This document shows positions 1-64,000 of a DNA stretch of 64,000 bases, piece by piece (positions within the stretch are counted from its first letter, which is position 1; every line of letters starts with the position of its first letter). The notes below the pieces were generated by a model, which worked only from the letters and a program-made list of their open reading frames with translations, was not told the DNA's origin and did no database searches. The stretch is from Tilletiopsis washingtonensis. Its lineage: Eukaryota > Basidiomycota > Exobasidiomycetes > Entylomatales. Location: the NCBI RefSeq assembly GCF_003144115.1, contig NW_020312004.1, forward strand, positions 773,490-837,489, read 5' to 3'. Both the position numbers and the translations under genes were made by a program.

Positions 1-132
1 CACTGCTGTACCTGCTACCTGCCGCGATGCCTATCTATACCTCGTCTCCAGCCTCCCAACTGCCACACGCGCGCGCCGTCGTTGCAACGTGAGTGAGCAT
101 TTGTCTATGCGTGCGTGAAGGGAGCATTCCGT

Positions 133-3100
133 CTAGAATGAGAAGAGGCCGCCGCCACGGATCTTGCGGCCGCCGAAGATGTAGGCAAGCATGGTGGCGG
201 CGAAGAGGCCGACGGTCTAGGGGAAGGGGGTGTGAGCGGCAGTGCAGAGCCCGGCAGCTCAGTAGCACGCACGAGACCAATGGCGACCTCGACGAGGCTC
301 TGCGCCACCTGGAAGCCCGAATTGAAGTTGCGCGTGGCGCTCGAGCCTTCGCCGACGTTGGCAAAGTTGAGCAGGCCGCCGTTGGAGAGACCGGACGGCA
401 GCTGGTACAGGATGCCTAGTGGGGGAGGTGAGCAGATGCCAGACGCGGCCACGTCGCGCGACTCACCTGGCACAGCGACGACGAAGGCGCGACCGTCAAA
501 GATACGCCCGTAGATGTTGGCGAGGATGCCGACGCAGAGGCTGCCGAGCGCAGAGGTGATGTCCTGTCTGCCCTTGAGCGCCTGCGCCGTGGCAGAGAAG
601 TGGTTGCACGCCCAGCCGGCGCAGGCAATGAGCACCATGACGGGGAACTCCTTGCGGTTCACCTTGACCTGGTTGCGCAGCGAGAGGGAGATGGAGAAGC
701 CAGGCACGGTGAGGAGGGCGTAGTAGAGCGGCACCGTCTGCCGCCACCAGATGCCCGGCGGGTGCACCACGTCAGAGCTGCAGCCGTACGTCGTGAGCTG
801 GCTGGTGGGCGAGCCGCTGAAGAGCAGCCAGAACGACGAGCCAATGGAGAGGCCAAAGCCGAGGAAGAGCGAGTAGATGATGGCGTACACGAGGCGCACG
901 GAGCCGGCGATGAGGTTCTTGCTCTGCAGCTCGAGCGAGCCGGAGAGCACGATGAAGCCGGGCAGGATGAGCACGATGGAGCCGGACACGACGGCGGCGT
1001 AGCAGAAGTACTCGGTCGAGGCGAGCGCCGAGGCGACGAAGGAGTTGATGGCGGCGAACACGATCTCGAAGACGTTGGAGAAGAGCTCGGTGGTGATGAC
1101 GCTCTGGCAGAAGACGAGGAAGACGCCGAGCGGGAACGCCGCGAGCGCGTCGAGCAGACTGCCGTTGAAGCCCATCGAGCCGACGCAGATGAAGGCCGAG
1201 CAGAAGCCGCCGATGATGCACATGGGCCAGAGGCCGATGACGGGCTTGCGGCGCATCAGCTCGTCGAGCTGCTGGCTCGCCTCGGCCACGCCGACCTTGT
1301 CGTGGATGACGTTCCAGTAGATTGCGTGCATGTCGGTGAGCTTCGTCAGGTCGAGCCCGCCGGCCTGCTTGATGAACTTGGTCTCGCTCGTGTGCGTCGC
1401 GTCGTCGCCGAAGGCGAGCAGCATCAGGTTGGGCAGGTAGATGCAGCGGCAGTTGATCTCGAGCACGCGCGCCGTCTGCTGGATCTGCGTCTCGATGCGG
1501 TGCGTGGGGGCGCCGAACATCATGAGGGCACGCGCGAGCTTGAGCAGGAACTCCTGTCGCTGCAGGATGGCAGCGACGTGCATGGTGATCTGCGGAGCGA
1601 TGGGTCAGGCGATGCACGGTGACAAGTCGGCACAGGGCACTCACGAAGATCTCCTCCTTCTTGCGCTTGTCCTTGGCGCGCTTCTTGAGCTTGCGCTGCC
1701 ACTCGATCTTCTGCAGCTTCTCGTCCATCTCGGGGTCGATGCTGCCGAAGTAGTCGCCGCCGTCGGCGTTGAGGCCGTCGGGCGTGTTGACAACGGACTT
1801 GGACCAGGCGTGGCGGCCCATGCCGGGACGGTGGTGCAGCACGTTGCCGATGCTGCTGCTGAGACGATAGTGATTCTTCTGCTCTGAGCTGGCATACGTG
1901 GCGCCCGTTTGGCTCCGTCCGGGCGTCAGCAGGCCAGCCGCACGTCCGCCGCGCCCCTTGATCGGCGAGTGCGGGTGGCCGTCAGGCGTGCCCGCCGTCG
2001 TGTCGTCGGGCAGAGGACTCGTGGTGCCGCTCCGGTTGCCCGGCGTGCCCGGGATAGAGCGACGTGCAGGCCGTGGCGCCGCATCGGCGACGAGCTCGGC
2101 CGTCTTGCGCAACGTCTTCTCGTTCATCTCGGGCAGCAGATAGCGGTCGAGCGTGTAGCCTGGCCGCTTGGGATTGGGGCCGAGCTGTGCGTGTGCAGGA
2201 CTGACGGCGCCGATCAGGTTGCCCGTCACGGCGATCAGGCCACCGATGGTGCCGGCAGCCGAGCGACTGGCCTTTGGCCGGTCGTCGAGCGGCTCGTCAA
2301 AGCCGGCTTCGCGCGCCGCGACCTGCGCCACCTTCTTCGTGACGCCGGCCACCTTGGCCGACGTGTCGGCAATGGCCGCCGTGTACGTCGAGGTGCGCGG
2401 ACTCGAGGTGCCGCTGCTGAAGAGGCTGCGTCGCGCACGATCCCGCCGGCTGTTCGTCGAGACACTGGGTGCAGTGTGGGCACGCTCGCGCGCTAGCTCA
2501 GCGGCCACAAGGTCCGACATGTTGGCGTCGTGGCTATCGCGCATAGCCTGCTGCTGCAGCCGCATCTCTCGCGGGCCAGGCGAGTCAAGTGGACTCGTGG
2601 CGCCACTCTCCATGGCGCGCTTCTCGCGCTCAGCCTCGCGCTGCTGCTGCTCGTACAGGCGCAGCAGGTTGCCTAGCACGCCGCCGGTGTGTACGGGCCG
2701 CGCATCGAGGTTGGCAGCGGTGTCGAGCGCATCGGGCGTGCTCGCTTCTGAGTCGAGGTGCTTGCGGTTGATGCTCGGCAGGCGGCCGAGCGCAGCTGCT
2801 GGCCCGGCACCGTCCAGCGAGCTGCCTTGTCCTGCCATGAGGCGGTGGGCGCGCACCAGCCGAGCCGCGTCGCGCTCGAACTTGGTCGGCCGCGGTCGCG
2901 GCCCCGAGTGCACGCCGCTCGAGGTGGCTACCGGCACGCTCTTGGTGTTCGTGGGCCCGCCCTGATCGTGACTCAGCGACGTGGTGGGCAGGCCCTCCTC
3001 GTCGCCGTCGCCCTTGCGGCCCATCATCGCCCGCAGCCGTGCCCAGCCCTTTGGCTGTTCGGCCGCCTCGAGCGCCTCGTTGGTCTTCTGGCGGCGCGGC

Positions 3101-3981
3101 TTGGACGGCATGCCGTCGGTCTCGCCCGGCTGGAAGTCGATGTGGCCCAGGTCAGAGTCGTTTGCCGGGTCGTAGCTGCCCGTGTCGGACGTCCAGTCGC
3201 CGCCGCCGGGCGTGCTGGTGCCGCTGACACTGGCGCTGGCCGCCCACTCGGGCGTGTCGATGCGGCGCGCGGCATGCCGGCGGCGCTGGTACTGCTGCTG
3301 CTGCACGTCGGCGTGGTGAGGCGACGAGGAACGTCCTACGCCCTGGCCCTCAGCGGCGTCGTTTGGCGAGATGTCGGCCTCGTGGCGCTGCAGTTCACGC
3401 TGCAGCTCAAGGAAGGCGCGCGAGTCGAGCCCCTGCTCATCCAAGCCCTTGCTGCCGGTCAGCGTGAGGCCCGTGACGGGTGCCGAGCCGGCATGCTCGT
3501 ACGCCGGCGCCGACTCGGGCGCCGGCGGAGGCGCGGCGCTGTCTGCGCCGAGGCGAGCGGAGAGCTGCAGCGGGCCCGGGTGCGCCGCGCGCGAGACGCC
3601 GCCGGGCGAGGTGATGATGGGCGGCTGGCGGCGCGGGTTGGCGGCGCCGCGCACGGTGATGGTGGCGCCGCCGCCGACGGCGTGGACGCGGCGCTGTGCG
3701 GCGTGCACGGCGGCGAGGCTGGGTGCGGCGGTGGAGGAGGAGGAGGCAGCGGGGGCGCTGGCCTGCGCTGCGTCCACCGCAGACGCCCGGCCGTCCCAGT
3801 GCACACGGCCGCCGCGCCGCGACGCCGGGCCGGAGCTGTGCGCCGTGCCGCCGAGGGCACCAGACGGCGCCTCGTGCACGGGCGAGTGGTTGCCCGTCGT
3901 GGGGCCCGTGGGCGGCGCCGTGGCCGTGGCGACGCGCAGCTCGGGCGACGGCGTGCGCGACGAGGCGGGATGCACCGGCAT
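133..3981 (-). CDS. PRM10: PRM10/ThrE-family (DUF1212) multipass membrane protein
   Basis: Exons on the minus strand are 3981-1645, 1589-467, 415-273 and 216-133, giving about 1228 residues. Roughly the first 720 residues are low-complexity, Ser/Pro/Ala-rich and probably disordered and cytosolic, ending in a Lys-rich run just before the first intron. The remainder is a ThrE-type membrane domain: a conserved start (LARALMMFGAPTHRIE), about ten hydrophobic helices, and a final exon with FGG and a short basic tail. Bacterial relatives export threonine and serine; the yeast relative Prm10 is pheromone-regulated and its substrate is unknown, so transport is inferred from family. The Met at 3981 was chosen because its flanking CACC context is good. 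The frame stays open upstream to 4425, so a longer N-terminus is possible. The last three exon joins restore a continuous ThrE C-terminus. Confidence 0.85.
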
Positions 3982-4949
3982 GGTGCGTGGTGAGGGTACC
4001 TGTGGGGAGGGTAGAGGGGTGATGGAGGCAGGAGCCACGAGCCGGCAGCCGCTGCCAGACGCAGTGCAAGCAGTCGAGTGTGTGAAGCAGGCGGCCGGCA
4101 GACGCAGCCGCTGTTGCTCTCGGCGGCGCATCTGGCGCTGGGCTGCGAAATCCGAACCGTCGGGACGTCGGCGAGGCTCGGCATGGGCACGCCGGCAGCG
4201 GGGCTGTGCCGACGCTCGCTGCTCGCCTCGGCGCGCAACGACGTCAAGCGCGCCGTCAGGCGCGCCGTCAAGCGCGCCAGCTGCGAACGCTGACGGCTCC
4301 GCTCGCTGCTCCACCCGCGCCGCAACCGGCGCCGGCAGCAGCAGTCCACGCAGCATCATCCCCGCCGCCCGCTCCGCCCTGACAGCTGCCAAGGCGCTCG
4401 TGGCCTCGCATCTCGCATCTCGCACGCCGCGAGGCTGCCTCGCCCGACCAGCTCATCCCTCGCGCGAGGCGGGAATGCCCCTCGTCGGCGTCTCCACTCT
4501 CCACGCACCTGCGCCCACGGCAAATTTGGCCGCGCGCGCTGCCGCTGTGGCGCGCCGCCGAGGCCGCCTCGGGCGCGGCGTGCCGAGCGCCGGCCGAGGC
4601 GTGAAGCGTCGTCACCTCCGCGGCACGCACGCGGCGGGTGAAAGGCGTTGGCGCGGCTGGCTGGTGCTGGCTGCGCTGCCGTGCCTCTCCTCCGCCATCG
4701 CTGCATGCGCCTCCACCCAACCAACACCTTCTCAACGGCCCGCTCGCAGCGACGAGCGCCGCTCAACATCGGCCTGCACCCTGCGCGCGGACAAAGCCGC
4801 TCCTCTTCAGCCCGCTGAAGCACGCCCCGCAAGCCCGCACGGCAATCTTCGCCGAGCAGCTCGACCTGCCTCATCTCGCGCGCCCTTGAGCCTCATCCAC
4901 CCCCGCACGCCCCGGCCGCCGCTAGCCTGCTCTCTCTCCGCCGGCAAGG
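3982..4949. other. Divergent intergenic region between PRM10-like gene and TFB5
   Basis: This 968 bp stretch separates two divergent genes and should hold both promoters. I see GC-rich sequence with overlapping chance frames on both strands, including the upstream open extension of the PRM10-like frame to 4425, but no recognisable protein, RNA gene or clear TATA box. Confidence 0.5.
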
Positions 4950-5341
4950 ATGAAGGCGATCAAGGGCAGCCTGCTCACCTGGTAAGCCCGCCGCGCCTTC
5001 TCCCCATCGCCTGCTCGGCTGATCCGCCGGCGCGTGCTCAGCGACCCGGCAGTGAAGCAGCTCATTCTGCAGCTCAACGAGCGGTGCGTGGCACAGCTTC
5101 TCCTCAGTTGCAGTGCCTGCTTGTCTGGCTCACACGTGCCTGTGCTCTGTGTGCAGTATGCGCTTTGTCATCCAAGATCTCGACGAGACACATCTGCTCG
5201 TCTCGACGGACCGCGTCGAGTGGATGCGCATCGAGCTCGAGACTGAGGTGAGGCCTTGAGAGCTGACCGAAAGCGTCTGCATCGGGCTCTGAGATTGCTC
5301 GCTCGCAGCTCGAGAAGAACACATGGTCGATCGAGGGCTAG
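4950..5341 (+). CDS. TFB5: TFIIH subunit Tfb5 (GTF2H5/TTDA homologue)
   Basis: Four small exons (4950-4981, 5042-5083, 5157-5247, 5309-5341) encode 65 residues, the normal size for Tfb5. The spliced protein starts MKAIKGSLLTCDPAVKQL and carries the family's FVIQDLDETHL core, which forms the sheet that pairs with Tfb2/p52. Tfb5 stabilises TFIIH and stimulates its XPB ATPase during nucleotide excision repair and transcription initiation in the nucleus. No unbroken frame covers the gene, so a simple ORF scan would miss it. All three introns are 60-75 bp and every join keeps the conserved reading. The gene converges on ureG, 91 bp away. Confidence 0.9.
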
Positions 5342-5432
5342 CTCTGCCAGCTCATCACCACCTATACCCCGACTCGCTCTCACACAGCAAGGCACTCGTT
5401 CAAGCACAACAAGGTGACATTTACGAGATTCT

Positions 5433-6455
5433 TCAAGCCTCCAGCGGCTTGCCCGCCTTGTCAGCTCCCGGCGCAGCGGCGCGTGCAGCGAGAATGAGGT
5501 CGATGACTGCGTCGACGCCGTCGTTGTGCTTGACCGATGTGAAGACCGTGGGTCCGCCGTCGCGCATCTTGGCCGCATCGCGACGCATCACCTCCAGCGA
5601 GGCACCGACGTACTGCGCAATGTCCGTCTTGTTGATGACGAGCAGGTCGGATTGGGAGATGCCTAGGCAATGTGATAGGGTCAGAAGCTGCTGCATGCTG
5701 TGTGAAACAGTGCAGTGCTACGCACCTGGACCGCCCTTGCGCGGCACCTTGTCACCACCGGCCACGTCAATGACATAGACGTGAAAGTCGGCCAGTTCAG
5801 CGCTGTATGCCGCCGCCAGATTGTCGCCGCCGCTCTCGACGAAGAGCAGCTGCGTCTCGTACTGCGCCTGCAGCGCCTCCAGGGCGCCCAGGTTGGCCGA
5901 GATGTCCTCGCGGATCGCGGCGTGCGGACAGCCGCCCGTCTCGATGGCGCGGATGCGATCGACGGGCGAGAGGGCAGAGTTGCGGTGCAGGAACTCTTGG
6001 TCCTCACTGAGGTGCGAGTCAGCAGATGAGGGCAAGAGACTGGCGGGTCTGACGCACCGAGTGAAGATGTCGTTGGTCACGACGCCCAGGTTGAAGCGGT
6101 CACGCAGGGCGCGACACAGCGCGAGCAGCAGAGCCGTCTTTCCCGATCCGACTGGGCTGCCGCAGCAGCCGCTCCATCAGCATCGAACACCCTTTGCAGC
6201 AGCGGCAGCCCGGACTCACCCGCCGATGCCCACAGTGAATGCCCGCTCATTCCAGTTGCGCCCCTCGTAGTTGGGCAGGTCGCGCTCGGCAAACTTGCCC
6301 GCGTGCTCCATCTGCTCGTGCGTGTGCCCGTGCTCCTGCGCATGGCTGTGCGAGTGGCCGGCCGTGGGCTCGGCGTGCGAGTGCGAGTGCGACTCGACGG
6401 CGGGGGCGTCGCCGGAAGTGGCGCCCGGGAGCTTGAAATCGCAGACTTGCGACAT
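5433..6455 (-). CDS. ureG: Urease accessory GTPase UreG
   Basis: Exons 6455-6220, 6156-6058, 6006-5726 and 5662-5433 give 281 residues. UreG is a SIMIBI-class GTPase that, with UreD/UreF, delivers nickel to apo-urease in the cytosol. The N-terminal ~65 residues are His-rich with repeated HSHSH and HGHTH clusters, expected to bind nickel. The P-loop GPVGSGKT is assembled across the first intron at about residues 78-85. The Cys-Pro-His metal motif ([11 protein letters not shown]), the VIDVAGGDK switch and the NKTD guanine-specificity motif are all present. The Met at 6455 directly precedes the acidic/His-rich leader. An in-frame Met at 6563 also exists but adds a Lys/Arg-rich stretch without similarity. 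Partner genes (ureD, ureF, urease) are not in the window, which is normal for fungi. Confidence 0.93.
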
Positions 6456-6723
6456 GATGAGACGCGAGAGGTACAGTCGAGATGTGGAGCGGAGAGAAGG
6501 TTGCGAGCCGCGTGTGCATGGGCCATCAAGGCAGATCTGCCGGCGCCGCGAAGGCCGCGGCAACTTTCAAGCAGAGCCGCGGGTAAACTCTGGCCACACC
6601 CTCTCCTGCCTGTCTCCCGCACCGCTCCTTCCTTTTCTCTCTTGACTGCACAGTTGTGCTGCGTGGGTCATCATCACAATCTATCATTCGGGTCGTTCTG
6701 ATAGACAAGCGAGGCCACAGCAT

Positions 6724-8943
6724 CTATGCGCGCTCTTCTTGCGAGGCCGCCGCCGCCGGACCAGCCGGCGCGCCCTCCTCGTCCGCCTTCTTCTCGCCGC
6801 CGAGCGAGTGCTCACGCACGCCCATGCCGAGCAGGATGCACAGCACAGACAGCACCGTCACTGCGAGCATCATGCCTCGGAACTGGAGGAGGCAGCAGGG
6901 GCGGGTCAGCAATGGCATTGCGATGCACTCAGGCGAAAGCTGACTCACCGCAAAGGCGTACGATGCTGTCGCTTCCTTCTGCAGCTTGTCGCCCAGGCGC
7001 AGGATGTACGTCGTGTCATGCCGCAGGCGCTCGATGGTCTGCATAGCCAAGTCAGCATGCGTCAAGGGAGCCAAAGCGTAGCCCACGCACCTCGCGGGCG
7101 TGCGGACCAGTGATGCGTGCGTTGAGCTGGGTAGCCAGCAGCTCTTGGAAGAGCGCGCCGAGCAGCGAGAGGCCGACGACCTGGCCGAGACCGCGCATGA
7201 GGTAGATGAGGCCATTGGCGGCTGCGAACAGAAATCAACAGAGGGCCTGCTGTGTCTTTGACAGCCGCTACGCACCTGCCTGGTCCGCGCGTCCCAGCGA
7301 CGAGATGACCGCGACTGTTGCGCAGGGTCAGCTGCCTGCGACGTGTGCCTTTGTTCATTGCCGATACCAGCTCACCGAGCATGATGGTATAAGCGCCCGC
7401 TCCTCCTCCACAGGGAGTAATTCCGAGCCACGTGCCGATGTCCGACGTACGTTCGTTCCACGTCGCCAGGTACGCCGTGCTCGTCACCGTCGCCACGTTG
7501 CAGGCGAGCAGGAGCCACCAGTATCTGCCTGACCACTTCATGTACAGTCCGGCACCGACGGAGCCGAGAGACGTGAAGACGGACAGTGGAATGAAGTGCA
7601 GGCCTGAGCAGACTGTCAGTTGGGCTACTGCGGCGGCGAAGCGGCGCGACGCACCGGCTTGGCGCGGGGACTGCAGCAGCACCGCCTCGAAGTAGAGCGG
7701 CAGGTGCTGGAGGGAGATGAGCGCGAAGCGGAGTGCAGACGTGGCGGGGCACTCACGAAGAACAAGCCAGTGATCGCCGCCGAGGAGAGCAAGTAGAACA
7801 GCGAAGCACAGACCGTGGTGCGCTGGCGTAGAAGGCGCAGCGGCAACACGGGCTCCTTGACGATCGACTCGACGTAGACGAAAGCCGCAGCGAGCAGCGG
7901 GAAGGCGAGCAGGCAGCTGTACACTGCCGGGTGCGAGAAGGGCAAGCGCGAGGCAGAGAGCAGCGAGAGGCCAAAGAGCAGCGAGAGCAGACTCGTGACG
8001 AGAAAGAGGGAGCCAAGTAGGTCCATGCGTCCGAGGAGCGTCATGGCGCGCGAGGAGAAGCCGGCGGTCGACGTTGGACCCGACGATGAGGGGTGTGGAG
8101 GCAGACGCAGGAAGATGACGATCGCCAGCGTCGAGAGACCCAAGAGCGGCACCTGCACGCCGAACGCAGCGCGCCAGCCGAGCGCCTCGGTCAAGAAGCC
8201 GCCCACGGGACCGCCGAGGGCCGAGCCGATCGAGAAGATGATCTGCGTGAGGCCTTGGAAGAGGCCGCGCTTGCGCAGCGGCAGCAGATCGGTGAGGATG
8301 ATGCTCGTGCACGTCAACAGCCCACCGCCGCCCATGCCGGCCACGGCGCGTGCGGCGATGAGGTACGCCATCGACGTGGCGGTTGAGCAGAGGCCTGTGC
8401 CGAGCATGAAGAGGACCAAGCTGCGAGAGAGAGAGCGTCAGCCGCTGCAGAAAGTCACCAGCCCGTGTGACACGCACGCAGTCAGGATGGCGGGCTTGCG
8501 TCCGACAACGTCCGAAAGCTTGCCGTAGATGGGCGAGAAGACGCAGGTGGAGAGCATGTACGAGAGGCCCAGCCAGGGCAGCAGCTCGGCGGCGCTGAAG
8601 GACGACGAGATGGAGCTGACGAGCGTGACGGTCAAGGTGCCTGCGTGGAGGATGGTGAGCTGCGAGACCGCTGGACCTCCTGCAGGACACACGCACCGTC
8701 CAGCGCTGCGAGGAAGAGGACGGTGAAGAGCGAGAGGATCGAGGGTACAAGGATGGACAATGGCAGTGCTTCCTTTGCACGCTCGAAGGCCTCGTGCTCG
8801 GCTTCGGCATCTGCTGGCGCCGGCTCTGCCGTTGTGGATCCGCCTGGACTGACTGCCTCGGACGAGGAGTCGGCCGAGGCGCGTGCTGCCTGCGGGGCCA
8901 GCAGCGGCGTGCGCTCGGACGCGGCGGGCGCGGAGGACGCCAT
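6724..8943 (-). CDS. MFS transporter, vacuolar basic amino-acid (Vba/Fnx1) type
   Basis: Nine exons (8943-8697, 8640-8478, 8420-7757, 7706-7655, 7603-7376, 7314-7276, 7221-7091, 7038-6949, 6882-6724) encode about 590 residues. A soluble, dileucine-containing N-terminus (ERTPLL) is followed by the MFS signature: FLAALDG in helix 1, the motif-A loop GKLSDVVGRKPA between helices 2 and 3, and GMGGGGLLT in helix 4. There are 12-14 hydrophobic helices. This pattern is closest to the fungal Vba1/Vba2/Fnx1 proteins that load basic amino acids into vacuoles; a drug/H+ antiporter is the main alternative. The dileucine leader fits vacuolar sorting. Exon 6 is only 39 bp. The gene is divergent from a Zn2Cys6 regulator and shares a 420 bp promoter region with it. 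Confidence 0.85.
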
Positions 8944-9363
8944 CGTGGATCGGAGTGGCCTGCTGTGCTTGAGCGAGGCAGAACCTTGAGCGTGCGAGCT
9001 GCGTCGTCTTGCTGGTCGTGGTGAGGACGCAGAAAAGTGCTCCTCTCGAAGATATCGGCCGGCCGCTTGGCACCCTGGGGGCGCTAATCGGCACCCCGCG
9101 GCTTCGGCAGCGGACATACGGCCGCGGCGCGGGGTGCGGCCGTGTGCCGTGGTGCTTACGTGAGCCAGCTCCTCTCTGCGGTGCCACACCTGCAGGCCGA
9201 CGGCGCCGCACCTCGAGCTCCTCGGCCTCCTCACAGATTGCCGACACTCGCCGACACCTCCTGCACTCGGGCTCTCTTGATTGTCCTTCTCCCGCCGGGC
9301 GCCCGATCATCGCGATAGCGCCGAGTCCGCCACGACGGCAAGCCGAGCCTGAGCCTCGCCAGC
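8944..9363. promoter_or_regulatory. Shared divergent promoter of MFS carrier and Zn2Cys6 regulator
   Basis: This 420 bp gap lies between the start codons of two divergent genes, a transporter and a zinc-cluster regulator. It is GC-rich, with CCG/CGG triplets of the type Zn2Cys6 proteins bind (for example around 9059-9064 and 9121-9126). I cannot assign a precise operator. Co-regulation is inferred from the arrangement only. Confidence 0.4.
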
Positions 9364-12302
9364 ATGGACGGCGCTGCCGGGCCGTCGCGCGCCCACTACG
9401 ACGCCAAGCATGATGGTGCGGCTGCCGCCGCCGCGCCGCCGCACCACCGGAGCGCCAGCATCGCCGACGGCGAGCGCAGCTTCTCCGAGGCGCGCGACGT
9501 GTCGCCCAGCAGCGGGCCCGCCGGCGCCGAGGAGAAGAAGAACAAGACGAGCTGTCTGGCGTGCCGCGAGAGCAAGGTGAGCGGCGAGCATGTCCGTCCG
9601 TCCATGCCGCTTCTCACCACCACCGCGCAGGTCCGCTGCATCCCGCCGGCAGGGGCCGTTCTCGGCGCCGGCGCATGCGTGCGCTGCCTGAGGCAGGAGC
9701 GCGAGTGCGTCTTCAAGGAGCACAAGCGCGGACGCCGCCCGGGCAAAGTGTGCGTGGCCTCTCAGAGTAGCCTGCCGCCGCAAGGCTGAGGCCTTCGCAC
9801 AGCAAACACGCCCAGATCGACCGCCGCTGGACGGTGCTCGTGAAGCTGCTCGACGAGCTCGCAGAGCTGGTGCGTCGAGACGTGCGCTGACAAGTGCGTG
9901 CAGAGCTGACGACCGCTCGCCAGACGTCCGCGGTCGCCGACACGTCGGGTGCGGCGTTGGTGCGATCGCTGCGCTACCAGGTCCTCTCCTCCTCGGCCGT
10001 GTCGACCACAGAGCTAGGCATCGATACGATGTCTCCTCCACCGCCGCCGCCGCCCGTAGCAGAGAGCAGCGAGAGCGTCGTGGCGCGCTCGCAGGCGTAC
10101 TACTCGCGCCCGGCCCATCACGCGCGCAGCGGCGTAGGCAGTGCCGTCAAGCTGGTCGAGCTGGAGGACTCCGAAGCGCAGGGCGTCGTGCCAATGGCCA
10201 TCGAGACGCTCACCAATCCCTTGAAGCTGCTCGCGCAAGCCAGCGACACGGTACAGGAGGAGGAAGATCGCCGTCGTGGCCGGCTGTCGAGCCACCGGCG
10301 AGAGCTGGAGAGCGCAGAGCAGCCGCTGGCACGCCGCTCGAGCAGAGCGGCTGCCACGGACAGCATCAACTGGCGCTCGTACTTCATGCGCGGCATCTTC
10401 AACGTGCAGTACGATGTCGGCCCTGACCTCGACCCCATCGAACGCGGCATCATGACGCTGCAGCAAGGCGTCGAGCTGGTCGACTGGTTCCAAAACAACC
10501 TATCCACCTTTGTGCACATCTTCGACCGCGATCTCTGCACGTTCGACTACATTCAGCGTCGCTCGGCCTTTCTCCTCACCGTCGTGTGCGCCACGGCGGC
10601 AGAGGTGATGCCAAACACGGCGTCGGGCCTGCATGCTCGTCTGCGCAAGCACGTCGAGCATCTGCAGCCCATCATGCTGTGCGGCGGCTACAAGAGCGTG
10701 GAGATCTCACAGGCATGCTGCATTCTCGCGCAGTACTCGCCTCTGGCCAAGAGCGCGACCGACGACCCCACCTTCTCGCTGCTCGGCACCTCGGTGCGCA
10801 TGCTCTGCGAGATCGGCTCCAACCTCAAGCTCTACTCGTACGACCCGCCGCCGCCGCAGCTCACGCAGCCACAGCAAATTGAGAAGCAGCATCGGCAGAC
10901 GCGCAATGCCGAACGCCTCTGGTTCGGCCTCTGGCTCTTCTCGCAGCACATCTCCAGTCACACTGGCCAGCGGCTGGGCCTGGCAGATGACGGCAGCATT
11001 GCTAGCTGCGGCGGCTGGCACAGGCGGCCGAACGCCGCGCCACAGGACGCATGGCTGATCGCGTCGATCGCACTGCGTCGCATCGTCGTGAGTCTATCTC
11101 GGAAGTTGCGCTCCTCGTCCCTGCTGACAATGTCCCTCGATAGAGCCGCGCAACGGACTCCTTCCACGCTCAACTGCGCCGCGCCATGCCGCCCAATGCT
11201 ACAGACGGCCAGCCCAAGCCGCCAAGCCTCGGCACGGGCGAGGGCGCGTTGGGCTGGGAGCTGCAAGTCGACTTCTTCCGCTCGACGGTGCTGGCTGATC
11301 TCAAGCGCTGGGAGGCCGAATGGCTGACGCCTCAGGAGTCAAGCGCATGTGAGCACATCGTGGCGTGGCTCGAACTTGCGTAGCTGATGCGCCTGCGCCC
11401 GCAGCGTCGCATCCGACTCCCCTGCAGATCCTCGGGCCGCTTCATCTCGAGCAGGCGCGGCTCATAGCCCTCTCTCTGCCTCTCTACGGCACGCAGTTTG
11501 GCTCGCAGGACATGCCCGAGACGCTCATGCCGCACTACCGCGATGCCTATGCCGCCGCCCTCTCGTTCCTCTCCATCGTCGTGGACCGCTGGGCACTGCT
11601 TGCGCATCTCGACAACGGACAGGTCGCTACAGTGACGTACATGTGTGTGTTCGCCCTCAAGGTGAGTTCCTCGCGTGTTGTTGCCGCGCTTGAGCCACTC
11701 GCTGATGCGTGCCCCGGCTCCAGCTCGCTTCGGGCGCGCAGAACGCTCCGCTCATGGCCTTCGTCGACCTTGCTCGCGTGGAAGATCTGGTGCGGACGAT
11801 CTGTGTGCGCCTCCAAGGCTGTCCGCGTGACGTGCCACGGCACTACGCGTGCTACCTGGAGGACGTGCTCGAGCGCTGGCTCGGGCGTCCCAGCAGCACG
11901 GCCGGTGCGATGGGCAGCGAGTCTCGCTTGCGCCATGCGCCCGTCGACGCTAGACATGCCCCGCCTGGCGCTCATCACGCACATCATGCGGCGCCGCAGC
12001 AAGGCGACTCGGACGCTTCAACGTACGGTGTCCCCTTCCGCGGGCCGGGCCTGGCTTGGCAGCACCAAGGCATGTCCTGGTCCGGCAGCAGCGTCCGTCA
12101 GACGACGGGCTTCGCCCCGCCTCACGGTCGCGAGGCACCTGCGTCACACATGGGTCCCCTGCGCGAAGAGCCAGCACAGAGTGGCTTCGCCGATGTAGCC
12201 CCTGCGGCGCCGTGGGAGTCCAGTGGCTTCCCGCTCGACTGGTTCGGCCTCGATGGCCCCGTGCCGGCGCGTGACCCTATGAGCAGCTGGCCGCCCTCTT
12301 GA
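9364..12302 (+). CDS. Zn(II)2Cys6 fungal transcription factor
   Basis: Seven exons (9364-9576, 9631-9747, 9816-9869, 9924-11087, 11144-11348, 11405-11661, 11724-12302) encode about 862 residues. The binuclear zinc cluster lies at residues ~63-95: [11 protein letters not shown], then [13 protein letters not shown]. Its cysteines are split between exons 1 and 2, and the spacer between halves is longer than usual. A basic linker (HKRGRRPGK) and a short heptad segment follow, as in dimerising zinc-cluster factors. The middle and C-terminal parts ([21 protein letters not shown], then a helical stretch with [15 protein letters not shown]) match the fungal-specific regulatory domain. Target genes cannot be named; the divergent MFS carrier is a candidate. 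The last 130 residues are Gly/Pro/Ser-rich and probably an activation region. Confidence 0.85.
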
Positions 12303-12399
12303 ATGCTGCCTCTCATCATCCTCCACCCCTTCCCGCTGCGGCCCTCTGTAGCACACTTCCCGTCTCGTCCCGCCATACATATACACGCATGCAACGCAA

Positions 12400-14073
<1,674 letters not shown>

Positions 14074-14470
14074 GGCGAAGACGCTCTGGCGAGGCGCCGG
14101 GCACCTCCACTTCTACACGGCGGAGAGGCGCCACAAAGGGAGCGCGCGAATCGCTGGTGACGCCTGCGACAGAAGCTGCAGTCTACACCGGCGCTGCAGC
14201 CTTGCGTTGCTCCTGAGACCGGGCTTGAGGTGGTGGAGCTGCCGCAGCGTGCGAGCGAGGCCGGGCTCGAGAAGGACGCCGCAGCCGCACCTGGTCCGAG
14301 CGCAGCGCACCTTGTATTCGCGGCCACTACAAAGCTATTCCGCCGCGCATTGGCGTTGTTGTAGTCCTGCCTCTGCGGGCCGAGTCCCGGCCTCCACTCT
14401 CTCCCCTCCTGCTTCCGCACCCCCACTCCCTCTCGAGCAGCTCGCGGGCCCACGCGCCCGACACACCGCC
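14074..14470. other. Divergent intergenic region ATE1 / ELP2-PPAT
   Basis: This 397 bp stretch must contain both promoters. A pyrimidine-rich tract occurs about 40-100 bp upstream of the ELP2 start (roughly 14380-14440). I see no further gene. Confidence 0.4.
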
Positions 14471-17400
14471 ATGGCAGACGCCGCAGCACCGGGCACGGGC
14501 GCCGAGGATGTCTACCTCTCCGCGTCCGTCGCCCGCGGCAGCCACACGGCCGACAGCGTGCTGCTCTCCGTCGCCGGCACGCCGCTGCGCCTCCTGGCGT
14601 TCGCGGCACATCGGCGCATTGCGCTCTGCTACGGCATCGCCGAAGACGTGAGCAGCAGTGCGGAACAGCGGCTCCCTTGATCAGTGCTGAGTCGAGACGC
14701 GACAGAGCCTCGCTACGCACGCCTTCCTGCCCGCGCTGCCCAGCGCCATCACGGCGCTCAAGTTCGCGCATGCTCCAGGCACCCTGCCGCTCCTGGCCGC
14801 CGCGACGCAGGATGGCTCGTTGCGCATCTGGAGCGTCACTGCAGATGCAGATTCACCGCAGTCGTCACACCAACAGTCGCTCCACGCGAGTCTGCCTGCC
14901 ATTGCGCGCTCGCTGCGCTGGACGGAGCTCGCATGCAGCGCGCCGGCCGCGCCGACTCGGGCGCTCGCTGTGCTGCGGCCCGACAGCGCAGCCAGCCTGG
15001 CCCGGGCAGTCTTCGTCTCTGCGCACGCGGACGGAAAGATCTGCGTCTGGAGCTTGAAGGATGGAGTGCTGCAGCAGCTGCAGCAGCTCAGCATGGAGGA
15101 CGCTTCCGGGCGAGGAAAGGCCATGCCTCTGCCGATGGACGCTGCTTTGGCATTGTCGGGCTCGAATCTGTTCCTGGCCGTCGCCGGTACAGATGCGAAG
15201 ATCACGCTGTTTGGAAGCAGCGCCGAGAAGGTGAGCGAGCGAAGACAAGCGCCCCGCAGATCGCGCGGCAGCGGGGCCTCAGACTCACATTCATGCTCGC
15301 AGCTTGAATTCTCCTCGCTCTGCGGCCTCTCGGGGCACACCGACTGGGTGCGGTCGCTGGACTTTGCCACACCAGAGCAGTCCTCGTCTGCGCTGCTTCT
15401 CGCATCGAGCGCGCAGGATGGAGCCATTCGGCTATGGCGCTTAGCCCAGAGTCAGGCCGAGTCAGGCTCTGAGGAGAGCGAGGCGGACACATTCGACGCC
15501 ATGGCGCACCGACTTGAGGGAGGCACGCGTGATCGACCGCAAGACCTCGTCACGGCAGCACAGCGCTTCGCACTGGGTGAGCAGCAGTGGAGCGTGCGCT
15601 CCGATGCGTTGCTGGCCGGCCACGACAACTGGGTGACCGGAGTGCGATGGGCTGCACGCTCCGCCGACGGCCACCAGCCTGCAGCGCTGCTCTCGGCGAG
15701 CGCCGACAACAGCGTGATCCTGTGGGGCCCTGAGTCTGCGCTTGGTGCAGAACCAGGAGCGTCGCTGCCTTCATTCGGCGCGCACGCAGCGGGAGCAAGC
15801 GCCTCGCACGACACCTGGATGCCTCTGCAGCGCTTTGGCGACCTCGGCAATCAGGGCAGCGTGGCGCTAGGCTTCATGGGCGCTCTTTGGTGGCCGAGCA
15901 CCTCTGGCGACTGCGGGCGCGCAGTCCTGGCGCACGGCTGGAATGGCGCGTTGCACCTCTGGACCGTCGACAAGGAGCAGTCTGCGGCGGCGTGGAAGGC
16001 ACGACCATGCGGCACGGGACACTTTGAGGGCGTCAGGAGCGCACGATGGGAGCCGCAGGGTCGATACTTTGCCACTGGCTCGTGAGTGGGGTCCGCGCCT
16101 GATTTCGGTCCAGCCATGCCAGACTGACCACCCGCGCAGTTCCGACCGCACGACTCGGATACATGCGCCCTGCCAGCAGATCCTCGACGGCCGCGCCGTG
16201 CGATCATGGCACGAGATTGCACGTCCCCAAACGCACGGGCACGCGATTCAGTCGCTTGCATGGCTCGACCCACTGTCGCTTGCAAGCGCAGCAGACGAGA
16301 AGGTCATTCGCATTTTCGATGCTCCCTCAGGCTTCATCAGCAGCGTCCTCGCACTCGGTGTGCTGCCGGGCGCCGCGGCGAAGGAGCTGCCAAGCACGCC
16401 AAAGGCTGCCTTGCTCGCCTTTCACCTGCCAGACGAAGCACACCTGAACAACCCGCAACGCCTCGCTGCGGCCATTCGTAAAGCGGCAGCTGCAGCTGCC
16501 ACTGCCTCGTCAAAAGCTGCACGCAAGCTCACCATCGTGGCCGTCTCGCCGCTCTTTGATGGTCTCGCAAAGGGACAGCCCCTCGCGCTCTCGTTTGCAG
16601 ATGCCGAACGCTTCCTCAAATGGTGCTATGCCGAGGCGTGGAGTACGGCGGTCGAGCACCAGAGGCTCGACCTCTCCGTGCAGGTGCTGCTTGCGGGCTC
16701 TGCGAATGCTTCGCAGTGGCTTGCGCGCCACGTCACAGCCGCACCGCCGGCACGCTTCTACACTGTCGATGGTCAGTCTTGGCCCCACGGCGCGATCGTT
16801 GACAGCAGTTGATCCTTTGCTCCTGTCGCACAGACTCGTCCGCGGCCCTGCCGTTTGCCGCTGAGCTCGATCATCTTCTCGCAAACATCGAGACACAAGC
16901 GCTGGCGCCGAGCGACGCAGCCTCCTCCTCGACGCCGGCCTCAAGTCTCGACCGTGCCTCGTTCCCACAGCATCGCGTCGTCGCACTCGGCGGCACGTTC
17001 GACCACTTACACGTCGGGCACAAGATTCTCCTCAGCATGGCCGCCTTGCTCGCCACAGAGCGCATCATCGTCGGCGTCACCGACGACTCCATGCTCGCCA
17101 AGAAGAAGCACGCCGAGATGCTCGAGCCGCTCACCGAGCGTCTTGCTGCCGTCGATGCCTTCCTGACGGCGTTCCGATCGACCATGACGCCCCTCGTGCA
17201 AGACGTAGTGCAGCTGAGCGATGTCTGTGGACCAGCAGGTACAGATGCTGACGTTCAGGGTCTGCTCGTCACGGACGAGACACTGGCTGGAGCAGACATG
17301 ATCGCCAAGGTGCGCTCAGAGAATGGCCTGGGCGAACTGCGACGCCACGTGATTGGCGTGATTGGCGCAGAGGGAGAGACGTCGATGCAGGGCGATGCGG

Positions 17401-18458
17401 CGCAACTCGCGGCTGCCAAAGTGGGCAGCACGGCCATTCGAGGCTGGCTTGCGAAGCGGCAGGCCGATTCGCCATCGAGCGGCGCCAGCGCGCACGCACA
17501 GCAAGAGGAGTTCCTTCGCTTGGCAGGCAGGAATGGCTCAAGACCCGTCGGCGCTAGTGTTCCACCGCTTGGTCTTTCGAACCGTGCGCTGCACTCGGCA
17601 GACGAAGACATCGTCGAGCCACCTTCCGCCTCGGGACAAGCTCTCGGCACAGCGCAGCGCTCCGTCGCCGGCACCTTGACGCGTCCGCCCACGGAGGAGG
17701 AGCTGCACTCGACGACCCTCTGGCCCGAACTACACAAGATCTACGGTCACAATCTGGAGCTGCTGGCGCTCGATGCGACGGATGAGGGCAACTTGATTGC
17801 CAGCTCTTGCCAGGCCAAGACGGAGGAGAACGCGGTGGTGTATCTTCATCGTACGCGCGAGGAGGGAGGATGGAAGGAAGAGGCGCGCCTCGAAGGTCAC
17901 ACGCTCGGCGTCACAGCTGTGCGCTTCTCGCCGGACGGCAATGCGCTACTGACGGCAAGCCGAGATCGCACGTGGAGGCTGTACGAGCTGAGCGAGGGCA
18001 GGTGGCAGTACAAGGCGCACGAACGAGCGCACAAGCGACTGCTCAACGACGTCGCCTGGCTCTCGGACGGCTCGGGCTTTGTCACTGCCTCGCGCGACAA
18101 GACTGCCATCCTCTACCTGCGCGACAACGGCATCGAGGGCGAAGGCTTCAAAGAGCGCACACGCTTCAGTCTGCCACAAGGCGGCGGATGCACGGCCGTG
18201 TCGACGGCTCATGACCATCGAACTGCGCTCGGATGCGAGAACGGCGACGTGCACATCTTCGCGCCTCCACGCGCTGGCGATTGGCACGAGGCAGGCGAGC
18301 CGACGACACTGCTGCTGCAGGCTCATCATACCGAGGCAGTGCATGAGCTGGCATGGCAGCCGTTGCAGCGATCCGCCCATGCAGACGAGGAGCAGGAGCC
18401 ATTGCTGCTCTCGGTGGGCGCTGACGCAGCTATCCGTCTGACTCGCATATGCCTGTAG
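14471..18458 (+). CDS. ELP2: Elongator subunit Elp2 with an internal phosphopantetheine adenylyltransferase domain
   Basis: Five exons (14471-14647, 14706-15230, 15303-16081, 16140-16771, 16834-18458) encode about 1245 residues, against ~800 for ordinary Elp2. Residues 1-~575 are Elp2 WD40 blades (GHTDWVRSLDF, GHDNWVTGVRW, GHFEGVRSARW, then the Elp2 hallmark EIARPQTHGH and ADEKVIRIFDAP). Residues ~580-915 are a fungal-type PPAT: an N-terminal region, VVALGGTFDHLHVGHKILL with the HxGH nucleotidyltransfer motif at ~764-767, and STAIRGWL near 903-910. From ~947 Elp2 resumes with LGLSNRAL, TLWPELHKIYGH and further blades to the stop. Elp2 scaffolds the Elp1-3 subcomplex for tRNA wobble-uridine modification; PPAT converts phosphopantetheine and ATP to dephospho-CoA. 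There is no stop or separate start at either junction. Intron 15231-15302 is 72 nt and stop-free. Confidence 0.9.
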
Positions 18459-18654
18459 GCTGCCGCTCACCCCACGCCAATGCAAATGCGTCATCATGTG
18501 AAAGGCGCTGGCATGTCGAGTGTGTGAAGGTGCGAATGAGCAGACGCGCTGCGTCGGCTGGTATTGGTACAGAGAGAGTGCTGGGGACGAGAGCCGGGAA
18601 CGGAGGTGCGAGGGCGAAGCGGAGGCGGAGGGAAAGGAGCGCTGCGCTGCTCTC

Positions 18655-19870
<1,216 letters not shown>

Positions 19871-20179
19871 GACTGTGTGTGTCTTGCAGGGGAGAGTGAT
19901 GCGGGTGAGTGCGGGAGGGAGGGCGGGCGGTGATGAGGAGAGGAAGCAGCAGCAGGCACGCGATGTCTGTGCGCGCTTGAGGATGGGGCGGAATACAGCG
20001 CGAGGTTGAAGTCAGGCATAAGGAGGACTACGGAATTGGCAGGCGCGCCGGGTGAAGTGGAGGCTGCGTTCGCTGTCCGTGCGTGCTCGCCGTTCTTCCT
20101 TCGTTCCCCACCACACTCCCTTGCTCGCTGTTCGCCGGCTCTCACGCAGAGCGCTCGTCGCTCTCTCTGCCGGCTCATC
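19871..20179. other. Divergent intergenic region RBX1 / GPI13
   Basis: A 309 bp gap between two divergent start codons. I see no gene; it presumably carries both promoters. Confidence 0.4.
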
Positions 20180-23100
20180 ATGTCACGTCTGCGCCCGACG
20201 CCCATTCCCTCGGCCTATCCGCGCGGCGCCCCTCCTTCGCCTCCTCCCTCTCCCCCCCGGCCAGCCCTGCAACGGGCCGACAGCGCCTCTTCCTCGCACT
20301 CACATGGCTCGCATGGCTCGCACGACAGTTCGCATTCTTCGCACTCCTCGCACGAAGAGCGTCAACGCGAGGCCTTCCTCGGCGAGACGAACGGCCCGCC
20401 CTCGGCGGTGGGCCCCGTAGCTGCGGCCGTGGCAGTGCTGCTCGCGCTCTTTGCCTGTCAGGTTGTGGGCCTCTATCTCTTCACCCAGGGCTTTCTGCTG
20501 TCGCGAGTCACGCTCGATGGCACGGCCAGCTGCGAACGGCCGGCGAGGGAGAGCTGGCAGATGCCGGTCGTCGAGGCACTGTGGCAGGACGGAGCTGTGG
20601 ATGCGCAGGCATGGGAGAAGGCGCTGGAGCAGAATGCCGAATGCACGCTGCCGGCGACGTACAGCCGCTCGCTGCTGCTCATCATCGATGCGCTGCGCTA
20701 CGACTTCATTGCGCCGCTGCCGTCGTCGTCATCGCTCGACGACTCGAGCTGGGCGCCCTCTGCCTTCCACCACCACATCCTCCGCCTGCCCGCAGAGCTG
20801 CACGCGAGCGCCGCCGCACACACGTCCTTCCTCGCGCACTTCCACGCCGATGCGCCCACGACGACGCTGCAGCGTCTCAAGGGCCTGACGACGGGCACTC
20901 TGCCGACTTTCATCGATGCCGGCTCCAACTTTGCCGGCGCAGAGATCGACGAGGACAGCTGGCTGCGCCAGGTGCGTCTGGCTCAGCTGCGGCTGCGCGG
21001 CAGCGCGGCGGCGAACGGCACGAGGGCGGGCATGGGCATGATGGGCGACGACACGTGGCGCGCCGTCTTTCCGCGCATGTTCGACGCCGACTGGAGCTGG
21101 CCGTATGACAGCTTCAACGTGGAGGATCTGGACACTGTCGATCGCGGCGTCGAGGCGAGACTGCTGCCATTCCTGAGGCGCACCGGAGACTCGCCGAAGG
21201 ACGCAGAGACGTGGAGCGTCCTCGTGGCGCACACGCTGGGCGTGGATCATGTGGGCCATCGCTTCGGCGCGAGCCACGCGAAGATGAAGGGAAAGCTGGG
21301 GGAGATGCAGGCGTTGTTGGAAAGCGTGGTCGAGGGACTGCCAGAGGATGCAGTGCTGATGCTGATGGGCGATCATGGCATGGACGAACGAGGCGATCAC
21401 GGGGGAGATGGAGAACTTGAGACGGGCGCAGGGATCTGGATCTACTCCAAGACGCCCTCTGGCGCGCGGCAAGCACACGAGGCGGAGGTCGCAGCTCTCC
21501 TCTCCTCCGCTCCGAGCGGACACGACGCATTCGCGCCCTACACCTCCTTTGCTCCTCTCCCGTCTCCGCCCTTCTCGGCGCAAGGCCATCGATCGGTCTC
21601 TCAGATCGACCTTGTCCCCTCCATTTCTCTGCTCCTCGGCGTCCCCATTCCCTTCAATTCCCTCGGCACCGTCATTCCCGAGCTGTTCCCGCCGTCTTCC
21701 TCCTCGCCCGATCGGCTTTTGAGGGCACTGCGCATCAACGCTCTGCAGGTGCGCCGCTATCTGCGCAGCTACGCCGAGAAGTCCAGCGACTTGTCGCCGT
21801 TCGAGGAGGAGATGGAACGCGCTTGGAAGACGGCGATGCAGGCCGATGCAGCCTACGCCCAGCCGTCGTCGTCTCGCTCCGCCAGCGACGCGCAGAGCAT
21901 CGCCGCTCGGCGGGCAGCCGCTGCAGCCTACCAGCTCTACACGCGCACCGCCCTCTCTCGCGCGCGCTCCGTCTGGGCCCAGTTCGAGATGCATCGCATG
22001 CTCGCCGGCCTCGTGCTCCTGGCACTCAGCGTCGGCAGCATTCTGCAGCTGCGCAGCGGCGCACTGAAGGGCTTGGTGCTGGGATGGGAGAGGAGAGAGG
22101 AACGCATCCAGCCGGCAACGCCGGGACGCAGAGGCGCGAGATTGCGCATTCGACAGCGGCGCTTTGCGAGGCGCACAGAGGGAGTCGAGCAGCTTGCGGC
22201 ACACGTCGCGCACACGTCGGCTCGTGCAGCTGCGAGCTGTGCCCTCGTGGGCGCGAGCATCGGCGTCGTGAAGCACTTCCTTCCGAGCACGCACATGACG
22301 GCCATCTTCGGTGGACTCTCGATCCTCGACCTCAGTCTCTTCGGCGCTTCTGCAGGCGCGCAACTCGGGCTGCTACTACCTCAAACAAGCGGCTGGTCTC
22401 TCCCATCTTCTCGTCCGACTGCACTCGGCCTCCTCGCTCTCCTCCTGCCCGTGCTGCACGTCGTGGGTCTCGGCTCCGTCGCGTTCGTTGATTGGGAGGA
22501 TCTCGGCGTTTCAGTGCTTCTGAGCATCGCTCTGCTCGCACGCGCAGGCAACGCCTATCTCTTTGCGCCGACGGCAGCGCTGCGCAACCGGCTTGTTCTG
22601 CTCGCCCTCGGCGCGGCACTCGGCATGCGCATCGTGGCGTTCAGCAGAGTGTGTCGCGAGGAACAAGCGCCGCATTGCCGGACGACGTTCTACGCTGCTG
22701 GGCAAGCAGGCGGCGGCGCCACCATCAACAGCGTCTGGACCATGGGAGGCGCTTACCTCGTCGCCCTCACTCTGCCTTCTGCACTCGGATGGGCACTCAA
22801 ACGCTCCAAGTCCAACGCCGGCGTGGCGCCAGTCTTCCTGAGCTGGGTCCTGAGACCTACTCTGCTCCTCGGCGCCGGCTACTGGCTCCTCGATTGGGCA
22901 GCGACGGAAGAGTGGGGCGCCAGCACGCAGGTCTTCCTCGAGTGGCTCAAGCTAGCGGTGGCACGTGTGGATCTCGTCGCCGTCTGCGTCGTCGGACTAG
23001 CGTTTTGGGCCTTCAGTCCGCTCTGCATCGAGCTCAAGCAGGAGACGCTTCCGGCCGCGCCTCCTCAAGCCACCGACGCAGCCGCAACGGCATCGACCGC

Positions 23101-23998
23101 ACCGAGCGCAGCAGCACAGCCTCAAACGCGCATGATTGTGCTGGGCTTTGCCAACAGTCTCGGCTCGCTCTACCTGCTCCTCGTGGCGCTCCTCACAAGC
23201 CTGCTCTTTCTGCTGGCGCAGCCCATGGGACAGCTCGTACTCGCGGCGGCGCTGCTTGTGCTGCTGGCCCTGGCCGAGCTGGGCGACAGCGAGCGCGATG
23301 CAGAGCTGTTGCGCTCGCGATTCCTCGAGGCTGCGCAGAGCAAGAAGTCGGCCGCCTCCGCCTCGTCAACGCCACAGCGTGGTGCCGCCCCGTCGCCAGC
23401 TGCCGGCTCATTTGCCGCCGCCGCCGCCGAAGCGGCCTCTGCGCCGCTCGGCTCTGCGGGTCCGCCGCCGCTCGTGGCGCCTCGGCTCATCGAGACGACG
23501 ACGCTGGCACTGCTCGGCTGCGTGCTCTTCTTCGCCACGGGCCACCAGGCCACGTTTCCCTCGATTCAGTGGCGCGTCGCCTTTGTCGGCCTGCGCAGCG
23601 TCGCCTATCCTCTCTCGCCCGTGCTCGTGGCGCTCAATTCGTTTGGTCCGTCTGCGCTGCTGCCCGCCATCTCCATGCCGTTGCTGGCATTCTGGAACCT
23701 CTCGCCTCGTCCGCGTGGCGATCCCAACGCCGCCAAGCCAACGCGCATGCCGACGATCTCCCATCTGCTCGCGACAGCACTCGGCCTGCTGCTCTACCAC
23801 AGCGTCGTCACGCTTGGCGCCGCCTTCTTTGCAACGTGGTTCCGCCGCCATCTGATGCTCTTCAAGCTCTGGACGCCGCGATACATGCTTGCGGCGGTGG
23901 AGCTGACGACGCTGCATGTGGGCTTGGTCATGGCGGTGGTGGGCGCGGGCATCGTGGCGAGCAAGGTGGGCCTGACGTTTGGCAGCGCGTTTGAGTGA
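20180..23998 (+). CDS. GPI13: GPI ethanolamine phosphate transferase 3 (Gpi13/PIG-O)
   Basis: A single uninterrupted exon encodes 1272 residues. Gpi13 adds phosphoethanolamine to the third mannose of GPI precursors in the ER lumen. After a Ser/His-rich cytosolic leader (repeated SHGSHGSH) and one TM helix (~75-100), the alkaline-phosphatase-type lumenal domain has the motif LLIIDALRYDF (~162-172), the nucleophile region LTTGTLPTFID (~235), GVDHVGHRFG (~354) and GDHGMDERGDHGG (~397). Roughly 600 residues of hydrophobic helices follow, as in PIG-O. The Met at 20180 follows a pyrimidine-rich leader and gives a sensible N-terminus; the frame is open upstream to 20006 without a plausible start. 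It is notable for lacking introns among intron-dense neighbours. Confidence 0.92.
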   Translation: MSRLRPTPIPSAYPRGAPPSPPPSPPRPALQRADSASSSHSHGSHGSHDSSHSSHSSHEERQREAFLGETNGPPSAVGPVAAAVAVLLALFACQVVGLYLFTQGFLLSRVTLDGTASCERPARESWQMPVVEALWQDGAVDAQAWEKALEQNAECTLPATYSRSLLLIIDALRYDFIAPLPSSSSLDDSSWAPSAFHHHILRLPAELHASAAAHTSFLAHFHADAPTTTLQRLKGLTTGTLPTFIDAGSNFAGAEIDEDSWLRQVRLAQLRLRGSAAANGTRAGMGMMGDDTWRAVFPRMFDADWSWPYDSFNVEDLDTVDRGVEARLLPFLRRTGDSPKDAETWSVLVAHTLGVDHVGHRFGASHAKMKGKLGEMQALLESVVEGLPEDAVLMLMGDHGMDERGDHGGDGELETGAGIWIYSKTPSGARQAHEAEVAALLSSAPSGHDAFAPYTSFAPLPSPPFSAQGHRSVSQIDLVPSISLLLGVPIPFNSLGTVIPELFPPSSSSPDRLLRALRINALQVRRYLRSYAEKSSDLSPFEEEMERAWKTAMQADAAYAQPSSSRSASDAQSIAARRAAAAAYQLYTRTALSRARSVWAQFEMHRMLAGLVLLALSVGSILQLRSGALKGLVLGWERREERIQPATPGRRGARLRIRQRRFARRTEGVEQLAAHVAHTSARAAASCALVGASIGVVKHFLPSTHMTAIFGGLSILDLSLFGASAGAQLGLLLPQTSGWSLPSSRPTALGLLALLLPVLHVVGLGSVAFVDWEDLGVSVLLSIALLARAGNAYLFAPTAALRNRLVLLALGAALGMRIVAFSRVCREEQAPHCRTTFYAAGQAGGGATINSVWTMGGAYLVALTLPSALGWALKRSKSNAGVAPVFLSWVLRPTLLLGAGYWLLDWAATEEWGASTQVFLEWLKLAVARVDLVAVCVVGLAFWAFSPLCIELKQETLPAAPPQATDAAATASTAPSAAAQPQTRMIVLGFANSLGSLYLLLVALLTSLLFLLAQPMGQLVLAAALLVLLALAELGDSERDAELLRSRFLEAAQSKKSAASASSTPQRGAAPSPAAGSFAAAAAEAASAPLGSAGPPPLVAPRLIETTTLALLGCVLFFATGHQATFPSIQWRVAFVGLRSVAYPLSPVLVALNSFGPSALLPAISMPLLAFWNLSPRPRGDPNAAKPTRMPTISHLLATALGLLLYHSVVTLGAAFFATWFRRHLMLFKLWTPRYMLAAVELTTLHVGLVMAVVGAGIVASKVGLTFGSAFE

Positions 23999-24247
23999 GG
24001 GAGTTGAGGGAGTGAAATGAGATTGTGGCCATTCTCGTTGTGCTTGCTGTGTCTGAGGCATCATGGTGAAGCAGGGCCCATGAGAGTGAGAAGGAGAAAC
24101 GCGGAGGGGCGAGGCCTGGCTGGGCGCGCGGCGCGCGGCGGGACGGCGAGGCGCGGCGCAGCAGCAGAAGGCCGAGTGCCGCGTCTGCGCATCTTGCTTC
24201 CCCTCCACCATCCTGCCCCCTGCCACAGCGCGGCGTCTGAGCCCACC

Positions 24248-28242
<3,995 letters not shown>

Positions 28243-29943
28243 CATGCGCGGACGGCAGGAGCAATGGCAGATGCGACGTCACTCTCTGCTAGCCTAGCAT
28301 TGGCTGTGAGACAGAGAACCGTGTCTGCTCTGGGCGGAAAGCGAGCAGCGAGAGAGAGGATGCGAGCTGCAGCCGTGGGAGCAGCTGCAGAGCTGCTTTC
28401 GCCGGCCTGCCCAGTGAGCGTGGGAGCACGCCAGGCCGCTTCCTCCGCTCGAGGCCTGCCTCTGGCCGCAGACACACTCGCCCAAGCGCTGAGCGAGGCA
28501 GCTGACGAGGCCGAGTAGAATGCTCGAGGCAAGCTGCCGCTGCACATCGAGCACACTACATCTGCTGTGTCGCCTCTCCTACGTCTGCCAGACGTCGGCG
28601 ATGAGAGGCAGACGAGCGCACAGGTCGCCCCTGCTCTCGCCGCCGCCGCGACCGCGCCGCTGATGGTCTGTGCACGCTGCAGCGCCGCGAGAGCCCCGCA
28701 TCCGCCTCCTCTCCGCCGCCGCCGCACTGCCGCTGTGAGGCTCCACATCCGCCCGGATTGACCCCTTTCCGTCTCTTTCTCTCGTCAGAGTGAGCACTCT
28801 GCTGCTGCATCTGGATGCTGCCTTTGCCAGAGGTCGAGAGGAGAGGCGAGCTCGCTGCGGCAGAGGCAAGCTCCGCCGCTGCGGCGCAAGGCGCAGCACG
28901 GAAGACAAGCATGCAGCACCAGAGGATATCGCGGCTGCTCAGAGGCAGTCTCGCAGGCCGATGCGGCGCTCAAGCCTCGCCTCATGCTGCTGGCGCGATG
29001 AGATGCCGCCGCAGCGAGAGCAAGCGCGATGAGCACGCAACGGCGGAGCTGCTCTGTCCGCTGCAGCGGTGCGCAAAGCTGGCTGGCCAAGCGAAGCAAG
29101 CAAGCAGAGCGCAGCGCCAAAGACGGAGCGCAGCACTCGGCCGCCAGCGCTGCAGCTGCAGCGTCGCAGCCAGTCGCAAGGGCGGCTTGCCGCAGCAGCG
29201 GCGCTCAGCAGCGTGCAGCGGTCGAGCTTGCCGCTCTGCGCTGTGTCGCAGGCTTGTGCCTCAGCTGCAGATGCTCCTCTGCTCTCCTGCGAGCGGCGAC
29301 ATCGGCCATCCGGCGCTTCGGGCCGGGCGCGGCGTGCGGCGGAGTGCGAGTGTGGGGTAGCTCGCAGCAACGAGCGCCCGTGCGCCGATGCCCCCAGAGC
29401 GAGAGCGGAGGAGCGCCGCGCGGCCGGTCGCCGGGCGTAAACTTTAGCGCGCCGCGACGCGTGGAGGTGCGCCAAAGTGCGGGGAAGAGGCGCCTCGCCG
29501 GCCGCGCGCGCGGGCGGCCTCCATCTTTGTCCCAGACCAACAGCAGCGCAGCATCAGCCTCGCCCTCGCCGTCAAGGGTGCATCCGCCGGCCGGCCGGCC
29601 GCGAGAGGAGGAGAGATGGAGAGACCCACACGACTGTCCCACTGTCGCTGCCGCACCGCCGCACGCAGGCAGCTCAAGTGCAACACTCTTGCGCACCGGT
29701 GCATGAGAGCTTCGGCCAGCTGCAGCGCCCTCAGCGAGCCGGTGGCCGGACAGTGGAGGCCGAGAGTGCACGAGCCTCCTCTCATTTCTGCTCGGCGGAG
29801 CGGCAGGCGGGGACAGCGGATGATGAGGTCGCCTATAAGCAGCCTCTTCTCCGCACTCTCTACCTCGACACCTTCTCTCCCTCCTACCACACACACTCCT
29901 CACACCTCGCTCTACACATCACACACACGAAGCAACCCTCAGC
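28243..29943. other. 1.7 kb gene-poor stretch upstream of the flavoprotein gene
   Basis: This is one of the largest gaps in the window. It is GC-rich with many CAG/GCA triplets, so numerous overlapping short frames appear on both strands, but none resembles a known protein or shows consistent intron structure. The last ~120 bp form the promoter and 5' leader of the flavoprotein gene. Confidence 0.5.
29834..29839 (+). promoter_or_regulatory. TATA box of the flavoprotein monooxygenase gene
   Basis: TATAAG lies about 110 bp upstream of the ATG at 29944. It is followed by a long C/T- and CA-rich leader (about 29840-29940) of the type found ahead of well-expressed basidiomycete genes. It is the clearest TATA element I see before any gene in the window. 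Confidence 0.55.
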
Positions 29944-32709
29944 ATGTCGACGAAGCTCGACGCTCTCATCATCGGCGGTGGCTTTGGCGGTGTGGACTCG
30001 CTGAGTGAGTGCTAGGCGCAGCCGTAGTGGCGGAGGCCGAGGGAAAGGCGAAGCACGGATTGGCTCGCTCTCTGAAGATGAAGCTGCCTGAAGAAAGCTG
30101 CCATGCTGACGCTGAAGCTCCTCTGCACCAGTCCGCCTGCGCAAGGCCGGCTTCAAGGCCAAGATTGTCGAGGCCAGTCCCATCCTCGGCGGCACGTGGA
30201 GGTGAGTGTTGGCGCGTCACGCAGCTGTGTCGGAGGCCTCCTTACTTGCTCTCTCTCTCTTCGCAACGCCCTTGCTGACCCGCTCTCTGTGTCTCCAGCC
30301 TCAACCGCTACCCTGGCGCTCGCGTCGACTCGCCGATTCCGCTATACTGCCTGGACCACGAGGAGATCTGGGAGGACTTCACGTGGTCCGAGGTCTACCC
30401 GGGCTGGAAGGGCATCCGTCACTTCTTCAACCACGCCGACAAGAAGATGCAGATCTCCAAGGACGCCTACTTCAACACGCGCGTCTCCAAGGCGACGTGG
30501 AACGAGAAGAGCAAGACGTGGCACGTCGAGGCGATGGGCAAGGATGGCAAGCTGACGTTCGAGGCCAACTTCCTCATCTCGTGCCTCGGCTTTGCGTCGG
30601 CGCCAATGAACCCATTCGAGGGAGCAGAGACGTTCAAGGGCCAGATCTTCCACACGGGCAACTGGGACGAGAGCGTGGCGCCGGAGGATCTCACTGGCAA
30701 GCGCATCGGCGTCATCGGCACGGGCGCGTCGGGCGTGCAGGTCGCGCAGGAGCTCGGCAAGGTCGCCAGCGAGTTCAAGCTCTTCCAGCGCACACCCAAC
30801 CTCTGCCTGCCCATGGGCCAGGCACAGCTGACGCCCGAGGCACAAGTGGCATTCAAGGCCGTCTACGCCGACATCCTGGAGAAGCGTCGGTGCGTGTTGC
30901 CGCTCTTGCCCACTCCTCCCCCCTCCCCTCGCCTCTCTTTGCCCACCCCTCGCCCCTCCCCTCGCCTCTCTTTGCCCACCCCTCTCCCCTCCCCTCGCCT
31001 CTCTTTGCCCCCACGCTCACCTCCCATCTCTTCTCACAACAGCCACACGTTCGCTGGCTTCCATTACGACTTTGACACGACGACGGACTGGCGGAAGCAG
31101 ACCCCCGAGCAGCGCGAGGCCTTCTTCGAGAAAATCTGGGCGAAGCGTGGGTTCACGTATTGGTTGGGCACTTAGTGAGTGGACGGACGAGTGTTGAGGA
31201 GGTTCTCGGGGGCTGTGGTGGTTGCATTCGCAAGAGGCGTCGCACGACGCGGCGTGCGTTTGACGCGCGTCGCGCCCGCGACCGTGTGTGGCTTGAGATG
31301 AGCGCTGACCCCTCCTCTGTCGTCAGCCAAGACGTCTACTTCAACGAGGAGATCAATCGCGAGTGAGTGGGCCGGCGCGTGGAGAGCGAGAGAGGTGACG
31401 CGTGGCAGGGAGATGCTGCACTTGCATGCCATCGCCGTGTGACTGGCATGCATGCTGACAATGCCTCCGCCGCCCCCACCCCTCCTGCCTACCTCTACCT
31501 ACGTCGATCGCCGCGCACAGGGCCTACAACTTCTGGCAGCGCAAGGTGGCCGAGCGCGTCACGGACCCCAAGAAGCGCGAGCTGCTGGCGCCCAAGGAGC
31601 CCTTCCACACCTTCGGTGCGCTTGTCTTGCTGCCCGTCAGGCTCTCTCTTTTCTGACGCCTGTTGCTCCGCTCGCAGGCACGCGTCGTCCCTCGCTCGAG
31701 CAAAACTACTACGAGGTGCTCAACGACCCCAAGGCGGAGATCATCGACGTGCGCTCCGACCCCATCGTGCGCATCGTGGAGAAGGGCGTGCAGCTCAAGT
31801 CGGGCCGCGTCGTCGAGCTCGACGTGCTCGTCTGCGCCACCGGCTTCGACACGCACAGCGGCGTGTACCGCAAGATCGACATTACCGGCGTCAAGGGGCA
31901 GAAGCTGGCGGACAAGTGGAGCCTCCAGAACGGCGTGTCGAGCAACCTCGGCATGACGATCCGGGGCTTCCCCAATCTCTTCTACGTGCGTACACTCGCT
32001 GCTGCTTGGTCACTCACCCGCTGATGCCTCGTCATCGTCGTCACAGCTCTACGGTGCCCAAGGTCCGTCGCTCCTCGCCCCCCCCCCCCTGGCTCTCCTT
32101 GCTGACGCCTCTCCGCAGCGCCCACGGCCTACTCCAACGGCCCCTCGACGATCGACATTCAGGCCAAGTGGCTGACGCAGACGATGGAGCACATGCGCGA
32201 GAAGAGCATCGCTTCGTTCGACGTCACGCCCGAGGCGGAGAAGGCGTGGTGTGATCGTGTGGAGGAGCTGAGCGCCAAGAGCCTGTTCCACGCCAGTCAG
32301 GGCTGGTACATGGGCCGGTGAGTAGCGCGGCGAGCAGTCAAGAAAGGGGGCAAGCGGCTGATGAGACACGCACAGCAACGTCAAGGGCAAGAAGGCCCAG
32401 CCTCTGAACTACACTGGCGGCATCGTGAGTCCTCCGTCCTTCCCCCTGCCTGTCATCATGTGCTGATGCCTCCTGCTCGTCGTCGTCGTCGTCATCAGCC
32501 GGCCTACATCAAGGAGTGCGTGCTTCTTCGCATCTCTCGCTGCCTCGCTCGCGCTTGTCACCTGCTCACACTCGCCCTCTTCGTCTCGGCAGCCTGGAGG
32601 AGTGCGCAGCACAGGGCTACAAGGGTGAGCCCTGTTTCCCTCTCTTCTCCACTGTCGACCACACACTGACGCTCATCACAAACGCCCAGGCTTCATCCTC
32701 TCGCACTGA
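29944..32709 (+). CDS. Flavin-dependent monooxygenase, Baeyer-Villiger/FMO type
   Basis: Thirteen exons (29944-30004, 30132-30201, 30299-30889, 31043-31174, 31327-31362, 31521-31615, 31678-31985, 32047-32062, 32119-32317, 32376-32424, 32499-32515, 32593-32624, 32690-32709) encode 541 residues. The FAD Rossmann motif (IIGGGFGGVDSL) is at residues ~9-20. The fingerprint FKGQIFHTGNWDE matches the FxGxxxHTxxW signature of class B monooxygenases, and the NADPH motif GTGASGVQ follows. CATGFDTHSG is the usual C-terminal FAD-contact segment. It should oxygenate a ketone or other soft substrate using NADPH and O2; the substrate cannot be told. Exons 8 and 11 are only 16 and 17 bp. No biosynthetic neighbours suggest a cluster. 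Confidence 0.86.
30921..31013 (+). repeat. 33-bp minisatellite inside an intron
   Basis: About 2.8 head-to-tail copies of a 33 bp pyrimidine-rich unit (starting CCCTCCCCTCGCCTC) fill most of the 153 bp intron 30890-31042 of the flavoprotein gene. Copies differ by one or two bases. The C/T composition may help acceptor recognition. Confidence 0.85.
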
Positions 32710-33551
32710 GCCTTCAGCCTGCCTCTCGGCGACTCAACCTCGTCGCCGCCGCGGCCCCTGCTCGCTCTCGACAGCGCACGGGCTCGCTCGACGTGCTGCT
32801 CATCTACGACCTCTACCACTCTGCCTCTGCCTCATCTACTCTACCGACCCGACTCGATGCGATGCGATGCGCCTTTACCCGACGTCAGCTCGCCGTACGC
32901 GGCTGAATGCTACCACTACTCATCACCCCACGTCTTTGCGTCCTCGAGGGCGCTCGACGCGCCTCCGAGCCCACGTGCTGCGCTTCTCTTACCCCACGCC
33001 TCGAATGTGATGACCTCTACTCCTCTCTCGCTGCAGTGCTGCGCTGGAGCGCAAACCGGCCACACGTCATCCGCCGTGAGCGCCGAGATTCAGGAGTTGG
33101 GGCGAGCGGGCGTGGGCTCGGCGGTGCGTGCTGTCGGCGTGGGAAGGGCAGGCGGCGGCGCGCAGGCAGCCGAGAGTCGCGCACGCCGCGCAGCCGCCGC
33201 GATAGCAACTTTTTCCCACGCGGGCCGGCCAGGGCTTCGCCGGCCGCGCGAGCACCGTCAGTGCAGCGGTGCCTCAGCCCAAGTGCAAGCTGAGCGCAGT
33301 CTGCTGCGTGCTTGCTGCTGTGAGAGGCTGCTGCAACTGTGTGTGTGGCAGCCGCCGAGTGCCGCGCGATAACTGAATCCTCCCGCGATGTGAGGTCGCG
33401 CTCCGGCGCCGCCGTGCCCGAAGGCCGTCCGCGTGACTCGCGGCGAAGGCGCGGATGTTGCATCTCAAGCATCGCGCGGCGGCGCGCCTCCTTCCTCTCC
33501 CGCACCCATCTCCACCTGCGAGGCTGCCCTTGCACGTCCTCGCTGTCTGCT
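32710..33551. other. Intergenic region between flavoprotein gene and ILV6
   Basis: An 842 bp gap between two same-strand genes. It should hold the 3' end of the flavoprotein transcript and the ILV6 promoter. Short overlapping frames only; no gene recognised. Confidence 0.45.
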
Positions 33552-34771
33552 ATGGCTGCGCCTCTTGCGCGCACTGCGCTGCGGCCCGCTGCACGCCTCG
33601 TCGCAGCACCGCAGCGCCTCTTCTCCAGCGCCGCGCCGCGCGCCGCGCCCAAGGCCGACGCCGACGCCGACGGCGGGCCCAACGACGGCACGCGCGGCGC
33701 CTCGGCGGCGCTCGAGTACAAGCTCTCGCACCGCCTGCGCAAGCTGCCGCCGCTGCCGAGCCTCGAGCCGCCGACGTTTGATGCGAGCGAGGCGGTGAGC
33801 AACATCCTCTACAACACGCCGCCGCCCAGCAAGCAGCCGTTCAAGCGGTGAGTGCCGCTGCTGCGTCGCCTCGGCGGGGCTGCGTTGTCTGCCGAGCACT
33901 GAGCGCAGCGCCTTGTGCACCCACTCATGCCTCCTCGCTGCAGACACATCCTCAACACGCTCGTCCAGAATGAGCCGGGTGTGCTGTCGCGCGTTGCCGG
34001 CACGCTCGCCGCGCGCGGCTTCAACATCGACTCGCTCGTGGTGTGCGCCACGGAGCACCGCGACCTGTCGCGCATGTGTATCACGCTCCGCGGACAGGAC
34101 GGCGTGGTGGAGCAGATGCGCCGCCAGCTCGAGGACCTCGTGCCCGTGTGGGCCGTGCTCGACTACACGGACACGAGTGTCATCGAGCGCGAGCTCATGC
34201 TCGTCAAGGTGTCCATCCTCGGGCCCGAGTACTTCGAGGACGCGCATGCCGGCCTGGCCGGTGCGCAAAGTCGTCCTGCGCCCGAGCTCGTCTCGGAGCG
34301 CGAGACGGATGCTGAGCTCGCGGCCGGCGCCGGCGGCGCGTCGCACCCGCCGCCGCTGACGCCTACGGAGGCGCTGCGCGTCAAGTATGACCACATGCGC
34401 TCCATCGTCGCGCTTGCTGAGCAATTCAAGGGCAACGTCGTCGACATCAGCTCGACGGCCGTCATCATCGAGGTCTCGGGCAAGACGAGCCGCTGCGACG
34501 CTTTCCTGAAGCTCGTGCGGCCGTTTGGCGTGCTGGAGTGTGCCCGCAGTGGTGAGTCTCTGGCGTGCGCGCGCAGGAAGCGTCTGCGAACAGCAACGTG
34601 TCGGCTTGCTGCCAGGCGATGCGCGATGTTGCGTGCATTCAGCTGACACTGCTCCACCCAGGCACGATGGTGCTGCCGCGCTCTCCCATCACATCTGCAT
34701 GGACGGGCTCGGAGGACATGACAGAAGAGGAGCGCGCCGAGGTCGACGCCAGCCTGCTGCCCCCCGGCTAA
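33552..34771 (+). CDS. ILV6: Acetolactate synthase regulatory (small) subunit Ilv6
   Basis: Three exons (33552-33847, 33944-34551, 34662-34771) encode 337 residues. The first ~35 residues are Arg/Ala/Ser-rich without acids, a typical mitochondrial presequence. The ACT domain begins at exon 2 (HILNTLVQNEPGVLSRVAGT, then GFNIDSLVV) and a second regulatory domain follows (VKVSILGPEYF, IVALAEQFKGNVVDIS, then VRPFGVLECARSG). Ilv6 binds the catalytic subunit Ilv2 in mitochondria, stimulates it and confers valine feedback in branched-chain amino-acid synthesis. An Ala/Gly-rich insertion of about 45 residues separates the domains, as is common in fungi. It converges on the TSC10 gene. Confidence 0.94.
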
Positions 34772-34853
34772 GCGCAAGCTGGCCGATGCTAGCAGGCAGA
34801 CGCACGCGTGGCTGCGGGGTCGGCGCGCAGCAGGGAAATGCGACTTATTGGCT

Positions 34854-34901
34854 GTCCCGAGGCTTTAGACAGACGGAGTCCCGAGGCTTTAGACAGACGG
34901 A
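34854..34901. repeat. 24-bp perfect tandem duplication
   Basis: Two exact adjacent copies of a 24 bp unit (starting GTCCCGAGGCTTTAGAC) lie in the 210 bp gap between the convergent ILV6 and TSC10 genes. Confidence 0.9.
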
Positions 34902-34981
34902 GTGTGGAAGACAGCCCACGACCGCCACGGCGCAATGAGTCCTTGGCATCTGTCTGCATTGGTGACGCCGCGCGGCCTCAG

Positions 34982-36344
34982 TCATCGAGGTGCCACGCCG
35001 CCGTTCAGGCCGAGCTCCCTGTAGTGCTCCGCGCGGTGCTTCTTGATCAGCGCGTCTGCCTCGAAGATGCGCCAGAGCGGAATGCCGATCTGGGCACGAC
35101 GCTACGGCATCAGCTTCGCACGGGCGCCGGAAAGCTGCGAGCGACTCACCGCGCCAATGAAGCCCTTCAGTCGGTCCATCAGCCAGCCGTTTCCCGGGCC
35201 GCTGCCCAGGGCGCTCGCACGGAAGAGCTCAGACTGGAAGTCCGTGGTGATGAAGTACTGGTTCTTCTCCAGGCCTGCGACGGCGCATGGTCAGTCCTGG
35301 TATCCGCACGCGGCTGCGGCGCACCGGCTCGGCGCACCTCTCAGCAGACCCTTGGCACACGCCGCGGGCGAGAGGCCGTCCTTCTCGCCGTCGCCTTCGA
35401 TCTGCACCGTGAGCTTCGGCTTCGTCTCGTTCTCGCGCGTGTACCCCGGGCTGAGGATCGTGCCCGGAAAGTACGCGTGCACAGAGATGCCGTACAGCTG
35501 GAGCTCCGAGCGCAGGCAGTCGGCCAGGCCCTTGATGGCGTGCTTGGCCGGCGAGTACTGCGAGTAGCCCACGAGACCCATGAAGCCCAGCGTCGACGAG
35601 ACCAGTACGATCTTGCCGCCGGTCTGTCCTGACTTTGCGTATGCCTGTGCCGCAGCCTGTTCGATTGCTGGCCGTCAGGCTCTTGCGCACGGGCGCAAGG
35701 GCCGCCTTGCCGTAGACTCACGTGGCTCATGCCCGCGGCGGTGAAGTAGTCGGTGTCCATGCCCTCGCGGAACATGTGCTCCGTCTGCTCGATGAACCAG
35801 CCGGGGCGCGCGGCGCCGGCGCAGCAGAAGACGGCGTCGGGCACGCGGTGGGCCGGCGCCGCTGCGTCGGTGCTGGCTGAAGTGGGCGCGTGGGCCGCAG
35901 CCTGCTCCGTGGCCTGCGCAAGCGCCTTCTGGCAGCCTGCAAAGCTGACGAGGTCGGCCGAGATGGCCTGCACGAACTGCGGAGGTGCGATGCAAGCGGC
36001 CTGAGCGGGTCCAGAGTGCGTCAGCAAGGCCGAGCCACCGTCCGCACTCGAGCATGCTCGACGGCCAGAGCCGCACGCACCTGGACGCGCGCCTTTGCCT
36101 GATCGAGGCGCTCCTGGTTGCGCGCCACGAGCGTCACGCTGGCGCCACGGCTGGCCAGCAGCTCGGCGAGCGCCAGGCCGAGGCCGGAGCTGCCGCCGGT
36201 GATGAGGACATGCTTGCCGGCCGGCTGCCAGCGGCGCGTGCTGGCGAAGGAGAACATGAGGAGCGCGGCGAGCGGCAGCGGCAGCAGCACGGCGAGCAGA
36301 GACAGCGGCGGCCACGGCACTTGCAGCGGCAGCGACAGGGGCAT
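34982..36344 (-). CDS. TSC10: 3-ketodihydrosphingosine reductase Tsc10/KDSR
   Basis: Exons 36344-36081, 36000-35722, 35656-35338, 35274-35150 and 35089-34982 encode 364 residues. Tsc10 reduces 3-ketosphinganine with NADPH in the second step of sphingolipid synthesis on the ER. An N-terminal hydrophobic anchor (residues ~12-35) precedes the short-chain dehydrogenase fold: cofactor motif TGGSSGLGLA, then VFCCAGAARPG, the catalytic Ser in VLVSSTLGFMG and the YSPAK (YxxxK) pair. A C-terminal hydrophobic/basic segment follows. The acceptor of intron 1 is placed at 36001 because a branch-like CTGAC lies upstream; an alternative in-frame acceptor about 24 bp further on would remove eight residues. 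It is divergent from EXO1. Confidence 0.88.
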
Positions 36345-36656
36345 GGCCTAGCGGCAGCGGCAGGCAGCGGTGGGAGGTGCGGGGGTCGAGAACGAGCGGC
36401 AGGCGGCGCGCGGGATGCGCGAGAGAGCAGCTGGAGCAGAGTCAGGCCGCGGCACGATGATGGCGCCAGACGCGCGCGTGAGCTTCTTGACGCGCTTCTC
36501 CACGCGCCGCGGCCCGCTGCCGCACCCGCCGCACGCCGGCCGTCCAACACCCGCACCACCACCTCCATCCCACTCGCGCCGCCGCACCTGCCCGCCGGCA
36601 GCACTGCACGCCCCCTCGCCCGCACCGGCTGCGCGCACAGCCCCGGCCCGGCCACG
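36345..36656. other. Divergent intergenic region TSC10 / EXO1
   Basis: A 312 bp gap between two divergent start codons; C-rich toward EXO1. It should contain both promoters. No gene seen. Confidence 0.4.
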
Positions 36657-39363
36657 ATGGGCATCAGCGGCCTGCTGCCGGCGCTCAAGGACGTGCAGGT
36701 CACGCGCCACATCTCCGCCTACCGCGGCCAGACGCTCGGCATCGACGCCTACGTCTGGCTGCACCGCGGCGCGTACGGCTGTGCACAGAAGCTCGTGCTC
36801 GGCGAGCGCACCGATGCGTGAGTGCTGCACTGGGCAGGGCTGGGGGATGTGCAGTGGACGCGGGCCGCACATGCGATGCGCAGGTCGCTCTGCCGGACCT
36901 GGCACCTAATCGCACGGAGCTGGCTTCCCGTCTCTAGCCTGCATCGTGCTGACTCGCATCGCAGCTACATCAACTACTCCATGGCGCGCATTCGCATGCT
37001 GCGTCACCATGGCGTGGAGCCGTACATCGTCTTTGATGGCGACCGGCTGCCCGCAAAGAGCCGCACGGAGGAGGGCCGCGAGGCGTGAGTACTGATTGCG
37101 GATTCCCAGCGTGCGTCCGTCAAGTGCTCACCGCAGCGCTGCAGGCGGCGAGCCGAGAGCCAGGCGCGCGCCAGGCAGCTGCTGGCCGAGGGCAAGGACA
37201 AGATGGCCCACGACATCTTTGCCAAATGCGTCGACGTGACGCCAGAGATGGCCTACCAGCTCATCAAGGCACTGCGCCGCGAGAAGGTCGCCTACATCGT
37301 GGCGCCCTACGAGGCCGACGCGCAGCTGGCCTATCTGGAGCGCTGCAACGTCATCGACGCCGTGGTGACGGAGGACTCGGACCTGCTGGTGTTTGGTTGC
37401 CGCACAGTGAGCTTCTCTCCTCTGCAAAGCGCGCGCTGCAAAGCTGAGCCCAGCTCCACAGGTGCTGTACAAGCTTGACGTCAATGGCTCGTGCGTAGAG
37501 CTGCGCCATGACCGACTGGCGTCGAGCCACGGCCTGCCGCTGCATGGCTTCACCGAGTCGCAGTTCCGCCAGATGGCCATCCTGAGCGGCTGTGACTATC
37601 TCGACTCGATCCCTGGTGAGCACTGATGCTACTGCAGCGCGCGCCCGGCTGAACTCATGCTGGTTCTCAGGAATGGGCCTGAAGACTGCGCACCGCCTTC
37701 TCCGCAAGTACCAGACGGTGCCGAAGCTCCTGCAGGCGGTGCGCATGGAGGGCATGCGCGTGCCTGAGACGTACCACGAGGACTTGTGAGTCATCTCTCC
37801 TGCCAGGCTGCTGATGCGCAAGCTGAGGCCAGCACCCGCAGTGCCACCGCCGAGCGCACCTTCGTCTTCCAGCGCGTCTTTGCGCGTGCGCCAGATGGCA
37901 GCGTTCAGATCGTCACCCTCTCTCCGCTGCTGGCGGCCGATGGCGCGGCAGTAGACGCTGACCCGTGCATCGGAGCTCCCATGAGCTGCGAGGAGGCGCG
38001 CGGCATTGCGGATGGTAACATCGATCCAATCAGCCGCCGCGCTATGGTCGACCTCATGCCGTCCACGAGCGACGAACCAGCAAAGCCGGCAGGTGCCACA
38101 GCCCGCCGCCCTAGTCGGCCCGCTCAGGCTGGCCCGCCGCCCGCAGCACAGCGCGGCATCGCACAGTTCTTCGCCAAGACCTCCGCCAGCCAGCGTCCCG
38201 CGCAGGCTTCCAGCGGGCCTTCCGGCTTTGTCGCCTCGTCCGCGTCACCACTCAAGCCGCGATCGCTCAACGCACCAGACGACCCCGTCGCGTCTCGCGC
38301 ACAGCCCGCATTGCGTCGCAGTGCAGCTCAATGCCTTGCGCTGTACGCCGATGGCTCCGACAGCGAGCCTTTGGCGACTGGCACGCGGAGCAAGTTCTTC
38401 AAGCTCAAGAGCTCTCCCACGCGCGCCTCGCCCGAGTCTCGCAGCCCAGAGCCGCAGGACATTGCTTCGTCCAGCCCCGGTCCGACAGGCGAGGACGACG
38501 CCGAGGTCGAGGCGCTGTACGCCAGCGGCTTCTCACAGCTGCAGAACGTATCATCCTCGGCACCCAGCGCAGATGCTGGCACCATGGGCGGCATGCTCAG
38601 CCGCATCGATGCTGGCGACCGCGCTCGGCTCGTGTCGGAAGGCGGCGGTCATGACGGAGCGATCTCGAGCCCGGAATCGGTCTCTGCCAGGAGTGACGAT
38701 GGCACGAGACCCTGGGCGCGCGGCTCGCCGCCCACGCCGGACCCGCTGGACGCCTCGCCGACTCGGGCTGCTGCGCATCGCCGCACGAGCAAGAGCAAGG
38801 CTTCGACCGCATCAGTTCTGGGCGAGAGCCGGATGGCAAACGCATCTGCGCTGCCGCTGCACTTGTCCTTCGCCGCCATCCCCGACGAGGCAGACGAGGC
38901 TCCGCTTGCGCAAGCAGGCGACTCTCTCCGCTCGCGCTTCACTTTCGCAGCGGCCGACGAGGGCGGCGATGCGACGCTCCTCGGCGTGGCGACCGCTGGA
39001 AGCAAGCGCAAGCTCGAGCTCTGTTCGCCGGGTGCCGCCGTCCAGAGCCCCGCGCTCCTGCCTGAGCAGCAGTCGAAGCGCACCAAGAACGGCATGCAGC
39101 TGAAGCGCACAGCCTCGCTGGGATTCGGCACTTCTCCGTCTCCAGGTGCTGCAGGCGCCAGTGCGCCGCTGCTGCGGCGCCACGTGTCGGCGACGACGCC
39201 GTCGAGGCCGCCGCTCGTCGGCGCCTCTTCGCGCACTGCTGTGCCGCGCCCCGCCGAGGCGTCGTCTTCGCGCAAGAAGAAGCAGAGCGTCCTGCCTATG
39301 ACTACGACGTCTCCCGGATGCACCACGTCCAACTCGCTCTGGGCGCAGTTTGCGCGCCGCTAA
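36657..39363 (+). CDS. EXO1: 5'-3' exonuclease Exo1 (FEN1/XPG family)
   Basis: Six exons (36657-36817, 36965-37084, 37145-37406, 37462-37615, 37671-37785, 37842-39363) encode 777 residues. Exo1 resects DNA ends and excises strands in mismatch repair. The nuclease N-domain starts MGISGLLPALKDV and has the metal-binding acids in GIDAYVWLH, VFDGDRLPAK, YEADAQLAYL and TEDSDLLVFG. The I-domain with SGCDYLDSIPGMG and the helix-hairpin-helix follows. After the FVFQRVF segment, the ~430-residue tail is Ser/Pro-rich and disordered, as in other Exo1 proteins. It contains a textbook PCNA-binding motif QRGIAQFF at 38149-38172. All catalytic residues are retained. Confidence 0.93.
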
Positions 39364-39603
39364 GGCCGTCCTGCGCACCTCAAGAGCCCCGCCACCACAG
39401 CTGATCCCGCCACGTTCGCCCACGAGATACCTCACCCATCAATGTCCGAGCCCCGCATGCCTCTGCATCGCCCCTTCCATCTGCGTCACCATCAATCAAG
39501 CCCTCGTGTTGCATCTTGCATCGGCCGTGCGTGCGCCTGCGGCCTGACTGACGTCTAGCAAGAGAGTGCATTGGCGGCACTGCTGTGCGCTGGCAATGCC
39601 GCA

Positions 39604-40777
39604 TCAGAACGTCTCCTCCTCGTCGCCGAGAAGTGCGGCCTGGGAAGGGTGTGAGCCAGGAGACGCGTCGCGCCCGCGACTGCACCAACTCACCTCGCCG
39701 CCTTCCGGCACCTCGAAACCCTCCTCCGTCGAGTACAGCACGGCCTGAATCTGCTTGAGCGTGTCGAGCTCCAGAGCTGCCTCCTCGCCGCCGCCTTCCA
39801 GCACCTCGAAGCGCTGCTGCACGAGCACCTCGATGTCCCGCAGCTGTGCGCGGTGAATGAGCAATCCGCAGAGTACGCGCGGCACGCTACTCGGACGCAC
39901 CTTGGCAAAGTAGAAGTCGCGCTCCTTCTCCAGCGAGTCGACGCTCAGCTTCATCTCGTCCATCTGGCCCGTGAGGTTGAGGATCTCCTCCTCCATGCCC
40001 TTCTGCTGCCGCCCGGCCGCTGGTGCCGCGCGCACCGGTGCCCGGACCGGCGCACGCGCCGCCGCCGGGGCAGCCGCACGCACTGGCGCACGCGCGGCAG
40101 CGCGAGGCGCCGCCGCCGACGTGCGCGCCACGCCGACGGACACCGCACCCAGCAGCGGTGGTGGCGCAGCAGCGGCGCCGCCCCGCCGCGCCTCGGCGTC
40201 GTAGACCTCGCCGGGCGAGTGCGTGTCCCAGTACTTCTTCAGCCACTGCAGGAACTCGAGGTTGTCCCTGCGACGAGAGCGTCAGGACGAGCAGGACGCG
40301 CAGCGTCGCAAGAGCAACGCACTGCATCTTGCATCGCACCAGCCGCTCGACGGGGATGGGCTGTGCCAGCGAGTCAGCACGAGCTGCAGAGAACGCAGCG
40401 GGCAGCACGCACCTTGTCGATCTTATTCCGCTTGAAGGCCTCCTGCAGCACCTTGTAGTTGGCCAGGTACTCGTACTCGGCCCGCGCCGCAAAGTTGACC
40501 TTGCCGAGCGGCACATTGCCGTAGATGGAGTCGATGACCTGCGTGTACGCGGCGCCTGGAAAGAGGCGTCAGTGCTGCGGCAGCTCTGCGGCATGCTCGC
40601 GGCCCCGAGGCAAGAGGGCGACGTGCGAGCCAGCAGGGCCGGCGCCCCGTGCCAGCGCTGCGCCGGACTGAGAGGCCGAGCGCCTGACTCACCGCTACCG
40701 CACTGCTCGACCTTGGTGTACTGGATCTGCAGCAGCTCGTTGAGCCACTGGATGAGCTCTGTGCGCGACTCTCCCAT
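39604..40777 (-). CDS. BIM1: EB1-family microtubule plus-end protein (Bim1/Mal3)
   Basis: Exons 40777-40693, 40555-40413, 40360-40323, 40267-39901, 39843-39694 and 39639-39604 encode 272 residues. The N-terminal calponin-homology domain (RTELIQWLNELLQIQYTKVE, then YTQVIDSIYGNVPLGKVNF, PIPVERLVRCKMQDNLEFLQ) binds growing microtubule ends. An Ala/Arg/Pro-rich linker with near-repeats (RAAAPAAARAPVRAPVRAAP) follows. The EB1 coiled-coil/EBH region (MKLSVDSLEKERDFYFAKLRDIEVLVQ) mediates dimerisation and cargo binding. The protein ends DEEETF, an acidic tail closed by an aromatic residue, reminiscent of the EEY/F tails read by CAP-Gly domains. One exon is 38 bp and one 36 bp. Confidence 0.92.
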
Positions 40778-41323
40778 CGTGTGCGGTGGTTGAGGGTGAG
40801 GCGGGTTAAGGGTGTTGAGGTGGTGCGCAAAGAGGCGCGAACCGCGCGCGGCGTCGTTCAGCCGAGCCCTGTGAGCTGCTGCTGCTGGCGCGGCGCGGCG
40901 GACACAGCAGAGCTGGCGCAGCAGAGCGAAGAGGCGGCGGCCGCGCGCGCGCGCGGCGCGCGGCGGCGGCGGCAGCTGCGGCCGCGCCGCGCGCGTGTGT
41001 GCTTCTCGGCGCACGGGGCGCCCAAGACGCGTCCAAACAAACACGCCGCGCGCGGCGCCAGCGCCGGCAGCGGGCACCTGTCACAGCATCCTGCACTGAT
41101 CACTCCTCGCGAGAGCCATCAAGCGCCACAGTCAGAGCATGGCTGGCGTGATACAGGCCCGACGGCGAGGAGTGCAGCGCTGCTGCAGCTCAAGGGCGCG
41201 GCGGCGCGTTCTCACACGGCAGCACGAGCCGCGCCGCCCGCAGAGGGCCAGAGTCTGCAAGCTTGCAGACTGCCTCCCGACACGATCATCGATCTGTTCA
41301 TGGCCGGTGACAGTCTAATGGTA
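40778..41323. other. Intergenic region between AN1-finger gene and EB1 gene
   Basis: A 546 bp gap between two minus-strand genes; the centre (about 40920-41000) is a dense CG-dinucleotide block. It should hold the EB1 promoter and the 3' end of nothing else, since the AN1 gene ends at 41324. No gene recognised. Confidence 0.4.
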
Positions 41324-42304
41324 TTAGCAGATGCAGCAGTCCTTGCCCTCCTTGGTGCCGCGCCGCCGGGCGCCCTCGCGCAGCGCCACAAGCTCGGCGA
41401 GGCGCACCTCCTCCGCCTTCGAGAGGACGCCGAGCCGCTGCCGCGTCTGCAGTGCCTGCAGCATGGACGCCTGCTCCGACGCTGCTCGTCTGAGAGACAG
41501 TGTCAGCCGCTGTAGGGGCAACGGCCGCAGCCGCTGCGCTCACTTGTCGCCCTTGCTCTGCACGCCCAGTGTCTTGCCGACCGACCGCACGCCGGCCTGC
41601 ATGTCTGCGCGCACCTCCTGCAGCGCAGCCGGCTTCGACGGGGCGCTGGCCTTGCTCTCTGATGGCGGCTTGTCCGCAGCGCTCGATGCGTTCGGCCGGA
41701 GCAGGCGAGACGTGGCCGCGAGCGGCTTGCCCTGCCGCGCACTTGCAGCGCCTGACGCCGCAGCGGCAGGGGCAGGTGCGGCACAGGTGTGCGACTGCGG
41801 TGCGCGATGCGAGGGGCAGAAGTTGTGATGACATGCCGGACACTGAGAAGGACACGAGGTCAGCCGCGGCGGCTCGAGAACGTCGTGTGCGTGTCCGCCA
41901 GCTCCGCTGCTCACTGTGATCTTGACGACGAGACGCTTCGTGCAGCCTCTGCAGTGGCACACCTCGGCCTTGGGCGCCTGCTGCTCGCCGCGCGCACACT
42001 CGCTGGCCGGCCCGCCGGCGAGGTGGCGGCGCACCGTCTCCTGCACGGCCTCGCCGCGCTGCCACTTCATCGCGCGCCCACAGCGCCCGCACGTCGGCCG
42101 GCGCACGTCGGCGTCGTCGGCGTGGGCGCACGCATGCTCGTCGGCGCGCGCATGGCTGGCGCAGAAGTGGCGCGTGCAGAAGGGACAGCGCAGCGGCAGA
42201 AAGTCGTTCTGCCGGCACGCCGCCAGCGCGCACTGCTGGCCGAGGAAGAGGAGCGATGCGTCGGTGGGGCCTGCGGCGGCGCTGCTGCTGCTGCTGGCGG
42301 CCAT
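41324..42304 (-). CDS. Double AN1-type zinc-finger protein
   Basis: Exons 42304-41915, 41842-41544 and 41489-41324 encode 284 residues. Two AN1 fingers sit in the first 165 residues. The first runs from GQQCALAACRQNDFLPLRC through CTRHFCASHARADEH; the second has CHCRGCTKRL, then CPACHHNFCPSHRAPQSHTC, made contiguous by removing intron 41843-41914. Fungal and animal relatives (Cuz1, ZFAND2) link the proteasome and Cdc48/p97 to stressed or ER-directed proteins. The C-terminal third is Ala/Ser-rich, then a helix (LSKAEEVRLAELVALREGARR). The last four residues are CCIC, which fits a CaaX prenylation box. The exact orthologue cannot be fixed from sequence alone. Confidence 0.87.
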
Positions 42305-45077
<2,773 letters not shown>

Positions 45078-45166
45078 CGCGTGCGTGGCAGAAGAGCACG
45101 TCTCAGCTCCGCCATCCAGCCCATCCGTTGCCAAGCTCAATTGCATTTGTATCCAGTGCGCGCCCG

Positions 45167-48100
45167 TCACCAGCTGTCGAACTTGATCTCGCCGCCGGCG
45201 AGCAGCTCGTCGTCTTCCAGCACCTGGTCCCCCGCATTCTCGTCCTCGCTGTCCTCATCCTCCTCACTGCCGCGGTCGTCTTCCTCGTCACGCGCGTCGC
45301 TGGCGCCCTCGGCCTTGCTCTTCTGGCCAGCGCCACTGAAGTCGAAGAGGCTGACGTCGTCGTCCGAGGCCATGCCTTCGCCTTCGTCCTCCGAGTCCGG
45401 CTCGGCCGTGATGACCTGTGCGGGAGTGAGCATGCTGCGGCTGAGGCGGCAAGGCATGGGCCCGACTCACAGGACCCACGAGGGGAGAGGTCGCCTGCGT
45501 CGTGCCGTCACCGCCGGGCGAAGCCGCGCGACGGCGTCGCCAGGGTGCGGTCCACGAGGTGACACCAGAGCCGTAGCTGCTGGATGTGGCCGCCTCGAGT
45601 GAGTCGGATCGTCCATGCGACGCCGACGGCCGTGTGCGTGCATCGGCCAGCGCTGCCTCGGCGGTGAGATCGGGCGCCGACGTGCTCGACGGCAGAGTCT
45701 GCGAGTGGCTCGGCGCTTGCGGCGTCTTGCTCTCGACGCCCTCGGGGCTGGCGATGGTCTGAGCACTGGTCCGCCGGCTGAGACCAAGGCTGCCGAGTCC
45801 GAATCTGCTCCTCCGGCGCGGCTCATCGTCCTTTGAGCTCTCGCCGCCACCGCTGCGCACACTGGCGGTGCTGCGGACGCTGCGGCCGCTGCGTGCCGAC
45901 AGTGCGGGAGAGACGGGCGGCGTCGCCAGGAGCTCGTCGTCTGGCGGCAGCTCGAACTGCGGGATGGACGGGCGCCAGAAGTTGAAGTCGTTGTACTGCG
46001 GCTGGATGGCCGCCGCCTCCGAGCGCACGGTGATTGGAGGGAACATCTGGTCGACAAGGTCGGTCATGTGGATGTATCTGCGGCGCGCATTAGCAGGCGA
46101 CCGCCGGCGGGTCTGATGAGCAGCACTCACGAAGACTTGTAGCCAGCCAGCTCGAGCAGCTCCATCTTTACCTCGCCGTTGGAGTCGATGGTGAAGATGC
46201 GCGAGCTCGGGATGTTGACGCTGCGGTAGCTCAGGGCGTCGGTGATGCGGTTGCCGAAGCCGGCGTAGAACGGCGAGGTCTGGAGCGCCGACTGCGCGGC
46301 CGAGTCGGCTGCCTGCGCCGTGGCAGCGCCCTGTGACGGGCTGTCCATGCGGCCCGCAGCGGCATTGCCCGCCATGCGCAGCGAGTCTGCCTGGACGCCG
46401 GGCCAGCGCTCCGCCGCATCGGGGCCGATGTTCTTGGGCTGCGAGGCACGCGGGTCGGCGCCGAAGAGGCGCGCAATGTCGCGCAGGCACGCCATCTTGA
46501 ACACCTCGGGCTTGCGCAGGATGACTTCGCGGTGCAGACTGGCCATGAGGCGGTCTGGGCTCATGATGACGGGCCCGTCGGGCAGCTGGTAGTTGGCCTG
46601 CTTGATGCCCTTGAGATAGTCGCGCGTCGCGTCGGCCTGCCCGATGGCACGGCTCGTCAGGTACATGATGCGATAGCCGTTGCGCGCGATGTCTGTGTAG
46701 AGCTTGGCAACTCCGACGTGCGTCCAGTCGCGGCCGATCATGGTGAAGACGTGTCCGAGCGCATCGGACTTGGTGATGGTGCCGTCGATGTCTGAGACGA
46801 CAATCTGGTGCGTGCTCTCCCACAGGAAGATGCGCGCCGTGCACGTGGCCACGCCCGAGTACGACGAGGTGACCGAGAAGGTGATCTTGTTGGCGCCCTT
46901 CTTGAGGTTGAGCGACTTGAGCTGCTCTGAGGTGAGTCTCAACGTCTTTGCGTAGGTCTTCTGCGGCTTGCGCTGCTGAGCCGCCGTGGGCGCGACGTTG
47001 CTGCTTGCGCTGGCGGCGGTGGCAATCTTGATGGCTTCCGCATTGACCTCGAGCACCGAGTCTGTCTGCGCACGGTCTAGAGGGCGAGGTACCGACGCCG
47101 ACACTGCGGGAGCCAGATCGTCGGAGCTACGCAGCGGAGCGCCATCTGGCGTCTTGCCCGCCTCCAGCTCCGCAGTCTTGCTCCGGTTCCACCAGCGCGA
47201 CCAAACACTTGCGCGAGGCCCGACATCCGCGTCGGCATTCGCGGAAGCTGCAGCGCTGCCTGCTTGGCTCGCTGCGAGGGTCTTGCGGTATAGAGCCAGT
47301 GTCGCAAGAACAGCAGAAGCATTCTCCCACGTCAGGAAGCGATCATGGTAGCGCACGACGAGGCGGTCGTCGTTGACCACGCCCTCGTCGTCGAGGAAGC
47401 GCTGGAAACTGATGCGGTTCTCCTCGAAGTTGTACCGATCCTCGTCGGACGCCGACGAGGCCTGATCTCTTGCCGCCGGAGAGCCGGCCGCGCCGAAGCT
47501 TGCGGAGAAGCACAGGCTGAGCTCAAAGTCATGCGCAGCGTCGTCGAGCTGCAGCTTGAAGATGTACGGCTCTTCCTCGGAGCTCCAGAGCTTGCCGGAA
47601 ACGTCCGGCGCCAGGCCGTCGAGTGCGCCATGCTCGGCATCCATCGCGCAAGCGCGTCGTGCCGACTCGGAGCCGCCTGCACCGGCAGTGCTCTGGTGCC
47701 GCACTCTCCGCTGCGCCCGTTCTTTCTGCTTCGGCAGCTCGCCCCAGCCCCACTCGTACTCGGGCGAGCGCAGGAGCGCATCGGTGTCGAGCCCGCCGGG
47801 TCTGTGCGGCGGCGTAACGTCGCCCTTGACTGTGCGGTGGCGGGCAGCACTATACTCGATGTCGGCACTCGTCGCGCGCTGATGCTGAGACCACGAGGTC
47901 GAGCCCACTTCTGCCTCGGTGTCGCTGAGCGAAGTGTCTTGGAAGTGGCGCTTGGCACGCCTGGACGGCTCGGCGCGCTGCTTGTCGTCCTGCGCCACAT
48001 CTGCCTCCTCGCTCTCTCCCTCAGCAGGCCCGGCAGCCAGGGTGTCAGGGCGCAGCAGACGCGTCAGGCGAACGAGATCGCGGCTGAGGCTCAGCTCGTC

Positions 48101-50282
48101 GGCGCCAAAGTCTCCGTCTGCTGCGGCAGAGAGGGGTGGAGTGTCGTCTGGCAGACCGCGCGTGCTGATCTTGCCGGGCGTGAATGAGGCTCGGCGAAGA
48201 GAGTCGGATGCGATAGAAGCACTTGACGCCGAGTTGCGGCGATGCCCCAGGTGCGGTCGATCGGATTGCTCGCTCTCTGCATCTGGTGAAGCACCTCTGC
48301 TCGCGCTGCGAGGCCGTGTGCCCTGCGCGACCGCTCGGCGCAGCTCGTCTCCCGAGTGCGGCGAATGCGGGTGTGCCATCAGCTCGCCGTGGCCGTGGCG
48401 GCCAGAGCCGCCGTGACGCCTGCTGAGCGGCATCTCCTCGGAGAAGCGCTTGCCCTCGGCAAACGCCAGGTCCTCGCCGTCGGCCGTCATCTTGTAGCCG
48501 TCCATGTCGAGCATGTACTGGAGATCTAAGGCAGTGTCAGCTTGGATGTATGAGATGTGCACGGCGGTGCATGCTCACCCTCCTTGCGCTTCGTGCCTGA
48601 GATCCGCGACGCAGTCTTGCTCGTCGTGGCGCTATCGTCCTGCTCATCACGTCCAGCTGTGCTCTGCTCGGACGCCGACGGCGAATGGCCCAGACGCTCC
48701 TTGAGAATGCGAGGCTCCACCTGGCTGGCGGAGAGCTGCACGGTGCCGAGGCCGCTCGCTACCGGCACAAGGCGGCGTCCGGCGAGGAACTCGGAGTGGT
48801 CGGACTGGGCGGCCGGCCGTGTTTCGCTAGCAGACGCTGCGCCGCCGGCGGACTCAGAGGAGTGCTGCGACGACGACACCCCTCCGCCTGTAGCACCAAA
48901 CGGAGAGGGGTAGGCCTCCTCCTGCTCGTCGGCATGGAGCATGGAATCGGCTTGGCGTCCGCGCGTGTCGTCACGCTCGCCGGAAGGCGATGAAGAGCGA
49001 CGACGGGCCTGTCCCACAAGACGCTCGGCCCGCCGCTTCATGGCCATCTCGAGCTTGTCGGTCTCTGTGTCGTCGGCCTGCGGCGGCTCAGTGGGCGGCG
49101 TGGCATCGTCCTCCGCCTGCATCCTGCGCTGGCCGCTGCTCGAGCTCGTCGACTCCAGAGGCACGGCACCGCCGGCTCCGTCTCCTCCGGCGAGCGGCGC
49201 AGATCCGTCGTCGCCCGTCTGCTCTGCCTTGCGGATCTTCTCCAGCTTGTTGCTGCCGCCGGTCAGCGGCGCGACCACCGAGCGGCCCGCACCGCCGATG
49301 ACGCCGCTGGCCTTTGAGACGACGGCGCCTACCTGGCCCAGGACGCTGGACGGGCCGGCTGGGCCGCTGCCAGTGGCGCCCGAGTCTGGCGGGACGTCGA
49401 GCGTGCCCGGCGAGTCGTCGTCAGGACGAGTCTCGTCCTGCTCGGGCTCGTCACGGCCCTTCTTCTCTCCATCAAAGTGCGCATCCGAGGAAGCGCGGCT
49501 CGTGGGCTGTGTGACCCCGGCGCTCTCGGTCGTCTGGCTAGGCAAGGTCGTGGCAGCACTGGCTGCGTCTTCCTGCGCCGTGGCAGCAGAGATGCTGGCT
49601 CCGAGGTCGAGCGCCTCCATGCCGTCCTCGCCGGGCAGCTCTAGCGAGTCCGCAGAGAGCTCTGGGCTCGACGCCGCGGAAAGGATCGGCGACGTGACCA
49701 GATCGTCGGGGATGCCCTCGCGCGACTCGTCTTCGTCCAGCTCCAGCACGAAGAAAGCCTCGCCTGCCTCTCCGACCTTCATGGCGAACGGAAGAGGGTC
49801 GGGCGAGTTGTTGAGGTGCAGAGTCACCTGCAGCGCGCGTCAGACAGCGTCTCGCCCCCCGACTGCAGTCTGCTCATGCGTACCTTGCGTTCTGCCGGAC
49901 GAAGGACAGACATCTTGCCGAAGCGCAGATGGAAGGGCGTGCTGCACGCGCAGACGAGAGCGGGAGTCAGTTGTAGCGAAGGCGAGCCTGGGCGTCCACC
50001 GCGCCGCATCGTGAGCCGGACCACGCACAGGCCGCTGCTACGCCGGCGTCGCCTCGCGGACACTTGACAACAAGATGCTACTCACCTGCTGAGCTCAGTG
50101 GTGGAGCGCACGCGCTTCTTCATCGCTCCCGGCAGAGCGCCCGGCGTGTCGTCGGGCACATCCTCCTCGACGTCCACCTTCTTCTCCACCACGATGATGT
50201 CGATCGCGCCGCTCAGCGTCGCCGGGTTGATCGACGGCACCGAGTTGTAGACCGAAGAGACAAGGCGGCCAACATACTGCAT
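45167..50282 (-). CDS. PAH1: Lipin-type phosphatidate phosphatase Pah1/Smp2
   Basis: Exons 50282-50086, 49941-49884, 49827-48579, 48525-46131, 46077-45471 and 45415-45167 encode about 1584 residues. Pah1 dephosphorylates phosphatidate to diacylglycerol on ER and lipid-droplet membranes and so controls triacylglycerol and nuclear-membrane growth. The N-LIP domain begins MQYVGRLVSSVYNSVPSINP, an amphipathic membrane-binding helix, and continues through TPFHLRFGKMSVLRP and PFAMKVGEAGEAFFV. A very long Ser/Asp/Glu-rich middle follows. The C-LIP HAD domain has the catalytic DIDGT (VVSDIDGTITKSDALGH, ~1077) and GYRIMYLTSRAIGQA. The tail is strongly acidic and ends FDSW, like the conserved Trp-containing end of yeast Pah1. 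It is nearly twice yeast Pah1 length, from disordered inserts. The 144 bp intron 1 could hide a further small exon. Confidence 0.92.
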
Positions 50283-51199
50283 GCTGGGCAGCGTGTGGCA
50301 GGATGGCGCTCGTCGGTGCTGGGCAGGCGGAGTTGCGGCCGGGCGCAGCAGAGAGATTAGACGACCAGAGGAGGGGACTAGACGACCAGGGAGAGGAACC
50401 GTCGCTGCAGACAGGCAGCGGGCAGCAGACGAAGAGCGCAGAGAGCGAGGTGTGCTGCTCGAAGCGCTAGAGGTGCTGGTCCCCTCCGTCGACCGCGAGC
50501 GGATGGCCCGCCAGAAGCCGAGGCCTCGCGCAAGTGAGAAGGTGACCTTGGACGCGTGCCCAGGGATGCTACACGCGGAGAGACTGTGCGGGCGGGAGTG
50601 TGGGCGCGGCTGTGACGGGGATGGGAGGGAGGAGGGAAGGGCCGCTGCGCGCCGCGGCGTGAGCCCCACAAGCCAGCGGGCGCAGCGTCAGCGCAGCCGA
50701 TGCCGGCCTTGGGTGGAGGCAGCGCGGCGCGCGGCCGGGCCCTTTCCCGCTGCCCCCAGTCCGTGAGTCGCGCCCCCGCCCGCGGCACTCGCACATCGCA
50801 GGATCGCCGAGCTCGTCGTCCCGCACGCTGCGATATCTCCTGCCGCGAGCAATCGCTTCAGCGTGGTGACTCGCGAATGGTGCGCGCACAGCGACAGCAG
50901 CCAGCAGCGCCGTGACGGCGTGCACGCGACGCCGGCGAGGGCGCGTCTTTCAGACATGCGCGCCGGCTCAAGAGCGCACGGTCGCGCCTGCGCGCGTCAT
51001 GCGTGACGCTACCGCGGGACTCGGCAGGCTCGCCTCCCTCCGGCACGGACCAAGGGCGCCCTCGCAACACAAGTCTAGTCGTTCATCTCTCGGAGAACAG
51101 GCAAGCATGGACATGCCGCCTCTCAGGCAAGCCGACGCCCATGTTCAGCCGGCACGACACACGAAGCGCTCGCGCGTCTGTCAAGGGCAAGAGGTGCAT
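50283..51199. other. Intergenic region upstream of PAH1
   Basis: A 917 bp gap between two minus-strand genes. It should carry the PAH1 promoter and the downstream end of nothing else, as the next gene stops at 51200. Only chance frames are seen. Confidence 0.4.
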
Positions 51200-54005
51200 T
51201 CAGAGCTGCAGCGCCTCGGCGACGTACGGCCCGACCAGGGCGCTCGCCTCGTACTTCTGGCTGCGGGCACTGCGCTCCGGCTGCGTGCCGAGGCCGCCGC
51301 CCGTCTCGCTGACGCCAGCGGCCGCACTCTGGCGCGCCGCCTTGGCCTCGCGCAGGCCGCGCTGGCGCCGCAGGACCCGGCTGGCGGCCTCCTTCTCGCG
51401 CAGCGCGGCCGTGTCCGCCTCGAGACGCGCAAAGGCGGCCAGGGGCCCGCGCAGCGTCGAGAGCTGCGTGCAGGAGGCGAGGTGGAGCGAGAGGCTGCGG
51501 CCCAGCGACGCGAGCAGCGCGTGCGTCGACGCCGTCTGCAGCAGCAGGGGAAAGTAGGCGTCGAGCAGCAGCGTGGTGAGGGAGACGAGCTGATCGGGGA
51601 GGGTCAGCATGTCTGTGCTGGGCTCAGGATTGAGCGGCACGACTCACCTGCTCGAGGCGCGGCACGCTTGCACCGTCGGCACCGCGGTCCTTGGTCTTGG
51701 TCTGCTTCTTCTTGCGGCCCGGCAGGGCGCCCTTCTTCGTCTCCGGGCCGCTGAAGCTCGACGCGCTGAACGGCAGCCTTGCTCTAAGCCGCAGCCAGCC
51801 GTTGAGGACCGCCAGGATGCTGTGCACCTCGGCCGCGTCGCTGATTGCTCGTCGCAGCTCCGTGCGCATGACGGCAGTCGAGAGAGGCGCGACCGCCAGT
51901 GCAGACAGGACGAAGGGCAGCGTCGCTGGGAGCTGGGGCAAGGTGTTGCCGCGAGGCAAGGCTGTGGCCTCGGTCCGCAGCGAGCCGGTGATGAGAGCAA
52001 CGAGGTCCTGCTCGGACACGTCGGGCACCAGGCGCGCTGCCGTGAGCGCGGTCTCCCAGTCGCCCAGCGCAAGCAGGCGCGCGATGATCGACGGCGTCGC
52101 CTGCGGCATCATCCGCTCGCTGACCGCCCGGCGCATGAGCAGGTACTGCACGGTCTTGCGCGCGTACGGCCCGTCGTTCTGCAGCGGCAGAGCTAGCGCC
52201 AGGACGGTAGAGACGATGTCGTGCGTAAGGTGCGGACTGAGCGATGCGCGGGCCTGAACGAAAGAGCGAGCACGTCAGCGATGCGGGCGAACAGACTCCA
52301 TGGCGCCACGCACCTTGGCCTGCGCGGCTTGCTGTGCGGCGCCCGATGCTTCCTCGTCGCCATCGCTGTCATCAGACTCGGGCGCGACCCCGTTCTGCCC
52401 AGCACTCGCGGCCTGCTCGTCTGCAGCGTCTTTCTTGAGCCGCGCCGTCTCTGCGCGCACCCAATTGGACCATGCCTCGTCCATCGCGCTGCCGTCCTTG
52501 CCTGCGCTGCTGAGTGCGGCGACGGCCGCATGCGAGGTGCTGCGAGCCGCATCTGGGCCCGCGATTGCGGCGCGCGTGAGCTCGACGCACGACGTCGCCC
52601 AGCGAAGAGAAGGATTGTGCGCCTCGGCCGGCACGAAGAGGACGGCTCGCGCCCCCGACGCGTAGTTGAGCGTGAGAAGTGCGCCGCCGCCAATGCGCGA
52701 CACGACTGTCGATTCGGGCGCCGCCGTGGACAGCGCTGCTGGCAGATCGAGGTCCGTGGCAGCCAGCACGGCGCCGTGCGGCGGCGAGATCAGAGAGAGG
52801 GAGGATGCCGAGTAGAGCAAGACGGTCCCGAAGCTGTTGATGGAGAGCAAGCTCGGGGCCGTCGGCGCGCTCAGCAGCTGCAGCGTTGTGGTGCGGGTCT
52901 CGAGACTGGCGACGAGCTCGATCTGTTGGAGCGCGCCTGTCCGTGCTGCAGCGAGAGGATGCGTCAGTCGCATGTAGTGGCGTTGTGCGCGGATCACACC
53001 TACTCAGCAGGGTGACGAAGCGTCCGCCAGCGCATGCGGCGACGATGTCGGACGGGGCAAGGCCCGTCGGGATCTCCCTGAGCACGCCAGAGGCGCCCTG
53101 CGGCCCGACGTGCTGAACGACGATGCTGGCCGCGGACGCGACCGCATCGGCACTGCTGCCCTTCTTCTTGCTGCCCCTGACTTCGGCAGCAGGCACGTCG
53201 CAAGAGAGAGTGACCAACAACGAGTGCCCACGCGGCAGGGAGGGCACCACCTCGAGGGCAGACTTGCCACAGCTGTGTGCCAGAACAGACACCTGGCGGG
53301 CGGGCAGAGGCGCGTCGAAGTGCCCCAGCGGCTCAAGCGCAAGCGAGTAGAATGCAAGGGCTCCCGAGGAGTAGCTGAGGAGCAGCGCGGTGGCTGTGGC
53401 ATGCAGCGATGCTGCCGAGGCGGACAGCTGGGCCAGGGCGGTGTCAGCCGCCGGAAAGGCGTGAAGATGCAGCGCCCTGCTAGTCCGCAGCTGGGCCACT
53501 CACCTCGACTGATGTGCGTGTGACCTGCCCCTCGACTTCGGCCCAGCGGAACAGGCTCTCGCCCTTCTCGTCGCGCGCCGCCAGGAAGGTGAGTTGCTGC
53601 CGGCGCTCCGGCCCCAGCAGCACCACGGGCGCAGCAGCATTGGGCACGATGGAGCCGAGGAGGTGCGTGGAGATGGGATCGGCGGTCTCGTGCTGCGAGC
53701 GCAAGGCGATGAGCTTCCCGCGCAATGCCGGGGTCAGACGAGCTCACCTCTACGACGTGGACCTCGCCCGCGCCGGCCCAGACGGCGGCGCCACGGATGC
53801 GCTTGGGCTCAACATCGTCCGAGGCGACGGCGGCTGAGGTCGACGCCTCGGCCGGCTGTGCCGCGCCCGCTGCCAGTCCGAGGGAGGGCACGCGGAACAC
53901 GTGGCCAGGCAGGGTCGGGCCCGTGTGCGTGCGGCGGCGGGCGGGCGACGAGGAGAGCAGCGTCGGCACGTCGAGCGCAGGCGCCGCGAGCTGTGCGGCC
54001 GCCAT
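51200..54005 (-). CDS. Putative nucleolar Utp8/NOL11-like small-subunit processome protein
   Basis: Exons 54005-53748, 53692-53504, 53427-53004, 52945-52314, 52253-51648 and 51589-51200 encode about 832 residues with consistent phase. The first ~350 residues read as short beta-strand repeats (LSYSSGALAFYSL, SINSFGTVLLYSA), suggesting a beta-propeller without clear WD signatures. The rest is helical, with LMRRAVSERMMP and LLALGDWETALTAARLVPD, a basic Lys-rich stretch (GRKKKQTKTK) and a charged coiled segment near the C-terminus. This layout fits the Utp8/NOL11 group of the t-UTP complex that links rDNA transcription with early 18S processing. I base the name on architecture and composition, not on a decisive motif; another propeller/helix scaffold is possible. 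Confidence 0.45.
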
Positions 54006-55304
54006 AGTGAGCTAGGAACAGCGTCGGGTGGAGGGTGATGGGGGTGCTGCAGGTCGGGAGGAAGAGGAGGGCCGGCTCCAGCAGGAGCGCGGCCGCGAGC
54101 CGCGCCTCCAGCCTCAGAATTATTCTGCGCTCTCGCACGAGAAGTCGGCGCGGCGCGCGCGTGGGGCTGCACGTGACTTGGGCCGTCCGCGGCGCTCCGC
54201 GCGGCGCTGCGCCACGCGCTTCGCGCCTATGGCCTCTCGCGCTGCTGCTTCGCCGCCTGCTGGCTCTTCGAGGCATCGTGCCTCCGCCAGGGCGCTGCAT
54301 TCATTGTAGCGTCGAGTCGGCTCCATCACGCTGCGTCTCATACCGCCCCGCCTGTCAACCAGCACAACTGGTGTCTGTGCCCTTGCACGCAGGGTGTCAC
54401 TACGTCGGCGCGTCACCTCGGGTGTCAGAGCAGGGATCGGTGAGGTAGATTCCTGGCCGCTGCAGGCATACGCACGAAGCAGTACCAGGCCAGTTATGGA
54501 CTCTGCGAGATGTTAGCCGTACCCCAGGCGACTGTAGTCACGGCAACTCCAAGCGGCTCAAAGAGTGTTCAGAGCTACTTCGACGCATCCCTTGCGTGTT
54601 CGTCTGGCTCTGCGGCAGCGTGCAGCGCAGAATTCCTCTAGCAGCTCCAGCAGGAGGTTGCGGACCACCCGCGAGTGCTGGCAAGCGTGTCCGCGGGGGA
54701 TGAAAACTGCGCGGCACAAAAACGCCTCGCACGCGATGCAGAGACAGCTCGCAGCCGCACGTGTTTTCTGCCAAAGCCGGCACGCCGGAACCTCTCGACG
54801 CGACAATTGAGCTTGCCCTCGGCCTCCTCCGCGATCAGACTCGTTCTAGCGCCCCGCTTGGCACAATGCTACCTCGAGCTGCGGCTTGGTGACCGTCCAG
54901 ACGGGGATGTCCGCGCGCGAGCGCATCGGTCAGATGTGTCAGCCCATCGCCTCTCCGCGCCGCGCCGCATTGCTCCTCGCTTGCCGGCATGGGAGTGCCG
55001 GACCGAGGGGACACAGCTCCGGCATAGGCAAGCTGGCAGCCCATGCGAGCGTGTCACCTTCAGCACTGCCGCATGTAGCCCTGCACTGAGCGAGACGAGA
55101 ACGTGCGGCCGCTTTTTCTGCACAGCTGCCACGCATACACAGGGAGCCAGACCTCAGTACCGAGCCGCAGGGCACGAGCCCAGCATCGCACGGCGTGGAG
55201 AGCACACAGCGCTGTTGATACGGCACAGAGAGCGATGTGAGGGGTATGGTAGGGGGCCACGGCAACGTTGGGGTGATGAAGCGCGATGCGGGCGCGCTGT
55301 TGGG
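54006..55304. other. 1.3 kb gene-poor stretch
   Basis: This gap lies between two minus-strand genes. It holds the promoter of the Utp8-like gene. A minus-strand frame at 54558-54806 resembles a decayed RING finger (see findings). No intact gene is supported. Confidence 0.45.
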
Positions 55305-56089
55305 CTAGTAGTACTCGATCTGCGCGGCGGTGGGGGCGCGAGGGTCAGCGGCGGGGCCGCTTTGGGAGTCTGCCTGGTCACCCTCACCTCCAGGAACAGG
55401 AAGGCCGACTCGGCAGGATCCCGGATGTTGAGGCCTGCGGGGTTGAAGGTCTCGCGGTTGGCGCTGGCCAGCAGCGCCCGAAGAGCGGCCATCTCCTGCG
55501 CGGAGTGAGAAGCGTCAGCTGGGTGTCCGAGCGCCGAGCCGGCGGACGATGGCTGACCCGGTTGTACTTGGTGCCGAGCAGCAGCGGGCTGAGCCAGAGC
55601 GTCATCACTGCCAGGGCATTGTCGAAGCACGCCCAGCCGGAGCTGTTGGCGCGGATGAGGACCTCGTTGATGTCGTTGATGGCGTCGCCGAAGGTGGACG
55701 GGTGGATCTGCAGCCTGTGGGTGAGTCGGGCACGCCTCTGGGCGCTGCAGCGGACAACGCACCCGGCCCTCAAGCTCGAGCGGAAAGGCAGAGTGGAACT
55801 GGCACAGCTCGCCGACGGTGTAGTCGCGCTCGACGCTGCGTCGGTGTGGGGTGAGTCTAGATGACACGTGGTAGGCCATGGCAGCACGTCGCTACAAGGC
55901 ATCTGCTGCTCACCGAATGACTTCCCGTGGCTTGTCCCTGCCGATGACGCCGACGGGCGGCGAGCCAAAGGCGCTGTCCGCCGATGGCGGGCCGAAGTAG
56001 TAGCTGCTGCGAGGCGCCTGCGAGCGGACGGCTGCAGCGGCGATGGGCGGTGCCCGTTTGCTCTGCGAGCCCTGCTCGACGTAGGCCAT
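55305..56089 (-). CDS. ERF4: Erf4/Golgin-A7 family palmitoyltransferase subunit
   Basis: Exons 56089-55914, 55835-55763, 55707-55558, 55495-55388 and 55319-55305 encode 173 residues. Erf4 is the non-catalytic partner of the DHHC enzyme Erf2, which palmitoylates Ras at the ER/Golgi. After a short Ala/Ser-rich leader, the family domain runs VERDYTVGELCQFHSAFP, then ELEGRIHPSTFGDAINDINE, a hydrophobic helix (ALAVMTLWLSPLLLG), TKYNREMAALRALL and FNPAGLNIRDPAESAFLFLEIEYY in three short exons. The last exon encodes only four residues plus stop. Splice sites were chosen because they alone rebuild the conserved LEGR-I and FLFLE-IEYY joins. Confidence 0.86.
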
Positions 56090-56103
56090 CGCGGCCAGGA
56101 CGG

Positions 56104-56162
56104 GTGGGGGTGAGAGTGGAGGGGTGGGGGTGACAGTGGAGGGGTGGGGGTGAGAGTTGGGG
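56104..56162 (+). repeat. 20-bp minisatellite just upstream of ERF4
   Basis: Nearly three copies of a 20 bp G-rich unit (GTGGGGGTGAGAGTGGAGGG) begin 15 bp ahead of the ERF4 start codon. On the ERF4 sense strand this is a C/T-rich tract and is probably in its 5' leader or core promoter. Confidence 0.85.
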
Positions 56163-56682
56163 TGCGATGAGACGCTGGCTGCGTGCGGCCGGGCGTGGCA
56201 CGGCAGCCGCTGGCACGCTGCGGCTGTCGCACGGCGCGGCGTGGGGACCCGAGGCTGCTGTTGGCGAGGGTGAGGCGCTGCTGAATGGGCTGTGGTAGTG
56301 GTGAAGAGGGAAGCCGCTCGCGGTGATCCTCGCGTCCCTCGAGGCTCGCCTCGGCTCAACTGCAACGGCGCTGCGGCCGCGCGCTGGCCCGTGCATCTGG
56401 CGCGTGTGAAGCTCATCTTTCGCCCGGCGAGGCTCCGTACTTCCTAACCTCCGCACACCACAGCACGTCGCTGCCCGCCCAAGCTCAAGCGCGAGGCAAG
56501 TCGCTTTTCTACATCGTCCCTGGCCAGTCTGTCCTAGCACACTCACGGAGGCAGTCCGACCACGCAGCTCGCACGTTGCGTTGAGCCTCGGTGCGACGGC
56601 GACCCGGCACTCTGCCAGCTCTACGGCCTGGGGCTCGACAAGCGCGCACCACATCGGCGACACTCAAGGTGCGGCATCGATA
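56163..56682. other. Divergent intergenic region ERF4 / TMEM97-like gene
   Basis: About 520 bp between the ERF4-proximal repeat and the next start codon. It should hold both promoters. No gene recognised. Confidence 0.4.
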
Positions 56683-57641
56683 ATGGCTTCACAAGGCACG
56701 GCCCGGGCGGCGTCTGGCCTGAGGACCGGCTTGCGTCGTCCTCTCGCTTCACGGCCGCTCGACATTCTCTGGATCGCCTTTTTCGCTCTGCATCTCAGCG
56801 CCTCGCTGCTGATCGACTCGCAGGCCTTTGTGCCTCGGCGTCTGGTGCCGGCGCCGCTCTCGAGACTGTTGCAGCAGTACCTTGCGGACAGCCGCGATCC
56901 GCTCATCACGGCTGCGCTGCGTCGCGACCCGTCGTACGCCTGGTTCATCACTGCACTGGCGCTCGAGCTGTGCGTGCAGTGCCCGGCGTTTGCCGCGGGA
57001 ATCTGGGGTCTGTGGAAGGGTGAGTGCCCAAAAGCCTTGGAGGGTGGGGGGGATGGTAGAGGTAGGGCTTTTCCCAGGCAGGACAAGCGGACCGGCGGGT
57101 CGGTGCCGCAGAGCGCGTCGTGTCAGTCGGTCGCAGACGCCTGAGTGCGCTCGCAAGTGTCGATCGAATGTTCGCCGCAGTGCGATTCACGATCATCAGA
57201 AAGGCCACCGCTGGCGGGACACTGATCGCGATTCCAACATAGTCCCCAGCCTCGACTCGCAAAGCCGGAGTGGGGAAAGCTCGCAGGCTTGGAGTGGGCC
57301 GCAGCGCATGCGCTCGCACGCTGATCCGGCCCCGTGCCCACCACAGATGACGCTCGCGTCTACCCTTGGCTCATCGCATACGCCGCGCTCGGTAGGTAGG
57401 CTAGCGAACCAGACCGCCTGGACCACTCTGACGACCGCTCACAGCGACGACGACGACGCTGCAGTGCCTGGTGTCCGTCACGCTGGGCGCAGATCGGAGC
57501 GGCCTCTCTGCGGCGAACATGAGGGCGCTGCTCTCGGGCTACGTGCCGTTTGTCATTCTGCCTCTTGGCCTGGGGCTAGACATGATCCGACGGACCGCGA
57601 GGCTGCTCGAGCAGCCCAGTGTCCGCGATAAGACGCTATAG
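56683..57641 (+). CDS. TMEM97/EXPERA-domain membrane protein
   Basis: Exons 56683-57019, 57347-57391 and 57445-57641 encode 192 residues with four predicted helices. The order matches the EXPERA family (sigma-2 receptor/TMEM97, EBP-like): RPLDILWIAFFALHLSASLLID, then LVPAPLSRLLQQYLADSRDPL, a second helix with ELCVQCPAF, and YVPFVILPLGLGLDM near the end. Relatives act in sterol handling in the ER and endolysosomes. The acidic and Asp/Asn residues expected to line the ligand cavity (LLID, RDPL, ELCVQ) are kept. Intron 1 is 327 bp, long for this genome. The C-terminus is basic. Confidence 0.85.
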
Positions 57642-57819
57642 CCCGCTGCGGCAGGGGCAAGGAAGAAGAGCGTGCTGCTGTCATCTCTGCGGAGCGACAC
57701 TTCTGCAGCTGGCCCACAGGACCGCTGTCGTCAAGCGCGGCCGGTCTGACTCCAGCCCAGTCCCATGGCCAACGTGAAGCGACGATGGCAATATCATAAG
57801 TTCGTGCGTTTCGTGACGT

Positions 57820-60106
57820 CTACCTCTCCTTCTCCACCTCATCGCCGCTGCCGACATGGAACACCTCATCATCGTCGCGCACCTGCTCCCGCCCCTTGCC
57901 CTTGCCCTCTGCGCCGGTACGCAACGTCTCGTCCGAGTAGCGGCCGCGAGGCGTGACATCCTCCTCGGCAACGAGGTGCTCCAGCTCGTGATCGCCCTCG
58001 ACGTCCAGCGCGACAGATCGGCCACCTGCGCCGCGGCCCAGCATGTTCCCGGCACGTCGCGCATTGCGCCGCAGCCGCAGCAGGATGTAGGCGCCGGCAC
58101 CCACGAGGATCAGCAGGATCACGAGCGCCGCGCTGCCAGCGTCGCTGAACGGAGGCGTCAGTGATGGATTTGGGCTGGCATGACGCGTGCGCGCTCACTA
58201 GTACGCCGCCCACTTGGCCTCCTGCTTGACTTGCTCCTCCGACTTGCCGTCCACGCCGGGGATCATGGGCCGGTCGTCGGTCACGCCGCCCCCGCCGCCC
58301 ACGACGAGCATGTGGTCCGGCTCGCCGTCGAGCCGCGACGGAATGCGGCTGCTCGGGCCCGCGGCGCCGAGCAGATCCACGCCCATGAAGCGCAGCATCA
58401 TGTCGTGCGACTGCACCGGCTTGTCGAAGCCGACCATGTGCGACGCGCCGGCGACGGACACGTATGTCAGGTTCGCCGCCTCGCGCCAGTAGCCGGCGAG
58501 GGTGTTGTTGACGAACCACTCTTTCTTGACCGCATTGCTCTGCGCGGCACGTCAGTGAGAGAGGAGCAAGCGCTTGTGCGGCGACGCACCTCCCACGAGC
58601 TGGCGCCCGACCAGTGCAGGTTCCGCGGCACGCGCTCGACGCCGATGTGGTTGCAGATCAGGTCCTGGTCGCCGGCAAAGAGCATCACCTTGACGCCGCG
58701 GTCGAGGAGCTCGGGGATGTGGATCTTGGAGCTCTGCGGGTTGCGCTCGTCGCGCAGTGCCGAGCTGACGCGGTGGTTGCACTCGATCCACGCCTCGGGC
58801 TTGGCCTGCTCGTTGACGTGCAGCGCCTTGCGCACGTCGGCGCGCGCCAGGTAGTCGTACGTCGGCCGCAGTGTCGGCGGCCAGTTCATGCCGCAGTCAG
58901 GCGACGTGTCGGACAGGCGGACGTCGTAGATGTTGATGCACATGTCCTTGCCTTGCACTCTGCAGGGAATTTGAGGACGGGAGCAACCACGCAGGGACTG
59001 GCGACTTACTTTGGCGTCGTCTTGATGGTGATGTCGATGATGCTGTGCAGGATGCGGCCGCAGGCGCCGGCCTCGCGCGGGTCGCTCGATGCCTTCTTGA
59101 GGTCGTGCTGGCACTCCTCGTAGACTCGGTTGGCCTCTGTCCATTCCTGCAGCAGGCATCAGCAACCAAGTGCGCTGGCGGGGGATGCGGCGCGCACCTT
59201 GCCGCCCTTCTCCCACAGCTTCGCCTCGACCATCATCTCGATCTCGGAGCCTGCCTGTGCGCGCGGGTCGATGAACGGGTTGCCCATGACGATGCCGCGC
59301 ACGTCGAGCGGCGGCTGTGCGGCCTTGACCAGGCTCGCCGCCGTGAACGGGATGCTGCGGGCATGTCAGCGATGCGCGGGCCTCGCTCGATCTGCGAACG
59401 CACTACTGGCCAGCGCTATGGGTGCAGCATCAGCGGAGCTCTGCGGCAGGACTTCGGGGGCACACTCACTAGCTCTCGCCCGCAAGGTACGTGTCGACGC
59501 CGTTGCCCGCCGCGTACTCGGGGAAGATCTCGATGAAGCGCTGCATCGCGTACGTGACCTCTGCGCCGGCCTGCTCGAGGTTGCTTGCGTAGGCGCTCGT
59601 CGATGCGTACGAGAAGCCGGTGCCCACGGGCTGGTCGACTGGACCACAGTCAGCACGGCAGAGCGAATCGATGGGCGGTGCCTGCAGATGGGCCACTCAC
59701 GGAACAGCACATCGGCGTACTCGTTCCACGCGCCGCCCGGCGTCGTCCACTCGAGGCCGCCCTTGCGGTCCGGCCGGAAAGCGCCGATCTCCATCATGAG
59801 GCCGTCGAACGACGAGCAGCCGGGGCCGCCATTGAACCTGCAGCATATCAGCGACGTGTCCAAGGCGTCGGAGCATCACACCCACCAGATGATCAGCCGC
59901 CGCTTCTCGGCCGTGTGCCGCGCCCGCTGCAGCACAAAGTAGAGGTGCGCATCGCCCGCGGGCGTCGAGCCGCCGCCGGCCGCCGGCGCGCGCGCGGGCA
60001 GGTAGCCGGCCGACTGGAACAGCGGCGTGTAGATCGACGACGCCGGCGGCAGCAGCGGCACGCTCGGCACGAAGTACGCCGCCGCGGGCGAGAGGGGCAC
60101 GGGCAT
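57820..60106 (-). CDS. KEX1: Kex1-type serine carboxypeptidase (carboxypeptidase D)
   Basis: Exons 60106-59886, 59837-59701, 59638-59470, 59415-59404, 59354-59198, 59146-59010, 58959-58590, 58539-58199 and 58144-57820 encode 622 residues. Kex1 trims C-terminal Lys/Arg left by Kex2 in the trans-Golgi. The S10 fold shows [23 protein letters not shown], the nucleophile GESYAGQYIPF, the Asp in [10 protein letters not shown] and the His in [11 protein letters not shown]. Near the C-terminus a single TM helix ([17 protein letters not shown]) and an acidic cytosolic tail identify the Kex1 subgroup. Exon 4 is a 12 bp microexon supplying four residues beside the nucleophile. No cleavable signal is visible after the Met at 60106, so a further 5' exon may be missing. 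Confidence 0.9.
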
Positions 60107-60133
60107 GGGCGATGGGTGGAGTTTGAGGGGTGA

Positions 60134-60310
60134 AGCGTGAGATGCGGCGATGCGTCGAGCGTGGAGCGCGAGGCGTCAAGCGAGAGCGTGAGCGTCGGGC
60201 GTCAAGCGTCGGGTGTCAAGCGTGAAGCGTGAGCGTCGAGCGTGAGCGTCAGCGCCGAGCGTCAAGCGCGAAGCGTGAAGTGCGGCGAGGCGTGAAGCGC
60301 GGCGAGGCGT
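60134..60310. repeat. Degenerate GCGTGAGCG/GCGTCAAGCG array
   Basis: Just upstream of the KEX1 start, about 175 bp consist of imperfect short repeats of GCGTCAAGCG, GCGTGAAGCG and GCGTGAGCGTC. The array is not a clean tandem and keeps no reading frame. Confidence 0.75.
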
Positions 60311-61859
60311 GCGGGACCAGCGACGGCTGCGGCAGGTGCGGCGGAGTCGAGCGGCGAGTGCGGCGGGTGCTGCGCGGCGGATGGCCGGCGGGGAGAAGGA
60401 GCAGGTGGTGGAGATGGTGAAGCACGAGAACGGCGTGGGCGCAAGAAGTGCCGGCGCGCGCCGCGGTGCCTGGCTGCGGACCGTGCGCACGCGCCGCGCG
60501 CCGCCGCCGCCTGCGGAGACGCCGCGTCTCGCTCCTTCGCTTGTGTCTCGACGCTGTGCAGCCGATGCGACAAAAGCAAGCGGCTGCTGCAGCCAGCCGC
60601 GAGGATAGCATTTCTCGTGGTGCTGCGGCGAGTATAGCTAAATTCGGAGGTGCTGTGGCGAGCGCAGCGGCAGATTCAATTAAGCGCCGCAGGGAGAGGG
60701 GCGCGGGCGACGCGTCTCGTGCGGGACTTGCTGCTCCCACGCGCCTTGCCTCTCGACCCTCACCACAATGGACTTCTACTTGAGTTTGGGGGGCTACCTC
60801 GGCCGGCGAGGAGCGCCAAGCTCTAAGCCGCGGAGTAGCGCTACCGGCCGGGAGAGGCGTGGGAGCGCACTCGGAGCGGTGGTCGGAGACCGAGAGCGGA
60901 AGCTCGGTGCTGCGGTGACAAATCCGCAGACAAAGACAATACACTGGCACGGGTGAGAGTGCCGGTGTCGATCGAGGCAGCGCTGTTGTGCAGCGCTACA
61001 CCTTCGCAGCCGTGTGACGGGCAGCGGAAGCCGAGCGTGACGTCTACGAGTAGACGCGACGCGCCGAGAGGCCCAGTCGATGAAGACTGCGGCGGCTCGG
61101 GTCCAAGGAGCTACGCCGGGGCTGGCGAAGCGACTCGATCGAGATGCGACGTCGGTGCTGGCGACGCGTCTCGATAGGCGAGAGGCCTCACCGGGGCTGG
61201 TGACGGCGGCTCGCGAAGGGGGCAGAGAGGCCTCACCGGGGCTGGTGACGGCGGCTCAGCGAACAAGGGCAGACTCTGGAGAGAGCGCGCACGAGTCAAT
61301 TGCTGTGAGAGGCAATGTAAAGACAGAGGGGAGTAATTGGGTGACGTGTGCGCTCGGGGGCTGGCTCGCGTGAGTATAAGAGGGGATCGCGCCTGTCGAG
61401 GAGCGAGACAGGCGCGGTGCGTCGCGCATGGCGCAAGGAGAGACACTAGGCGCAGCCTGAGTGTTGAGAGAGGAGCCGTCAAAATCGGACGGCGAGGAGG
61501 GGCGGCCGCCGGCTCAGGGGGTGATGAGCCGGCGGCATCAAGGGGCGCACGCGAGCGCTAGGTGCGAGCGATGCCTACGTCCTGCCTGTGCTCGCAGCAT
61601 CAGGGTAGGTTTGGCAATCATCGCTGCGACACCCGCCGTGATGGAGGGGGTGATGTGAAAGGAAGAGGTCGAGGAGCCAACGCGGGATGAACCATGCGCG
61701 GCGGCGACGAAGGCGGTGATCGGTTGCTGGGCGTTGCGCAGCGGCGTGTGCGAAGGCGGTGGCGCCGGCTGTGACAAGCGTGAGCAGCGCGATCGCCCCT
61801 ACCTCTTCCAGATGACGAGACGCGGGGATCAGAGGCAAGCGGAGCGGCGAGCCAAAGAT
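60311..61859. other. Repeat-flanked gene-free stretch
   Basis: About 1.5 kb between KEX1 and the copia element. It includes a local duplication at 61181-61257 and a plus-strand TATAAGAG at about 61376. No protein or RNA gene is recognised. It may contain older transposon debris. Confidence 0.4.
61181..61257. repeat. 32-bp direct repeat, 45-bp period
   Basis: Two identical 32 bp blocks (starting AGAGGCCTCACCGGGGC) lie at 61181-61212 and 61226-61257, separated by 13 bp. A weaker partial copy is visible around 61110-61140. Confidence 0.85.
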
Positions 61860-62109
61860 TGTTGGAACAAGAACGCTCGGCGAGACGAGGCGGCGGTGAG
61901 GAGACGAGTGGCGGCGATGCGAGGCGTCGCAGGAAAGGGCGCAGTTGTCGGCGACAATGAGGCGTCGGCGCGTGCGTCCCGCAGCGGCGTCGGCACGGAC
62001 CGCAAGATCGCTCTATAGGGGCTGCGCGACAGGGGCCGGCGAGCGACGGCAACGAAGCCGTGGCGTCGCACGGACTCTGCGATGTGAGGCGCGCGCAGCC
62101 CTGATCACA
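61860..62109 (-). repeat. Putative 3' LTR of the copia element
   Basis: Read on the minus strand, the purine-rich AGTGGGAGAAT just after the pol gene looks like a copia polypurine tract. The sequence after it starts TGTGATCA at 62109. A TG...CA unit can be closed at TTCCAACA ending at 61860, giving about 250 bp. A CTATAGAG box lies near its start (about 62015). The start is better supported than the end, because the matching 5' LTR lies outside the window. Confidence 0.35.
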
Positions 62110-62424
62110 ATTCTCCCACTCAATCGAGTGGTCGGGGTGTCGAGGCCAATGTCAAAGACGAAGATCGAGGTTGGCGACGACGGCGACGAGGGAGAGAAGC
62201 CCCGGATGGAGACGGCTCAAGGAGGCAAAGCAAAGCGACGACGGTGACAAGGAGGAGCGGCAGAGGACGGAGAGGCCGTTCCAGACGGCAAGGAGAGTGC
62301 GGCGAGAGGCATGCGGCGTCGAAGATCACTTGCTGCAGCGGCAAAGAAGCAAAAGGAGTGTGATGTTGCGAGGAGTGATGTTCGGCGATGACGGGGCGGA
62401 CAGTGAGGAGAGAGGAGAGGAGTG
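62110..62424 (-). other. 3' untranslated part of the copia element
   Basis: About 315 bp between the pol stop codon at 62425 and the proposed LTR start. It ends in the purine-rich tract. No gene within it. Confidence 0.4.
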
Positions 62425-64000
62425 CTACGCCTCGGGCGCGCTGGCACGGCGATCGATGATAAGGAGCTGGCAAACGCTCTCGGCGAATCGCTTCTGGTCC
62501 GACTGCTTTGTCAGGACGTCAGCAGCGTTGTCAGCAGTCGCAACTTGGTGGAGCACTATCTCCTTGCGCGCGACAAGCTCGCGGACAAAGTGGACCTTGA
62601 CGTCGAAGTGCTTGGTCCGACTGTGGAACGCGGGGTCGTTGGCAATTTTGTGCGCCGCCTCGTTGTCGCCCATGATGATCGGGGCGCCAAACGAGTGCGA
62701 GAGACCGAGGAACTGGACGACGTCGGCGAGAAACTTGACTTCTCTCGCGGCCTTGCACAGGGCAACATACTCGGCCTCGGCCGTCGACAGCGCCGTGAGC
62801 GACTGGAGCTTAGAGCGCCAGGAGACAGCGCCGCCGTTGATGAAGACGACGTAGCCCAAGATGGACTTGGCGCTTGGGTTGCTTGCGGCGGCAAAGTCGC
62901 TGTCGGAATGCGCGAGGATCTTCTTGACGCCGTGGCCTGGCTGCTTGCCGCCATACTCAATGCCGTAGCCGATCGTGCCGACCACGTAGCGCAGCACACC
63001 CTTGAGCAGTCGGATGTGCGACTGAGTGGGCTGTTGCGTGAATCGAGCAAGCTTCGATAAAGCGTAGCACACGTCGGGTCGCGTGCACTGCCCGAGCCAG
63101 TTTAGGGCTCCAAGCAGTGACGCGAACTTGTGCCGTTTGGCCGGCGTGGCTTCGCCTTCCTTGGCGACATTGCAAGAGACGAGGCGGTCTTGAGTGGCAA
63201 CGATGGGCGTCGTCTTGCGCTTGCCCTTGTCCCGAGCAAAGCCAAACCGCTTCTGGAGCGCTTCGACGTAGGCGCGCTGCGAGATGCGGATGTGCGGCAA
63301 GCCGTTGACGACAGACTGCTCGATGTGGAGCCCCAGCATCCAATTCAGCGCACCGCCTTGAGCGGCCTTGAAGCGGGCGCAGAGATCGGTGATGGCGGAC
63401 TCTTGATCCTCCTTGCGCCGTGCTCCGATGGCGAGATCGTCGACGTAGACAACGAGGATAGTGAGATCGGCATCGGACGACGAGGGAGTGGGTCGGCGTG
63501 CGTACACGCACGGCTCCTTGTGTTCCATTCACGGCCGGCCTGTTTGAGGCCGTACAGCGAGCGGCAAAGGCGAAGAACGCAGCCGTCGGCGACCGGGAAT
63601 CCGGGGATCGGAGCCATGAAGACCTCGTGCTCGAGGTCGCCGTTGAGGTATGCGGAGTTGTAATCGAGCTGCTGCCAGGTGAAGCCGTAAAGCGCTCCGA
63701 TGGCGAGCGCAAACCAAAGCGAGTCGAGACGCGCCACTGGGGCGAAAGTCGCCTCGTAGTCGAGGCCCTCCGTCTGCGTGAACCCCTTGGCCACGAGTCG
63801 GGCCTTGTACTTGAGCACTCGGCCCGCCAAGTCGAGCTTAAGCTTATAGACCCAACGGCTGCCGACAATGTTTGTGCCCGGTGGACGGGGCACAACCTCG
63901 AAGGTGCCGTGGGCCACGAGCGACTCGTACTCGCGCGCCATCGCCTTCTCCCACTCGGACCAGTTGGGCCGCTGCCGAGCCTCGGCGAGGTGCTGGGGCT
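62425..64000 (-). mobile_element. Ty1/copia LTR retrotransposon pol, reverse transcriptase and RNase H, frameshifted
   Basis: Two minus-strand frames together cover the 3' half of a copia pol. From the right edge to about 63530, the reverse-transcriptase start is present (NWSEWEKAMAREYESL, SRWVYKLKLD, ARLVAKGFTQTEGLDY, LYGLKQAGREW). The next frame (63528-62425) has PCVYAR, the catalytic VVYVDD, PYRS-like ALNWLGQCTRPD and the RNase H block with SLSTAEAEY-like TALSTAEAEYVAL and ADVLTK. The junction near 63525 changes frame and lacks about 20 residues that copia proteins normally have there, so this copy is defective. Gag, protease and integrase would lie beyond 64000. Codon use is less extreme than in neighbouring genes. 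Confidence 0.92.

Follow-up and report, generated by a model that had tools for sequence, protein, structure and literature searches.

The 64-kb stretch of DNA analysed here (the window) contains a locus that raises the question of whether one gene can specify both Elp2, a subunit of the tRNA-modifying Elongator complex, and phosphopantetheine adenylyltransferase (PPAT), an enzyme of CoA synthesis, within the same protein. A sequence-only reading of the window had proposed that a single frame runs from Elp2 into a complete PPAT domain and back into Elp2. The domain architecture is probably real. The sections below deal with the gene model, the identity of each part, the way in which the parts are joined and what such a protein might do.

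Gene model and reading frame

The model of the fusion gene was made by hand, from the sequence alone. It consists of five exons on the + strand (14471–18458), which join to 3738 nt encoding 1245 amino acids and a stop, with 0 internal stops. The four introns (58, 72, 58 and 62 nt) each have GT..AG ends. The proposed single frame was recovered in full, with colinear Elp2 halves and a motif-bearing PPAT core between them. The features of the locus are as follows.

14471–14647, + strand: exon 1, aa 1–59, presumed N-terminus of Elp2, placed by its ATG and frame
14706–15230, + strand: exon 2, aa 60–234, first WD40 domain of Elp2; the phmmer match to Elp2 begins at aa 156
15303–16081, + strand: exon 3, Elp2, aa 235–493 and two bases of codon 494, placed by frame and phmmer
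16140–16365, + strand: exon 4, first part, second WD40 domain of Elp2 up to the insertion, ~aa 494–569; similarity to Elp2 by phmmer runs as far as aa 560–566
16366–16771, + strand: exon 4, second part, first segment of the insert, ~aa 570–704, open in frame and without a recognised family
16772–16833, + strand: intron 4, within the insert, 62 nt, GTCAGT..GCACAG
16834–17534, + strand: exon 5, first part, remainder of the insert including the PPAT core (~16968–17465, aa 750–915)
16989–17024, + strand: PPAT motif GGTFDHLHVGHK, aa 757–768, with H764 and H767 forming HxGH
17427–17441, + strand: PPAT motif STAIR (STxIR), aa 903–907, located in the translation
17535–18458, + strand: exon 5, second part, C-terminal blades of Elp2, aa 939–1245, and the stop, placed by phmmer and Foldseek

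GC3 is 0.715 in the insert, compared with values of 0.755 and 0.726 for the Elp2 stretches. Codon usage was considered as proof of the frame and was rejected, the correlation with the flanks (0.82 in frame 0 versus 0.75 in frame 1) hardly separating the two frames.

Identity of the flanking halves

The translated protein was compared with PDB chains using phmmer. Elp2 sequences occupied the first four places among 336 matched sequences (E values from 1.6e-82 to 3.5e-61), and the fifth place was taken by another WD40 protein (E value 5.6e-40). For PDB entry 8avg, which we take to be mouse Elp2, the whole-protein E value was 1.6e-82, and its residues 124–476 and 493–789 aligned with aa 156–563 and 940–1216. 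Human Elp2 (PDB entry 8ptx) aligned through residues 127–477 and 487–819 with aa 159–566 and 935–1241, and yeast Elp2 (PDB entry 5m2n) through residues 120–472 and 487–733 with aa 165–560 and 939–1181. The match is interrupted at the same place in all three printed alignments and the halves are colinear. No significant separate Elp2 alignment was returned by phmmer for aa 1–155 against PDB chains, where exon 1 is placed by its frame and ATG only.

Residues of functional weight in Elp2 were traced through the alignment. Mutation of yeast Elp2 at R626, R628, R654 and R675, at residues 201–204 and at residues 552–557 leads to tRNA-modification phenotypes, according to the available part of PMC5286394. 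Among these sites, 11 of the 14 residues are identical in the fusion protein: all four arginines, three of four at 201–204 and four of six at 552–557. At further mutated sites given in that part of the paper, residues 458–460 are kept (3/3), residues 440–441 and 544–545 are not (0/2 in each case), one of the two residues 597 and 599 is kept, and residue 598 falls in an alignment gap.

A structural model of exon 5 had a mean pLDDT of 61.6 and a pTM of 0.45. Block means were 70–90 pLDDT over its residues 301–450, which form part of the downstream blades, and residues 479–540 were below 50; the remainder of the model was weak. When the model was searched using Foldseek, yeast Elp2 5m2n ranked third and 4xfv sixth, with two other WD40 proteins above 5m2n.

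Position and size of the insert

The gap between the aligned Elp2 ends measures 376, 368 and 378 residues in this protein, compared with 16 in 8avg, 9 in 8ptx and 14 in 5m2n. The insert therefore extends over ~aa 570–938, or 16366–17534, close to the interval of 16396–17558 that had been proposed for it. Human Elp2 R462 corresponds to R551 here, and the Elp2 match stops 12–15 residues further on (8avg and human). According to the available text of PMC8113450, R462 contacts the region facing the SAM domain of Elp3, being an interface residue on a strand that belongs to the second WD40 domain. Since R462 is a strand residue of the second domain, the insert lies within the second WD40 domain and not between the two propellers. 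The sequence-only reading had put it in a loop between two propeller segments, and in this respect it needs to be corrected. Its further suggestion that the propeller could still close around the insert is plausible, given that only 9–16 residues are replaced and that residues 301–450 of the exon 5 model are predicted at block means of 70–90 pLDDT; the rest of that model is weak.

An assembly error, or a chimaera of separate ELP2 and PPAT genes, would also give such an arrangement, and the evidence comes from a single 64-kb window. Two junctions would then be needed, each in frame and on the same strand, leaving the Elp2 halves colinear with only a short loop lost. A tblastn search of the window (E value 1e-3) gave no second PPAT or ELP2; it did return a 26% WD40 self-match between the N-terminal and C-terminal halves of Elp2. 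The longest word common to the two 160-base junction stretches that were compared is 8 bases. We consider an artefact of this kind very improbable. A target-site duplication at the junctions was also considered and was rejected on the basis of the same 8-base word.

The PPAT core

In Pfam, the core (~aa 750–915) matched PF01467 with a score of 36 bits, the cut-off being 21. It matched NF001985 with an E value of 1e-25 and 90.6 bits, which is under the curated cut-off of 104; because this model names bacterial and archaeal proteins, the low score was not taken to exclude a eukaryotic PPAT. A sequence match was also obtained to PDB entry 3do8 from A. fulgidus (E value 3.1e-7), for which the molecule name is phosphopantetheine adenylyltransferase and the entry title is that of an unknown-function protein from Archaeoglobus fulgidus.

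A model of the core was built with seven archaeal relatives. Foldseek placed 3do8 first, with a TM score of 0.77 by target length, among eight matches at an E value of 0.001 or better. Two matches at an E value of ≤0.001 were found in a viral structure library, namely a Tupanvirus ORFan and an ethanolamine-phosphate cytidylyltransferase. Block means in the core model were 75–94 pLDDT over its residues 41–170 (aa 746–875). Its residues 178–199 were below 50 pLDDT and the STAIR stretch (198–202) was of low confidence.

The relatives were sought in bacterial, archaeal and viral collections, so the search bears nothing on fungi. Seven archaeal PPAT loci were found among 109 matched stretches of the prokaryotic contig collection, and no PPAT relatives among the 3 and 18 matched stretches of viral contigs. 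GGTFDHLHVGH, K795 and R807 are identical in all eight sequences of the PPAT alignment, although the identity of GGTFDHLHVGH is partly built in because the seven relatives were found by patterns containing FDHLHVGH. STAIR was matched by eye to VSSRRIR-like stretches in archaeal PPAT translations, and its counterparts are presumably KLSSTEIR and KVSSSSFR of Cab4 and COASY. On comparison with provisional sequences of both proteins, the core is 38% identical to Cab4 and 39% identical to COASY.

Judged by its sequence, the core is an archaeal/eukaryotic-type PPAT, cytidylyltransferase-like and carrying both HxGH and STxIR. The earlier proposal that an Elp2 loop holds a PPAT core with its catalytic motifs, while the two halves of Elp2 are kept, is supported by the gene model, phmmer, Pfam, NCBIfam, 3do8 and Foldseek. 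Conceivably, the inserted domain could be catalytically dead and serve a structural or ligand-sensing role, with PPAT being supplied by another gene. Such a second PPAT gene could lie outside the window, but HxGH, K795, R807 and STxIR are all present, and we regard a dead domain as quite unlikely.

The segment of ~180 residues that precedes the core (~aa 571–750) had been ascribed to the fungal PPAT as its own N-terminal region. This claim did not gain statistical support. Pfam gave no match for the start of the insert (~aa 570–704) up to an E value of 1. On comparison of ~aa 571–750 with the N-terminal regions of COASY and Cab4, both taken from provisional sequences, the observed score was reached by 506 of 2000 shuffles for COASY and by 277 of 2000 for Cab4.

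One polypeptide or several

The PPAT core and the C-terminal blades of Elp2 share an uninterrupted open frame of 551 codons (16803–18458). Because this single frame spans both, the downstream junction, from the core into the C-terminal part of Elp2, is independent of introns. The upstream junction falls in exon 4, which is joined to exon 5 via intron 4. Splicing of intron 4 is required for the frame, since its retention leads to a stop at 16810. Its donor, GTCAGT, is atypical (the other three donors are GTGAG[CT]), and a simple pattern search of the intron gave no CTNA-type branch match. Intron 4 is the weakest point of the gene model.

In-frame ATGs are absent between aa 426 and aa 773, a position already beyond HxGH, and again downstream of aa 889. 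A motif-complete PPAT, or the C-terminal part of Elp2, would therefore have no ordinary ATG of its own. The missing methionines were also considered as a statistical signal; this was rejected, as the chance at the Met frequency of this protein is ~0.026, and they are used here only as a constraint.

The locus might instead give rise to two or more proteins, with Elp2 in its ordinary form and PPAT made separately, through alternative transcription, splicing or proteolysis. The atypical donor of intron 4 is compatible with this, as are the GT/AG pairs that would remove the insert (donors at 16325–16440, acceptors at 17460–17575), of which 10 of 33 preserve the frame. However, in none of these ten is a GTRAG donor paired with a YAG acceptor, an intron removing the insert would be ~1.1–1.2 kb compared with the 58–72 nt of the modelled introns, and the distribution of in-frame ATGs described above argues against separate starts. 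Production of separate proteins therefore appears unlikely to us.

The frame in the gene model, the homology of both parts, the catalytic motifs, the replacement of 9–16 residues and the missing ATGs together make it fairly likely that the gene encodes one bifunctional polypeptide, Elp2 with a tethered active PPAT, provided that transcription and splicing proceed as modelled and that both parts fold and are active.

Neighbouring genes

Other open frames in the window were examined using Pfam at an E value of 1e-5; four of the nine were matched and five were not. A RING-box-like gene, recognised by eye, lies at ~18.9–19.9 kb on the − strand (open frame 19374–19574), convergent with the fusion gene, and we assume that it is Rbx1/HRT1-like. 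At 19937–23998 (+) there is a long open frame in which Pfam recognised a type I phosphodiesterase domain (PF01663); it is probably a GPI ethanolamine phosphate transferase. Further Pfam matches are a ThrE-type transporter at 108–1604 (−), a pyridine nucleotide-disulphide oxidoreductase at 43641–45074 (+) and a lipin at 46130–48574 (−). By eye, the frame at 62425–63528 (−) looks like the terminal reverse transcriptase/RNase H region of a retrotransposon of the copia type; it had no Pfam match at an E value of 1e-5. Rfam and tRNA scans of the 64-kb window found nothing.

Proposed function

In the bifunctional protein, the two Elp2 halves would fold as the usual double WD40 protein, join Elongator and clamp Elp3. 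The PPAT module would stand in for a short loop of the second WD40 domain, hanging on linkers, and as a tethered active enzyme it would convert phosphopantetheine and ATP to dephospho-CoA. The simplest benefit would be obligatory co-expression from a single gene, for which channelling of CoA to Elp3 would be unnecessary. Elp2 clamps Elp3 opposite Elp1, as described in the available parts of PMC10018365 and PMC11096365. Yeast Cab4 is a member of a CoA-synthesising complex around Cab3 (available part of PMC8494682); by analogy, a PPAT on Elongator might equally recruit a Cab3-type CoA-synthesising complex.

A more far-reaching possibility is that a PPAT held on Elongator couples CoA synthesis, or CoA/acetyl-CoA status, to the modification of wobble uridines by Elp3 through local supply or sensing. 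The product of PPAT is dephospho-CoA, not acetyl-CoA, and the conversion of one to the other needs a dephospho-CoA kinase and an acetylating step. By the usual strand order of WD40 repeats, the insert loop presumably lies at the far end of the strand that bears R551, which also counts against coupling. The yeast enzymes of the CoA steps are treated in the available part of PMC8494682. Coupling would be in keeping with the end of the Elp2 match 12–15 residues past R551, the equivalent of human R462 at the Elp3 SAM interface (available text of PMC8113450), and with the use of acetyl-CoA as a substrate by Elp3 (PMC11096365, available part). In the same part of PMC11096365, however, tRNA binding by human ELP123 is neither raised nor lowered by acetyl-CoA or CoA, and it is lowered by desulpho-CoA. 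On balance, we find coupling doubtful.

It is similarly improbable, in our estimate, that this lineage has lost its free-standing PPAT and carries its sole PPAT on Elongator. A single polypeptide would then serve both CoA synthesis and wobble-uridine modification, and the abundance or assembly state of Elongator would feed back on CoA supply. Should the sole-PPAT reading be true, CoA metabolism would be physically linked to translation fidelity. The suggestion that the protein is essential for two pathways would likewise hinge on whether the genome has a second PPAT.

The bifunctional protein would place a CoA enzyme within a subunit of a tRNA-modifying complex that uses acetyl-CoA. Were it confirmed and found to be conserved, it would amount to a natural tethering experiment on the link between CoA supply and Elongator activity, and to an example of a whole enzyme tolerated in a propeller loop. 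Annotation could list the lineage as being without PPAT, or list its ELP2 as unusual. A literature search returned no paper linking Elp2 with PPAT or phosphopantetheine, within a scope that papers using other wording, preprints and subscription journals would escape.

Comparison with known systems

The protein resembles Elp2 of known structure (PDB entries 5m2n, 4xfv, 8ptx and 8avg) in its colinear halves, its double WD40 region and the identity of 11 of 14 phenotype sites from the available part of PMC5286394. It differs from them by the 368–378 residues that replace 9–16 in the second WD40 domain. With archaeal/eukaryotic PPATs (3do8, yeast Cab4 and the PPAT half of human CoA synthase) it shares the catalytic core and its motifs, whereas the segment N-terminal to the core is not recognisably that of Cab4 or COASY. 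Cab4 is free-standing (PMC8494682, available part), whereas the PPAT here is embedded in an unrelated scaffold.

COASY is likewise a case in which a PPAT is joined in frame to a second functional protein. Both COASY and bacterial CoaBC are fusions within the CoA pathway, and COASY combines PPAT with dephospho-CoA kinase, thus joining consecutive steps of one pathway (PMC8494682, available part). In the protein described here, by contrast, PPAT is paired with a tRNA-modification subunit and occupies an internal position in it.
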